This document shows positions 1 through 64,000 of a stretch of 64,000 bases of DNA, in pieces (position 1 is the first letter of the stretch; the number at the start of each line of letters is the position of its first letter). Both the position numbers and the translations under genes were made by a program. The stretch comes from Mycolicibacterium alvei (GTDB lineage: Bacteria; Actinomycetota; Actinomycetes; Mycobacteriales; Mycobacteriaceae). The notes under the pieces were generated by a model. That model made no database searches, had not been told where the DNA came from, and saw only the letters and a program-made list of their open reading frames with translations. The stretch spans positions 310,001 to 374,000 of the forward strand of contig NZ_AP022565.1 in the NCBI RefSeq assembly GCF_010727325.1. Direction: 5' to 3'.

Positions 1-302
1 AGGCCGTACAGCGGGGTGGCCAGCGAGTAGAGGAACTCACCCTCCGAACCGAGGGGCTGGTATTCCCACGGCCAGAACAGGAAGATCACCAACAGCGCCA
101 GGCCCGAAAGCCCGCCGAACAGAAGCCAGTATGCGACGAGGCGTTCGGTGCGCTTCTCGGCCTTGGTCCCTGCGACCGGCCAGCGCGGCTCCTTGAAGAT
201 GGTCTCGACGCCGTCGATCTTGCCGCCGAGCTCGACGAGCTCCTCACGCGACATCTCGGCAAGTTCGGCGTCGCTCGGGATCTTCGGGTTGTTGTCGGTC
301 AT
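1..302 (-). CDS. qcrA: QcrA, Rieske iron-sulfur subunit of cytochrome bcc (partial, N-terminal part)
   Basis: N-terminal 100 residues of the Rieske subunit of the actinobacterial cytochrome bcc complex, which passes electrons from menaquinol to the cytochrome cc subunit. The visible part starts [18 protein letters not shown] and includes the first membrane segments ([19 protein letters not shown]). The [2Fe-2S] domain lies beyond the window edge, so its Cys/His ligands cannot be checked. The start codon overlaps the qcrC stop (ATGA at 299-302), which indicates translational coupling in the ctaE-qcrC-qcrA order. Identification rests on this context and on the mycobacterial N-terminal sequence. 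Confidence 0.92.
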
Positions 303-1105
303 GCTCGTGCCCCGATCCACATCGCGATGCCGATAGCGGCGACCATTCCGATGATCCACATCGCCATGCCTTCGGGACCGGGCCCGAAGCCGCCGAGTCC
401 GTAGCCGCCGTAGCTGGGCGCCTGTGTCGATTCTTGGACGTAGGCGATGATGTCGCGCTTCTCTTCCGGCGACAGCTGCCGGTCGGAGAACTTGGGCATG
501 TTCTGCGGTCCGGTCAGCATCGCCGTGTAGATCTGTGCCGGCTCGGCCTCACTGAGGTCGGGTGCGTACTTACCGGAGGACAGCGCGCCGCCCTTACCGG
601 TGAAGTTGTGGCAGGACGCGCAGTTCAGCCGGAACAGGTCGCCGCCGCGGGCCACGTTGGAGCCGATCAGCGACTCCTGGGCCACGCCGCCGTGCTCATT
701 GCGGAGCAGCGTGGGGCCACCGCCGTTGGCCTGAACGAAGGCACCGAGGGCGTCGATCTGATCCTCGTCGAAGTGCTTGGGCTTGGCCGGGGCCTGAGCC
801 TCACCGCGCATCGCGGGCATACGACCGGTCGACACCTGGAAGTACACCGCTGCCTCGCCGGTGCCGATCAGGCTGGGCCCACGATCGGGCACACCCTGCA
901 GGTTGGCGCCGTGGCAGGAGATGCACGACGTGTCGAACAGTTGCTTACCCGTGCGCAGTAGCGCCGACTGAGACTCGTCGGCGACCGCGACCTGCGGTGT
1001 GGGCGTCAGCGTGGCCGCAACACCACCTGCGACTGACAGGCCGACCAGCAGCAGGATGCCTGCTGACAGTCGTCGGCGCAGTCGTCGGCGCGACTTGCTG
1101 GTCAT
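299..1105 (-). CDS. qcrC: QcrC, diheme cytochrome cc subunit of the bcc-aa3 supercomplex
   Basis: Diheme cytochrome c that wires the bcc complex directly to the aa3 oxidase, replacing soluble cytochrome c in actinobacteria. Two CxxCH heme sites are visible: CISCH at residues 61-65 and CASCH at 162-166. An N-terminal basic stretch and hydrophobic segment ([19 protein letters not shown]) direct export, and a C-terminal anchor ([20 protein letters not shown]) holds it in the membrane. I chose the ATG at 1105 (268 aa) because AGAAGGGG lies 4-5 bases upstream; an in-frame ATG at 1132 would add nine residues and has no such site. ctaE lies 38 bases upstream on the same strand. Confidence 0.95.
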
Positions 1106-1143
1106 CGAACCCCTTCTCATCGAATCGAACATCGGCCGGCCGA

Positions 1144-2986
<1,843 letters not shown>

Positions 2987-4867
2987 GTTCTGCTGCTGGG
3001 CAGCGGCCAGTCGCGCCGAGCGAGCGGTGGCCGCCCACTGTGCGTAGCGGCCCGCGGCCCCGAGCGGCGTCGCGTAGCCGGTGTCGGTGCGCACGATGCG
3101 GACCCCGGGTGCGGCCAGCCAGCGGGCGATGAGCGCGGTCTCCTCCAGGAGCGCGCCGCCCAAAGGCGTTGCGGTGGGCAGGATCACCTGCGCGGCCGCA
3201 CAGATGGCGTCGACCACCGGCATCGGTGGAACCCCGCGTCCGGCGGTCCCCGCCCCGGCGAGTCGGCCGTGGCGGACCACCGCGAATTGCCAACCGCCGT
3301 CGCCGTCGGCGCGGGCAGCCACGAGTTCGGGGAGATCGGCCAGGGCGCGCAGACGCTGCCCCCGCCACAGGGCCTCGATGGCCACCGCGGCATCGTCACG
3401 TAACCGCGCCGCGGTCTCGTACCGTCGGGCCGCCGCAACCTCGCCGATATGGGTCAGAGTGGCGGCCAGGGCGCTGTGGTCGGCGCCGTCGATCAGCGCG
3501 GTGGCACGTTGCACCGTGGCGCGGTATTGCTCGGCCCCGATGTCCTGCGGGGCCGGGCACGGGGACAGTTCGACCTCCGGGCAGCGGTGCGTGGCTGTCG
3601 CGCCGAAGCGGGCCGTGCAGGTGCGCACCCCGGTGAACCGGGCCAGCAGCGCCGCCGACCGTATCGCATCGGACCGGGCCGAGAATGGTCCGAAAGCGGT
3701 GCGGCTCCCGGGGTTTCGCACCGCGGACAATCTCGGGAAGGCCTCGTCGGTGAGGGCCACCCACCACCACCGCTGGGGATACTTGGAACGCCGGTTGTAG
3801 GGCGGCGCATGGGCCGCGAGCAGTCGCAGCTCCCGTACCCCCGCCTCCAGATCGTGAGCGCATTCGACATGGTCGACGACGCGCGCGAGTGAGGCCATCT
3901 CCTTCATCCGGGCCCGGGGGTCGGCACCGGTGAAGTACTGCCGGACGCGGCGTCGTAGGTCGACCGCCGTGCCGACGTAGAGCACCTCGTCGGAGGGGCC
4001 GCGGAACAGATAGACGCCGGGCCGGTTGGGCAGCCGGTCGGCCAGGGAGCGGTTGCGGCGCTGGGCCGGTGTCACATCGGGCAGATAGTTGCGGAGATCG
4101 GCGAAGGTGTGGATGCCCTGGTTTCCGACCCGCTCGATCAGTCCGTGCAGGACGTCGACGGTGGCGCGGGCGTCGTCCAGGGCGCGGTGGGTGGGTGTGG
4201 TGGACGCGCCGAACAAGCGGGCCAGTGCGGACAGTTTCACGCTGGGCGCCTCGTCGCGGGTGAGGACGCGGCGGGCGAGTTTCACCGTGCACAGCACCGG
4301 CGGCCGCGGCCAGCCGAGCTCCGCCCGTCGGGCTGCGGCCCGCAGGAAGCCGATGTCGAACCCGGCGTTGTGGGCGACCAGCACCGCACCCCGGGAGAAC
4401 TCCAGGAATGCGGGAAGCACCGATTCGATGCGCGGTGCGTCGCGCACCATCGCCGTGGTGATTCCGGTGAGTTCGACGATCTGCGGTGGAATGGAACGGC
4501 CGGGGTCGACGAGCGTGGCCAGCTCGCCGAGCACCTCGCCGCCGCGAATCTTGACCGCACCGATCTCGGTGATGGCGTCGTAGCCGTCGCCCGGTGCCTT
4601 GGCGGTGGCCCGGCCTCCGGTGGTCTCCAGATCCACCACCACGAAGGTGGTGTCGGCGAGTGAGAGCGCGTCGAAGTCGGAGCCGGGATCGAATTGCAGG
4701 GCCAGCTGCCCGGTATCGGCGGTATTGCGCTGGCCCATGGGGATGACGGTAGATCCAGCCCCCGACATTTAACGGCCAGGCTGGGCCCACCCGCAGAACT
4801 GTCTCGACGCAACTTGTCGGTATGCGGCGATACGGTGCGCCCAACACCGATCGAGAGGATGGTCAAG

Positions 4868-5134
4868 ATGACCGGAGTGCGCCAGGACAACTGGTTCTAC
4901 GCCGACGAGCCCTACGGCGACGAACCGGTCACCGGCAGCGTGACCATCGACTGCGACGATTGCGCGGTACGCGGGCCCGGATGCCAGGACTGCGTCGTCA
5001 GTGTTCTGCTCGGGATTCCCGAAACTTTGCTGGATGACGAGCGTCAGGCACTGGAAGTGCTCGCTGACGTGGGCCTGGCGCCGAGGCTGCGGCTCGTCCC
5101 AATTCACCGGGGCGGCAGATCCGGGGTCGCCTGA
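4868..5134 (+). CDS. Small Cys-rich protein of unknown function (88 aa)
   Basis: Starts MTGVRQDNWFYADEPYGDE and contains two CxxC-type pairs within CDDCAVRGPGCQDCVVSVLL, which could bind a metal or form disulfides. No signal peptide or membrane segment is seen. The ATG at 4868 follows GAGAGGA by a suitable distance; an in-frame ATG at 4859 is possible. It lies between the convergent or divergent exonuclease and ripC, and is probably transcribed toward ripC, 152 bases downstream. I do not recognise a family and infer only that it is a real gene from its codon use and ribosome site. Confidence 0.7.
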   Translation: MTGVRQDNWFYADEPYGDEPVTGSVTIDCDDCAVRGPGCQDCVVSVLLGIPETLLDDERQALEVLADVGLAPRLRLVPIHRGGRSGVA

Positions 5135-5286
5135 CGACACGCAGCGCTTGGCTCACAGGAAAATATCCAGGGTGGGCTGTTAAATTTGCAGCTTCCGTTG
5201 GACAAGCCCGTTGCCGTTTCGTAACCTATCTGAGACCTAAGAGCAGTTCGAGGCGGCTCGCCATCGCCAGTTGTGAGGACGAAAAC

Positions 5287-6423
5287 TTGAGGCACGAGCG
5301 CGCGCACCGGCCCACAAGTCGTGTCAAGCGATCCATTGCAGGTGCAATAGCGGGCTTGATTCTGATACCCGGATTCCTGGCCGTGAGTTCGCACGCCGAT
5401 CCTGCCGACGATGCCATGGCAAAGCTCAACGAGCTGTCCCGCCAGGCCGAGCAGACCACCGAGGCCATGCACTCCGCGCAGCTCGACCTGAACAATAAGG
5501 TTGCCGCACAAGAGGCTGCGGAGAAGAAGCACACCGACGACGCCGCCGCGGTCGGTCAGGCCGAGTCGCAGCTGGCAATCTTTCAGACTTCGGTCAACAA
5601 GGTAGCTGCAGCCCAGTACATGGGGGGTCGCACGTCCGGGGTGGATGCCATCCTGACTGCCGACTCGCCGCAGCAGCTGATCGAGCAACTCGCGGTGCAG
5701 CGCGTGATGGCCACCGAGATGTCGGCGCAGATGAAGAACTTCCGCTCGGTGGGCGAGAAGGCCGCAGTGGCCGAGCGGGAGTCGGCTACCTCGGCCGCCG
5801 AAGCCAAGACCGCCGCTGAACAGGCCGCCGCAGTGCGCGCCGACCTGCAATCCAAGCAAAGTCAGTTGCAGGTCCAGATCGCCGTCGTCAAATCGCAGTA
5901 CGAGGCGCTGAGCCCGGCCCAGCGGGAAGCGATGGCGGCCCTGCCGCCGGCCCCGCCGGTGCCCGCGCCCGATGCGTTGCCGCCGGCGCAGGATCCCGCA
6001 GTGTTGGCTGACCCGCCGAACGGCATTCCACCCGGCGACGTTGCACCGCCGGAGGGCGCACTCCCGGACGGGGGCGGCGGGCATTCCGGCACCGTGATCC
6101 AGGCGGCGTTGAGCCGCATCGGCTCGCCGTACTCCTGGGGCGCGGCCGGCCCCAGCTCGTTCGACTGTTCGGGTCTGGTGATGTGGGCGTTCCAGCATGC
6201 CGGAATCTCGCTGCCGCATTCGAGCCAGGCCCTGGCCCGCGGTGGTCAACCGGTCTCGACGGATTCGATGCAGCCGGGTGACGTGGTGACCTATTACTCC
6301 GACGCCTCCCATGTGGGCATCTACATCGGTGACGGGAAGATGGTGCACGCGTCGACCTACGGCACCCCGGTGCGGGTCGCCCCGGTCAACAATGCGCCGA
6401 TCTACAACGTTCGCCGGTACTGA
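5287..6423 (+). CDS. ripC: RipC-like NlpC/P60 peptidoglycan endopeptidase
   Basis: Secreted peptidoglycan hydrolase that cuts stem peptides. A signal peptide covers about residues 1-37 (ends VSSHA). A long Ala/Glu/Gln-rich coiled coil (about 40-210) is typical of hydrolases controlled by FtsEX-like partners. A Pro-rich linker follows, then a C-terminal NlpC/P60 domain with catalytic Cys294 (FDCSGLV), His342 (SHVGIYIG) and His354 (MVHAS). The start is TTG 5287, with GTGAGGA upstream. The FtsX activation known for mycobacterial RipC is established for the family, not shown here. The next gene overlaps its end by 32 bases. Confidence 0.92.
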   Translation: MRHERAHRPTSRVKRSIAGAIAGLILIPGFLAVSSHADPADDAMAKLNELSRQAEQTTEAMHSAQLDLNNKVAAQEAAEKKHTDDAAAVGQAESQLAIFQTSVNKVAAAQYMGGRTSGVDAILTADSPQQLIEQLAVQRVMATEMSAQMKNFRSVGEKAAVAERESATSAAEAKTAAEQAAAVRADLQSKQSQLQVQIAVVKSQYEALSPAQREAMAALPPAPPVPAPDALPPAQDPAVLADPPNGIPPGDVAPPEGALPDGGGGHSGTVIQAALSRIGSPYSWGAAGPSSFDCSGLVMWAFQHAGISLPHSSQALARGGQPVSTDSMQPGDVVTYYSDASHVGIYIGDGKMVHASTYGTPVRVAPVNNAPIYNVRRY

Positions 6424-7282
6424 GGCGACCGAGAAGTCCGATAGCGGTACCGCACTGAGCGCGCACAGGCGCCTGCTGGTCGCGCTGTTGCTGGTGGAGC
6501 TGGCAGCGGCAGCTGCTCTGTTGTGGAAATCTGCACCGCCCCCGTCGCCTCTGCAGGCGGTGCCGTCTGCCCTCACCGCCGTGCCTGCGCGCCCAGCGCC
6601 CGACCCGGTCACTGCCCTGGTGTTGCCCGATGGACGTGCCGCCCGTTTACTCGCCCTCGGCGGCTCGCAGTCCTCGGCCCTGCTTCAGCGTCTTGCCGCC
6701 GAGCTTCCTGACGCCGCTGCCGCGGTTACCGCGTTCTGGGGTCCGGACTGGCCGCGCGACATCGAGATCGCGGTCGCGGGTTCCGATCAGCAATTCCGGG
6801 TGCTGGCCGGCGGAGCCGCGGACATCGCCGCGACCGCTACGGCCCAGCGGATCATGTTCGCTCCCGGGGCCGCCGGTATGAGCCCGGCAGCGCTGCGAAT
6901 TGTATTGCGCCATGAGCTGTTTCATTACGCAGCCCGGTCGCGGACAGCGGTCGATGCGCCCCGCTGGCTGACCGAGGGAGTGGCCGACTACGTCGGCCGA
7001 CCACCTGCCCCGCTACCCGGTCCGGTGCAGGCGGCGACGCTGGCGCAGCTGCCCACCGATGCCGATCTCGACACACCCGGCGCCGCCCGCAGCCTCGCCT
7101 ACGACCGGGCGTGGTGGTTCAGCCGCTATGTCGCCGACGCCTACGGTGTCCCGAAGCTGCGTGAGTTCTACCTGCACGCCTGTGAACCCGGGCACCCGGA
7201 GGTGACCGTCGCATTACGGGAAACCTTGGGCGCCGAACTCGATGCCGTAGTTGCCGGTTGGCATCGTTGGCTGACCGGATAG
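6392..7282 (+). CDS. Membrane-anchored putative zinc metalloprotease (Rv2189c-like)
   Basis: 296-residue protein with one N-terminal membrane segment (RRLLVALLLVELAAAAALLW) and an extracytoplasmic domain. It carries HELFH at residues 174-178 and WLTEGVADY with Glu195, the HExxH plus downstream Glu layout of gluzincin metalloproteases (peptidase MA-like). Zinc binding and proteolysis are inferred from these motifs; M. tuberculosis Rv2189c is annotated only as conserved. The ATG at 6392 overlaps ripC by 32 bases. Later starts inside the membrane segment are possible but would break it. Coupling to ripC suggests a shared role at the cell envelope. Confidence 0.78.
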   Translation: MRRSTTFAGTEATEKSDSGTALSAHRRLLVALLLVELAAAAALLWKSAPPPSPLQAVPSALTAVPARPAPDPVTALVLPDGRAARLLALGGSQSSALLQRLAAELPDAAAAVTAFWGPDWPRDIEIAVAGSDQQFRVLAGGAADIAATATAQRIMFAPGAAGMSPAALRIVLRHELFHYAARSRTAVDAPRWLTEGVADYVGRPPAPLPGPVQAATLAQLPTDADLDTPGAARSLAYDRAWWFSRYVADAYGVPKLREFYLHACEPGHPEVTVALRETLGAELDAVVAGWHRWLTG

Positions 7283-7285
7283 CCT
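7280..7285 (+). promoter_or_regulatory. Candidate -10 element before the pimB leader ORF
   Basis: TAGCCT fits TANNNT, overlaps the TAG stop of the upstream gene, and ends 7 bases before an ATG at 7293. Transcription would start at that ATG. Confidence 0.4.
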
Positions 7286-7292
7286 GTCGCCG

Positions 7293-7325
7293 ATGGACGA
7301 CAAACGGGCAGGGATAGCGCGATGA
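7293..7325 (+). CDS. Possible 10-codon leader ORF coupled to pimB
   Basis: ATG-started ORF encoding MDDKRAGIAR, whose TGA stop overlaps the pimB ATG (ATGA, 7322-7325). With a TANNNT hexamer 7 bases upstream it would be a leaderless small ORF that delivers ribosomes to pimB. Leaderless small ORFs are common in mycobacteria; this one is inferred from spacing alone. pimB also has a modest ribosome site of its own (CAGGGA), so the ORF could be incidental. Confidence 0.35.
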   Translation: MDDKRAGIAR

Positions 7326-8455
7326 CGCGGGTTTTGTTGGTCACCAACGACTTTCCACCGCGCCGCGGCGGTATCCAGTCATATCTGGAGGCGTTCGTCG
7401 ACGAGTTGGTCCGTGACGGCTCGCACCAGCTCACGGTGTACGCGCCGAAGTGGAAGGGCTGCGCAGATTACGACGCGGCCGCCGGGTACCAGATCGTGCG
7501 GCACCCGACCACGCTGATGGTCCCCGAGCCGATGGTGGCCACCCGCATGCAGCGGTTGATCGCCGAGAACGACATCGAGACGGTGTGGTTCGGGGCGGCC
7601 GCACCGCTGGCACTGCTGGGCCCGCTGGCGCGGCGGGCCGGCGCCACCCGCGTGGTGGCGAGCACCCACGGCCATGAGGTCGGCTGGTCGATGCTGCCGG
7701 TGGCGCGGAGCGCATTGCGACGTATCGGAGATGACGCCGACGTCGTGACGTTCATCAGCCGCTATACCCGCGGCAGGTTCGCCTCGGCGTTCGGTCCCCA
7801 CGCGGCGTTGGAACGCCTGTCGCCCGGCGTCGATACCGACCGATTCGTACCCGACCCGGTGGCCCGGGCCGAACTGCGCGCGCGGTACCGGCTGGGCCAA
7901 CGTCCGGTGGTGGTGTGCCTGTCCCGTCTGGTCCCGCGCAAGGGCCAGGACATGCTGATCCGCGCCTGGCCGGCCATCCGGCGCCGCGTGCCCGACGCGG
8001 CATTGGTCATCGTCGGCGGGGGACCGTATCTGCCGACCCTGAAACAACTCGTGCACACGCATGACGTGGGGGCCGACGTGGTCTTCACCGGCGCGGTACC
8101 CGGTGTGGAGCTGCCCATGCACCACGCGATGGCCGACGTGTTCGCCATGCCGTGCCGGACGCGCGGTGCGGGCCTGGATGTCGAGGGACTGGGCATCGTC
8201 TACCTGGAGGCCTCGGCGTGCGGCGTGCCGGTGATCGCCGGAACCTCTGGCGGGGCACCGGAAACCGTTCTGGACGGCCAGACCGGCACCGTCGTGGACG
8301 GCACCGACGTCGCCGCGGTCGCGTCCGCCGTTTCCGACCTACTGGCCGATCCGGGCCGCGCCGCCGCGATGGGTGTGGCCGGGCGGCACTGGGCCGTCGA
8401 CAACTGGCAGTGGCGTTCGCAGGGCGCCCGGCTGGCCGGGCTGTTGTCGGGCTGA
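7322..8455 (+). CDS. pimB: PimB, GDP-mannose-dependent phosphatidylinositol mannoside mannosyltransferase
   Basis: GT4 glycosyltransferase that adds the second mannose to phosphatidylinositol monomannoside on the cytoplasmic face of the membrane, an early step toward PIM, LM and LAM. The N-terminal acceptor lobe starts TRVLLVTNDFPPRRGGIQSY. The donor lobe has PRKGQDMLIRAWP and the EX7E motif in EGLGIVYLEASACGVPVIAG. Its 377 residues fit the family. It sits between the ripC pair and convergent fadD15, as in M. tuberculosis (Rv2188c). Confidence 0.95.
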   Translation: MTRVLLVTNDFPPRRGGIQSYLEAFVDELVRDGSHQLTVYAPKWKGCADYDAAAGYQIVRHPTTLMVPEPMVATRMQRLIAENDIETVWFGAAAPLALLGPLARRAGATRVVASTHGHEVGWSMLPVARSALRRIGDDADVVTFISRYTRGRFASAFGPHAALERLSPGVDTDRFVPDPVARAELRARYRLGQRPVVVCLSRLVPRKGQDMLIRAWPAIRRRVPDAALVIVGGGPYLPTLKQLVHTHDVGADVVFTGAVPGVELPMHHAMADVFAMPCRTRGAGLDVEGLGIVYLEASACGVPVIAGTSGGAPETVLDGQTGTVVDGTDVAAVASAVSDLLADPGRAAAMGVAGRHWAVDNWQWRSQGARLAGLLSG

Positions 8456-8463
8456 CCCGGGGC

Positions 8464-8469
<6 letters not shown>
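8450..8469. terminator. Short inverted repeat between convergent pimB and fadD15
   Basis: GGCTGA and TCAGCC flank an 8-base loop; each arm contains the stop codon of one of the two convergent genes. There is no T tract on either side, so it would be at most a weak bidirectional terminator. Confidence 0.3.
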
Positions 8470-10281
<1,812 letters not shown>

Positions 10282-10375
10282 GATCTTGCCCTCCAGGCTC
10301 GTGATGCTCGCTTTGCGAGTCAGCCTAGTCGGCCGCGGTAGGCAGGTGATCGTGCATGTGTGAAGCTAGTCCGCG

Positions 10376-10765
10376 ATGAACAGCATTCAGATCGCCGACG
10401 AGACGTTCGTCTGCGCCGATCCGGTCGCCGTGGGCGCCGCGGTCGCCGATCCCGCCAGCTGGCGGCGGTGGTGGCCCGACCTGGTGCTCAAGGTTGTCGA
10501 GGATCGCGCCGACAAGGGCCACCGCTGGAATGTGACCGGTGCGCTCACCGGCACCATGGAGGTCTGGCTGGAGGAGGTGATGGACGGTGTGGTGTTGCAT
10601 TACTTCCTGCACGCCGAACCCTCCGGCGCCACGGCAGAGCAGTTGGCCGATATGGATCTGGCGAAGCTGAACCACCAACGTCGCGTCGCGGGCAAGGTGA
10701 TGGCATTCGGGATCAAACAGCGGTTGGAGTCGGCGCGGCCGGTGGGAGTGTCCCGACTGGCCTGA
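10376..10765 (+). CDS. SRPBCC-like small protein (Rv2186c-like)
   Basis: 129-residue protein with features of the START/polyketide-cyclase fold: FVCADPVAVGAAVADPASWRRWWPD near the N-terminus, then alternating strands and a C-terminal amphipathic helix. Such proteins bind hydrophobic ligands in a cavity; no ligand is evident. It starts a plus-strand run leading to a second SRPBCC protein, an ArsA-like ATPase and the PlsM acyltransferase, and is divergent from fadD15. Confidence 0.75.
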   Translation: MNSIQIADETFVCADPVAVGAAVADPASWRRWWPDLVLKVVEDRADKGHRWNVTGALTGTMEVWLEEVMDGVVLHYFLHAEPSGATAEQLADMDLAKLNHQRRVAGKVMAFGIKQRLESARPVGVSRLA

Positions 10766-10797
10766 CCGGTGTTGTCGGCGTCTCCCTAACGGGAGGG

Positions 10798-10803
10798 TAG
10801 ATT
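10798..10803 (+). promoter_or_regulatory. Candidate -10 element before the SRPBCC-ArsA operon
   Basis: TAGATT fits TANNNT and would start a transcript near 10810 with a leader of about 30 bases before the GTG at 10842. No convincing -35 element at 16-18 bases. Confidence 0.3.
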
Positions 10804-10841
10804 TCTCGGCGAGAGCCAGACATCCCCGCGGGGAGAAGGGT

Positions 10842-11285
10842 GTGGCGGTGGCCGACAAGACGACACAGACCATCTACATCGACGCTGATCCGGTGACGGT
10901 GATGGATGTCATCGCAGATATCGGCTCGTACCCGGAATGGGTCGCCGAATACAAGGAAGCCGAGGTCCTGGAGACCGACGCGCAGGGCAATCCCAAGACC
11001 GCCAGGATGGTGCTCGACGCCGCGGTGCTCAAGGACACCATGGTGCTGACCTACGTGTGGCCCGCCGACCGCACCTCGGTGACCTGGTCGCTGGTGTCCA
11101 GTTCGCTGCTGCGGTCGCTGGAGGGCGCATATCGCTTGGCGCCCAAGGGATCCGGTACCGAGGTCACCTATGAGCTTTCGGTCGATCTGATGATCCCGAT
11201 GATCGGCCTGCTCAAGCGCAAGGCTGAGCGGCGACTCACCGACACCGCGCTCAAAGACCTGAAGAAACGAGCAGAGGCTGAGTGA
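10842..11285 (+). CDS. SRPBCC family protein (Rv2185c/TB16.3-like)
   Basis: 147 residues with the classic cyclase/dehydrase pattern: QTIYIDADPVTVMDVIADIG, YPEWVAEYKEAEVLE, then a conserved SSSLLRSLEGAYRLAPKGSG and a helical end. Probably binds a lipid or isoprenoid ligand; no catalytic residue is evident. The GTG start follows GGGAGAAGG. Its TGA overlaps the GTG of the ArsA-like ATPase, so the two are co-translated. Confidence 0.85.
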   Translation: MAVADKTTQTIYIDADPVTVMDVIADIGSYPEWVAEYKEAEVLETDAQGNPKTARMVLDAAVLKDTMVLTYVWPADRTSVTWSLVSSSLLRSLEGAYRLAPKGSGTEVTYELSVDLMIPMIGLLKRKAERRLTDTALKDLKKRAEAE

Positions 11286-12556
11286 CTTCGCCGGACGGGA
11301 GCGCACGGACCCCTGCGAAGATCAGCCTGTTCGTCGGCAAGGGCGGGGTAGGTAAGTCGACGCTGGCGACCGCCACCGCGGTCCGGGACGCCGCGTCTGG
11401 TCAGCGGGTGCTGATCGTGTCCACCGATCAGGCTCATTCCACCGGCGACGTCCTCGGGATCGCGCTCGCTCCCACCGGGGGGCGGGCCCCCACCCGGGTG
11501 CTCAGCGATCTGGGTGCCGGCCTGACCGACGCCGGTGGCGTTTTGGACGCACTTGCCCTTGACACGCTGGCGCTGCTGGGTGCGCGTTGGGTGGAGACGG
11601 CTGGTCCGCTGGCAGCTCGTTTCCCCGAGTCTGATCTGGGAAGCATTGCCCCTGAAGAACTTTCGGCTCTTCCCGGAATCCAGGAAGTCCTCGGACTTCA
11701 CGAGGTGGGTGAGCTCGCCGATTCCGGCCGCTGGGATCACGTGGTGGTGGACTGCGCCTCGACGGCCGACGCACTGCGGATGCTGACGTTGCCGGACACT
11801 TTCGGCCTGTATCTGGAACGAGCCTGGCCGCGGCACCGGCGTCTGTCGGGCTCACCCGATGCGGTCGGTGCGGCCATCGTGGCCCTGATCGAACGCGTCG
11901 ATGCCGGTATCCGCCGGCTCGGGACCCTGCTCACAGACGGCTCACGGGTGAGCGCACACCTGGTGCTCACCCCGGAGCGGGTGGTGGCCGCCGAGGCCTC
12001 GCGGACGCTGGGATCGCTTGCCCTGATGGGTGTCGAGGTGGCCGAGATCATCGTCAATCAGATTTTGGTGCAGGATGATTCGTTCGAGTACCAGAACCTG
12101 CCTGCCCATCCCGCATTCGACTGGTACACCGAGCGGATCGCCGAGCAGCAGGCCGTCCTCGACGGCCTCGACGCCGCGATCGGTGACGTGCAGCTGGTGC
12201 TCGTTCCACACGTGCCGGGGGAGCCGATCGGCCCCAAGGCGCTGGGGGAGCTGCTCGAAGGTGCCCGACAGCGCGACGGGTCGCCGCCGCCGGGTCCCCT
12301 GCGGCCCGTCGTCGACCGGGAGTCGGGGTCTGGACTCGAAGCGCTGTACCGGTTGCGGCTAGAGTTGCCGCAGATCGATTCGGCCGACCTCACGTTGGGT
12401 CGCGTCGACGACGACTTGATCATCGGCGTCGCAGGCATGCGTCGCCGCGTGCGGTTGGCCTCTGTCCTGCGTCGGTGCGTCGTGACGGATGCCCAATTGC
12501 GCGGTGGCGAGCTGACCGTACGTTTTCGTCCGAACCCGGAGGTGTGGCCGGCATGA
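11282..12556 (+). CDS. ArsA/Get3-like ATPase (Rv2184c-like)
   Basis: 424-residue P-loop ATPase of the ArsA/Get3 group. The deviant Walker A is visible in FVGKGGVGKSTLATATAVRD, with the switch region VSTDQAHSTGDVLG and an A-loop-type sequence VVVDCASTADALRML. Family members energise arsenite export or tail-anchored protein targeting; there is no ars gene here, and the substrate is unknown. It is tightly coupled to genes on both sides (GTGA and ATGA overlaps), placing it in an operon with an SRPBCC protein and a Cys-motif protein next to plsM. Confidence 0.85.
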   Translation: MTSPDGSARTPAKISLFVGKGGVGKSTLATATAVRDAASGQRVLIVSTDQAHSTGDVLGIALAPTGGRAPTRVLSDLGAGLTDAGGVLDALALDTLALLGARWVETAGPLAARFPESDLGSIAPEELSALPGIQEVLGLHEVGELADSGRWDHVVVDCASTADALRMLTLPDTFGLYLERAWPRHRRLSGSPDAVGAAIVALIERVDAGIRRLGTLLTDGSRVSAHLVLTPERVVAAEASRTLGSLALMGVEVAEIIVNQILVQDDSFEYQNLPAHPAFDWYTERIAEQQAVLDGLDAAIGDVQLVLVPHVPGEPIGPKALGELLEGARQRDGSPPPGPLRPVVDRESGSGLEALYRLRLELPQIDSADLTLGRVDDDLIIGVAGMRRRVRLASVLRRCVVTDAQLRGGELTVRFRPNPEVWPA

Positions 12557-12966
12557 CGGGGTCTCATCCCGAGCTGAGTTCGGAGCTGCGGCAATTGGCG
12601 CAGGAGATTCTGGACCGGTTGGATCCGGCGGTGCGGTTGGCCGCGGCCACCTTCGCGGCGTCGGGCGACACGGACCCGGGCAAGTGCCAGCAGGTGTGGT
12701 GCCCGGTATGCGCGTTGGCTGCGGCGGTCAACGGCGAGCAGCATCCGCTGCTGTCGGTCATCGCCGAGCACAGTGTGGCGCTGCTGACGGTGATCCGCGC
12801 TGTTCTCGATGAGGGAGCCGACGGGTCTGGCGGCAGCGGCTCCGACGGAGGTACCCCGACACCCGATGGTGGGCCGGACGCTCCGCCGCCCGACGATTTC
12901 CCGCCCCCGCCGCCTCCCGGTCGGTACCAGCACATCCCGGTCACCGTAGAGGGCCCAGCAGACTGA
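12553..12966 (+). CDS. Conserved mycobacterial protein with a CxxxxCxxC motif (Rv2183c-like)
   Basis: 137 residues. A helical N-terminal domain holds CQQVWCPVCALAAAVNGEQ, a possible metal-binding cysteine cluster, and is followed by a low-complexity Gly/Asp/Pro tail (DDFPPPPPPGRYQHIPV). No signal peptide. The ATG overlaps the stop of the ArsA-like gene (ATGA), so the two products may work together. Function unknown. Confidence 0.78.
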   Translation: MTGSHPELSSELRQLAQEILDRLDPAVRLAAATFAASGDTDPGKCQQVWCPVCALAAAVNGEQHPLLSVIAEHSVALLTVIRAVLDEGADGSGGSGSDGGTPTPDGGPDAPPPDDFPPPPPPGRYQHIPVTVEGPAD

Positions 12967-13085
12967 GCCACCAATGAAGTAACGCTGAGACACAGCGGGT
13001 ATCCAGGACTTGATGTGGTAGCTGCAACATGGCCTGGGTACAGTTGTCGCAGAGCATTGCGCGGTACGCCCAAGGTGGAGGGTCC

Positions 13086-13829
13086 ATGTGGTATTGGCTG
13101 TTCAAGTACATCCTGTTGGGCCCCATGCTGGCTGTCCTCGGTCGGCCGAAAATCGTTGGGCTGGAACATGTTCCGACCGACGGCCCGGCCATCCTGGCCA
13201 GTAACCACCTAGCGGTGATGGACAGCTTCTACCTGCCGTTGGTGGTCAACCGCCGCATCACGTTCCTGGCCAAACAGGAGTACTTCACCGGTACCGGGAT
13301 CAAGGGCAGGATCCTGGCCTGGTTTTACACGGTGGCCGGACAGGTCCCGATCGACCGCACCGATGCGGATTCGGCGCAGGCAGCCTTGGTCACCGCCACC
13401 CGTATCCTCGGCGAGGGCAAGCTGCTCGGCATGTATCCCGAAGGCACCCGCTCACCAGACGGCCGCCTCTACAAGGGCAAGACCGGGCTGGCGAGGCTGG
13501 CACTGGAGACCGGCGTGCCGGTGATCCCGGTGGCCATGATCGGCACCAACGTCGTCAATCCGCCGGGAACGAAGGGACTGCGGTTCGGCCGGGTCGAGGT
13601 CAGATTCGGTAAGCCGATGGACTTCAGCCGATTCGACGGTCTTGCTGGTAACCGTTTCATCGAGCGGGCCGTGATCGACGAGGTCATGTACGAGCTGATG
13701 GACCTGTCCGATCAGGAGTACGTCGACATCTATGCGGCCACCCTCAAGGAGAACCCGCAGCAGGTCAACGGACAGCCGGTCGACATGACCAAGCCCGCGG
13801 CCCGCCTGCCACACGCGGCGGCCGGTTAG
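13086..13829 (+). CDS. plsM: PlsM-like 1-acylglycerol-phosphate acyltransferase
   Basis: PlsC-superfamily acyltransferase of 247 residues with the catalytic HX4D motif in NHLAVMD, the substrate motif [12 protein letters not shown] and a C-terminal [10 protein letters not shown] block. The Rv2182c/MSMEG_4248 enzyme is known, as I recall, as PlsM, which places palmitate at sn-2 in mycobacterial phosphatidic acid. The open frame extends to 13029, but the ATG at 13086 has AAGGTGGAGGG just upstream and gives the length of the M. tuberculosis protein. It converges on mptC with a 4-base overlap. Confidence 0.9.
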
Positions 13830-15139
13830 ACCGCTTCGCCCCCGCTGAGCTGGACCAGCGGGGCGGCGGGCACCGCGGTGGTGTGTTCCGACCTGGATGC
13901 GGACACGAGCCCGAGCACGGCGATGACCGCGAGCGCCCACCACAGGTAGGCGTCACCGGCCAACTGCCGCAGCACCGATGCGGCGGTTTCCTGGTGCGGG
14001 GTCAACAACGCGATGGGCGTCCACACCATCAAGGCGAACCCGATCAGCGTCACCAGGGCCAGTGCCACCGCCGGCAGGCGGACCTTGCGCATCCGGTAGG
14101 CGAGCACGCCGGTCACCAACAGGGTGGGTAGCGACCAGACCCAGTGATGCGACCACGACACCGGCGACACCACCAGGCCGAACATCGCCACACAGGTCAG
14201 GGCGACCAACGGGGCCTCGTCGGCGCCGGAGCGCAGGACCCGCCGGGCCGCCCAGACCGTCAGGGCCAGCACCGCGAAGCAGGCGACGACCCACAGGACG
14301 AACCGCGGCCCCTCGGACAGGCCGAGCCGGGCCAGAGTGCCCGCGATGTTCTGGTTGGTGTTGAGCGTGGCCGTACCGATCCGGTCGGTGTTGCGCACCG
14401 TCTCGGTCCAGTACTCGATCGAGTCGGTCCAGGCCAGCACGAACCCGGCGAGTGTCGCTGCCACCGTGGCCGCGGCGGTCCGCAGGAGCGTGTGGATGTC
14501 GCGGCGCAGCAGGAAATACAGCAGGAACACCGCGGGCGTGAGCTTGAGTGCGATCGCCAGGCCCAACAGGACTCCGCGCGGCCACGGCGTGCGGCGGGGC
14601 ACGCAGTCGGCGATCACCAGCGTCATCAGCACCACGTTGATCTGCCCGAACTCGAAGTTCGACCGGATCGGCTCCAGCCAGATGACCGCGGGTGCCACGA
14701 GCGCGACCGCCAGCCAGCAGCGTCGCAGCCAGGCCGGTTCGGAGGTGATCGCGGTGTCCGGCCAGACGTTCAGCCGGGTCAGCACGATGACCGTCGAGAC
14801 GATCAGCAGTACCAGGGTGGTGGCGGTGATCGCCACACTTGCCGCCGGCAACGAGAGCCAGGCGAACGGGGCGAACATGATCGCTGCGAGCGGGGGATAG
14901 GTGAACGGCAGGTCCAGACCGCCCTGGGTGTGGAAGATGGCGCCGTCGGCGTACAGCGGCTGGTTGTCCAGCCACGCCCGCCCGCCCATCCGATACACGT
15001 CGATGTCGATGCGATAGGGCACGTGTCCCAGAAGCCTCCAGCCGACCAGGATCAACCCAGCCGCGGTGAGCAACTGAAAAAGCCGCCACCCGATCGTCGG
15101 TGCCAAACCAGCCCCACCGGGCGACTGCCGCTTACTCAT
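13826..15139 (-). CDS. mptC: MptC-like alpha-1,2-mannosyltransferase (GT87 membrane protein)
   Basis: Polytopic polyprenyl-phosphomannose-dependent GT-C glycosyltransferase of 437 residues, the counterpart of Rv2181, which adds the single alpha-1,2-mannose branches of lipomannan and LAM. About ten hydrophobic helices are visible. The extracytoplasmic loop after the first helix has [15 protein letters not shown], including the acidic residues expected of the GT-C active site, followed by [11 protein letters not shown]. Neighbouring mptA and pimB serve the same pathway. Confidence 0.88.
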
Positions 15140-15208
15140 GTCCTCAACAGACTATCGGGGGCCACCCTCCGACGGCGCATCCGCACTCGCGACGCGCGTG
15201 GGGCGGCG

Positions 15209-15214
15209 TAAGTT
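15209..15214 (+). promoter_or_regulatory. Candidate -10 element for a leaderless membrane protein gene
   Basis: TAAGTT (TANNNT) ends 8 bases before the GTG at 15223, supporting that start and a leaderless transcript. Confidence 0.45.
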
Positions 15215-15222
15215 CTCTGTCC

Positions 15223-16085
15223 GTGCATGCGACCGTTCAACTCGATTTCCTCACCCGGGATCGCCTGCCGTTGCTGTGCTGCCTGGTGGCGTTCATTCTC
15301 ACGTTCTTCGTGACGCGACTCGTGGTGCGTTACATCCGCCGGAACGCCGGCGACGAACGGCCGCCGAAGTGGTGGCAGCCCCGCAACATGGGACACGGTT
15401 CCGTGCACATCCACCACATGGTGATCGGCGTCGTACTGGTGATGGTGTCGGGCGTGACGATGGTGACGCTCGCGGTCAACGGCGGGGTAGCGGAGTTCAC
15501 CGTGGCCGCGGTGTTCTTCGGCATCGGCGCGGCCCTGGTGCTCGACGAGTTCGCGTTGATCCTGCATCTGTCGGATGTGTACTGGGCCCAGGACGGCCGT
15601 ACCTCGGTGGATGCGGTGTTCGCCGCGGTGGCCGTGGCCGGGCTGTTGATCCTGGGTTTCAATCCCCTGTCATTCTTTGATATCGGTATCTGGCGGGAGG
15701 ACCAGTCGCCGGTCGGGCGGGCGGTCGTGGTCGCGGTTGCGGTGCTGACCCTGCTCCTGGCGGTGGTGGTTCTGCTCAAAGGCAAGGTCTGGACTGGATT
15801 GGTGGGCATGTTCATAACCCCGTTGCTGTTCGTCGGGGCAGTTCGGCTGTCGCGGCCGCATGCGCCGTGGGCGCGCTGGCGCTACACGGGCCAACCCCGC
15901 AGGATGCACCGCGCACTGCAGCGGGAGCGCTGGCTGCGCCGGCCCGTGGTGCAGGCCAAGCTGTGGTTGCAGGACGCGATCACCGGTATGCCGAAGGTTC
16001 CCGACGACGCCACTGTCGACGCACAACTCGATCGGGAGGTCCATGCCGCCCCGGCACCGGGTGACCCGACCCGGACGGCGGCCTG

Positions 16086-16086
<1 letters not shown>
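15223..16086 (+). CDS. Conserved integral membrane protein (Rv2180c-like)
   Basis: 287 residues with about six membrane segments, beginning VHATVQLDFLTRDRLPLLCC. A conserved-looking cluster RNMGHGSVHIHHMVIGVV contains several histidines near a membrane face, which might bind a metal. The C-terminal third is a basic cytoplasmic tail. The open frame starts at 15100, but that would overlap mptC divergently; the GTG at 15223 follows a -10-like hexamer. Its stop overlaps the ATG of the exoribonuclease by one base (TGATG). Function unknown. Confidence 0.8.
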
Positions 16087-18034
<1,948 letters not shown>

Positions 18035-18058
18035 CGTGATTCCTGGCGGTCCGGTCGG

Positions 18059-19321
<1,263 letters not shown>

Positions 19322-19344
19322 GTTACGAGTTGCGGCCGTGGTCC

Positions 19345-19350
19345 TAGAAT
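19345..19350 (+). promoter_or_regulatory. Candidate -10 element for the leaderless pknL-adjacent regulator
   Basis: TAGAAT fits TANNNT well and ends 7 bases before the GTG at 19358, in a 36-base divergent gap with pknL. Confidence 0.5.
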
Positions 19351-19357
19351 CAGTGCG

Positions 19358-19762
19358 GTGAGCAGCATTCCGGTCGCCGATGATGTCCTGGACCCCGACG
19401 AGCCCGTCTACGACCTACCGACGGTGTCGGGTTTGCTCGGCATCCCGGTCACCAAGGTGCATCAACAGTTGCGCGACGGGCAGTTGATCGCCGTGCGCCG
19501 CAACCGCGTCATGGTGGTGCCGGAGATCTTCTTCGATGACGAAGGTCATGTGGTCAAGCACCTGCCCGGCCTGCTGATCGTGCTGCGCGACGGCGGCTAC
19601 CGCGACACCGAGATCGTGCGCTGGTTGTTCACTCCGGACGAGTCGCTGACGATCACGGCAGACGGCCGAACCGAGCAGGTGTCGAATGCCCGCCCGGTCG
19701 ACGCCCTGCATTCGCACCAGGCACGTGAGGTATTGCGCCGCGCGCAGGCGTTAGGCTACTGA
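19358..19762 (+). CDS. Rv2175c-like DNA-binding protein, probable PknL substrate
   Basis: 134 residues. The N-terminal half is a winged-helix/helix-turn-helix of the excisionase-like kind (YDLPTVSGLLGIPVTKVHQQLRDGQ). The C-terminal half, with GYRDTEIVRWLFTPDESL and RPVDALHSHQAREVLRRAQAL, is mycobacteria-specific. The M. tuberculosis homolog binds DNA until phosphorylated by PknL, which is why the two genes are linked; the same is inferred here. Its 3' end overlaps convergent mptA by 12 bases. Confidence 0.88.
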   Translation: MSSIPVADDVLDPDEPVYDLPTVSGLLGIPVTKVHQQLRDGQLIAVRRNRVMVVPEIFFDDEGHVVKHLPGLLIVLRDGGYRDTEIVRWLFTPDESLTITADGRTEQVSNARPVDALHSHQAREVLRRAQALGY

Positions 19763-21289
19763 CGGCTGGTTCTCGGCCGCCGGCTCAGTCGCGGGCCGCT
19801 CGGGTGCGCGGTACAGCGAGTACCACGCCACCACCGCACATGCGGTGGTCAGCAGGACGTGCGCCCACGAGTACATGCCGTGCGCCCCATCGGGTTTCCA
19901 CATCACCATGATCCAGGTGGACATCCCGGCCATCACCGCGATGGCCGGCCGGGTCTGGATCAGGGCGGCCGCCACCGCCAACGGCCAGGTGTAGTACCAG
20001 GGCAGCGCAGCGGGAACGAACAACACGACCACCGCCATCGCCAGGGCGGTGCCGATGAGGGCTTCGCGGTCGGTGTGCCGGTAGCGCCACCACAACAGCG
20101 GCAGGGCGATCAGAATGACGAGGATGCCGATGATGCGGGTGACTTCGAGCACGGCGTAGAAGTTCACCGGGACGATCAGGCCGCCGATGCCGTTGATCAG
20201 GTTGGCGGCGGCGGTGGGCACGGTCAACCAGTTGATGATCTTCACGTTGCCGGCCGCGAGGGCGGACAGCCAGCCCAGGCCGACGTCGGCGAGCCATGAC
20301 ATCACCGCGAACACCGCGGCGAGGATCGCCATGGAAGCGGCGGTCGCCAGGACGAATGCCCGCACCGGCGGGTGGCCGTGGCGGTCGCGCAGCTGTCGCG
20401 TCCATACCCATACAACGAACGGAAGTGCAAGGGCTGCGGTCGCTTTGACTGCGACGGCCAGGGCGATCACGCCGACACCCCAGACGGGGCGTTGTCGGAA
20501 CGTCAGTGCGATGCCGGCCATCATCAGCCCGACCATCAGCATCTCGTTGTGTACGCCACCCATCAGATGGATGATCACCAGCGGGTTGAGCACGCAGACC
20601 CACAGCGCAGTCGCCGGACTCGCGCCGATGTGGCGCGCGACGCGCTGCGTCGCCCAGATCAGCAACGCCAGGCCGGGCAGCATGCACAGCCGCAGCAACA
20701 TGGTGCCCGCCACGATGTTGTCGCCCACCAGCATCGTGACGAACTTCGCGACCAGGATGAAGGCCGGTCCGTAGGGCGCGGTGGTCGTCGTCCAGATCGG
20801 ACTCACGTTGTCCAGCAGCAGGTTCGGATTCTCCACCGGCCCGACCACGTAGGGGTCGAAGCCGTCGCGCAGCAGGGCACCCTGGGCGAGGTAGGAGTAG
20901 GTGTCCCGACTGAACAGCGGAACGCTCAGCAGCAGGGGTGCGAGCCAGAAACCTGTCGTGGCCACCATGGTGTATTCGGTGGCGGTGCGGTCGATCACGC
21001 GCCGGCCCAGCCACAACCAGGCGATCAGCATCACCGCGATGCCGACCCACAGCAGGATCGAGGACAGCACCAGGCCGTGCCCGAATCGCAGCCAGGACAG
21101 GTGCAGGGACTCCAGGAGCGGGTCGTGCAATCGGGTGCTGCCCGCGCCGAGTCCACCGATGGTCAGCAGCGTGGCGCCCAGGAAACCCAGCCGGGCCGGA
21201 CGGGCATCGGCGGACACTGCGAATGCGGCCAGGCGTGAGAGGTGTTGCGCGAAACCGGTGCTCGAGGTCTCGGTCGGTGTGTGTGTCAT
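19751..21289 (-). CDS. mptA: MptA, alpha-1,6-mannosyltransferase (GT-C membrane protein)
   Basis: 512-residue polytopic glycosyltransferase using decaprenyl-phosphomannose to extend the alpha-1,6-mannan backbone of lipomannan and LAM on the outer face of the membrane. More than ten hydrophobic segments are visible. The acidic first-loop region (FSRDTYSYLAQGALLRDGFDP) carries the Asp-containing motif typical of this GT-C group, and TAPYGPAFILVAKFV follows. The gene lies 18 bases after idsA2 and appears co-transcribed with it, linking lipid-mannan assembly with isoprenoid supply. Confidence 0.9.
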   Translation of the reverse strand: MTHTPTETSSTGFAQHLSRLAAFAVSADARPARLGFLGATLLTIGGLGAGSTRLHDPLLESLHLSWLRFGHGLVLSSILLWVGIAVMLIAWLWLGRRVIDRTATEYTMVATTGFWLAPLLLSVPLFSRDTYSYLAQGALLRDGFDPYVVGPVENPNLLLDNVSPIWTTTTAPYGPAFILVAKFVTMLVGDNIVAGTMLLRLCMLPGLALLIWATQRVARHIGASPATALWVCVLNPLVIIHLMGGVHNEMLMVGLMMAGIALTFRQRPVWGVGVIALAVAVKATAALALPFVVWVWTRQLRDRHGHPPVRAFVLATAASMAILAAVFAVMSWLADVGLGWLSALAAGNVKIINWLTVPTAAANLINGIGGLIVPVNFYAVLEVTRIIGILVILIALPLLWWRYRHTDREALIGTALAMAVVVLFVPAALPWYYTWPLAVAAALIQTRPAIAVMAGMSTWIMVMWKPDGAHGMYSWAHVLLTTACAVVAWYSLYRAPERPATEPAAENQPSVA

Positions 21290-21307
21290 GGCGTGCTTGC
21301 CGTGCTC

Positions 21308-22522
<1,215 letters not shown>

Positions 22523-23227
22523 TCAGTCGCTGCCGGCGACCGGGTCACCCGGTTTCGGGGAGGTGTCCCGACTCATCCAGGCCAAGCCCCCGATGACGCC
22601 GGCGACCAGGAGTGCGCCGACGATGAGCCAGATGGTCGCGGTGGTGAAGGACCGGGCACTGGGGTCGGTGTAGCGGGCCTGGGCGTTCATGGTGCTGACG
22701 ATTCCCGGGCGCAGTTTCCATTCCACGATCGAGGAACTGACCTGGTCGCCGTTGGTCGAGGTCACTTCCCCAGGGAACGACACGGTGAGCAGAACGTCGG
22801 CCTGCGGATCGTTGAGCGAGGTGAGGTCCACCCGCCCCTCCAGGATCACCAGGTCACCGGCGCGGCGCAGGGAGATGTCGACTCCGGCGGCATCCCGGTT
22901 CATGCCGGCCAGCTGGGGCAGTTCGGCGAACGTGAGGTCGGAGAACACCGCCTGGGAGCCGACGTAGTCGTCGCGGCTGTACTCCGAGACGGCAACCTTG
23001 GTCGCGAAGGGGAGGTTGTTCAGCAGTTGCGGACCCCGGTCATCGGCGTTCCGCGGCTTGGCTGCGGCGATGATCTGACCGGACACCCGGTCGTCGGGGG
23101 AGACCGTGATCGAGGTGCGGACCCGGACGCAGCCCACCGCCATGGGCAGGATCAGTAACAACATCACCCACGTGAGCAGGCGGGTGCGGCTGCGACGGCT
23201 CGGTGGTCGGACATGCACGCTGGTCAT
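22523..23227 (-). CDS. lppM: LppM-like lipoprotein
   Basis: 234 residues with a lipoprotein signal peptide: basic start, hydrophobic LLTWVMLLLILPMAVGC and a lipobox cysteine. The outer domain follows, and a C-terminal membrane helix (TIWLIVGALLVAGVIGGLAW) precedes a short tail, as in M. tuberculosis LppM (Rv2171), whose folded domain resembles lipid-binding proteins. The ATG at 23227 was chosen because it directly precedes the signal peptide; the open frame extends to 23344. It lies 11 bases after the GNAT gene. Confidence 0.88.
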   Translation of the reverse strand: MTSVHVRPPSRRSRTRLLTWVMLLLILPMAVGCVRVRTSITVSPDDRVSGQIIAAAKPRNADDRGPQLLNNLPFATKVAVSEYSRDDYVGSQAVFSDLTFAELPQLAGMNRDAAGVDISLRRAGDLVILEGRVDLTSLNDPQADVLLTVSFPGEVTSTNGDQVSSSIVEWKLRPGIVSTMNAQARYTDPSARSFTTATIWLIVGALLVAGVIGGLAWMSRDTSPKPGDPVAGSD

Positions 23228-23238
23228 CGTGCCAGATC

Positions 23239-23901
23239 TCACAACGGCAGTGGGCGACCGAGGATGGCGAACGGCCGGGGGTCGCCGGCGAAGTGGTAGC
23301 CGCGGATGACGTCGGTGAACCCCAGCCGCCGGTACAAGCGCCACGCCCGATTCGACTCGCCGGTGATCTCAGGGGTCGACAACAGCACGTGAGATTCCTC
23401 CCGCCCGGCCAGTAGTCGCCTGGTCAGAGCCTCGCCGAGGCCCTGACCCTGGGCCCGGGGCTCGATGTGCAGCTCGGTGAGTTCGAAGTAGCTGGCCATC
23501 AGGTCGGCAATGTGGCCGGGGTTGGTGCCGATTCTCTGCAAACCGGAGATGACCTGCTGTTGCCACCATTGATCCGGCGCGCCGCAGTAGCCGTAGGCGA
23601 TCCCGTTCAGCGGTGCGTCGAGCAGGTCCGCCAGATCTGGGGCGGCACCGGACTCCGGATCGGCGTCCGACGCCTCGACCGCGGCTACACATTTCCAGCC
23701 TGCGCGCCGGGTGTGTTCGAGCCACAGCGCGGCGCGCTGCTCCTCGGTTCCGCGTGGATAGCGCATGGCGTCGACGTACACGCGCAGCGCCTCGGGAAGC
23801 CGGCGCTTCATGTCGTCCGGCGACAGATCGATGAGATACGTCGCCAATGCCTTCGCCCTTTCGCCCGCCTGGTGCCCTGCCCATTTCATTATCTTCAGCA
23901 T
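23239..23901 (-). CDS. GNAT acetyltransferase (Rv2170-like)
   Basis: About 220 residues. The C-terminal half is a GNAT fold: ELTELHIEPRAQGQGLGEAL contains the acetyl-CoA pyrophosphate loop (Q/RxxGxG/A), then LSTPEITGESNRAWRLYRRLGF. Rv2170 has been reported as a protein lysine acetyltransferase acting on isocitrate dehydrogenase; I infer the same family only. Starts at 23901 (MLKIMKW) or 23889 are both plausible. It appears to head an operon with lppM, and is divergent from the DUF3040 gene. Confidence 0.8.
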   Translation of the reverse strand: MLKIMKWAGHQAGERAKALATYLIDLSPDDMKRRLPEALRVYVDAMRYPRGTEEQRAALWLEHTRRAGWKCVAAVEASDADPESGAAPDLADLLDAPLNGIAYGYCGAPDQWWQQQVISGLQRIGTNPGHIADLMASYFELTELHIEPRAQGQGLGEALTRRLLAGREESHVLLSTPEITGESNRAWRLYRRLGFTDVIRGYHFAGDPRPFAILGRPLPL

Positions 23902-23998
23902 TATCCGGCCGCAGGACGTTCGGTCCCGTCGACCCGGGCCATCTCGCGACGACCTACAATCGACGGTGAACAAGGTGGTACGGCTCGGATCGACCTCG

Positions 23999-24033
23999 TA
24001 TCATTAGCGTTAGGTGCCCGTGATTGCGGGCAC
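23999..24033 (+). promoter_or_regulatory. Candidate -10 and leader hairpin before the DUF3040 gene
   Basis: TATCAT at 23999-24004 fits TANNNT. Just downstream, GTGCCCG and CGGGCAC (24014-24020, 24027-24033) form a perfect 7-bp stem around TGATTG, about 38 bases before the start codon. It could be a leader hairpin or an operator dyad. Confidence 0.35.
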
Positions 24034-24070
24034 GTGGAATCGCGACGGCGGCGTCGGCAAGGAGGGACGA

Positions 24071-24490
24071 ATGCCACTCTCCGATCATGAGCAGCGCATG
24101 CTCGACCAGATCGAGAGCGCGCTCTATGCCGAGGATCCCAAGTTCGCCTCGAGCGTTCGTGGTGGGTCTTTGCGTGCGCCCTCGGCTCGGCGCAGGCTTC
24201 AGGGCGCGTTGCTGTTCATCGTGGGCCTGGCTCTACTGGTCATCGGACTCGCAGTGGAGTCGCTCTGGATGGGCGATTTTCCGATCGTGTCGGTGGTGGG
24301 ATTCGTGGTGATGTTCGGTGGCGTGGTGTTCGCCGTCACCGGCCCGCGCGTGACCGGTGGTCCCGGGCGTGCGGCCCAGGACGCGGCAGCGTCGTCAACG
24401 TGGCGGGTCGTTCACCACTCGAATGGAAGACCGGTTCCGACGCCGGTTCGACGACTGAGCCGTCAGACGGATTCAGGGGGCAGCCCGTAA
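24071..24490 (+). CDS. DUF3040 membrane protein (Rv2169c-like)
   Basis: 139 residues. The N-terminal MPLSDHEQRMLDQIESALYAEDPKFAS is the DUF3040 signature, followed by two membrane helices (LQGALLFIVGLALLVIGLAV and IVSVVGFVVMFGGVVFAVTG) and a basic tail. The family is actinobacterial, membrane-bound and of unknown function. A strong ribosome site (AAGGAGGGACGA) fixes the start. The final codons and the TAA lie inside the stem-loop of the downstream terminator. Confidence 0.88.
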   Translation: MPLSDHEQRMLDQIESALYAEDPKFASSVRGGSLRAPSARRRLQGALLFIVGLALLVIGLAVESLWMGDFPIVSVVGFVVMFGGVVFAVTGPRVTGGPGRAAQDAAASSTWRVVHHSNGRPVPTPVRRLSRQTDSGGSP

Positions 24491-24508
24491 CGGGTTGCCC
24501 CCTTTTTT
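24476..24508 (+). terminator. Intrinsic terminator after the DUF3040 gene
   Basis: A G/C-rich stem (GGGGGCAGCCC paired with GGGTTGCCCCC, one G-T pair) with loop GTAAC is followed by six T residues at 24503-24508. This is a textbook Rho-independent terminator, unusual in mycobacteria, and isolates the mraZ cluster from upstream transcription. The TAA stop of the preceding gene is in the loop. Confidence 0.85.
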
Positions 24509-24585
24509 GTGCGTTCCGGATGTCTGGGCCTGGTGTCGGGCGCCGGTCCAGCGACACGCCGGTGTCGTTCTGCCGGGTGGATCCG

Positions 24586-24642
24586 TGGGGCGGCGTGGGG
24601 AGCACGGCAGATTCTCAGGGAATTTCGCCCCACATCCCCCCA
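24586..24642. promoter_or_regulatory. Paired TGGGG boxes on a 10-base period, in both orientations (possible distal MraZ sites)
   Basis: Plus-strand TGGGG occurs at 24586 and 24596. On the minus strand TGGGG occurs at 24642-24638 and 24632-24628, again exactly 10 bases apart. This is the spacing of MraZ operators. The region lies upstream of the candidate mraZ promoter. Chance occurrence in GC-rich DNA cannot be excluded. Confidence 0.35.
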
Positions 24643-24682
24643 CACTCTCGCGATAGGTCGCTACCTGCGGTTTTTCTGTTCT

Positions 24683-24688
24683 TATGAT
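24683..24688 (+). promoter_or_regulatory. Candidate -10 element of the mraZ (dcw) promoter
   Basis: TATGAT fits TANNNT and lies in an AT-richer stretch with a preceding T tract (TTTTTCTGTTC). No clear -35 was found. It would give a leader of roughly 200 bases containing the MraZ box array. Confidence 0.35.
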
Positions 24689-24770
24689 CGCGCCCTGCGG
24701 ATGAATACGCACTGAGCACGGAGATATGGGGTGTTCAGGTGGGGGGAGTGCCCAAACTTGGCGGACTAAA

Positions 24771-24815
24771 TGGAGCAAAGTGGGGGATCGTGGGGTAAAG
24801 TGGCGGCCAACGGGG
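24771..24815 (+). promoter_or_regulatory. MraZ operator array: TGGNG boxes repeated every 10 bases
   Basis: TGGAG (24771), TGGGG (24781), TGGGG (24791), TGGCG (24801) and a degenerate CGGGG (24811) occur in exact 10-base register, separated by 5-base spacers. MraZ proteins are known to bind TGGGN direct repeats spaced by 5 bases upstream of their own gene, so this is very probably the autoregulatory operator of the dcw cluster. Confidence 0.75.
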
Positions 24816-24892
24816 AAATCGGAGCCCCGTTCGGAGGGCAGAAGGCCTGGATCTCGCAAGCGATCCGAACTCCGGTGGCGGGAGGTGTCCAG

Positions 24893-25321
24893 ATGTTTCT
24901 GGGTACCTACACGCCCAAGCTCGACGACAAGGGGCGGCTCACGCTGCCCGCCAAGTTCCGCGACGTACTGGCAGGAGGGTTGATGGTCACGAAGAGTCAA
25001 GATCACAGCCTGGCCGTGTACCCACGGGACGAGTTCGAGGAACGCGCACGTAAAGCGGTGGAAGAGGCGAAGGCGCATCCGGAACGTCGCGCACAGTTGC
25101 GGGTATTCGCCGCGGCCGCCGACGAGCAGCGTCCGGATGGACAGGGTCGGATCACCCTGTCGGCCGACCACCGCAGGTACGCAAACCTGTCCAAGGAATG
25201 CGTGGTCATCGGGTCGGTCGACTACCTGGAGATCTGGGACGCCGAAGCGTGGGAGTCCTACCAGCAGACCCACGAAGAAAACTTCTCCGCGGCCACCGAT
25301 GAAACTCGCGACGTTCTCTGA
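24893..25321 (+). CDS. mraZ: MraZ, dcw-cluster transcriptional regulator
   Basis: 142-residue two-domain AbrB-like (SpoVT/MraZ) DNA-binding protein that forms a ring and controls the division and cell-wall cluster. Both repeats are visible: [20 protein letters not shown] near the start and [18 protein letters not shown] in the second half. In M. smegmatis-type genomes it autoregulates and affects rsmH expression. The ATG has GGAGG 8 bases upstream. TGGGG boxes lie 80-120 bases before it. rsmH overlaps its end. Confidence 0.96.
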
Positions 25322-26486
25322 TGGCGCCGCTGATGCGGCCGCTGAACCGGCGGCCGGCCTGGACTTAGCCCGTGCAGCGAGGCCTCTGCCCGAATTGGCC
25401 CTGGCGTACTTCCCCGACGCCAGGTCCGTTAATTCGGACAGAGACCCCGGTGCAGGGGCCATTCCGAGCGGAGGTGTTTCAGCGGTGCCAGATTCCCCAG
25501 ATCAGTCCGACTCCCAGGACCACGGTCACATCCCGGTACTGCTCGACCGCTGTGTCGAGCTGTTGGCCCCCGCACTCACCCGCCACCATGAGGACGGCAC
25601 GGGCGCGGTTCTGGTGGATGCCACGCTCGGCGCAGGCGGCCACTCCGAACGCTTTCTGACCGACTTCCCGGGTCTGCACGTGATCGGTCTGGACCGGGAT
25701 CCCACCGCGCTCGGCATCGCCGGTGCCCGGCTGGCCCCGTTCGGCGATCGGATGCGGCCGGTGCGGACCTGCTACGACGGAATCGCCGGGGCGATTGCGG
25801 AGTCCGGCTTCACTCAGATCGACGGTGTGCTGTTCGACCTCGGGGTGTCCTCGATGCAACTCGACCAGACCGAACGCGGCTTCTCCTACTCCGCGGATGC
25901 GCCGCTGGACATGCGGATGGATCCGGACGCGCCACTGACGGCCGCGGACATCCTCAATACCTACGACGCCAAGTCGATCGCGCGGATCCTGCGCGACTTC
26001 GGCGAGGAGCGCTTCGCCGGACGGATAGCCGACAAGGCGGTCAAACGGCGTGTGCACAAACCGTTTTCCACCACCGGTGAACTGGTCGAGTTGCTCTACG
26101 AGGCGATCCCGGCGCCGGCCCGGCGGACCGGGGGGCACCCCGGTAAGCGCACCTTCCAAGCGCTTCGGGTCGCGGTCAACGGCGAGCTGGACTCGCTGCG
26201 CGCCGCACTGCCTGCCGCGCTCGCCGCGCTGACCGACGGCGGACGGATCGTGGTGATGTCCTACCAGTCGCTCGAGGACCGGATCGTCAAGCAGGCCTTC
26301 GCTGCCGCCACCGCATCGCGTACCCCGCCCGGCCTGCCCATCGAATTGCCCGGCCATGAACCCGAATTCGTCGCGTTGACCCGCGGTGCCGAGAAGGCCC
26401 GCCAAAGTGAGATCGATCGCAATCCGCGTAGCGCTCCGGTGCGGCTGCGGGCACTGGAAAAGGTGGGGGAAGGGGGTAACCGATGA
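25299..26486 (+). CDS. rsmH: RsmH (MraW), 16S rRNA m4C1402 methyltransferase
   Basis: SAM-dependent methyltransferase with [13 protein letters not shown], the SAM loop [33 protein letters not shown] and [12 protein letters not shown]. The ATG at 25299 overlaps mraZ by 23 bases and gives 395 residues, like the 396 I recall for M. tuberculosis. A shorter GTG start at 25484 (after GGAGG) would remove the N-terminal extension [20 protein letters not shown]. That extension resembles the M. tuberculosis one, so I keep the long form. Confidence 0.9.
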
Positions 26487-27646
26487 AGGTCAAGCGACCC
26501 GAACAGTTGCGTGAGGCAGACCGCAGGCGTCCGGTGCGTCAACCCGCGCGAGGTGGTGGGCGGCGCACCGATCAGGCCCCGCCGCGCAAGCGCCGGCCGG
26601 GTTCCGAACAGCGGCCCGCACGCACGGCACCGGCTGCCGGACCGAATCAACGGCCGGGTACCCGGCCGGCTCGGCCCAAGAACACCAGCCAGGCTAAGGC
26701 ACGGGCGAAGGCCCGTAAGGCCAAGGCCCCCAAGGTTGTCCGTCCGCCACTGCGGGTCCGGTTGCGGGAACGTCTGCTGGTCCGGCTGGCCTCGATCGAG
26801 CTGAACCCGCGCGTACTGCTCTCCCGTGTCCCCTTCGTCGTGTTGGTGATCGCGGCGCTGGGTCTGGGACTCGCGGTCACGCTGTGGCTGTCGACCGGTT
26901 CTGCCGAGCGGTCCTACCAGTTGGGGCACGCCCGCCAGGTCAATCAGGGCCTGCTGCAACAGAAAGAGGCGCTGGAACGCGATGTGCTCGAGGCGCAGGC
27001 CGCACCGGCACTGGCCGAGTCGGCCCGCAATCTGGGCATGATCCCGTCACGCGATACCGCGCACCTGGTGCAGGATGCAGCCGGTAACTGGACCGTCGTC
27101 GGTACCCCCAAGCCCGCCGAGGGCGTGCCTCCGCCCCCGTTGAACACGCCGCTGCCCGAGGAGGCCCCGCCTGCGCCGCCCGCGCCCCCGGCCCCGAAGG
27201 TGGTCGATCCGCGCGAGCTGACGGTCCGGACACCGCGTCCGGGTTCTCCTGTCGTCCCGGGTATTCCGGTCCCGCAGGCCGACGCGCCCCACGGTGCGCC
27301 GGGAGCCGTACCGCCGGTGCCCGGACCGGCCCTGCCGGGTCCGGCGGCGCCGGCACCGGATGTGCTCGCCGTTCCGGCGCCGGCACCCTTGGCGGCTCCC
27401 GCGCAGGTTGATCCCGTGCAACTGGTGCCGCAACAGGTCATCGACCCGGCGCACGCGCCCGTCGCCGGGGTGCCCACTGCGCCGGGACCGGTCGTGCCAC
27501 CGCCGGCTGCCCCTGCGCCGGCCGGGCCGGCGCAGGCGCTGGCCGCTCCCGTCCCCGTCGTTCCTCTGGAGCAGTTCAGCCGACCGACCGCCCCGGCGGC
27601 ACATGTCCCGGCTGCCGCCGTCAACGCCCCGGTGCCCGCCGCATGA
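26483..27646 (+). CDS. ftsL: FtsL-like division protein with long proline-rich tail (Rv2164c-like)
   Basis: 387 residues. A basic Pro/Arg-rich cytoplasmic N-terminus (about 1-105) precedes one membrane helix ([26 protein letters not shown]) and an extracytoplasmic coiled coil ([20 protein letters not shown]). A long Pro/Ala/Val tail then fills more than 150 residues. Size, position between rsmH and pbpB, and the helix plus coil identify mycobacterial FtsL, which connects FtsQ/FtsB-type partners with FtsW and PbpB at the septum. It has ATGA overlaps with both neighbours. Confidence 0.85.
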
Positions 27647-29571
27647 GCCGCCGCCCGGGCGGCCAGGGCCGGTCTCCGAAGCCACAGCCGGCCAAGAAGG
27701 CCGCGCCCGGGCCGGGGCATGAGGCCCGGGTTCGCCGCACGCGCGTTGCGGCGACCGAAATGGGTTTGCGCAGCTCGTCTTTCGTGTTCCGGCACCGCGC
27801 CGGAAACCTGGTCATGCTGTCGGTGCTGGTGATCGCCGCCGTGCAGTTGTTCACGCTTCAGGTGCCGAGGGCAGCAGGTCTGCGCGCCGAGGCGGCCAGC
27901 CAGCTCAAGGTCACCGACGTGAATCCGGCCATGCGGGGCAGCATCGTCGACCGCAACGACGACAAGCTGGCGTTCACCATCGAGGCCAAGGCGCTGACGT
28001 TCCAGCCGGTCCGGGTCCGCAAGCAGCTGGCCGAGGCGAAGGACAAATCCAGCGAGGCGCCGGATCCGGATCGCCGGCTCTCCGACATCGCCAAGGAGAT
28101 CGCCACCCGGCTGGACAACCGGCCAGATTTCAAGACCGTGCTCAAGAAGCTTCGGAGCAACGAGAGTTTCGTCTATCTGGCCCGTGCGGTCGACCCCGCG
28201 ATCGCCGGCGCCATCATGGAAAAATTCCCCGAAGTCGGTGCCGAGCGTCAAGATCTGCGGCAGTACCCGGGTGGATCGCTGGCCGCCAATATCGTCGGCG
28301 GCATCGACTGGGACGGCCACGGCCTACTGGGGCTTGAGGATTCGCTCGACGCGGTACTGGCCGGCTCGGACGGTTCGGTCACCTACGACCGGGGTTCCGA
28401 CGGTGTGGTGATTCCGGGCAGTTACCGGAACCGGCACGACGCGGTCAACGGCTCCACTGTGCAGTTGACCCTGGATGACGACATCCAGTACTACGTCCAG
28501 CAGCAGGTGCAGCAGGCCAAGGATGCCTCGGGTGCCAAGAACGTCTCGGCAGTCGTGCTCGATGCGAAATCCGGTGAAGTACTGGCGATGTCGAACGACA
28601 ACACGTTCGACCCGAGTCAGGACCTCGGTCGGCAGGAGCACCGGCAGATGGGCAACCTGCCGGTGTCCTCGCCGTTCGAGCCCGGCTCGGTGAACAAGAT
28701 CATCACGGCCTCGGCCGCGATCGAGTACGGTCTGGCCAACCCGGACGAGGTGCTGCAGGTGCCCGGGTCGATCGACATGGGTGGGGTCACCGTCCGCGAC
28801 GCGTGGAACCACGGCGTGATGCCATACACGATGACCGGTGTGTTCGGGAAGTCGTCGAACGTCGGCACCCTGATGCTGGCTCAGCGCGTGGGTCCGGATC
28901 GGTTCTACGACATGGTCAGCCGGTTCGGGCTCGGTCAGCGCACCGGCGTCGGACTGCCGGGCGAGAGCTCGGGTCTGGTGCCGCCCATCGATCAGTGGTC
29001 GGGCAGCTCGTTCTCCAACCTGCCCATCGGACAGGGTCTTTCGATGACGCTGCTGCAGATGGCGGGGATGTATCAGACGATCGCCAACGACGGGGTGCGG
29101 ATGCCGCCGCGGATCGTCAACTCCACGATTGCGCCCGATGGCACCCGGACCGATGAGCCGCGACCCGAAGGGGTTCGGGTGGTGACACCGGAGACCGCCC
29201 GTACGGTGCGCAACATGTTCCGCGCCGTCGTGCAGCGTGACCCGATGGGCTACCAGCAGGGCACCGGCCCGCAGGCCGCCGTCGAGGGATATCAGATCGC
29301 CGGTAAGACCGGTACGGCGCAGCAGATCAATCCGGCGTGCGGGTGCTACTACGACGACGTCTACTGGATCACCTTCGCCGGCATGGCGCCTGCCGACGAT
29401 CCTCGTTACGTCATCGGCATCATGATGGACGCGCCGCACCGCGCCGCGGACGGCTCACCGGGATCCTCGGCGGCGCCGCTGTTCCACAACATCGCCTCGT
29501 GGCTGCTGCAACGTCACAACGTCCCGTTGTCGGCCGATCCGGGGCCGCGGTTGACCCTGCAGGCGACCTGA
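27643..29571 (+). CDS. pbpB: PbpB (FtsI/PBP3), septal peptidoglycan transpeptidase
   Basis: Class B penicillin-binding protein of 642 residues. One N-terminal membrane helix ([18 protein letters not shown]) is followed by a dimerisation/pedestal domain and a transpeptidase domain. Catalytic motifs: Ser349 in EPGSVNKI (SxxK), SSN in GKSSNVGT and KTGTAQQ. It crosslinks septal peptidoglycan with FtsW as polymerase partner. The start overlaps ftsL (ATGA). Unlike M. tuberculosis, murE follows directly after 52 bases, without an inserted PE_PGRS block. Confidence 0.95.
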
Positions 29572-29623
29572 CCCCCATCGCCGTGGGTGGTGCGGTCGGT
29601 GGCCCGCAGATGGGTACTGTGGC

Positions 29624-31228
29624 ATGGCCATGAAGCTGCGTCCCAGCCGTCCCGCCGGCCAATACCTCGTGCCGCTCGCCGAACAGGTCCAAGCGGTATC
29701 CGCCACCGGAAATCCCCTGCCGGATCTTCGGGTGACAGGCGTGACCCTGCGCGGTCAGGACGCCCGGCCAGGCGACCTGTTCGCCGCACTGCCGGGATCG
29801 GCGGTGCACGGTGCGCGCTACGCGGCCGAGGCGGTGGCCGCCGGTGCGGTGGCGGTGCTGACCGATGCTGCCGGCGCCGCCGAGTTGGGTGCGCTGCAGG
29901 TGCCGGTGCTGATCCATTCCGACCCGCGTGCGGTGCTCGGTGCGGTGGCGTCCGAGGTGTACGGACGTCCGTCGGAACGTCTGACCGTCATCGGGGTGAC
30001 CGGAACCTCGGGCAAGACCACCACGACGTATCTGGCCGAGGCCGGGCTCCGGTCCGCCGGCCGGGTGGCCGGACTGATCGGCACGGTGGGCGTGCGTATC
30101 GCCGGACGCGATCTGCCGAGCGCGCTGACCACTCCCGAGGCGCCGGATCTGCAGGCGTTGCTGGCTGTGATGGTCGAAAGCGGTGTCGACACCGTGGTGA
30201 TGGAGGTGTCGAGCCACGCGCTGACGCTGGGCCGGGTCGACGGGATCGTTTTCGCGCTCGGCGGGTTCACCAACCTGTCGCGCGACCACCTGGATTTCCA
30301 TCCGACGATGCAGGACTACTTCGAGGCCAAGGCCGGCCTGTTCGATCCGGCGTCGCGTAACCATGCCGCCGCCGCGGTGGTCTGTGTCGACGACGATGCG
30401 GGCGTGGCGATGGCCGGCCGGGCCGAGAAGGTGACGACCGTCAGCTCCGCGGGCGCGTCGGCAGACTGGCAGGTGCGCAATGTCGCGGCGGTCGGCGTCG
30501 GGTCCCAGGAGTTCACCCTCGTGGACCCGGCGGGCGTGGCCCACCAGATTCGGATCGGGCTGACCGGTGCCTACAACGTCGCCAATGCGGCGCTGGCGAT
30601 CGCCCTGCTGGACGGGGCCGGGGTGACGCCTGAGCAGGCGGCTCCGGGGTTGCAGGTGGCGACGGTGCCGGGTCGGCTGCAGCCGATCGACCGCGGACAG
30701 CGGTTCCTGGCACTGGTCGATTACGCGCACAAGCCTGGTGCTCTGCAGGCGGTGTTGGAGACATTGAGGGCGAGCGCAGCGACGGGAGATGATCGCGGGG
30801 CGAACGCAGCGACGGGAGAAGGCACCCGGCGAGCGTCGGGACCGGGCCGTATCGGCGTGGTGTTCGGGGCCGGTGGCAACCGGGACACGGGCAAGCGCGC
30901 GCCGATGGGGCGGGTCGCGGCCGAGTTGGCCGATCTCGTCGTCGTCACCGATGACAATCCCCGCGACGAGGACCCCGCACTGATCCGCGCGGCGATCATG
31001 GCCGGGGCCGCTGAAGCACGGTCGGGCGCCGAGATCGTGGAGGTCGCGGACCGGCGGGCGGCCATCGACCGCGCGGTGGCCTGGGCCGGGCCCGGTGACA
31101 TCGTGCTGATCGCCGGCAAGGGCCACGAGAGCGGGCAGACCGGTGGCGGCCACACCAGGCCGTTCGACGATCGTGACGAATTGGCTGCGGCGTTGGAGGC
31201 ACTCGTGGAAGGGGAGTCGGGCACGTGA
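29624..31228 (+). CDS. murE: MurE, UDP-MurNAc-tripeptide synthetase (meso-DAP adding)
   Basis: Cytoplasmic Mur ligase that adds meso-diaminopimelate to UDP-MurNAc-L-Ala-D-Glu. P-loop [27 protein letters not shown] and the DAP-specific DNPR motif ([12 protein letters not shown]) are intact. Between ETLRA and [11 protein letters not shown] there is an Ala/Gly/Thr-rich insert of about 20 residues, encoded by an imperfect 30-base repeat, that I do not recall in M. tuberculosis. A -10-like TACTGT lies at 29615. The stop overlaps the murF start (GTGA). Confidence 0.95.
30769..30835 (+). repeat. Imperfect 30-base tandem repeat inside murE
   Basis: The 21-base unit GGCGAGCGCAGCGACGGGAG(A) at 30769-30789 recurs with one mismatch at 30799-30819, and its first 8 bases recur at 30828. 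It encodes a low-complexity loop between ligase domains and keeps the frame. Confidence 0.8.
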
Positions 31229-32811
31229 TCGAGATGACCATCGCCAGGATCGCCGAGATCGTCGGCGGCGAGTTGGCCGACATCACTGCCGACGAGGCCG
31301 CCGCGACCCGCGTCACCGGCACCGTCGAATTCGACTCCCGGGCGATCGGCACCGGTGGGTTGTTCCTGGCGCTACCCGGTGCCCGGTCCGACGGCCATGA
31401 CTTCGCGGCGAGGGCGGTGGCGGCCGGGGCGGTAGCCGTGCTGGCCGCGCGCCCGGTCGGGGTGCCCGCGATCATCGTTTCCCCCGATCCAAAGGGCGCC
31501 GACACCGCTTCTGGCGCTCTGGAATTCGATACCGATGGGTCCGGTGCAGCGGTGCTGGCCGCGCTGGCCAAGTTGGCAGCGGCGGTCGCAGCCGAACTGG
31601 TCGCCGACGGGCTGACGATCATCGGGGTGACGGGATCCTCGGGCAAGACCTCGACCAAGGATCTGCTGGCGGCGGTGCTGGATCCGCTCGGGCAGGTGAT
31701 CGCGCCGCCGGGCTCGTTCAACAACGAGCTGGGGCATCCGTGGACCGTGCTGCGCGCCACGCCCGAGACCGACTACCTGATCCTGGAGATGTCGGCCCGG
31801 CATCCGGGCAATATCGCCGCCCTGGCCGCCATCGCCCCGCCGCAGATCGGGGTGGTGCTCAATGTGGGCACCGCACACCTCGGTGAGTTCGGCTCGCGCG
31901 AGGCCATTGCCAGTACCAAAGCCGAGTTGCCACAAGCTGTTCCGTCCTCCGGGGTGGTGATCCTCAACGTCGACGACACCGCGGTGGCGGCGATGGCCGG
32001 CAAAACCGAGGCCAGGGTGGTGCGGGTCTCGCGGGAGCCCGGCGCGGCGGTCGACGTGTGGGCCGGCCCGGTCACCCTCGACGATCTGGCCCGCCCGCGG
32101 TTCGCGCTGCACGCGGGCGGTGGGGAAGTCGAGGTGGCGCTGGCGGTGCACGGCGATCACCAGGTCGGCAATGCGTTGTGTGCGGCTGCGGTCGCGCTGC
32201 AGTGCGGCGCCGATCTGGACCAGGTGGCCACCGCGCTGGCGGGCGCGGGCCCGGTCTCGCGGCACCGGATGGCGGTCGGCACCCGCGCCGACGGTGTGAC
32301 GGTCATCAACGACGCCTACAACGCCAACCCGGATTCGATGCGTGCCGGCCTCAAGGCGCTGGCCTGGATGGCCCGCCAGGGTGGTGGTGATGCCGGCGGT
32401 GACCTGCACGGAAAGCGGCGCAGCTGGGCGGTGTTGGGCGAAATGGCCGAACTGGGCGACGACGCGATAACCGAGCACGACGCCATCGGACGGTTCGCGG
32501 TGCGCTTAGATGTGTCTCGGTTAATCGTCGTCGGAACCGGGAGGACTATGAACGCCATGCACCACGGCGCGGTGATGGAGGGTTCGTGGGGATCTGAGTC
32601 CACGATGGTCGACGACGCCGATGCCGCGCTCGCCCTGTTGCGGGCTGAGCTGCAGCCCGGGGACGTGGTGCTGGTGAAGGCATCCAACTCGGTGGGGTTG
32701 GGTGCCCTGGCCGACGCGCTGGTTGCCGCAGGAGCTGGATCGCCGTCTCCGACGGCAGGAGCTGGATCGCCGTCTCCGACGGCAGGAGAAGTTGGGAACG
32801 CCGACCGATGA
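31225..32811 (+). CDS. murF: MurF, UDP-MurNAc-tripeptide D-Ala-D-Ala ligase
   Basis: Adds D-Ala-D-Ala to complete the pentapeptide precursor. The 528 residues include [19 protein letters not shown], the P-loop [32 protein letters not shown] and [16 protein letters not shown]. The GTG at 31225 overlaps the murE stop (GTGA); an ATG three codons later is an alternative. The C-terminus ends in a duplicated GAGSPSPTA stretch from a perfect 27-base tandem repeat. Two TTA leucine codons occur at 32506 and 32521, rare in this genome. Confidence 0.95.
32728..32788 (+). repeat. Perfect 27-base tandem duplication at the 3' end of murF
   Basis: Units at 32728-32754 and 32755-32781 are identical (starting GCAGGAGCTGGATCGC), followed by a 7-base partial third copy. 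The unit length of 27 keeps the frame and duplicates nine residues (AGAGSPSPT register) at the extreme C-terminus. Confidence 0.9.
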
Positions 32812-33887
32812 AGCTCATCCTGATTGCCGTCGGTATCGCACTGGCGGTCTCGATCCTGCTCACGCCGGCGTTGATCCGGCTGTTCACCAAGCGCGGGCTG
32901 GGCCACGAGATCCGTGAGGACGGCCCGGCCAGTCACGCCAAGAAACGCGGAACGCCGTCGATGGGTGGCGTGGCGATCGTGGCCGGCATCTGGGCGGGCT
33001 ACCTGGGCACTCACCTGGTCGGGGTAGCGCTGGGCGGTGACGGTCCGTCGGCCTCGGGGCTGTTGGTGCTGGGGCTGGCCACGATGCTCGGCCTGGTCGG
33101 GTTCGTCGATGACCTGATCAAACTGCGTCGTTCGCGCAACCTGGGCCTGAACAAGACCGCCAAGACCGTCGGCCAGCTGACCGCCGCCGTGCTGTTCGGC
33201 GTGCTGGTGCTGCAGTTTCGCAACGGCAACGGTCTGACCCCGGGCAGCCCCGAGCTGTCCTATGTCCGCGAGATCGCCACGGTCACGCTGGCGTCGTGGG
33301 TTTTTGTGTTGTTCTGCGTCGTGATCGTCAGTGCCTGGTCCAACGCGGTGAACTTCACCGACGGTCTGGACGGGTTGGCGGCAGGCGCGATGGCGATGGT
33401 CACCGCGGCCTACGTGTTGATCACGTTCTGGCAGTACCGCAATGCCTGTGCCACGGCTCCGGGTCTGGGCTGCTACAACGTGCGCGACCCGCTGGACCTG
33501 GCCCTCGTCGCGGCTGCGACCGCCGGCGCGTGTATCGGCTTCCTGTGGTGGAACGCCGCGCCGGCCAAGATCTTCATGGGTGACACCGGTTCGCTCGCGC
33601 TGGGCGGCATCATCGCCGGGCTGTCGGTGACCAGCCGCACCGAGATCCTGGCGGTCGTCCTGGGCGCACTGTTCGTGGCCGAGGTGACCTCGGTGGTGGT
33701 GCAGATCCTGGCGTTTCGCACCACAGGGCGCCGGGTGTTCCGGATGGCTCCGTTCCATCATCATTTCGAGCTGGTGGGTTGGGCCGAGACCACGGTCATC
33801 ATCCGGTTCTGGCTGCTGACGGCGATCGCCTGTGGTCTGGGTGTGGCCCTGTTCTACAGCGAGTGGCTCACCGCAGTCGGGGCCTGA
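32808..33887 (+). CDS. mraY: MraY (MurX), phospho-MurNAc-pentapeptide translocase
   Basis: Ten-helix membrane enzyme making lipid I from UDP-MurNAc-pentapeptide and decaprenyl phosphate. Signature segments are present: [71 protein letters not shown] and [14 protein letters not shown] with the triple-His loop. Its 359 residues are as expected. The ATGA overlap with murF indicates coupling. Confidence 0.97.
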
Positions 33888-33889
33888 CG

Positions 33890-35380
33890 GTGGCGGGCCC
33901 ATCCGGCGGGCGCGGCGGTGACGACGATCTCTCGCTGCTGACCCCGGGTGCCCCGGTGTTGGTGACCGGTGCCGGGGTGACCGGACGTGCCGTGCTGGCG
34001 GCGCTGGCACCGTTGAACGTGGCGGCGACGCTGTGCGATGACAACGCCGATGCCCTGCGCGTCCTGGCCGAGCAGGGCACCGCCGTCATCGACCCGGCCG
34101 ACGCGATTGCCGCCATCGCCGACTACACCCTGGTGGTGACCAGCCCGGGATTTCCGCCGACGGCTGCCGTGCTGGCCGCCGCGGCCGGGGCCGGGGTACC
34201 GATCTGGGGCGATGTGGAGCTGGCCTGGCGGCTGGATGCCGCGGGTCGTTACGGCCCGCCGCGGCGCTGGCTGGTGGTCACCGGCACCAATGGCAAGACC
34301 ACCACCACGTCGATGCTGCACGAGATGCTGCTGGCCGATGGGCGTCGAAGCCTGTTGTGCGGCAATATCGGTGACCCGGTGCTGGCCGTTCTGGACCAGC
34401 CCGCGGAGTTGCTGGCGGTCGAGCTCTCCAGTTTTCAGTTGCACTGGGCTCCCTCGCTGCGCCCGGACGCCGGTGTGGTGCTCAACGTTGCCGAGGATCA
34501 TCTGGACTGGCACGGTTCGATGGCCGGCTATGCCGCCGACAAGGCTCGCGCGCTGGCCGGACGGGTGGCCGTGGTGGGTCTCGACGATCCGGTGGCCGCC
34601 GGTCTGCTGCCGGCCGCCGGGGCGCGGGTGCGGGTCGGATTCCGGCTGGGCGAACCTGCCGCCGGCGAGCTCGGCGTGCGTGACGGCAAGCTCGTCGACC
34701 GTGCGTTCGGCGACGATGTCGAGTTGGCTGATGCCGCGACGATCGGGGTGGCCGGTCCGGTCGGCGTGCTCGATGCGCTCGCGGCCGCGGCACTGGCCCG
34801 TGCCGTCGGGGTGGCCCAGGGTTCGATCGCGAGCGCGTTGGCCTCGTTCCAGGTCGGCAGGCATCGTGCCGAGCTGGTCGGGGAGGCCGACGGGGTGCGC
34901 TACGTCGACGATTCCAAGGCCACCAACCCACATGCCGCGCAGGCCTCGATCACCGCGTTCGACCGCGTGATCTGGATCGCCGGCGGCTTGCTGAAGGGCG
35001 CCTCGGTTGACGAGTTGGTGCGTGAGGTGGCGAATCGCCTGGTTGCTGTGGTGCTGATCGGTCGGGATCGGCAGATGGTTGCCGATGCGTTATCGCGACA
35101 CGCGCCGGATGTACCCGTTGTCGAGGTTGTGACGGGGGAGGATTCTGGGGTGCTTGAGACAAATGAGTCTATTGGTGATCATGTGACTCGTGTGATCGAT
35201 GTCGGGGACCGTGCGGTCTCCGACGCGGTCATGGCGGCGGTCGTCGATGTCGCCCGCGGGTTGGCCGGCGCGGGTGACACCGTGTTGCTGGCCCCGGCCG
35301 GTGCGTCCTTCGATCAGTTCAGCGGCTACGGCCAGCGTGGCGATGCTTTCGCCGGCGCCGTCCGCGCCGCGATCGGGTAG
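33890..35380 (+). CDS. murD: MurD, UDP-MurNAc-L-Ala D-Glu ligase
   Basis: Adds D-glutamate to UDP-MurNAc-L-alanine. P-loop [35 protein letters not shown] and [17 protein letters not shown] are visible in 496 residues. The GTG at 33890 was chosen because it lies 2 bases after the mraY stop; the first 25 residues are a variable Gly-rich leader. A stretch near 35080-35200 uses unusual T-ending codons, including a TTA at 35090. ftsW follows after 5 bases. Confidence 0.95.
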
Positions 35381-35385
35381 CCGAG

Positions 35386-37002
35386 GTGGCCGGCATCCTG
35401 GCCCGGTTGCGCCGCCGTGACGGTGCCGCAACGGGCGCAACCTCCGATTCGACAGGCACATCGACGGAGGCTCCGCGGACCCGGTTCGGCGCCTGGCTGG
35501 GCCGTCCGATGACCTCGTTTCACCTGATCATCGCGGTCACTGCGCTGCTCACCACGCTCGGTCTGATCATGGTGCTCTCGGCGTCGGGCGTGTATTCGTA
35601 TGACTTCGACGGGTCACCCTGGGCGGTGTTCGGCCGCCAGGTGATGTGGACGGGCGTCGGGCTGATCGCGTTCTATGTGGCCCTGCGGATGCCGGTACGC
35701 ACCTTGCGCCGGATCGCGTTCCCCGGGTTCGCCTTCACCATCGTGCTGCTGATCCTGGTGCTCATCCCTGGAATCGGCAAGGTGGCCAACGGCTCTCGCG
35801 GCTGGTTCGTCGTCGCCGGGTTCTCGATGCAGCCCTCGGAGCTGGCCAAGATCGCCTTCGCGATCTGGGGTGCGCACCTGCTGGCGGCCCGGCGCATGGA
35901 ACGGGCCTCGTTGCGCGAGATGCTGATCCCGCTGGTGCCTGCCGCGGTGATCGCGCTCGCGTTGATCGTCGCCCAGCCCGACCTCGGGCAGACCGTCTCG
36001 TTGAGCATCATCCTGCTCGGTCTGCTGTGGTACGCGGGCCTCCCGCTGCGGGTATTCCTGTCCTCGCTGTTGGCCGCGGTGCTGGCGGCCGGCGTGCTGG
36101 CGCTGTCGGCGGGCTATCGGTCCGACCGCGTGCAGTCCTGGCTCGACCCGGCGGCCGATGCACAGGGGATCGGCTACCAGTCCCGGCAGGCCCGGTTCGC
36201 GCTGGCCAACGGAGGCATCTTCGGTGACGGACTGGGCCAGGGGACGGCAAAGTGGAACTACCTGCCCAACGCCCACAACGACTTCATCTTCGCGATCATC
36301 GGCGAGGAGCTGGGATTCGTCGGCGCGGTGGGTCTGCTGGCACTGTTCGGACTGTTCGCCTACACCGGCATGCGCATCGCCCGGCGGTCCGCCGATCCGT
36401 TCCTGCGCCTGCTGACAGCCACCACCACATTGTGGGTGGTCGGCCAGATGTTCATCAACGTCGGCTACGTGGTGGGCCTGTTGCCGGTTACCGGGCTGCA
36501 GCTGCCGTTGATCTCGGCGGGTGGATCTTCGCAAGCCACAACACTTCTGATGATGGGGTTGATCACCAATGCGGCCCGGCACGAACCGGAGGCCGTGGCG
36601 GCGCTGCGGGCCGGACGCGATGATCGGATGACCCGGCTGCTGCGCCTGCCGTTGCCCGAACCCTATGTCCCCACCCGTCTTGAGGCCGCCCGCAACCGGC
36701 TGCACGATCGTCGGAAGGCGCCCTCACGCGGTGCGGGCAAACCCGCAGGCAAGGCTGGGGCCAAGCCGACTTCCGGTAAGCAACCGGGCAGGCAGGCCCG
36801 ATCCGGAAAGAGCGGGACGAAGCAGGGGCAGGGGGGCGCCCGACGCCGCGCGCCGCATGCCGCCGACCGGCCGGTACGCCAGTCCGGACGCGCCGCTGGT
36901 CAGCAGCCGGCCGGCGACGGTAGGTCCTCGGTCCGATATGGTGCAGGCCAGCGGAAACAGGGTCAACGGGCCCGGATTTTGGAAGGTCAGCGTTACGGGT
37001 GA
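35386..37002 (+). CDS. ftsW: FtsW, septal peptidoglycan polymerase (SEDS family)
   Basis: SEDS glycosyltransferase that polymerises lipid II with PbpB. About ten membrane helices are visible from residue 40 to 400, with the family motifs [37 protein letters not shown] and [17 protein letters not shown]. The extended, very basic C-terminal tail (Lys/Arg/Gly-rich, about 110 residues) is typical of mycobacterial FtsW, which uses it for cytoplasmic contacts. GTG start; overlaps murG by 4 bases. Confidence 0.95.
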
Positions 37003-38150
37003 GTGAGGGTACAAGGGACCGGGGGATCTCCGTCGTTCTGGCTGGGGGCGGCACGGCGGGTCACGTCGAACCGGCCATGGCGGTCGCCGACGCGCTACGG
37101 GAACTCGACCCGCAGGTCCGGATCACCGCCCTGGGAACCGCCCGCGGTCTGGAGACCCGGCTGGTTCCGCAACGCGGCTACGACCTCGAGCTGATCACTC
37201 CGGTACCGCTGCCGCGCAAGCCGTCGGGCGATCTGGTGCGCCTGCCGCTCCGGGTGCGCACCGCGATTCGCCAGACCCGGTCGGTGCTGGCCGGTGTCGA
37301 GGCGGACGTGGTGATCGGGTTCGGCGGATACGTCGCACTGCCGGCCTACCTCGCGGCCCGTGGTGGTTTCGGTCTGCACGGGCGTCGGCGCGCGGTCCCG
37401 GTGGTGGTCCACGAGGCCAACGCCAGTGCCGGCCTGGCCAACCGGGTCGGTGCGTTGTCGGCTCGCCGGGTGCTCTCGGCAGTGCCCGAACCCGGGCTGC
37501 GCAAGGTCGAGGTGGTCGGGGTGCCGGTGCGCGCCGCGATCACGTCGTTGGACCGTGCGGCGATGCGTGCCGAAGCCAGGGCACATTTCGGATTCGCACC
37601 GGATGCCAAGGTGTTGTTGGTGTTCGGCGGTTCGCAGGGGGCGCAGTCGCTCAACCGTGCGGTGTCCTCTGCCGCCGAAGCCCTTGGTGCTGCGGGTGTT
37701 TCGGTGCTGCATGCGCACGGGCCGAAGAACACCCTTGATCTGCCGCAGGCTGCGCCGGGCGCACCGCCGTATGTCGCGGTGCCGTATCTGGACCGAATGG
37801 ATCTGGCCTATGCCGCGGCCGATCTGGCAATCTGCCGGTCCGGGGCGATGACGGTTGCCGAGGTGACCGCCGTCGGACTGCCGGCTGTGTATGTCCCGCT
37901 ACCGATCGGTAATGGCGAGCAGCGGCTCAACGCCCTGCCGGTGGTTTCGGCCGGCGGCGGCATCATCGTGGACGATGCGCAGCTCAACGGCGAATTCGTG
38001 GCCGATACGGTCGCCGGCTTGATGACCGACGACGCCCGGTTGGCGGGGATGACGGCTGCCGCCTCGTTGTCGGGCCATCCCGATGCCGCTCGGCGGGTGG
38101 CTCAGGTCGCCCTGGATGTCGCCCGTGCTCAACGAAAGAGGCTGCAGTGA
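36999..38150 (+). CDS. murG: MurG, lipid II-forming GlcNAc transferase
   Basis: Peripheral membrane GT28 enzyme converting lipid I to lipid II. The N-terminal glycine loop [20 protein letters not shown], the donor-domain [14 protein letters not shown] and the UDP-GlcNAc-binding stretch [18 protein letters not shown] are intact. GTG start overlapping ftsW (GTGA), and GTGA overlap with murC. Confidence 0.96.
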
Positions 38151-39607
38151 AAGGTAATTCACTTCCGGCTGAACTGCAGCGAGTGCACATGGTCGGGATC
38201 GGGGGAGCCGGGATGTCGGGCGTGGCCCGGATTCTGCTGGACCGGGGTGGCCTGGTGTCCGGATCGGATGCCAAGGAGTCGCGCGGCGTCGTGGCCCTGC
38301 GGGCCCGCGGTGCCGAGGTCAGAATCGGTCATGATGCATCGTCACTGGATCTGTTGCCGGGCGGGCCGACCGCAGTGGTCACCACCCACGCGGCGATCCC
38401 CAAGACCAATCCGGAACTCGTCGAGGCCCGGCGCCGCGGAATCCCGGTGATCCTGCGCCCGGTGGTGCTGGCCAAGCTCATGGCCGGCTACACGACGCTG
38501 ATGGTGACGGGTACGCATGGCAAGACCACGACGACGTCGATGCTCATCGTGGCGTTGCAGCACAGCGGATTCGACCCGTCGTTCGCGGTGGGTGGTGAAC
38601 TGGGCGAGGCGGGTACCAATGCCCATCACGGCAGCGGGACGTGCTTCGTCGCCGAGGCTGACGAGAGTGACGGCTCGCTGCTGGAGTACACCCCGAATGT
38701 CGCGGTCGTCACCAACATCGAGGCTGATCACCTGGATTTCTTCGGTAGTGAGCAGGCCTACACCGCGGTGTTCTCCGCATTCGTGGATCGCATCGCACCC
38801 GGCGGCGCACTCGTCGTCTGCACCGATGACCCGGGCTCTGCTGCGCTCGCCGAACACACTGACGCATTGGGGATCCGGGTGCTGCGCTACGGCAGTACGG
38901 GTGCCGGCGACCTGGCCGGCACCTTGCTGAGCTGGGAACAACACGGGACCGGGGCCGTGGCACACCTCCAGCTCGCCGGTGAGCCGCACCCGCGCGCGAT
39001 CCGGCTCGCGGTGCCCGGCCGACACATGGCGCTCAACGCGCTCGGTGCGCTGCTGGCCGCGATCGAGGTCGGGGCACCGGCCGAAGCCGTCCTCGACGGG
39101 CTGGCCGGATTCGAGGGCGTGCGACGGCGGTTCGAGCTGGTCGGGTCACTCGGCGGTGTCCGGGTCTTCGATGACTATGCACACCATCCCACCGAGGTCC
39201 GGGCCACCCTGGAGGCCGCCCGGTCGGTCGTGGGCCAGAGTGGCGGCCGGGTCGTTGTCGCGTTCCAGCCGCACTTGTATTCGCGCACAGCGACTTTCGC
39301 GACAGAGTTCGGCGTCGCCCTCAGCGCTGCCGACGAGGTTTTCGTACTCGACGTGTACGGTGCCCGTGAGCAACCGCTGCCCGGTATCAGCGGTGCCACG
39401 GTCGCCGGGCATGTCAGCGTGCCGGTCACCTACGTGCCCGATTTCTCAGCGGTCGCCGCGGCGGTCGCCGCCTCGGCCCGCGCCGGCGACGTGGTGCTCA
39501 CCATGGGTGCCGGTGACGTGACCATGCTGGGCAAGGAGATCCTGACCGAGCTCGGGATCAAGGCGAATCGCCAGGCGCCGGGCCGGTCCTCGACGGATTC
39601 ACCGTGA
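38147..39607 (+). CDS. murC: MurC, UDP-MurNAc L-alanine ligase
   Basis: First Mur ligase, adding L-Ala to UDP-MurNAc. [19 protein letters not shown], the P-loop [31 protein letters not shown] and [19 protein letters not shown] are present in 486 residues. GTG start coupled to murG; stop coupled to ftsQ (GTGA). Mycobacterial MurC is a known substrate of Ser/Thr kinases, but no kinase gene sits in this cluster. Confidence 0.96.
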
Positions 39608-40554
39608 CCGAAACGGGCCCCGGTGGTCCCGACGACGCGGCCGAGGAACCCGGTTCGGCTGAGTCCGGTGAGCTGCCGGTGGCTGAATCCGGTGCGCCTG
39701 CGGCGGGGTCGGACGTACCGCCCGCGGGGGAATCCGACTTCGAGGGTCCGCGCCGCCGCGCCCGGCGCGAGCGCGAGGAGCGCCGGGCAGCGCGCGACCG
39801 GGCCGTGGCGATCGAGCATGCCCGTCGCGAGGCCAAGCGCAGGGTCGACGGACAGCCCTCAGACACGCCGAACACAGTGGCGCGCAGCACTATTCGCGGT
39901 CTGAAGGTGTTGTTGTGGTCCGCACTGGCCAGCGTGGTAGCGGTGGCATTGGGTCTGGTTCTGTACTTCACGCCGGCGATGTCGGCGCGCAATGTGCTGG
40001 TAACCGGCGTGGCCGCAGTGCCGCAGGAACAGGTGTTGGCGGTTGCGGCGGTGGCACCCGGTACACCGTTGTTGCAGATCAACACGGACGCGGTCGCCGA
40101 GCGGGTGGCCATGATCCGGCGGGTCGCCACCGCCCGGGTGCAGCGCGAGTATCCGTCGACCCTGCGAATCACGGTGGTCGAGCGGGTGCCGGTGGTGGTC
40201 AAGGACTATCCCGATGGTCCGCATCTGTTCGACCGGGACGGCGTCGATTTCGCCACCGAACCGCCGCCGCCGACGTTGCCGTATCTGGACGCCGACCATC
40301 CGGGCCCGGCCGATCCGGCCACCAAGGCTGCGCTCGAGGTGATGTCGGCACTGCCGCCGGATGTGGTGGCGCAAGTGGGCCGGATCGCGGCCCCGTCGGT
40401 GGCCTCGATCGCGCTGACGCTGACCGACGGTCGGGTGGTGGTGTGGGGGACCAACGATCGGACCGACGAGAAGGCGCTGAAGCTCGCCGCGCTGCTGACC
40501 CAACCGGGGCACACGTACGACGTGTCCAGCCCAGATCTGCCCACTGTCAAGTAG
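39604..40554 (+). CDS. ftsQ: FtsQ, division protein with POTRA domain
   Basis: 316 residues: an acidic and then basic cytoplasmic region (about 1-95), one membrane helix ([21 protein letters not shown]), a POTRA domain starting [20 protein letters not shown] and a beta domain ([19 protein letters not shown]). It bridges FtsL/FtsB-type proteins at the septum. GTG start overlapping murC. The 188-base gap after it separates the mur genes from ftsZ and probably holds the ftsZ promoter. Confidence 0.93.
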
Positions 40555-40642
40555 TTCGACGGAAAATTGCCCCGCGGCGCGTCGGCGCGCCTGCCGCGAT
40601 CACCGGCATTGGCCCCCTACCGTTCTGTTTGCGCGGAACTAC

Positions 40643-40666
40643 TTGACATAACTCTAAGCCTATGGT
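40643..40666 (+). promoter_or_regulatory. Candidate ftsZ promoter region
   Basis: A perfect -35 hexamer TTGACA (40643-40648) is present and TATGGT (40661-40666) fits TANNNT, but the spacer is only 12 bases, so they may belong to different promoters. A GGTTGA direct repeat follows immediately. The 188-base ftsQ-ftsZ gap has no gene. Confidence 0.4.
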
Positions 40667-40742
40667 TGAGGTTGAGAGTTTGCCCCGGGAAGATTCGGCG
40701 CCAGGAACACTACGAACACCCAACCTGGGAGGAAGACGAACC

Positions 40743-41903
40743 ATGACCCCCCCGCATAACTACCTCGCGGTAATCAAGGTGGTTGGTATCGGCGGCGGCG
40801 GTGTCAACGCCGTCAACCGGATGATCGAACAGGGCCTCAAGGGCGTCGAGTTCATCGCCATCAATACCGACGCACAGGCACTGCTGATGAGTGACGCCGA
40901 CGTCAAGCTCGATGTCGGCCGTGATTCGACCCGTGGGCTCGGCGCCGGTGCGGACCCCGAAGTGGGCCGCAAGGCCGCCGAGGACGCCAAGGACGACATC
41001 GAGGAGCTGCTGCGCGGCGCCGACATGGTGTTCGTCACCGCCGGTGAGGGTGGCGGCACCGGAACCGGTGGCGCACCCGTCGTCGCGTCGATCGCACGAA
41101 AGCTCGGTGCGCTCACCGTCGGCGTCGTCACCCGGCCGTTCTCCTTCGAGGGAAAGCGCCGAAGTAACCAGGCCGAGAACGGTATTCAGACCCTGCGTGA
41201 AAGCTGCGACACGCTCATCGTGATCCCCAACGACCGGCTGTTGCAGATGGGTGACGCCGCGGTGTCGTTGATGGACGCGTTCCGCAGTGCCGACGAGGTG
41301 CTGCTCAACGGCGTCCAGGGCATCACCGATCTGATCACCACGCCCGGTCTGATCAACGTCGATTTCGCCGACGTCAAGGGTGTGATGAGCGGTGCGGGTA
41401 CCGCGCTGATGGGCATCGGCTCGGCCCGCGGTGACGGCCGGGCGCTCAAGGCCGCCGAGATCGCGATCAACTCGCCGCTGTTGGAAGCCTCGATGGAAGG
41501 CGCACAGGGTGTGCTGCTGTCGGTGGCAGGTGGCAGTGACCTCGGCCTGTTCGAGATCAACGAGGCTGCCTCGCTGGTGCAGGACTCGGCCCATCCCGAG
41601 GCCAACATCATCTTCGGCACGGTGATCGACGACTCGCTCGGTGACGAGGTGCGGGTCACCGTCATCGCGGCCGGGTTCGACATGGCCGGGCCGAGCCGCA
41701 AGCCGGTGGTCAGTCCGAGCGCAGCGCAGACCCAGCCGATCGCGTCGGCCCGCTCCGGCAAGGTGACCACGTCACTGTTCGAACCGACGGATGCGGTGAG
41801 TGTCCCGGCACACACCAATGGTGCGACCGTCAGTGTCGGCGGCGACGGAGACGGTGGGATCGCCGACGACGATGTCGACGTGCCGCCGTTCATGCGGCAC
41901 TGA
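40743..41903 (+). CDS. ftsZ: FtsZ, tubulin-like division GTPase
   Basis: Forms the Z ring. The tubulin signature GGGTGTGAAP-like loop is present as [20 protein letters not shown], with the N-terminal [20 protein letters not shown] and T7-loop region [18 protein letters not shown]. The conserved C-terminal peptide [12 protein letters not shown], which contacts SepF, FtsW and others, is intact. Of 386 residues the last 80 are a variable linker. The ATG follows GGGAGGAAG. SepF is encoded three genes downstream. Confidence 0.98.
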
Positions 41904-41937
41904 GCGGGGTCCGGCAGCGGGTTCGGAAACCGGGATT

Positions 41938-42651
41938 GTGAGTGTTCGTATTCGGCGGGTGACCACGACCCGCGCCGGCGGTGTCTCGGCGCCGCCCTTC
42001 GATTCGTTCAACCTCGGCGACCATGTCGGCGACGATCCGGCGGCCGTGGCCCAGAACCGGCGTCGCCTGGCGGCCGCCGTCGGAGCCGACGCGCTGGTGT
42101 GGATGAATCAGGTGCACAGTGATCACGTCGTCACGGTGGACGGACCGCGCGCCACCGCGGTCGAAAATACCGACGCTTTGGTGACGACGACGCCGAGTTT
42201 GGCATTGGTGGTGGTGACCGCCGATTGCGTGCCGATATTAATGGGCGATGCCCGCGCAGGAGTGATCGCTGCCGTCCACGCCGGACGGGTCGGCGCGCAG
42301 AAGGGCATCGTGGCGAGGACCGTGGAGGCGATGCTGGCCGCCGGCGCACATGTCGGGGACATCTCGGTGCTGCTCGGCCCGGCGGTCAGCGGTGCCAATT
42401 ACGAGGTGCCCGAAGCGATGGCGGCCGAGGTGGAGGCCGTCTTGCCGGGCGCTCGCACGACTACCTCGCGTGGTACGCCCGGCTTGGACCTGCGAGCCGG
42501 AATCTCCCGGCAGTTAAAGGGTTTGGGTGTCACCTCGATCGACGTGGACCCGCGGTGCACCGTCGACGACCGTGCGTTGTTCAGCCATCGCCGGGACGCA
42601 CCGACCGGACGCCTGGCGGGTGTGGTGTGGATGGAGCAGAGCCCCGGATGA
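41938..42651 (+). CDS. pgeF: PgeF (YfiH/laccase-domain), peptidoglycan editing factor
   Basis: 237 residues of the YfiH family, Zn-dependent enzymes reported to act on purine nucleosides and, in E. coli, to prevent misincorporation of L-Ser into peptidoglycan precursor. Metal-site elements are visible: WMNQVHSDHV, VTADCVPILMGD and AAVHAGRVGAQKGI. The GTG at 41938 was chosen 34 bases after ftsZ. Neighbours ftsZ and yggS are typical for this gene in actinobacteria. Confidence 0.9.
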   Translation: MSVRIRRVTTTRAGGVSAPPFDSFNLGDHVGDDPAAVAQNRRRLAAAVGADALVWMNQVHSDHVVTVDGPRATAVENTDALVTTTPSLALVVVTADCVPILMGDARAGVIAAVHAGRVGAQKGIVARTVEAMLAAGAHVGDISVLLGPAVSGANYEVPEAMAAEVEAVLPGARTTTSRGTPGLDLRAGISRQLKGLGVTSIDVDPRCTVDDRALFSHRRDAPTGRLAGVVWMEQSPG

Positions 42652-42692
42652 GGACCGGAACGAGCCCCGAATGAGCCTGGAGTGAGGGTGAG

Positions 42693-43526
42693 ATGAGCAC
42701 CGTGCAGCGCGGGCGTGACGCCGATCGGACGGCCCAGTTGACCGCCGCGCTCGGTGCTGCGCGGGCACGGTTGGCGCGGGCCGCAGAATCGGTCGGGCGA
42801 AATGTCAATGAAATTGAATTACTTCCGATCACGAAATACTTTCCGGCGTCTGATGTCATTATTCTCAATCAATTAGGATGCTTCGCATTTGGTGAATCCC
42901 GCGAACAGGAGGCCGCCGATAAAGTCGCTTCTGTTCGCGCGGAATTAACGGACGTCCCGATTCGCTGGCACATGGTGGGGCGCATCCAGCGGAACAAGGC
43001 GCGGGCCGTCGCGGGCTGGGCGCACAGCGCACACTCGGTCGACAACACCCGCCTGCTGAGGGCGCTGGACCGGGCCGCGGGTGAGGGGCTGGCCGCAGGC
43101 ACGCGCACTCGGTCGCTGCGCGTGTACATCCAGATCAGTCTCGACGGCGACACCGGACGCGGCGGTGTCGATGTGGATGTCCCCGCTCTCGTCGACGAAA
43201 TCTGTGGGTCAGCGAACTCCGCCGAGGCGTTGGAGTTCGCCGGCCTGATGGGAATCCCGCCACTGGCATGGGATCCCGACGACGCCTTCGCGCGGTTGGA
43301 CGCCGAACGGCACCGGGTGCAGCGCGACTACCAGCACCGGCTCGAACTGTCGGCGGGGATGTCCGGCGATCTGGAAAGCGCTGTCAAACACGGATCGACG
43401 TGTGTGCGTGTCGGTACCGCGCTCATGGGGCAACGCCCGCTAACGTCACCGGAAGTAGTCACACCAGTCACATCTTCATCACAGACACCACCACCCCCAT
43501 CGTCCGCAGAAGGGTCGCCGAGATGA
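42693..43526 (+). CDS. yggS: YggS/PLPBP-family pyridoxal phosphate homeostasis protein
   Basis: 277-residue single-domain PLP protein. The PLP lysine lies in [12 protein letters not shown], followed by [31 protein letters not shown] and the phosphate-binding end [14 protein letters not shown]. It buffers PLP and affects amino-acid balance; it is usually next to sepF in actinobacteria. An AT-rich patch (about 42800-42950) uses rare codons, including TTA at 42819, 42873 and 42945. The C-terminal Ser/Thr/Pro tail is unusual. Its stop overlaps the sepF ATG. Confidence 0.93.
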
Positions 43527-44161
43527 GCACACTGCACAAGGTCAAGGCCTACTTCGGCATGGCGCCGATGGAGGACTATGACGACGAGTACTACGAGGAC
43601 GACGATCGCGGCGGGGCCCGCAGCTACGCCCGACGTCCCCGTGACGAGCGTTTCGACGAGGACGGCTACGGCTACGAGGGAGCCGAGTACGACGAGGGCC
43701 CGGCCTATCGGGGCGGCTATCCGGGCGGTTTCGCCGAGGAGCCACGGTTCGATGCGCGGATGCGTACCCCCCGCGAATTCGACCGTTCCGCACCGCGTCT
43801 CGGCGCCCTGTCCGGATCCACCCGCGGTGCGCTGGCGATGGATCCCCGCCGGATGGCGGAGTTGTTCGAGGCGGGTAGTCCACTGGCGAAGATCACCACG
43901 CTGCGGCCCAAGGACTACAGCGAGGCCCGCACCATCGGTGAGCGGTTCCGCGACGGCACCCCGGTGATCATGGACCTGGTCTCGATGGACAACGCCGACG
44001 CCAAGCGTCTGGTCGACTTCGCCGCCGGTCTGGCGTTCGCGCTCCGCGGCTCGTTCGACAAGGTGGCCACCAAGGTGTTCCTGCTGTCGCCGGCGGATGT
44101 CGACGTCAGTGCAGAGCAGCGGCGCCGGATCGCCGAGGCAGGCTTCTACGCCTATCAGTGA
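43523..44161 (+). CDS. sepF: SepF, FtsZ-ring membrane anchor
   Basis: 212 residues. The N-terminal [15 protein letters not shown] forms the membrane-targeting amphipathic helix. A long acidic, Tyr/Asp/Gly-rich linker follows, and the C-terminal SepF domain ([51 protein letters not shown]) polymerises and binds the FtsZ tail. In mycobacteria it replaces FtsA/ZipA. ATGA coupling to yggS. Confidence 0.95.
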
Positions 44162-44338
44162 GCCGCGACGCCCGTCGCAGCTCTGGGGCGCCGCCGCGTA
44201 TGCCTGATGCCCGGCAGGGCACAGGTAGGCTGGCGGCGTCGCACTATCGGTTGACCCCGTCGTCTGTCTGAGATGTGTCCGGCCTTACGGCGACCTGTAT
44301 CCAATGTCACACATCCTGCTGTAGTGAGGTCGGCTCAG

Positions 44339-44629
44339 TTGTCGCTGTTCTTCGAAATTCTCGGTTTTGCGCTGTTCGTATTCTGGCTGCTGCTCATCGC
44401 GCGCGTCGTCGTCGAGTTCATCCGGTCCTTCAGTCGCGACTGGCATCCCAAGGGGCTGACCGTTGTGGTCCTGGAACTCATCATGACCGTGACCGATCCG
44501 CCGGTGAAACTTCTGCGGCGCCTCATTCCCCAGCTCACGATAGGCGCGGTGCGCTTCGACCTGTCGATCATGGTGCTGCTCCTGGCGGCATTCATCGGCA
44601 TGCAATTGGCGTTCAGCGCGGCGATGTAG
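44339..44629 (+). CDS. yggT: YggT-family membrane protein (Rv2146c-like)
   Basis: 96 residues with two membrane helices (EILGFALFVFWLLLIARVVV and FDLSIMVLLLAAFIGMQLAF) around a cytoplasmic loop containing DPPVKLLRRLIPQ, the YggT signature. The TTG at 44339 was chosen because GAGG lies 9 bases upstream and the length matches the 96 residues I recall for M. tuberculosis; the open frame extends to 44273. Family members are linked to division and osmotic tolerance by gene neighbourhood. Confidence 0.88.
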   Translation: MSLFFEILGFALFVFWLLLIARVVVEFIRSFSRDWHPKGLTVVVLELIMTVTDPPVKLLRRLIPQLTIGAVRFDLSIMVLLLAAFIGMQLAFSAAM

Positions 44630-44690
44630 AACGGTAGGCGAGTGGGTGGGGGACTCGCTCTCGCCGTTTGCCGAATGGCCCACAAATGCG

Positions 44691-44791
44691 TAAGAAGATT
44701 GAAATTCGTTCTTAAAAATAGGCCTCCACTGCAACCGCCGGGTCTGGTGTGACAGGATGGACTCCAGTTGCGATCAGCGAGGCTTTACACT
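44691..44791 (+). promoter_or_regulatory. wag31 upstream region: AT-rich dyad and candidate -10
   Basis: The 203-base gap before wag31 has no gene. TAAGAA (44691-44696) and TTCTTA (44709-44714) form an inverted repeat in an AT-rich tract. TACACT (44786-44791) fits TANNNT and would give a leader of about 35 bases with an AAGGGGG ribosome site. No convincing -35 was found. Confidence 0.4.
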
Positions 44792-44832
44792 TTGAGATCG
44801 GTTGACGGTCCAAGACTTCAAGGGGGCATACA

Positions 44833-45657
44833 ATGCCGCTTACACCAGCGGACGTCCATAACGTCGCGTTCAGCAAGCCGCCCATCGGCAAACGTGGCTA
44901 CAACGAGGACGAGGTCGATGCCTTTCTCGATCTGGTTGAGAACGAGCTGACTCGACTCATCGAGGAGAACGCCGATCTTCGGCAGCGCGTATCCGAGCTC
45001 GATTCCGAGTTGGCCTCGGCGCGGTCCGGAGCCGGCAGTGCTCAGGCCAGCCAGTCCATCCCGCTCTACGAGCCGGAGCCCGAGCCCACGCCGGCCCCGC
45101 AGCCGGTCTACGAGGCCCCGCCGGTCCCGGTCGCTCCTGTTGCTCAGCCGAGCGAGGAGACCGCCGTGCGTGCCGCCCGGGTGCTCAGCCTCGCGCAGGA
45201 CACTGCAGACCGCCTGACGTCCACCGCCAAGGCCGAGTCGGAGAAGCTGCTGTCGGATGCGCGGGCGCAGGCCGACGCGCTGGTCAGCGATGCCCGCACG
45301 ACCGCCGAGACCACGGTTTCGGAGGCGCGGACTCGTGCCGACGCGATGCTGTCCGATGCACAAACCCGTTCGGAGACCCAGCTGCGTCAGGCGCAGGAGA
45401 AGGCCGATGCACTGCAGGCCGACGCCGAGCGCAAGCACTCCGAGATCATGGGCACGATCAACCAGCAGCGCACGGTCCTGGAGGGCCGCCTGGAGCAGCT
45501 GCGTACGTTCGAGCGTGAGTACCGGACACGTCTGAAGACCTACCTGGAGTCTCAGCTGGAGGAGCTGGGCCAGCGGGGTTCGGCTGCGCCGGTGGATTCC
45601 AGCGCAAGCAACGACTCGGCGGGTGGTTTCAGCCAGTTCAACCGCGGCAACAACTAA
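44833..45657 (+). CDS. wag31: Wag31 (DivIVA), polar growth organiser
   Basis: 274-residue coiled-coil scaffold at the cell poles. The N-terminal DivIVA domain ([37 protein letters not shown]) binds curved membrane. A Pro-rich linker (about 75-105) precedes a long Ala/Glu/Gln coiled coil. In M. tuberculosis a Thr in the linker is phosphorylated by PknA/PknB; the equivalent residue is not obvious here. Ends the dcw cluster; a hairpin follows. Confidence 0.96.
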
Positions 45658-45692
45658 CCGGCACGACCGACTTCCTCACACTGTCGTGAACC

Positions 45693-45708
45693 GGCCCGAT
45701 CCCGGGCC
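45693..45708 (+). terminator. Hairpin after wag31
   Basis: GGCCCG and CGGGCC pair around a 4-base loop (ATCC) 36 bases after the wag31 stop. There is no T tract, so termination is uncertain. It immediately precedes the -10 of the next gene. Confidence 0.35.
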
Positions 45709-45716
45709 ACCACACT

Positions 45717-45722
45717 TAGGGT
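45717..45722 (+). promoter_or_regulatory. Candidate -10 element for the leaderless gene at 45729
   Basis: TAGGGT fits TANNNT and ends 6 bases before the ATG at 45729; no ribosome site precedes that ATG. Confidence 0.5.
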
Positions 45723-45728
45723 TGAACG

Positions 45729-46091
45729 ATGTTGATCATTGCGCTCGTGCTTGCCGTTATCGGCTTGGCCGCGCTGGTGACCGCGGTGGTTACCAGCAAT
45801 GAGTTGATCGCCTGGGTCTGTATCGGTGCCAGCGTGATCGGCGTGCTGCTGCTGATCGTCGATGCATTACGGGAACGTTCGCGCGGCGGGAACGCCGGCA
45901 GCGACGCTGCGACCGCCGCCGACGAGGCCAATGCCACCGAGACGACCGAGACCTTCGACGCGGTCGATGCGCCGGTGGATTATCCCGACGAGTTGGTTGC
46001 CGAGCCGGAATCTGATGCCGTCGTGGAATCTGACGCCGCCGACGTGGACGTCGAGGCCGACGACTCCGCCGAGAAGTACAACAAGAGCTAA
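45729..46091 (+). CDS. Small membrane protein with acidic tail (Rv2144c-like)
   Basis: 120 residues: two adjacent membrane helices (MLIIALVLAVIGLAALVTAV and LIAWVCIGASVIGVLLLIV), a basic cap (RERSRGG) and a very acidic Asp/Glu/Ala cytoplasmic tail of about 65 residues. The placement after wag31 is conserved in mycobacteria. Function unknown. Its stop codon interlocks with that of the convergent phosphoribosyltransferase gene (4-base overlap). Confidence 0.82.
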   Translation: MLIIALVLAVIGLAALVTAVVTSNELIAWVCIGASVIGVLLLIVDALRERSRGGNAGSDAATAADEANATETTETFDAVDAPVDYPDELVAEPESDAVVESDAADVDVEADDSAEKYNKS

Positions 46092-46756
46092 CCCTCGCCG
46101 GGTTCGGCCAGCAGGCGACGAACCTCGTCGTCGCTGACCTGATGGAAGTCCGCGAAAGCCTGGCCCACCGCCTCGAACTGGGGTGGTGTGTTGGCGCACA
46201 CCACGTCGTCGGCCTCCTCCAGGAGTTGAGCGCTCAGCGTCTGTGGTCCGACCGGTACCGCCACCACCACCCGTCGCGCCGCCCGTACGGCCCGGACCGC
46301 GGCCAGCATCGTGGCCCCGGTGGCGATGCCGTCGTCGACCAGGATCACCGTTCGATCGGTGACGTCGGGTGCCGGGCGTCCGCCGCGATAGGCCTGTTCC
46401 CGTCGCTCGACCTCGGCGGTCTCGTGCCGGATCGTCTCGGCGATGGTGTCGTCGTCGATGCCGAGGCGGTTCACCAGTCCGTCATTGATCACCAACCCAC
46501 CGCCCGAAGTCACCGCACCCATCGCGAGTTCCTGCCACTGCGGCACACCCAGCTTGCGGACCACGAAGACATCCAACGGTGCGTGCAGGTGCGAGGCGAC
46601 TTCCCAGGCGATCGGCACTCCGCCCCGGGCCAGCCCCAGAACGAGTAGCTCGGGTCGATCTCGGTAGGACACCAACTGCTCGGCCAGGACCCGGCCCGCT
46701 TCGTGACGGTCCCGGTAGATGCGTTCCCTGCTCGCTCGCAGACTCCAGGTGTTCAT
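46088..46756 (-). CDS. Phosphoribosyltransferase-domain protein (Rv2143-like)
   Basis: 222 residues with a type I PRTase fold: the PRPP loop is TVILVDDGIATGATMLAAVR, preceded by LGLARGGVPIAWEVA and VVRKLGVPQWQELAMG. These stand-alone PRTase-like proteins often occur beside hydrolase or universal stress genes; the acceptor base is unknown. The ATG at 46756 (MNTWSLRASRERI) was chosen because upstream codons lie inside the neighbouring amidotransferase gene; no strong ribosome site is seen. Confidence 0.82.
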   Translation of the reverse strand: MNTWSLRASRERIYRDRHEAGRVLAEQLVSYRDRPELLVLGLARGGVPIAWEVASHLHAPLDVFVVRKLGVPQWQELAMGAVTSGGGLVINDGLVNRLGIDDDTIAETIRHETAEVERREQAYRGGRPAPDVTDRTVILVDDGIATGATMLAAVRAVRAARRVVVAVPVGPQTLSAQLLEEADDVVCANTPPQFEAVGQAFADFHQVSDDEVRRLLAEPGEG

Positions 46757-46802
46757 CAGCAATGTGGCCGGCGCTGAGGCAGTTCCGCCGGCTGATGTCA
46801 GC

Positions 46803-47525
46803 CTACGTCGATGGTTGCGTCCGGACCACCCGGCTGAGGAATCCCCGGACCAGCGTGCGTAGCCGTGCTGCCGCATCGCCGCTGAATTCTCTTGTTTCCA
46901 AGCGCAATTCGTCGTGGCTGCGGCCGACTGCGGCCACCGCGCCGTCGTGGTCGTGGGCCAGCCAGACTTCCAGCAGACCGGAGTCGAGTTCGGGGTGAAA
47001 CTGCAGCGCCAGTGCCGTGCCCAGCACGAAGGCCTGAGAGGCGGCAGGCGTCCGGGCGATCTCGATGGCTCCCGGCGGGAGTGTCCAGCGGTCGAAATGC
47101 CATTGAAACCATCGGCCACCGGGAATCAACTGTTCGTCGTCGGTGGTGACGTCGTACCAACCCACCTCGGGCGCCGGCGACCTGGTGACCGAACCGCCGA
47201 GGGCCTGGGCAATGAGCTGACCTCCGAAGCACACGCCGAGCACGCCGACCCCGGCCTCGACCGCCCGGCGCACCATGGCCATCTCGGCCTCGACCCAGCT
47301 GTTGCGCAGAGCCTCGTCGTAGACAGCCCAGTGAGCGCCCAGCGGGACGATGACGTCATAGCCGGTCGGGTCGGGGAAGGTCACCTCGCCGCCGGGTCGG
47401 TCGTCCCGTTCGGGCGCAACGACGTCGAAGGTGTCGATGTCGAATCCGCATTCGGCGAAGACATCGGCCAGCATGGCCTCGGTAGCCGTGAGGTCGTTGC
47501 GCACGAACAGGACCTTCGATATCAC
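46803..47525 (-). CDS. Class I glutamine amidotransferase
   Basis: 240 residues with the triad of class I amidotransferases: Cys99 in LGVCFGGQLIAQALGG, His177 and Glu179 in LALQFHPELD. The oxyanion region is VIVPLGAHWAVYD. It resembles stand-alone GuaA-like GATase proteins that act on gamma-glutamyl compounds; no synthetase partner is adjacent. The GTG at 47525 starts VISKVLFVRNDL; an alternative start at 47555 is possible. I do not recall this gene here in M. tuberculosis, so the accessory part of the window begins with it. Confidence 0.82.
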   Translation of the reverse strand: MISKVLFVRNDLTATEAMLADVFAECGFDIDTFDVVAPERDDRPGGEVTFPDPTGYDVIVPLGAHWAVYDEALRNSWVEAEMAMVRRAVEAGVGVLGVCFGGQLIAQALGGSVTRSPAPEVGWYDVTTDDEQLIPGGRWFQWHFDRWTLPPGAIEIARTPAASQAFVLGTALALQFHPELDSGLLEVWLAHDHDGAVAAVGRSHDELRLETREFSGDAAARLRTLVRGFLSRVVRTQPST

Positions 47526-47582
47526 ACCGTCATTATCGCGGCTTTCGGTGCGCACCGCATTTCAGGTCCAATTAGTAGACCT

Positions 47583-48791
47583 TCAGGCTGCCTCGAAGAT
47601 CAGCGGCAGTGACGCGGGCCCGGTGATCCCGGTCATCGGCTTCCACGGGGCACGTCCCTCGCACCGGGGGTTGTGCAGCTTCCGGCTGAGGACCCGCAAT
47701 GCCTCGGCGAGCTCGACCCTGGCCAGGTGCGCACCCAGGCAGTAGTGCAACCCGCCGCCGAACGTCATCATGGCCGGGGGACCGATGCGGTTGACATCGA
47801 ATCGCTCGGGTTCGTCGTATACCAGTGGATCCCGGTTGGCCGCAGCGAAGTTGACCACCACCTGGGTTCCGGCCGGGATGGTGAGGCCGCCCAGTTCGGC
47901 ATCCTCGCGGGCGATCCGCACACTGCTCAGCGCGATTGGTGTGTGGCGCAACAATTCATCGACGAAAAGTGGTGCCATATCTGGATTCTCGGCCAACAAC
48001 AGCCACTGGTCGGGATAGTCGCAGAGCACCTGGACGGCCGCCGCGAGTTGGTTGCGGGTGGTATCGGTACCGGCCAGTATGACGCCGCCGGCCAGCATCA
48101 GCAGCTCGGAATGAGTGAGACGGTCGCCGTCGACCTCGGCCCGGATCAGATCCGAGAGGAGATCGTCGGTGAGACTGGAATTTCGTTGCGCCACCATGGC
48201 ATCGACGTAATCGTCGAGTTGCAGCCATGCCGCCTCGACCGTGTCGGCGTGGTCGCCGAGGTTCCAGCTGAACATCTTGAAGATGTCATCGGCCCACCGG
48301 GAGAACAGATGCCAGTCCCGGCTCGGGGCACCGAGCAGCGCGCAGATCACCGGGATCGGATACTGCACCGCGATGTCGGCAACCATGTCGCAGTGTCCCT
48401 CGGGCAGGTAAGGGTCAGTGAGTTGGGTGACGATGTCGACGCAGGTTTCGCGCAGCCGGTCGGCGCTGCGGGGCGAGAACGCCTTGGCGACGAGGCGGCG
48501 CAGCCGGGTGTGCGTTTCGGCATCTACACCCAGCAGGCTGCTGTTCGCCCGGTCCCACAGCGGCCCGGACGTGATGCCCTGCGCGGCGAGAAACACGCCT
48601 CTGGGAATCTCGAAGCGCGCATCGCGCAGAGTGGCGCGGACCAGGTCGTAACTCAGCAGTTCCGGACCGTGCGGGCTCATCGCGATCGGAGACTGGGCGC
48701 GGGCGGCTGCGATGAGGCGGTGCACTTCCTCCGGGTCGGTCTCGTTCTCATAGTCCAACGCGGGAAGGACAGCGTCGGTTACCAGCGTCAT
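47583..48791 (-). CDS. Cytochrome P450
   Basis: Soluble bacterial P450 of 402 residues. The heme-thiolate motif FGGGLHYCLGAHLAR has Cys351; the I-helix is GGVILAGTDTTRNQL with the acid-alcohol pair, and the K-helix ExxR is in VDELLRHTP. GGAGG precedes the ATG. No ferredoxin or reductase gene is adjacent. The substrate is unknown; related mycobacterial P450s hydroxylate lipids or sterols. It is divergent from the nitrate reductase, with a 254-base gap between. Confidence 0.92.
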   Translation of the reverse strand: MTLVTDAVLPALDYENETDPEEVHRLIAAARAQSPIAMSPHGPELLSYDLVRATLRDARFEIPRGVFLAAQGITSGPLWDRANSSLLGVDAETHTRLRRLVAKAFSPRSADRLRETCVDIVTQLTDPYLPEGHCDMVADIAVQYPIPVICALLGAPSRDWHLFSRWADDIFKMFSWNLGDHADTVEAAWLQLDDYVDAMVAQRNSSLTDDLLSDLIRAEVDGDRLTHSELLMLAGGVILAGTDTTRNQLAAAVQVLCDYPDQWLLLAENPDMAPLFVDELLRHTPIALSSVRIAREDAELGGLTIPAGTQVVVNFAAANRDPLVYDEPERFDVNRIGPPAMMTFGGGLHYCLGAHLARVELAEALRVLSRKLHNPRCEGRAPWKPMTGITGPASLPLIFEAA

Positions 48792-48862
48792 GACGGCCTC
48801 CGCGTGATCGGGTAGGAACCTGCTGATAGTGATGCTGGTCCGGTCGGCCCCGCAGGTCGTGA

Positions 48863-48874
48863 GTAGCGCGCTAC
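48863..48874. promoter_or_regulatory. Perfect 12-base palindrome between P450 and nitrate reductase genes
   Basis: GTAGCGCGCTAC lies 72 bases from the P450 start and 172 bases from the nitrate reductase start. It could be an operator for either gene. The rest of the gap shows a TAACGT (-10 like) at 48998 and no clear GlnR or NnaR site. Confidence 0.35.
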
Positions 48875-49045
48875 GTCAATGGCCGACATCTCGCCTGCGG
48901 TGCGAACCGCCGGCCGGCGTCGTCACATCGCTCTGAGCAGTGATGATCGTGCTCACCGCGCGTGCATCCAGGCGGTGAGGATCAGTTTTCGTGGCGATAA
49001 CGTCGCCGGAAAGATCCGACAACACCCTCACCACACGATGGGGGC

Positions 49046-52000
49046 ATGGCGGACGGCGCGGCGCCGGGTTCGGTCCCGGACAAGACACACCGGACTGCGT
49101 GTTCGTACTGTGGCGTCGGCTGCGGTATCGAGGTCACCACCAGGGTCGATGACGGCCGCACGGTGATCGCCCGGGTGAGCGGCGACAAGCTGCATCCCAC
49201 GAATTTCGGACGGCTGTGCACCAAGGGGGCGATGCACGCCGAGTTGATGGCCGCCGACGACGATCGGCTCACCTCCGCTTTGCTGCGACCCACGCGTGCC
49301 GATGAACTGCTGCCGACGCCGGTGGATGACGCGGTAGCCGACGCGGGACGTCGGCTACGGGCCATCGTCGATCAGCACGGCCCCGACGCCGTTGCCCTCT
49401 ACGTGTCCGGCCAGATGACGATGGAGGCGCAGTACCTGGCCACCAAGCTTGCGAAGGGCTTCCTGCGTACCGTACACATCGAGTCGAATTCCCGGCTGTG
49501 CATGGCGAGTGCGGGCACCGGGTTCAAACAGTCGCTCGGCTCCGACGGGCCGCCGGGCTCCTACACCGACTTCGACCGGGCCGACCTGTTCTTCGTCACC
49601 GGTGCCAACATGGCCGACTGCCATCCGATCCTGTTCCTGCGCATGGCCGATCGGCTCAAGGCCGGCGCCAAGCTGATCGTGGTCGACCCGCGCAGGAACG
49701 CAACCGCCGAACGTGCCGACCTGTTCCTGCAGATCAATCCGGGAACCGATCTGGCCCTGCTCAACGGTCTGCTGCACCTGTTGGTGCAGAGCGGCGACAT
49801 CGACCACGAGTTCATCGCCGAGCACACCACGGGTTGGGAGGCGATGCCGGAGTTTCTGGCCGACTACCCGCCGGACCGGGTCGCCGAGATCACCGGGATC
49901 CCCGAGGCCGGCATCCGCACCGCCGCAGCGATGATCGCCGAGGCCGGGGAGTGGATGAGTTGCTGGACCATGGGACTCAACCAGAGCACGCACGGTACCT
50001 GGAACACCAACGCGATCTGCAATCTGCACCTGGCCACCGGCGCGATCTGCCGCCCGGGTAGCGGTCCGATGTCGTTGACCGGCCAGCCCAACGCGATGGG
50101 CGGCCGGGAAATGGGTTACATGGGAACGGGTCTGCCCGGGCAGCGGTCGGTGCTCGCAGCCGATGACCGGTCGTTCGTCGAAACCCGGTGGGGTCTCGCG
50201 CACGGCACCATCCGCTCCGAGGTCGGTCCCGGCACCATCGCAATGTTCGAGCAGATGGAGCAGGGCCTGATCAAGGCCTGCTGGATCATCTGCACGAATC
50301 CCGTTGCCAGCGTGGCGAACCGCAAGACGGTGATCAACGGTCTGGAGGCGGCCGAGTTGGTCATCGTCTCCGATGCCTACCGGTCCACGGCCACCAACCA
50401 CTACGCCGACGTCCTGCTGCCCGCCGCGTTGTGGGCGGAATCCGAAGGCGTCATGGTCAATTCGGAACGCAACCTGACCCTGCTGTCCCCGTCGGTCGCC
50501 CCGCTGGGGCAGGCCCGACCGGACTGGCAGCTGATCTGCCAGGTGGCTGCGCATCTGGGTTTTGCCGAACACTTCGACTACCAGTCCGCTGAGGAGATCT
50601 TTTCGGAGATCCGCGGGTTCGCCAACCCGAAGACCGGATACGACCTGCGCGGCGCCGACTACGAGCGGTTGCGCCAGACACCGTTGCAGTGGCCGGTTCC
50701 ACCGATCGACGGCCCTGGTGGGCAGGACGACCGGCACCCGATCCGCTACCTCAACGACGGCGTCAGCCAGGACCTGTTCGTCGATGCCGACGGCCACCGG
50801 CCTCGACTGGCCTTCGCGACGCCTTCGCGGCGCGCCGTCTTCCATGCCCGGCCGCACATGGATGCCGCGGAACTGCCCGATGACGACTATCCGATGGTGC
50901 TCAACACCGGACGGCTGCAACATCAATGGCACACCATGACCAAGACCGGCAAGGTGGACAAGCTCAACAAGCTCAATCCCGCGCCGTTCGTCGAAATCCA
51001 CCCCCTGGACGCGGTGGCGCTCGACATCGTGGAGGGGCAACCGGTCGAGTTGACGTCCCGGCGCGGCCGCGCCGTGCTCCCCGCGGTGCTGTCGGACCGG
51101 GTGCGGCCCGGCAACTGCTTCGCACCGTTTCACTGGAACGACGAACACGGCGAGTACCTGACGGTGAACGCCGTGACCAACGACGCCGTCGACCCGGAAT
51201 CGTTGCAGCCGGAATACAAGGTGTGCGCGGTCAACCTGCGACCGGTGCGAACGGTCGACAGCTCCCCGGCAGTGCATCCGCTGGCCGCGGAAATGGGCTT
51301 GAGTGCTGCGCACAGGCCGGCGCTGAGCCAGGACGAAAAGATCTATCTGGCCGGATTTTTCACCGGTCTATCGGCCGATCCCGCAGGAGTCCCGGTGTTG
51401 CCGGACGTGGCGCCGATCAGTAACAAGGTGCGGCTGTGGGTGGACGGGGTCCTGGCCGGACGCTACTCGCGGGCCGGCGACGGTGTGCCGGGCGAGCGGT
51501 CGGTACCGGGTGGGCCGCTGGTGCTGTGGGCCTCGCAGACCGGCACCGCCGAGGAGTTCGCAGCCGGGCTGGCGGGCCGTATCGACGGTGCGTCGTTGGT
51601 CAACATGGACGACCTCGCGCTGGCCGACCTGGCCGCCGCCCGCGACATCCTGGTGGTCACCAGTACATTCGGTGACGGTGGACCACCGGATAACGGGGCC
51701 GACTTCTGGAGCCGGCTACAGGCCCCGGATGCGCCTCAGTTGCACGGGCTTCGCTATGCGGTGCTCGGCATCGGGGACAAGTCCTACGACAACTTCTGCG
51801 GATACGCCAAATCCCTCGACCAGCGGCTGGCCGATCTGGGGGCCACCAAGTTGCTCGACCGCGCCGACTGCGAGGCCTACGACGACGAACCGTTGCGGCG
51901 CTGGGCCGATTCGGTCACCACGGCACTCGCCGGTGCGCCGCCCGTCCCGGCGGTCGTCGGCACCGGTACCCGCACCGTCATTCCGATCGAACCCGACGAA

Positions 52001-53107
52001 TTCACCAGGGCCAAGCCGATTCTGGCAGTGCTCGCGCGCAACGAGCTGCTGACGACGTCGAGGTCGGCCAAGGAGGTGCGTCAGTTCGGCTTCGACGTCT
52101 CCGAATACGACGTCAGCTACGGCGTCGGTGACTCGTTGGGTGTCTATGCCAGCAACGACCCGGCCGTGGTCGACTCCTGGCTGACGGCCACCGCCCTGAG
52201 CCCGGACTCGGTGATCGAGGTCGACGGTGTCGAGCAATCGCTGCGCGATGCGCTCATCTCGTCCTACGACATCTGCCGCGTGACACCGGACCTGCTGCGG
52301 TTCGTCGCGGACTCCTGCCCCGACCGCTCAGCAGCCAAGATCCTGCGCAATTCCGGTGAGCGGCGCAGCAACTGGCTGCGCAACCGCAACGGTCTCGACA
52401 TCGTGACGGAGTTCGCGGTGCACGCCGAGCCCGAACAGTGGCAAGAGGTTCTGGTCCGGCTGACGCCGCGCAACTACTCGATCTCCTCGAGCCCGCTGGT
52501 CAGTCCGCACGAGATCCAGCTGACGGTGTCGGTGGTGCGTTACCGCGGGTCGAGCGGCGCTGCCCGGGGCGGGGTGTGTTCGACCTTTCTCGCCGACCGG
52601 GCTGCGGCCGCGCCGGTGTTCTTGCAGCGCTCGCCGCACTTCCGGCCGCCCGAGGACGCGGCCACGCCGATGATCATGGTCGGCCCGGGTACCGGCGTGG
52701 CGCCTTTCCGTGGATTCCTGCAGGAGCGTCGCGTGTTGGGGCACGGTGGTCGCAACTGGTTGTTCTTCGGCGATCAGCACCGCAGTGAGAACTTCTACTA
52801 TCGGGATGACCTGGAGGACATGGTCAGTGACGGCTTCTTGAGCCGGCTGGATCTGGCGTTCTCCCGGGATCAGGCCGACCGCGTGTACGTACAGCACAAG
52901 ATGCTGGACCGCGGGGCCGAGGTGTGGCGCTGGTTGGACGACGGCGCGCACTTCTACGTCTGCGGTGACGCCGGCCGGATGGCCAAGGATGTCGATGCGG
53001 CGATGACGACCATCCTGCGGACCCATGGCGGCATGTCCGAGGACACCGCGCGCGACTACAAGCGGGAACTGGTGGCCCAGAAGCGGTACGTGCGCGACGT
53101 CTACTGA
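49046..53107 (+). CDS. nasN: Assimilatory nitrate reductase fused to NADPH flavoprotein (NasN-like)
   Basis: 1353-residue single-chain enzyme. The N-terminal [4Fe-4S] cluster has Cys19, Cys22, Cys26 and Cys58 (CSYCGVGCG, RLCTKG). The bis-MGD molybdopterin domain runs to about 740. A flavodoxin FMN domain starts near 822 (VLWASQTGTAEEFAAGL). The FAD/NADPH reductase follows (RNYSISSSP, GVCSTFL, GPGTGVAPFRGFLQER, YVCGDAGRMAKDV). So it can take electrons from NADPH directly to reduce nitrate to nitrite. The M. smegmatis equivalent, MSMEG_4206, was reported as NasN, as I recall. Convergent with the LuxR-type regulator, overlapping by 7 bases. Confidence 0.9.
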   Translation: MADGAAPGSVPDKTHRTACSYCGVGCGIEVTTRVDDGRTVIARVSGDKLHPTNFGRLCTKGAMHAELMAADDDRLTSALLRPTRADELLPTPVDDAVADAGRRLRAIVDQHGPDAVALYVSGQMTMEAQYLATKLAKGFLRTVHIESNSRLCMASAGTGFKQSLGSDGPPGSYTDFDRADLFFVTGANMADCHPILFLRMADRLKAGAKLIVVDPRRNATAERADLFLQINPGTDLALLNGLLHLLVQSGDIDHEFIAEHTTGWEAMPEFLADYPPDRVAEITGIPEAGIRTAAAMIAEAGEWMSCWTMGLNQSTHGTWNTNAICNLHLATGAICRPGSGPMSLTGQPNAMGGREMGYMGTGLPGQRSVLAADDRSFVETRWGLAHGTIRSEVGPGTIAMFEQMEQGLIKACWIICTNPVASVANRKTVINGLEAAELVIVSDAYRSTATNHYADVLLPAALWAESEGVMVNSERNLTLLSPSVAPLGQARPDWQLICQVAAHLGFAEHFDYQSAEEIFSEIRGFANPKTGYDLRGADYERLRQTPLQWPVPPIDGPGGQDDRHPIRYLNDGVSQDLFVDADGHRPRLAFATPSRRAVFHARPHMDAAELPDDDYPMVLNTGRLQHQWHTMTKTGKVDKLNKLNPAPFVEIHPLDAVALDIVEGQPVELTSRRGRAVLPAVLSDRVRPGNCFAPFHWNDEHGEYLTVNAVTNDAVDPESLQPEYKVCAVNLRPVRTVDSSPAVHPLAAEMGLSAAHRPALSQDEKIYLAGFFTGLSADPAGVPVLPDVAPISNKVRLWVDGVLAGRYSRAGDGVPGERSVPGGPLVLWASQTGTAEEFAAGLAGRIDGASLVNMDDLALADLAAARDILVVTSTFGDGGPPDNGADFWSRLQAPDAPQLHGLRYAVLGIGDKSYDNFCGYAKSLDQRLADLGATKLLDRADCEAYDDEPLRRWADSVTTALAGAPPVPAVVGTGTRTVIPIEPDEFTRAKPILAVLARNELLTTSRSAKEVRQFGFDVSEYDVSYGVGDSLGVYASNDPAVVDSWLTATALSPDSVIEVDGVEQSLRDALISSYDICRVTPDLLRFVADSCPDRSAAKILRNSGERRSNWLRNRNGLDIVTEFAVHAEPEQWQEVLVRLTPRNYSISSSPLVSPHEIQLTVSVVRYRGSSGAARGGVCSTFLADRAAAAPVFLQRSPHFRPPEDAATPMIMVGPGTGVAPFRGFLQERRVLGHGGRNWLFFGDQHRSENFYYRDDLEDMVSDGFLSRLDLAFSRDQADRVYVQHKMLDRGAEVWRWLDDGAHFYVCGDAGRMAKDVDAAMTTILRTHGGMSEDTARDYKRELVAQKRYVRDVY

Positions 53108-55797
53108 GCCAGGTCGTTCCAGACGATCTTGGCGAGCTCGTCGCGGTCGGCCACGTCGAGCTTGATGCAGGCCCGGTAGATGTGGCCCTCCACGGTGCGG
53201 ACCGAGACGGTCAGCCGTTCGGCGATATCGCGGTTGGACATTCCCTGCGCGACCAGACCGGCCACCTCGCGTTCGCGTCCGGTCACCGGCAGGGGCCGGG
53301 CGGCCGATCGGATCGCCGGGGTGGCGGCACCGCCGCACCTGGACGCCAATTGCAGTGCGTGCGCGGCCGATTCGGTGCTGTTGCGGCGATGTCCGGCCTT
53401 GTCGTGCAGAGGTACCGCCTGGGCGGCGGCGTCCGCTGCCGACAGCAGCAGGCCCGCCTCCTCGAACGCGCCGGCCACCTTGTCCAGTTCGTTCGCATCA
53501 GCGGCGGCGACCGCGGCGGCATGCCGTGCGTAGAGGGCGGGCAGCGGACCGTCAGTCCGGTCGACCAGCTCCTGTAGCCGACGTGTCACACTGCGGTCGC
53601 CGAAGCGTGCCGCGCTGTGCAGCGCCTCGGCCTCGATCGCGTACTGGCCGGAGGAATGTGCCGCGTCGGCGGCTGCCCGGGCCAGATCGACTGCCGAGCG
53701 GTGCCCGCCTTTGGCGGCGGCAAGCCAGGCCTTGGCGACCATCCGGAGGGGTTCGTGCAGCGCCATGAATTCGCCCGAGTGCTCCTTGGCGTCCTCCAAC
53801 ACCCGTTCGGCCTCGACGGGGCTTCCCACCGCGGCGTAGGCGCGGGCCAACAGCAGTCGGCCGGGGAGTTGCCAGGGCAGGGAGCTCTCGGCATTCAGCG
53901 CGGCGAGCGCCTGCTCGATCGCCAGGATGGCATCGTCGAACCGGCCGCTGTGGGTGGCGGCCACACCGGCCATGATCTTGGAGATGGCCCACCCGGCGAA
54001 CTGGCCGGCCGAGGAGAACTCGGTGTACTCGGTGGCGCGCTGCTGGGCCAGTTCGAGTTGACCGGTATAGGAGAGGGCCAGCACCTCGCCGTAGAAGACC
54101 ATGATCCGGACCATGCCGTCGGTCGTCTTGCGCTGAGCGCGGCATCGCGACGCGATCGGCAGGAAATCGTTGCCCCGGCCCACCAATGGCATCGACAGGC
54201 CGGCGGCGAATGCCGCGAAATCGACGGCCTGTCGCGGTGCCTCGGGGTTCGCCAGGACCCGTTCGGCGATCTCGAGCCCTTCGGGAATCTTGTTCTGGTG
54301 CACGGCCATACCCGCACCGAACGCGTCGACGATCAGTCGCAGGGTCGGATGGGTGACCCGTTCCTGTAACAGGTCAAGCACCTGTTCGGCCCTCGCCACG
54401 TCCCCCATGGACCAGAACAGGTTGGACAGCCGCGGAATACCCCACTGCACGAGCTCCAACTCATTGAGGTCTGCGGGCGAGAACTGTTCGAGGATGCCAT
54501 CGGCCTGTGCCGGATGGCCCTGCCACAGCAACGCGCGGGAGAGCAGCGCGGCCGCGCTGAGTCCACCGCCGTGGTCGAAGGCGGCGCGGGCCAGCTTCTC
54601 GCCGAGTGGAAGATTGGACAGGAACACCGCATCCTTGGCGGCGGTGATCAGTAGATCGATGTCGGTGCCCTGATCGCTCTGGATGGCCAACTCGGCCAAC
54701 TTGATTCGGCTGGCAGGTGAGTCGAGGTTGCGCTCGTGCAGGATCTTGGCGATGCGGCCCCGCAGCTTCCGGGCCGATGCGGTGCCGACCCGGCGGCGCA
54801 CCGCCTCGCCGAACAACGGGTGGCTGAACCGGACATTGACCTGGTTGTCGTCGGCGACGATCCGGATCAGGCCGCGCATCTCGGCCGTGTCCACCGCCTC
54901 CTCGCCGGCCAGTTCTGCCAGCGCATCGATATCCAGTGGTTCGCAAAGCGATAGCAGCTTCAGCGCATGCAGGACGTCCTCGCCGGCGTGCGCCAGTCGT
55001 TCGTCGAGAAGTTCGACGAGCCCCGAGGGAATGACGGTGGGGCCGCGGAACTGCCACACCCCGTTCACCTCGGTCAGCGAGCCGGCGTCGACCGCGCCTT
55101 CGACCATGTTGCGCAGGAACAATGGGTTGCCGCCCGAGGTCTCCCACATCACATCGGCGCTGAGTCCCTCCAGTGTTCCGCCCAGGACGATTTCAATGAG
55201 TGCGATGCTCTGCTGTTTGGTGAACGGGCTGAGTTCGAAGCGCTCGAGATAGCCGTCCTTCCACAGCGAGGTGACGGCGTCGGGAACCGGCTCACCACTG
55301 CGGACGGTGGCCACCACGTGGCCCGAGCGCTCCACGGCGATCTGGTGCAACAGCGTCGCCGACAACTGGTCCAGTAGATGTGCATCGTCGATCCCGACGA
55401 TGGTGTCGCCATCGGCCACAAGCGATTCGCGTGCCGATCCGATGAGTGCGATGGGGTCACGTGATCCCGATGAGGACACCCAGTGGGCGAATGCGCCGAG
55501 CGGAATGCTGCGCGACGACTCGGTGCACGCGGTCCAATGCACCTTCTGGCTCAACGATGCGGTGACGGTGCGCGCCAATGTGGTCTTGCCGACGCCTGCG
55601 GCCCCGACGAGCACGACTCCGCAGCTGTCCGTCCCGCTGAGGGCGGCCCTGATGGCCTCGTGCTCGGCGGGCCGGTCCAAGAGCTGCCACTGACCAGGCA
55701 TGAACCCTGAGTCTAGGGGCACCAGGCCCGGAACGCTGCCGAACAGGGGGTCGACGGGGCGTCGTGTGTCGGCCGAGGTGGCGAATGTTCTTCCCAT
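53101..55797 (-). CDS. Large ATP-binding LuxR-family (LAL/MalT-like) transcriptional regulator
   Basis: About 898 residues. The N-terminal AAA/STAND ATPase has Walker A VLVGAAGVGKTTLARTV (near residue 65) and Walker B-like DTIVGIDDAHLLDQL. A long TPR-like helical region forms the middle, and the C-terminal LuxR helix-turn-helix is LPVTGREREVAGLVAQGMSN plus RDIAERLTVSVRTVEGHIY. Such proteins switch on genes after binding an inducer. I prefer ATG 55797, preceded by GGGAA at 9 bases; in-frame ATGs at 55806 and 55857 exist, the last inside the upstream gene. It lies 25 bases after the catalase-like gene and is probably in its operon. Confidence 0.88.
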   Translation of the reverse strand: MGRTFATSADTRRPVDPLFGSVPGLVPLDSGFMPGQWQLLDRPAEHEAIRAALSGTDSCGVVLVGAAGVGKTTLARTVTASLSQKVHWTACTESSRSIPLGAFAHWVSSSGSRDPIALIGSARESLVADGDTIVGIDDAHLLDQLSATLLHQIAVERSGHVVATVRSGEPVPDAVTSLWKDGYLERFELSPFTKQQSIALIEIVLGGTLEGLSADVMWETSGGNPLFLRNMVEGAVDAGSLTEVNGVWQFRGPTVIPSGLVELLDERLAHAGEDVLHALKLLSLCEPLDIDALAELAGEEAVDTAEMRGLIRIVADDNQVNVRFSHPLFGEAVRRRVGTASARKLRGRIAKILHERNLDSPASRIKLAELAIQSDQGTDIDLLITAAKDAVFLSNLPLGEKLARAAFDHGGGLSAAALLSRALLWQGHPAQADGILEQFSPADLNELELVQWGIPRLSNLFWSMGDVARAEQVLDLLQERVTHPTLRLIVDAFGAGMAVHQNKIPEGLEIAERVLANPEAPRQAVDFAAFAAGLSMPLVGRGNDFLPIASRCRAQRKTTDGMVRIMVFYGEVLALSYTGQLELAQQRATEYTEFSSAGQFAGWAISKIMAGVAATHSGRFDDAILAIEQALAALNAESSLPWQLPGRLLLARAYAAVGSPVEAERVLEDAKEHSGEFMALHEPLRMVAKAWLAAAKGGHRSAVDLARAAADAAHSSGQYAIEAEALHSAARFGDRSVTRRLQELVDRTDGPLPALYARHAAAVAAADANELDKVAGAFEEAGLLLSAADAAAQAVPLHDKAGHRRNSTESAAHALQLASRCGGAATPAIRSAARPLPVTGREREVAGLVAQGMSNRDIAERLTVSVRTVEGHIYRACIKLDVADRDELAKIVWNDLAQ

Positions 55798-55822
55798 TGC
55801 AAGCATTTCCCGTTCGCCGGCG

Positions 55823-56950
55823 TCAGTCCGGAAGTTCGGTGATGTCAGAGGGCTCATGCCGCTCGATGCGGTTCATCCGGTGCCGGAAGTCGCTCGATGC
55901 TTCGTAAACCTTGAGCTTCAACCGGTTGATGGATCCCAGCGGCCGGTGGGCCTCCAGGCCACGCCATGAGTTGAACGACAGCACGTCGTCGCCGTACGCA
56001 CGGCGCAGTGCGCTGTACGGATTCTGCTTGGGGTACACCACCTTGGCCACCGGAAGGTACGGCGAGTCCCAAGGTTTCGTGGCGTCCTCGATCGGCATCT
56101 TCTCCGTGTCCAGACACAGCTGCACGCTGAATGTGTACTCCGCAGAGTGCCTTTCGAAGAATGCCATGATCAGATCGCGGTGCTCGTCCTGACCCGGATT
56201 GCGCGGAAGAGTCTGATTGGCGAGTGCTTTGACCTCGGGCGAGGTCGGTTCGTATTTGAAGCGGGCCACGTAGTCGCCGTACCGGATCGGGGCCGATGAG
56301 TAGAACGTCTCGCCCAGGATGGGACGGTTGGGGGCGACGAACACGGCCAGGTTCTGCGGTATCGGCAGGCCGACCTTCTTGAGCGCGCCGAGCAGCTCAC
56401 TACCGGCCCACAACGCGCGGTCGGACAACCGGGCCAGCAGGGTGGCGCTCAGCATCCCCAGCTTGCGGTATGCGTGGGCGTCGGCGAACAGGAATTCCTC
56501 GTGGGTGACGAGCACGAAGTCCTGTGTCACATTCGGCTCATCCTTCGGGTCCTTCATCGCCCGCTCGCCGTGCACACCGATGGCCTTGATACCGAGTCCG
56601 CGTACCCCCCGGTTCCGGTCGCTGCGCAATACCCCTGAGGTGGTTGAGATGCGGGCGATCACCGGATAGCTGCGTGCTTCGGCGAACATCCCCTGGGTCA
56701 GCACCTCGGGCAGATCCGGGTTGACGATGAGTTCGCCGCGCAGGATGGCGTGACTCTTGGCATGCGCGTCTCGCAGCCCGTGCTTGAACTTCTTGTACGC
56801 GCGTTCGTTGTTCTTGTGCAGGGACTCGATGATCTTCTCGATGTCCTCGGCCTCACCCGCCTTGGGCTGCTCGAGATCCTCGCGGTAGTGAACCGGGCTG
56901 AGGCTGCCGGCGATGCGATGTACGTCGGCGGGGGCCATAGCTTCGGTCAT
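55823..56950 (-). CDS. Catalase-like heme protein (y4iL/allene oxide synthase-related)
   Basis: 375 residues, shorter than a true catalase (about 480+). Catalase-fold landmarks are present: the distal His region DAHAKSHAILRGEL (His63), TTSGVLRSDRNRGVRGLGIK, NVTQDFVLVTHEEFLFADAH and the C-terminal LSFNSWRGLEAHRPLG. Relatives include coral allene oxide synthase and a small M. avium catalase-related peroxidase, which act on organic hydroperoxides rather than H2O2. A ribosome site AGAAAGG precedes ATG 56950. The start overlaps the dioxygenase stop (ATGA), so the two products are made together. Confidence 0.85.
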   Translation of the reverse strand: MTEAMAPADVHRIAGSLSPVHYREDLEQPKAGEAEDIEKIIESLHKNNERAYKKFKHGLRDAHAKSHAILRGELIVNPDLPEVLTQGMFAEARSYPVIARISTTSGVLRSDRNRGVRGLGIKAIGVHGERAMKDPKDEPNVTQDFVLVTHEEFLFADAHAYRKLGMLSATLLARLSDRALWAGSELLGALKKVGLPIPQNLAVFVAPNRPILGETFYSSAPIRYGDYVARFKYEPTSPEVKALANQTLPRNPGQDEHRDLIMAFFERHSAEYTFSVQLCLDTEKMPIEDATKPWDSPYLPVAKVVYPKQNPYSALRRAYGDDVLSFNSWRGLEAHRPLGSINRLKLKVYEASSDFRHRMNRIERHEPSDITELPD

Positions 56951-58833
56951 GCGGGTGCCTTTCTGGTCGGGGAGGCGACGTTCCAGGGGGCGAACGGGTT
57001 CGTCACGCCGGCCAGAGCCGGCGCCAGTTCGGGGAAGTGGCGCAACAACACCGAGCGCATGTCGTTGTCCCGGACCCACTTCAGACCGGCGACGGTGTAG
57101 ATCTCGTCGCGGAAGTCGGTGGTGAAGAAGCGGTCGCTTTCCAGCCGCCGGGTGGCCATCAGGACGAAGACGCGGAATGCGGTGTCGCTGAAGCCGAACC
57201 CGGGCGGTTTGGGCTCCGCGTACAGGCCGATCACCAGATCGACCAGGTCGACGTCGTCGTCGTAGGCCTCGCGCAGCTCGGCGGCAAGGGCCGTCTCACC
57301 GGTCAGCTCCTCGAAGGTCTTCACCGGCTTGAGCCGGAACAGCTTCCGGAACTCGTTGTAGCGCGGGACACCTCGTTCCCGGCACCGGACCAGGTCGATC
57401 GTGGCCAGGTCGATCAGGGTGCCGTCGACGCGACGCATTTGCTGCAGGTGCCTGGGGAAGTTGTGCAGCGACAACGCCCCGGGATGGGCCCGGCCGAAGG
57501 AGTACAGCAGGTCGGCCATCGGGTTTTCGCTCAGCCGGGCACGCACATTGAGCACCGAGAGTTCGGGGAGCTCGTGCTGTGCGGTGACGCGATCATCGGC
57601 CAGCGAGCGGAACGTGAACTCGTCGGGGATCAACGGGTGCATCCGGTACACCGCGACGAACTCCTCGGTCAGCGAATACGGCACGCCGTGATGTGTGGTC
57701 GGTGAGCCGGGGATGCCGAAGAGCAGGGGACTGCTGCCGACGCGTCCGCAGATTCGTCGCAACCGGGGGCCCAGCGTCTCGCCCAGCAGTCCGAACCAGT
57801 TGACGCGCATGGCCGTCACCGTGGTCGGGTGCGCGATTATGGCAGGCGTCCAGTCCACGGTGTGGATCTTGGCCATCAGTGCGGAATTGACCAGGCGCGC
57901 CTTGTCATAGAGCTGTTGGCCGGTGAGGTAGGGGTACGCCTGGGCCAGGTGGTCGCAGATGGCGTTGTGCTCGCGCATGAACAGCGAGTGCAGCAGGGCC
58001 AGGCCTACCCAGAAGTTGCCCGCGGTGCCGGTGAGGTCGGCCGTCGCTTCGACTTCGGGCGGCGGCAGGCCGGACTCGTCGATACGCAACTTGCCGTGCT
58101 CGGGTGCGCGCAGAGCACTGGCGAATGCCGGTGTGGTCCCGTAGATCTGGGAGGCATCCCACCAGTGCGACTCCTGGGTGACGAAGGCAGGCGGACCGGC
58201 CGGGCTGGGGTGGGGGTCGGGCGGGGTGCGCTCGACGCGCATCGGCCGCTGCGGCCACGGGTCGTCGTCGCGCAGCGGTACCACCCACGGTTGGGTGGTG
58301 ACCGAGCCATGGGCGAACCAGTCGTGCACCTCGAACTGAATCCATGCTGCGGCCAGCAGATTCAGGGTGGTCGCGGGCTGCAAACTCTCGCGGGTCAGCA
58401 GGGTGCGGCTGATCAGCCGCGGGTTGGGGGAGAGAAGACGCTGAGCGGATTCCGGGTAGGAGTGTTCGGGTGGGACGTTGCGGCCGAACCGGCAACCCAC
58501 TGCACCCATCCGGGGTTCTTTGAGATCGTTGTAGGACCCGTCGCGGGTGCGGGCGCCCAGATAGTTGCCTTCGCCGGCGGTGCCGACCGTCGATGTGGTG
58601 ACGGGTTCACCCGGTGGGACCGGGGCGGGTTCGGCGGCATACAGATTCGACGTACGCAGTTGACGACGCAGTCCGATCAGAACGATCAATCCGATCGGCT
58701 TGGGGAGCCGGGACCACCCCACCGTCTGGTCGATGTGCTGGGCGAATCTGGCTGCGAGGGTGGCCGTCAGCGATCGCGACCGGGACCAGACAGCGGCGAC
58801 GTATGCAGGTGCCTGTCTCGCCGTAGTCACCAT
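56947..58833 (-). CDS. Alpha-dioxygenase-like heme peroxidase (cyclooxygenase superfamily)
   Basis: 628 residues of the peroxidase-cyclooxygenase superfamily, close to plant alpha-dioxygenases in length and motifs. The distal His170 is in FEVHDWFAHG, followed by LLHSLFMREHNAICD. EFVAVYRMHPLIPDEF places Tyr396 three residues before the proximal His399, the same Tyr-x-x-His spacing as the catalytic Tyr and proximal His of rice alpha-DOX. Those enzymes convert fatty acids to 2-hydroperoxides. That activity is inferred here. The ATG follows GGAGGG. It heads a three-gene minus-strand operon with the catalase-like gene and the LuxR-type regulator. Confidence 0.87.
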   Translation of the reverse strand: MVTTARQAPAYVAAVWSRSRSLTATLAARFAQHIDQTVGWSRLPKPIGLIVLIGLRRQLRTSNLYAAEPAPVPPGEPVTTSTVGTAGEGNYLGARTRDGSYNDLKEPRMGAVGCRFGRNVPPEHSYPESAQRLLSPNPRLISRTLLTRESLQPATTLNLLAAAWIQFEVHDWFAHGSVTTQPWVVPLRDDDPWPQRPMRVERTPPDPHPSPAGPPAFVTQESHWWDASQIYGTTPAFASALRAPEHGKLRIDESGLPPPEVEATADLTGTAGNFWVGLALLHSLFMREHNAICDHLAQAYPYLTGQQLYDKARLVNSALMAKIHTVDWTPAIIAHPTTVTAMRVNWFGLLGETLGPRLRRICGRVGSSPLLFGIPGSPTTHHGVPYSLTEEFVAVYRMHPLIPDEFTFRSLADDRVTAQHELPELSVLNVRARLSENPMADLLYSFGRAHPGALSLHNFPRHLQQMRRVDGTLIDLATIDLVRCRERGVPRYNEFRKLFRLKPVKTFEELTGETALAAELREAYDDDVDLVDLVIGLYAEPKPPGFGFSDTAFRVFVLMATRRLESDRFFTTDFRDEIYTVAGLKWVRDNDMRSVLLRHFPELAPALAGVTNPFAPWNVASPTRKAPA

Positions 58834-58906
58834 TCGTTGCTTTCCCTCCGGCCGAAATATCGAGCCCGTCGGCCACGATTGTTGTGCACGGAAGCAGAAA
58901 TCACAT

Positions 58907-58970
58907 GAGTAGTGGGCTACTCGATCCGCTCCGGGCGTTCCCTACGCGTTTCGAGTAGTCGAATACGCGT
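58907..58970. promoter_or_regulatory. Operator cluster between the dioxygenase and subtilase operons
   Basis: GAGTAG-TGGG-CTACTC (58907-58922) is a perfect inverted repeat. Further on, TTCGA-GTAG-TCGAA (58950-58963) is perfect and is flanked on both sides by ACGCGT (58944-58949 and 58965-58970), making a near-perfect 27-base dyad with one extra base. The heptamer CGAGTAG or a near copy occurs three times. Position in a divergent gap suggests shared control. Confidence 0.6.
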
Positions 58971-59030
58971 GTGTGCGTGGCCCGGTTGCGCGACGATCAA
59001 TCGACGCAGGAAAACCTGGGGTGGTTGCGT

Positions 59031-60875
59031 ATGCCGAGGAGTGCGGTGAGTTCAACGGGGGAAGTCTGGGCAGATCGGGTGCTCAGTGCGCTGGGGGATC
59101 TGGAGAAGTCCGGCAAGGCTGCCGACATGGCGTTACTGACAGAGACCGTCGCTGCCAGATTCGCATCGAGATTCGAGGAGCGGGACCGGCAATACGAGAA
59201 TGACAAACCGTACTGGCACAACCGTGTTCAGGATGCCGTCACCCGACTGCGTCGGGGGAAGCTGGTTGCGGCCAAGACGCCGAAGAGCGCACGCGTGCAA
59301 TTGACCGACGCCGGCCGTACAGCCGTCGCGGGTGCACGTGAACGAACTGGGGTCGCCACGGAGGCGGTGCGGACCGCGGCTATCGCCGACGTGCCGCCGG
59401 CGCAGGTCGGCACTCCCGAACCGCCCAAACGCGACCCGGTGCTGGCAGGTGTCGTGACACCACCCCTGCGCATGGCGATGGCGCGAGAAGGCGAGGCCAC
59501 GCCCATACCGATCATGATCGAGCTCAACCTGACGTTTCAGCCATCGGTGGCCGCTGCGATCGCGAGGGTCGAGCGGCTGTGGGAATCGGTCGGTGCGGCA
59601 GGCACTCCGATGGCGCTCGCCGATCAGTTCATGGCAGGTGATCTCACGTCGGCCCAGATCAAATCGCTGGTGTCCGCCGACGCCGTTCCGCAGACCTGGT
59701 CCGAACGGGCGGTCTACCGGATCTGGCCGGACTTCGAGGTGCACACACAGATCGACGCCTCCTCGACCACGATCAAGGCTGTCGCGGCGCAACGGTCGTT
59801 CGACAGCTACGGCGAGGGGATCGTCTGGGCTGTGGTCGATTCCGGTATCGACGAGACGCATGCGCACTTCTCGGAATACCAGAACCTGCGGCATCCTTCA
59901 GTGGTCGATCTGCACCGTGACTTCACCGGAGGTGGAGCTCCGCTGACTGACACCGACGGACACGGCACACACGTGGCCGGGATCATCGCCGGGGGTTTGG
60001 TGGGCCGCAAGCCCGCGGACGTCGTGGTGATCGAGAAGCGACTCAATGACCCTGAGCACGGCGGTGATCCGATCGCCGCGCCACGGACGGTCTCGAATCC
60101 TGACCGCCTGGCGGGCATGGCGCCGAAGGCCAAACTGGTGAGCCTCAAGGTGCTCGGGCCCGGCGATCAGACCTCCCGGGTGAGCCGGGTGATGCAGGCG
60201 TTGGCCTATGTCAGGAAGCTCAACGCCGGAAGTGAGCGGGTACCGCGGATACACGGTGTGAACCTCAGCCTCGGGTACGAATTCGACGCCGAGTGGTATG
60301 CCTGCGGGCAGAGCCCGATGTGTATCGAGGTCGACAAAACCGTGCGCTCGGGCGTGGTGGTGGTCGTGGCCGCGGGCAACTCCGGCTATGTGTCGCTGAA
60401 TACGGCATTCAGCAAGGATTCGGTGAAGTTCACCGCGGACATGACGATCAACGATCCCGGCAACACCGAAAGCGCGATCACCGTCGGGTCCACGCACCGC
60501 AGTTCACCGCACACCTTCGGCGTCTCGTATTTCTCCTCACGCGGCCCCACCGGGGACGGGCGATGCAAGCCCGACCTGGTCGCACCGGGTGAGCGCATCA
60601 CCTCGGCCGCGGCCGGGACCCGCCGGGAGGCCGTGACCAACCAGATCGACGTCAAGCCCGACGTGCCGGTCTACGTCGAGGAGAGCGGCACCAGCATGGC
60701 GGCGCCGCACGTGTCCGGCGCGATAGCGGCGTTCCTGTCGGTGCAGCGGGAGTTCGTCAGCGAACCGGAGGCGATCAAACGCATCTTCGTCGAATCCGCG
60801 ACCTCGCTGAACCGCGACCGGGCATTCCAGGGCAGCGGCATGGTCGATCTCATGCGGGCACTGCAATCCGTCTGA
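59031..60875 (+). CDS. Cytoplasmic subtilase (S8 protease) with N-terminal winged-helix-like domain
   Basis: 614 residues, no signal peptide. The S8 domain has Asp270 (VVDSGID), His311 (DGHGTHVAG), oxyanion Asn450 (AAGNSG) and Ser555 (ESGTSMAAPHVSG), so it should be active. The N-terminal 100 residues (WADRVLSALGDLEKSGKAAD; DAVTRLRRGKLVAAK; VQLTDAGR) resemble a winged helix of the Mrr-N type, which is unusual on a subtilase. The ATG at 59031 follows GGGGTGG; a GTG at 58971 would start within the operator. It is followed after 16 bases by the hydrolase gene. Confidence 0.85.
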   Translation: MPRSAVSSTGEVWADRVLSALGDLEKSGKAADMALLTETVAARFASRFEERDRQYENDKPYWHNRVQDAVTRLRRGKLVAAKTPKSARVQLTDAGRTAVAGARERTGVATEAVRTAAIADVPPAQVGTPEPPKRDPVLAGVVTPPLRMAMAREGEATPIPIMIELNLTFQPSVAAAIARVERLWESVGAAGTPMALADQFMAGDLTSAQIKSLVSADAVPQTWSERAVYRIWPDFEVHTQIDASSTTIKAVAAQRSFDSYGEGIVWAVVDSGIDETHAHFSEYQNLRHPSVVDLHRDFTGGGAPLTDTDGHGTHVAGIIAGGLVGRKPADVVVIEKRLNDPEHGGDPIAAPRTVSNPDRLAGMAPKAKLVSLKVLGPGDQTSRVSRVMQALAYVRKLNAGSERVPRIHGVNLSLGYEFDAEWYACGQSPMCIEVDKTVRSGVVVVVAAGNSGYVSLNTAFSKDSVKFTADMTINDPGNTESAITVGSTHRSSPHTFGVSYFSSRGPTGDGRCKPDLVAPGERITSAAAGTRREAVTNQIDVKPDVPVYVEESGTSMAAPHVSGAIAAFLSVQREFVSEPEAIKRIFVESATSLNRDRAFQGSGMVDLMRALQSV

Positions 60876-60891
60876 CCTGAAAGGCACTCCG

Positions 60892-62241
60892 ATGACCAAC
60901 GATGTGGCAGAACGGATCTGGCGACTGGTGTTCGATGCCGAGGGCGATCCGGATCCAGCGGTGCTGGCCGATCTCACGGGTCGGATCGGTGCGGCGGGAC
61001 TGACCGATCTGGTCATCTTCTCCCACGGCTGGAACAACGACGAAGCGGCCGCGGCGTCGTTGTACGAGCGGTGGTTCGGGCTGTTGGCCCCACAACTCGA
61101 CCCGGCCCGCGCGGTCGGCTTCGTCGGGCTGCGGTGGCCGTCTCAACTCTGGCGTGACGAGCCGATCCCGGATTTCTCCGGACCGGTGGCACACGACGGT
61201 GCGGGTGCGGCCGCATTGGGCGACGAGGTGGTGGGGACGCCCGCTGGGCCGGTCACCATCGATGCGGCCCAGCTCGACGAGCTCAAGGAGCTGTTTCCCG
61301 ACGGCAAAGCACAATTGGACACCATCGCCGGTCTGCTGGCGGCCCCGCCGAGCAACGATCGCCTGCCCGAGTTGCTCGACGCGCTGCGCGCGTTCAGCGC
61401 CGCCACGCAGGCCGGGTTCAACGACGGTGAGGTGGCCACCCCGGACGCCGGGCCCGGGATGCTCGCCGAACACCAGGATCCGGAGGAGTTGTTTACCACC
61501 TTTGCCGACGAATTAGCATCTGCCGGTGTGCAATTCGATGACGGTGGGGGCGGAGGAGCGGCCGGCCTCGGTGACATCGCCGGAAGGTTGTGGCATGGCG
61601 CCAAGGAAGCCCTGCGCCAGCTGAGCTACTGGAAGATGAAGAACCGCGCCGGGGTGGTGGGCCGACGCGGGTTGGGCCCCGTCATCGATGCACTGCACGC
61701 CGATTTTTCCGGGTTGCGGATTCACCTGGTCGGGCACAGCTTCGGAGCGCGGGTGGTGTCCTACGCCCTTGCCGGGATGAGCGAGGTCCAACCCTCACCG
61801 GTCAAGGCGGTGACCTTGTTGCAGGGCGCGTACTCGCGCTTCACGTTCACCGAGCGGTTGCCGTTCCGGAAGGGTGCGGGTGAACTGGCGGGGCTGCTCA
61901 CCCGTATCGACGGCCCGCTGACGGTCTGTTTCTCCAGTCATGACCGGGCGCTGGGGACGTTCTATCCGTTGGCCTCGGCCGCGGCGGGCGAGGATGCGGC
62001 CGGGGCCGAGGATCCGCTGTTCCGCTGGCGGGCCATGGGTTCGCACGGGGCGTACCAGTCTCAAACCCAGAGCCTGGGTGCGGTGAATACGACCTACCCG
62101 TTCCAACCCGGTCGGATCCTGAATCTGAATGCGTCGGAAGTGGTGATCGAGGACAAGAGCCCGTCAGGGGCGCACAGCGACATCTTCCACAAGGAATTGA
62201 CCTGGGTTGTCGCCGCCGCCGGGAAGTTGAACCCGGCTTGA
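60892..62241 (+). CDS. Alpha/beta hydrolase of unknown substrate
   Basis: 449 residues. The nucleophile elbow is LVGHSFGARVVS; an oxyanion-type SHGWNND lies near residue 45; later SSHDRALGTFYPL and SGAHSDIFHKEL could supply the acid and His. A poorly conserved stretch of about 150 residues between the first strand and the elbow may be a lid. No signal peptide. The ribosome site GAAAGG and the 16-base gap show co-expression with the subtilase. Lipase, esterase or acyltransferase activity are all possible. Confidence 0.78.
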   Translation: MTNDVAERIWRLVFDAEGDPDPAVLADLTGRIGAAGLTDLVIFSHGWNNDEAAAASLYERWFGLLAPQLDPARAVGFVGLRWPSQLWRDEPIPDFSGPVAHDGAGAAALGDEVVGTPAGPVTIDAAQLDELKELFPDGKAQLDTIAGLLAAPPSNDRLPELLDALRAFSAATQAGFNDGEVATPDAGPGMLAEHQDPEELFTTFADELASAGVQFDDGGGGGAAGLGDIAGRLWHGAKEALRQLSYWKMKNRAGVVGRRGLGPVIDALHADFSGLRIHLVGHSFGARVVSYALAGMSEVQPSPVKAVTLLQGAYSRFTFTERLPFRKGAGELAGLLTRIDGPLTVCFSSHDRALGTFYPLASAAAGEDAAGAEDPLFRWRAMGSHGAYQSQTQSLGAVNTTYPFQPGRILNLNASEVVIEDKSPSGAHSDIFHKELTWVVAAAGKLNPA

Positions 62242-62320
62242 GTGTGATCGCGGAGCCGAAAATGCGAAGTGCGCCAATCTGTCTCGGCCGAGCAGCCGTT
62301 GGTGGCCCGTCTGGCGAATG

Positions 62321-62803
62321 CTAGGAGAGCTCGTCTTCGGTGGGGGAGCCGTCGCCTTCTGCCAAGCGGTGCAGGATCCGTTCGTTGAGGGCGGTGAGCA
62401 TGTCGAGCTCGGCCGGGCTGAGCAGGTCGATGAAATTCCGGCGGACGTCCGCCACATGTTCAGGCGCAGCCTTCTCGATGGCGGCGCGGCCGGCCGGCAG
62501 CAGGCCGACCATGGTGCTGCGGGCATCGTCGGGGTTGGGCTCGCGGCTGATCAGCCCGTCCTTCTGCATACGCCGCACCTGGTGGGAGACACGGCTTTTC
62601 TCCCAGCCCAGTGTGGTGCACAACTCGTGGGCGGGCATGGCGTCTCTGTCGTCACCCGAGAGCACGGCCAGGATCTCGTAGTCGGCGCCGGACAGGCCTG
62701 ATTCCTGCAGGCCGCGGTTCAGGTGAACGACGAGTTGATGATGCGCGTGCATGAAGGCCCGCCAGGCGCGGTCTTCACGAGGACTCAGCCAGTTCGGTTC
62801 CAT
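62321..62803 (-). CDS. MarR-family transcriptional regulator
   Basis: 160-residue winged-helix regulator: SGLSGADYEILAVLSG, the recognition region TTLGWEKSRVSHQVRRMQKD and the wing SREPNPDDARSTMVGLLPAG. The ATG at 62803 follows GGATGGAGG; the open frame extends to 62839. It is divergent from the F420/NADP reductase-like gene, and a perfect palindrome lies in between, fitting autoregulation and control of that gene. The 80-base gap to the hydrolase end holds nothing evident. Confidence 0.9.
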   Translation of the reverse strand: MEPNWLSPREDRAWRAFMHAHHQLVVHLNRGLQESGLSGADYEILAVLSGDDRDAMPAHELCTTLGWEKSRVSHQVRRMQKDGLISREPNPDDARSTMVGLLPAGRAAIEKAAPEHVADVRRNFIDLLSPAELDMLTALNERILHRLAEGDGSPTEDELS

Positions 62804-62823
62804 CAGCCTCCATCCTCTCTTGA

Positions 62824-62845
62824 TTGGTTGACCCATCAACCAATG
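62824..62845. promoter_or_regulatory. MarR operator candidate
   Basis: ATTGGTTGA-CCCA-TCAACCAAT is a perfect 9-base inverted repeat with a 4-base centre, 20 bases from the MarR start and 54 from the reductase start. Size and symmetry fit MarR sites. Confidence 0.7.
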
Positions 62846-62899
62846 CGGCTTAAGGTGGAGGAGTCAACCTTTCGATCGTAAGTCATGACAGGACACCTT

Positions 62900-63514
62900 A
62901 TGAGCAGCATCAGCATCATCGGCACCGGAAACATGGCCCGCAGCATCGGCGCACTGGCAGTAGCGGGCGGCAACACCGTCGAGGTCATCGGCCGAGATCG
63001 GTCCAAAACCGCTGACCTGGCCAAGGCTCTCGGCGGCCGCGCGACGGCAGGAGAGTTCGGCGCCGTTCCGACCGGGGACATCGTCATCGTGGCGCTGTTG
63101 TACGCCGATGTCGTCCCGGTCGTCGCCCAGTACGGAAACGCCCTCGCGGGCAAGGTCATCGTCGACATCAGCAACCCCTTCAATGCCGCGGCCGACGGGC
63201 TGGCCATTCCCGATGACACCTCGATCGCGCAGGAAGTTGCCAAGGCGGCCCCGGCCGGAGCCGGCGTGGTGAAGGCGTTCAACACCACTTTCGGTGTCGT
63301 CCTGACCCAGGGCCGCTCGCTCGACGTCTTCATCGCCGGCGACGACGCACGCGCCAAGGCGGGCGTGGCGGAGTTCATCGAGAGCCTCGGGCTGCGCCCG
63401 CTCGACGTCGGCGGTTTGGGCATGGCGCACTGGCTGGAAGGAACCGGCCTGGTCGTGATGGGTCTCGCGCGCCATGGGGTGGGGAGTTTCGACTTCGCAC
63501 TCGGCGCCGCCTGA
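62900..63514 (+). CDS. F420/NADP oxidoreductase-like Rossmann protein
   Basis: 204 residues resembling the Fno/F420-dependent NADP reductase family: ISIIGTGNMARSIGALAVAG is the dinucleotide loop, VIGRDRSKTADL binds the NADP phosphate, and NTTFGVVLTQG and KAFN-type segments follow the fold. Such proteins exchange hydride between F420H2 and NADP; a role in supplying the adjacent LLM oxidoreductase is inferred. I prefer ATG 62900 (after AGGAC) to ATG 62885. It is divergent from marR. Confidence 0.82.
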   Translation: MSSISIIGTGNMARSIGALAVAGGNTVEVIGRDRSKTADLAKALGGRATAGEFGAVPTGDIVIVALLYADVVPVVAQYGNALAGKVIVDISNPFNAAADGLAIPDDTSIAQEVAKAAPAGAGVVKAFNTTFGVVLTQGRSLDVFIAGDDARAKAGVAEFIESLGLRPLDVGGLGMAHWLEGTGLVVMGLARHGVGSFDFALGAA

Positions 63515-63574
63515 CCGGCTGGACGCCGAGGGCGTTCCGGGCCGTGAACGAACAGGGGCATCGTGCGCCCTGTT

Positions 63575-63596
63575 GATGGTTGATATATCACCTAAA
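63575..63596. promoter_or_regulatory. Second MarR-like operator before the LLM gene
   Basis: GGTTGA-TATA-TCACCT matches the layout of the MarR palindrome at 62824 (GGTTGA, 4 bases, TCAACC), with an identical left half and one substitution plus an end change on the right. It lies 22 bases before the LLM start codon, overlapping the expected promoter. Confidence 0.5.
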
Positions 63597-63617
63597 TGGC
63601 AGGAGGGGACTCTCATC

Positions 63618-64000
63618 ATGAAGCTTGGTTTCGCACTTCCCATTGTCGGGCCCGCTATCAGCAGCGCCGCTGGTCTCAGCGCGTTCTGCAGCGGACTCGA
63701 GGACCTTGGCTACGACACGTTGTGGGTCGGGGATCGGCTGGTCACCCCGGTTGAGATGCACAGCGTCTATCCGGGCAGGGAACAGCCGTACCCGCCGCAG
63801 ATGACCCGCTATCTCGATCCGGTGCTGCTGTGGACGGTCGCGGCCACCGCGACCAGTCGGATTCGGCTGAACGCCAGCACGCTCAACACGTTCTACTACG
63901 AGCCGGTGCACCTGGCCCGGCTGCTGACCACGCTCGAAGTGCTCAGCGAAGGCCGCCTCGACGTGGGCGTGGGAATCGGGTGGATGAAGGACGAACACGA
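63618..64000 (+). CDS. LLM-class flavin/F420-dependent oxidoreductase (partial, N-terminal part)
   Basis: First 127 residues of a luciferase-like TIM-barrel oxidoreductase: MKLGFALPIVGPAIS, LEDLGYDTLWVGDRLVTP, DPVLLWTVAATATSRIRLN and LLTTLEVLSEGRLDVGVGIG followed by W. These are typical of mycobacterial F420-dependent enzymes; FMN use is an alternative. A strong AGGAGGGG precedes the ATG. The window ends before the C-terminal part, so substrate hints are missing. It probably shares MarR control with the reductase-like gene upstream. Confidence 0.88.
   Translation, partial: MKLGFALPIVGPAISSAAGLSAFCSGLEDLGYDTLWVGDRLVTPVEMHSVYPGREQPYPPQMTRYLDPVLLWTVAATATSRIRLNASTLNTFYYEPVHLARLLTTLEVLSEGRLDVGVGIGWMKDEH

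Follow-up and report, generated by a model that had tools for sequence, protein, structure and literature searches.

Within the window, a 64,000-nucleotide stretch of the Mycolicibacterium alvei contig NZ_AP022565.1, an operon at 53101-58833 on the minus strand comprises genes for an alpha-dioxygenase (alpha-DOX) homologue, a catalase-fold protein (CAT) and a LAL/LuxR regulator (Table 1). A preliminary description of this DNA had reported ATGA-coupled alpha-DOX-like and catalase-like genes with a LAL gene next to them, and this layout was confirmed in the sequence. A Met or Val start at exactly -4 recurs in 22 of 30 unfused same-strand alpha-DOX/CAT pairs, and an Rfam scan of the operon locus gave no match above the gathering scores.

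Table 1. Genes and sequence elements of the alpha-DOX/CAT/LAL locus (window coordinates)
Feature	Position	Strand	Basis or remark
Alpha-dioxygenase (alpha-DOX) homologue, 628 aa	56947..58833	(-)	Homology and residue mapping to CalDOX
Catalase-fold protein (CAT), 375 aa	55823..56950	(-)	Distal His63, Thr149 at the distal-Asn position, proximal Tyr349 with Lys345
ATGA start/stop overlap coupling alpha-DOX and CAT	56947..56950	(-)	Read in the sequence
LAL-type regulator (ATP-binding, LuxR HTH)	53101..55797	(-)	Start at 55797, 55806 or 55857
16-bp dyad GAGTAG-N4-CTACTC, candidate LAL operator	58907..58922	.	89 bp upstream of the alpha-DOX start

The alpha-DOX homologue has equivalents of all eight active-site residues of CalDOX, whose numbering and the roles of whose carboxylate residues follow parts of PMC8720084; the same parts give H311, T316 and R559 of OsDOX as the His, Thr and Arg of the carboxylate/alpha-carbon site. 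By alignment, His170 is the distal and His399 the proximal haem residue, Tyr396 is catalytic, and His324, Thr329 and Arg563 belong to the carboxylate site. This complete mapping supports the original assignment to the alpha-DOX type, which had been based on His170, Tyr396, His399 and the Tyr-x-x-His spacing. Seven of the eight mapped residues, including Tyr396, His399, His324, Thr329 and Arg563, are invariant in all 114 aligned homologues, while the distal haem position (H170, corresponding to CalDOX H131) is occupied by His in 91 of them and by Arg in the other 23. The protein is 48.9% identical to a plasmid-encoded protein of Calothrix sp. PCC 6303 that fits CalDOX at all eight positions (H131, H290, T295, F354, Y358, H361, F522 and R529), and it shares its catalytic, haem-ligand and carboxylate residues with cyanobacterial (CalDOX, LepDOX and CsDOX) and plant (OsDOX and AtDOX) alpha-dioxygenases. 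Judging from these conserved residues, the enzyme would very probably bind a free fatty acid through its carboxylate and insert O2 at the alpha-carbon, yielding a 2-hydroperoxy fatty acid.

A comparable division of labour has been described in Nostoc punctiforme, where a linoleate 10S-dioxygenase is combined with a catalase-related 10S-hydroperoxide lyase (Brash et al. 2014, JBC; as cited in parts of PMC13049297 and PMC9579011). The preliminary description, which knew of no described mycobacterial pathway of this kind, had missed this cyanobacterial precedent. Its statement on mycobacteria agrees with the literature searched: among the matches listed from openly licensed PMC papers, neither a mycobacterial pathway of this sort nor any description of an alpha-DOX/catalase two-step pathway in actinobacteria was found. 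That the oxygenase itself is 10S-dioxygenase-like, and the operon a version of the Nostoc pathway with its 10-hydroperoxide and lyase, is highly improbable, even though the two-gene principle is the same and a catalase-like match lies within 0.6 kb of 13 of the 18 10S-like dioxygenase matches from a sample of 60 Nostoc-family genomes. This unpicked count is the relevant one, since the 11 Nostoc-family loci that were aligned had been chosen for gene closeness and their adjacency is no test. In all 11, the dioxygenases lack the carboxylate trio that the window protein possesses (H324 to V/I, T329 to I and R563 to A) and show only 21.5-25.4% identity to it over partial length; their 10S-type identity rests on the published motif, at 127-residue spacing from the Tyr, in two cases (L230 and L234, by a loose pattern) and on likeness in the rest. 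The catalase-like proteins encoded next to them share 22-30% identity with the window CAT; the residue preceding the distal His is Thr in 9 of these 11 partners and the distal position is occupied by Asn in all 11, the corresponding residues of the window CAT being Ala and Thr. No catalase-like gene was found in the 11.8 kb around the Calothrix alpha-DOX gene, and the word catalase is absent from the main text of PMC8720084. The principle of an oxygenase with a catalase-type partner is not new, given the Nostoc system; in the present variant the oxygenase is of the alpha-DOX type, the partner carries Thr in place of the distal Asn, and a regulator belongs to the pair.

The partner itself has a catalase fold, in agreement with its first designation as catalase-like, whereas its description as truncated was wrong. 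Distal His63 and proximal Tyr349 are conserved in 46 of 46 paired proteins and in 10 of 10 other CAT rows, and profile alignments place Thr149 where catalases have the distal Asn, with Thr present in every one of the 46 paired proteins. The window CAT has no Pfam match, and the gathering score of the true-catalase family PF00199 was not reached. The 33-kDa catalase-related protein of M. avium ssp. paratuberculosis has peroxidase activity. This protein (PDB 3e4w/3e4y) is approximately 20% identical to the window CAT, and it ranks level with every row whose Z differs from its own by up to 1. More distant CAT relatives at two loci (L064 and L066) adjoin DyP-type peroxidase genes, one relative adjoins genes for an oleate hydratase and a 3-hydroxyacyl-CoA dehydrogenase, and another adjoins a 3-hydroxyacyl-CoA dehydrogenase gene.

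Co-inheritance of the two genes was assessed across a sample of 198 genus genomes. The preliminary description had named a lack of co-inheritance as evidence against its reading; this did not occur, as CAT is present in 29 of the 29 genomes carrying this alpha-DOX clade, adjacent in 28 and at contig ends in one (hypergeometric 3e-27 for the 198 genomes, a value that ignores shared ancestry, as do all permutation, shuffle, Fisher and hypergeometric values given here). CAT occurs without this clade in 9 of 38 CAT-bearing genus genomes, two of which (G379 and G442) have another alpha-DOX elsewhere, and the distribution suggests that CAT can act without alpha-DOX. Three duplicates (L176, L178 and L181) and three broken contigs or copies of them (L020, L021 and L101) were dropped before counting. 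DOX-CAT fusions were found in 12 of the 46 paired loci and reverse-order CAT-DOX fusions in six other loci, with rhizobia and some actinomycetes as hosts; the reverse fusions form one separate tree branch, to be read with caution because the long branches of these fusions and L060 meet. A single origin of the 12 DOX-CAT fusions was rejected (p-AU 0.007, quick tree). One natural fusion is the Mycolicibacter engbaekii protein at L078. Distances among the alpha-DOX and CAT proteins are correlated (r = 0.85; none of 999 permutations, which ignore shared ancestry, exceeded 0.21). In the coral allene oxide synthase/hydroperoxide lyase-lipoxygenase and cyanobacterial catalase-lipoxygenase fusions, the oxygenase is a lipoxygenase, whereas here it is a haem alpha-DOX fused in both orders. 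An AlphaFold2 model of one fused protein was poor (pLDDT 56.7, pTM 0.42), so neither interface nor haem placement is taken from it. Of the 80 alpha-DOX loci listed, 46 are without a close CAT-LAL (L101 only through a contig end); none of those 80 that lie beyond the Mycobacteriales has one, although a remote catalase-like gene is found near nine of them. The proposed functional link is supported by co-occurrence, by fusions in either order and by matching divergence, and since the two proteins have been repeatedly fused in other bacteria, they very likely act on one lipid.

These data also bear on a protective role, in which CAT would shield the alpha-DOX haem from inactivation by scavenging H2O2 or stray peroxides, making the operon an ordinary oxidative-stress unit. 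The retained catalase fold with His63 and Tyr349, the nine genomes with CAT in the absence of this alpha-DOX, and the DyP-type neighbours at L064 and L066 agree with such a role; nevertheless, it is unlikely in view of the replacement of the catalase distal Asn by Thr149 throughout the paired proteins, the position of one CAT relative next to genes for an oleate hydratase and a 3-hydroxyacyl-CoA dehydrogenase and of another next to a gene of the latter kind, and the fusions that join CAT to either end of a fatty-acid oxygenase, which argue for substrate transfer between the two enzymes.

The third gene encodes a LAL protein (918-aa ORF) with a C-terminal LuxR HTH (GerE, 47.1 bits, cut-off 23.5, residues 859-911). 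Its N-terminal ATPase scores are sub-threshold (AAA_16, 26.5 bits, cut-off 32.6; AAA_22, 25.8 bits, cut-off 27), and the P-loop GAAGVGKTT was read directly in the translation. Its score for AbsR2 (NF050132, 237.9 bits) lies below the NCBIfam cut-off of 850. At every one of the 55 close-clade loci checked, 46 with alpha-DOX and nine without, the LAL gene adjoins CAT, and the upstream dyad is conserved, making its link to the operon stronger than initially claimed. A dyad with up to two mismatches precedes the operon at 35 of the 46 paired loci and is absent from 11; among 63 other alpha-DOX loci it was found in none within 350 bp upstream, a search length that missed a one-mismatch site at L025 beyond a 136-aa gene. 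Shuffles for dyad conservation were mononucleotide. Besides the operon dyad, the 6.0-Mb genome has just one other perfect site, whereas three sites occur in the window at two mismatches and 6 of 100 shuffles gave as many, which is not beyond chance in the window alone. Among 32 author-selected genus genomes, the dyad is present in 5 of 17 without the module and has no perfect copy in 3 of 15 with it, so other regulators may also use it. The ten genes examined beside other perfect dyads are mixed (an FAD oxidoreductase, an LLM luciferase-like protein, Hcp, DUF6236, a GlcNAc transferase and five without a family), and a tidy dyad regulon beyond alpha-DOX loci was therefore rejected.

Nine sampled genomes have a second, distant alpha-DOX in addition to CAT-LAL, and the dyad also occurs at that gene in seven of them, versus 1 of 14 genomes with such an alpha-DOX but without CAT (14 of 16; G439 and G448 were left out). 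This comparison is confounded because the second alpha-DOX of the former set is of a subtype accompanied by the 136-aa gene (8 of 9) and by a divergent WS/DGAT gene (7 of 9), both at 0 of 14 in the latter within the fetched stretches. Upstream of solo CAT, 7 of 9 loci carry a one-mismatch dyad (one locus) or AGGTAG-N4-NTACTC or a near form (six loci). LAL likely acts on the operon through the 16-bp dyad and, in several relatives, on a second, distant alpha-DOX locus as well. The nine genes examined beside solo alpha-DOX loci (L023, L024 and L025) encode a P450, a GNAT, an FGGY kinase, a WS/DGAT, a transpeptidase, a PE-PPE, a DUF222 and a PhzC-PhzF protein and one without a family, among which no clear alpha-oxidation chain was found.

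The solo loci raise the possibility that CAT-LAL is a core sensor-regulator pair for peroxides or lipids, with alpha-DOX as an optional client and the oxylipin link secondary. LAL adjoins CAT at all 55 loci, only 46 of which have alpha-DOX, and the dyad or its variant precedes most solo CAT genes. In addition, all nine solo CAT proteins have Asn at residue 142, as does none of the 46 paired ones, and the Asn142 proteins fall on two branches, which suggests a changed CAT role without alpha-DOX (the Thr142 protein of L021, a broken-contig partner of the paired genome G020, was left out of the nine). Such a core pair is still rather doubtful given that CAT accompanies this DOX clade in all 29 sampled genomes, that fusions make the two enzymes one polypeptide, and that the dyad stands at the further alpha-DOX in most CAT-LAL genomes compared. 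The Pfam assignments of ten solo CAT-LAL neighbours (eight genes at L166, one each at L168 and L171) comprise a truncated-type globin, two HNH proteins, a DUF5130 protein, an EspA/EspE-like protein, M1 and M20 peptidases, an NAD-glutamate dehydrogenase and two without a family, and no oxygenase replacing alpha-DOX was found among them.

On balance, the operon seems to be a two-haem-enzyme oxylipin unit with its own regulator, as far as can be judged from sequence. CAT would probably act on the 2-hydroperoxy fatty acid, turning it into a stable product. This may be the 2-hydroxy acid, formed by reduction, or with less confidence an aldehyde one carbon shorter, formed by decarboxylative cleavage; we think that the former route is a little more likely. 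A broader, speculative possibility is an oxylipin signalling circuit in which LAL would sense a product or substrate of alpha-oxidation and, through the same dyad, activate both the operon in cis and, in trans, the second alpha-DOX beside a wax-ester synthase gene; the alpha-DOX/CAT pair or fusion would then serve specifically to produce an alpha-oxidised lipid in two steps.

According to parts of PMC9305512, the first prokaryotic alpha-DOX enzymes, which are cyanobacterial, were described recently. The natural alpha-DOX/CAT fusions in two orders name the likely second enzyme acting on a bacterial 2-hydroperoxide, and they suggest that the pairing of catalase-fold proteins with dioxygenases of the cyclooxygenase superfamily recurs beyond Nostoc. 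Moreover, the regulator and its short conserved dyad make the inducing lipid condition and the genes sharing the site directly testable.

The window's oxygenase, which the preliminary description took for an alpha-dioxygenase (alpha-DOX)-like peroxidase, is borne out as such: plant fatty-acid alpha-oxidases are its closest solved structures, and among plasmid-collection entries it best matches a protein of Calothrix sp. PCC 6303 (48.9% identity over 95%). Because all eight checked residues of that protein coincide with the published numbering of the Calothrix alpha-DOX, CalDOX (excerpts of PMC8720084), it is in all likelihood this characterised enzyme, and all eight CalDOX-type residues are present in the window protein. 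Across 114 homologues, Tyr396, His399, His324, Thr329, Arg563, Phe392, and Phe556 are invariant, while the distal His is kept in 91 and replaced by Arg in 23. According to the same excerpts (PMC8720084), alpha-DOX enzymes use the His/Thr/Arg trio to hold the carboxylate of the fatty acid and to position its alpha-carbon. Since this trio is kept here and absent from all 11 fetched proteins taken for the Nostoc linoleate 10S-dioxygenase (10S-DOX) type, the window oxygenase most likely works as an alpha-DOX rather than a 10S-DOX.

Features of the operon and other annotated elements in the window
Feature	Position	Strand	Remarks
LAL (ATP-binding LuxR-type) regulator	53101 to about 55797	-	LuxR helix-turn-helix; AAA matches weak (Pfam)
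Catalase-fold protein, 375 aa	55823-56950	-	Pfam: no match
Codon of catalase-like residue 142	56527-56525	-	
Alpha-DOX homologue, 628 aa	56947-58833	-	Pfam An_peroxidase, 6.5e-106
Dyad GAGTAG-N4-CTACTC	58907-58922		16 bp; candidate LAL operator
1353-aa protein	49046-53107	+	Molybdopterin oxidoreductase (nitrate-reductase-like) with flavodoxin, FAD, and NAD domains
Subtilase	58971-60875	+	Mrr_N-like domain (Pfam)
Protein after the subtilase	60892-62241	+	No Pfam family
mraW cis-regulatory RNA	25364-25467	+	75.5 bits

The alpha-DOX and catalase-fold genes overlap by ATGA, as read in the sequence, and the LAL gene shares a 7-base 3' overlap with the gene of the 1353-aa protein. A genome-contig scan listed at least 80 alpha-DOX loci, among which a subtilase of the same kind lies near the operon in 10 and a ~447-aa protein that weakly matches cutinase/hydrolase stands beside such a subtilase in 11; by order and size, this is apparently the window's own pair at 58971-62241.

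A search for the alpha-DOX/catalase pair across genomes confirmed their co-inheritance. In a genus sample of 198 genomes, the catalase-like gene occurs in 38 and the alpha-DOX clade (E below 1e-200, 59-100% identity) in 29, all 29 of which also carry the catalase-like gene. In 28 of these, a single contig carries both matches no more than 322 bp apart, six pairs being divergent and the others same-strand or fused; in the 29th (G020), both fall at contig ends. In 16 further genus genomes, every alpha-DOX belongs to another clade (42-50% identity) and a catalase-like match is absent, two (G379, G442) carry an other-clade alpha-DOX and a catalase-like gene at separate places, and two (G019, G408) show remote peroxidase matches only. 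In a smaller sample of relatives, the catalase-like gene was found in 5 of 41 genomes and alpha-DOX in 10 of 41, remote matches counted; the corresponding figures for the phylum sample, own genome counted, are 3 and 21 of 296. Among the contig loci listed, 34 have a close catalase-like gene, with LAL adjoining in every case, 9 have only a remote one nearby, and at 37, some on short contigs, none was found. Over 46 paired loci, the distances of the three genes agree (r 0.79-0.87 vs at most 0.23 in 999 permutations).

In 12 of the 46 paired loci, a single open frame encodes alpha-DOX followed by the catalase-like protein, with the LAL gene next. Fusion, splitting, or both occurred more than once, since a single clade for these fusions was rejected in a quick tree (p-AU 0.007). 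The reverse order, a remoter catalase-like domain before alpha-DOX, is found in one frame in an actinomycete from a different order-level group (L036), in Nonomuraea (L058), and in rhizobia (L061, L062, L063, L068), which form one branch with full support. A plasmid search with this domain yielded 120 matching records; among the 30 listed, 16 match at 51.8-62.9% identity, and all 16 also contain alpha-DOX.

At residue 142, all nine catalase-like proteins lacking an adjacent alpha-DOX have Asn; the 46 paired proteins have 44 Thr, one Ile, one Val, and no Asn. In the tree, the Asn142 proteins form two branches, one of which lies within the paired proteins, so that this residue may mark a substrate change upon alpha-DOX loss.

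The LAL gene adjoins the catalase-like gene in all 46 paired loci and all nine genus loci without the alpha-DOX clade. Two homologues (L179, L073) are split over two open frames, possibly as broken genes or sequencing errors, and further LAL-like frames flank the L179 fusion on its opposite side. In an alignment of ten close relatives, GAGTAG-N4-CTACTC forms a conserved island in otherwise drifting upstream DNA. When at most two mismatches are allowed within 350 bp upstream of alpha-DOX, 31 of the 42 same-strand paired loci and all four divergent ones have the dyad, spanning Mycobacteriaceae, Nocardiaceae, and Gordoniaceae, and the other 11 of the 46 lack it; none of 63 other alpha-DOX loci has it, and it turned up in about 1% of shuffles. 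A two-mismatch scan of the window alone gave nothing beyond chance, and the evidence for this candidate operator is its conservation across relatives. The 6.0-Mb genome contains two perfect dyads, that of the operon and a second located 36 bp upstream of an LLM luciferase-like gene. Among 32 genomes of our own selection, 15 with the module (one, G379, with catalase-LAL only) contain 43 perfect dyads (reversed-pattern control, 1) and 17 without it contain 10 (control, 4). The dyad is not exclusive to the LAL of this module, since a perfect site is missing from 3 of the 15 and present in 5 of the 17.

G379, whose catalase-LAL genes have no adjoining alpha-DOX, contains a single perfect dyad, flanked on one side by a 136-aa gene with an alpha-DOX of a distant clade and on the other by a divergent gene of the wax-ester-synthase/DGAT type; this family assignment comes from the Pfam match of its counterpart at another locus (L025, 79% identical). 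A dyad at the same place (0-1 mismatch) occurs in 7 of 9 sampled genomes with catalase-LAL and a further alpha-DOX, vs a two-mismatch site in 1 of 14 without catalase-LAL (Fisher 0.001). As the two sets also differ in alpha-DOX subtype, the tie between this dyad and catalase-LAL is suggestive, not clean.

By annotation, one locus (L060) has alpha-DOX with benzoylformate-decarboxylase, FAD-linked oxidase, and P450 genes, and L062 has it with thiamine-pyrophosphate (thiamine-diphosphate enzyme) proteins and a patatin phospholipase, which would fit a longer alpha-oxidation chain; no thiamine-diphosphate enzyme, FAD-linked oxidase, or patatin phospholipase gene lies within the window operon. Catalase-like relatives in Deinococcus (L064) and Shinella (L066), 42% and 40% identical, have Dyp-type peroxidase and 3-hydroxyacyl-CoA dehydrogenase genes nearby, with oleate hydratase also in Shinella, possibly another lipid-peroxide partnership. 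Ten alpha-DOX loci of Chloroflexi, Streptomyces, a cyanobacterium, an acidobacterium, and Amycolatopsis (L113, L117, L124, L125, L129, L134, L135, L141, L146, L147) have a DyP-like protein in common, for which Pfam gave a weak match in L113. Seven of these have a 424-aa and five a 148-aa protein, both without a Pfam family in L113, and seven a remote catalase-like gene, in which Asn replaces the distal His in the six aligned, as in L121. The Nostoc family includes a 950-aa alpha-DOX (L236:2043-4892) and a 790-aa catalase-like protein (L238:574-2943), whose C-terminal parts of ~310 and ~415 aa, respectively, have no Pfam match.

The preliminary description knew of no mycobacterial pathway of this type. 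No description of an alpha-DOX/catalase pair or fusion was found among the openly licensed papers listed. The principle is already published: excerpts (PMC13049297, PMC9579011) report for Nostoc a dioxygenase of the cyclooxygenase superfamily paired with a catalase-related protein, whereas the window dioxygenase is of the alpha-DOX type. Catalase-lipoxygenase fusions are likewise known, as excerpts indicate (PMC11719350, PMC5617202). As far as openly licensed literature reaches, the alpha-DOX type of pair, both fusion orders, and the attached regulator with its conserved dyad are new.

In the proposed mechanism, alpha-DOX would produce a 2-hydroperoxy fatty acid, which the catalase-fold protein would convert, by reduction, to a 2-hydroxy acid or, by CO2 loss, to a shorter aldehyde. 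The catalase-related protein of M. avium has peroxidase activity, and because the window protein resembles it, reduction may be slightly favoured over CO2 loss; the LAL protein would regulate supply.
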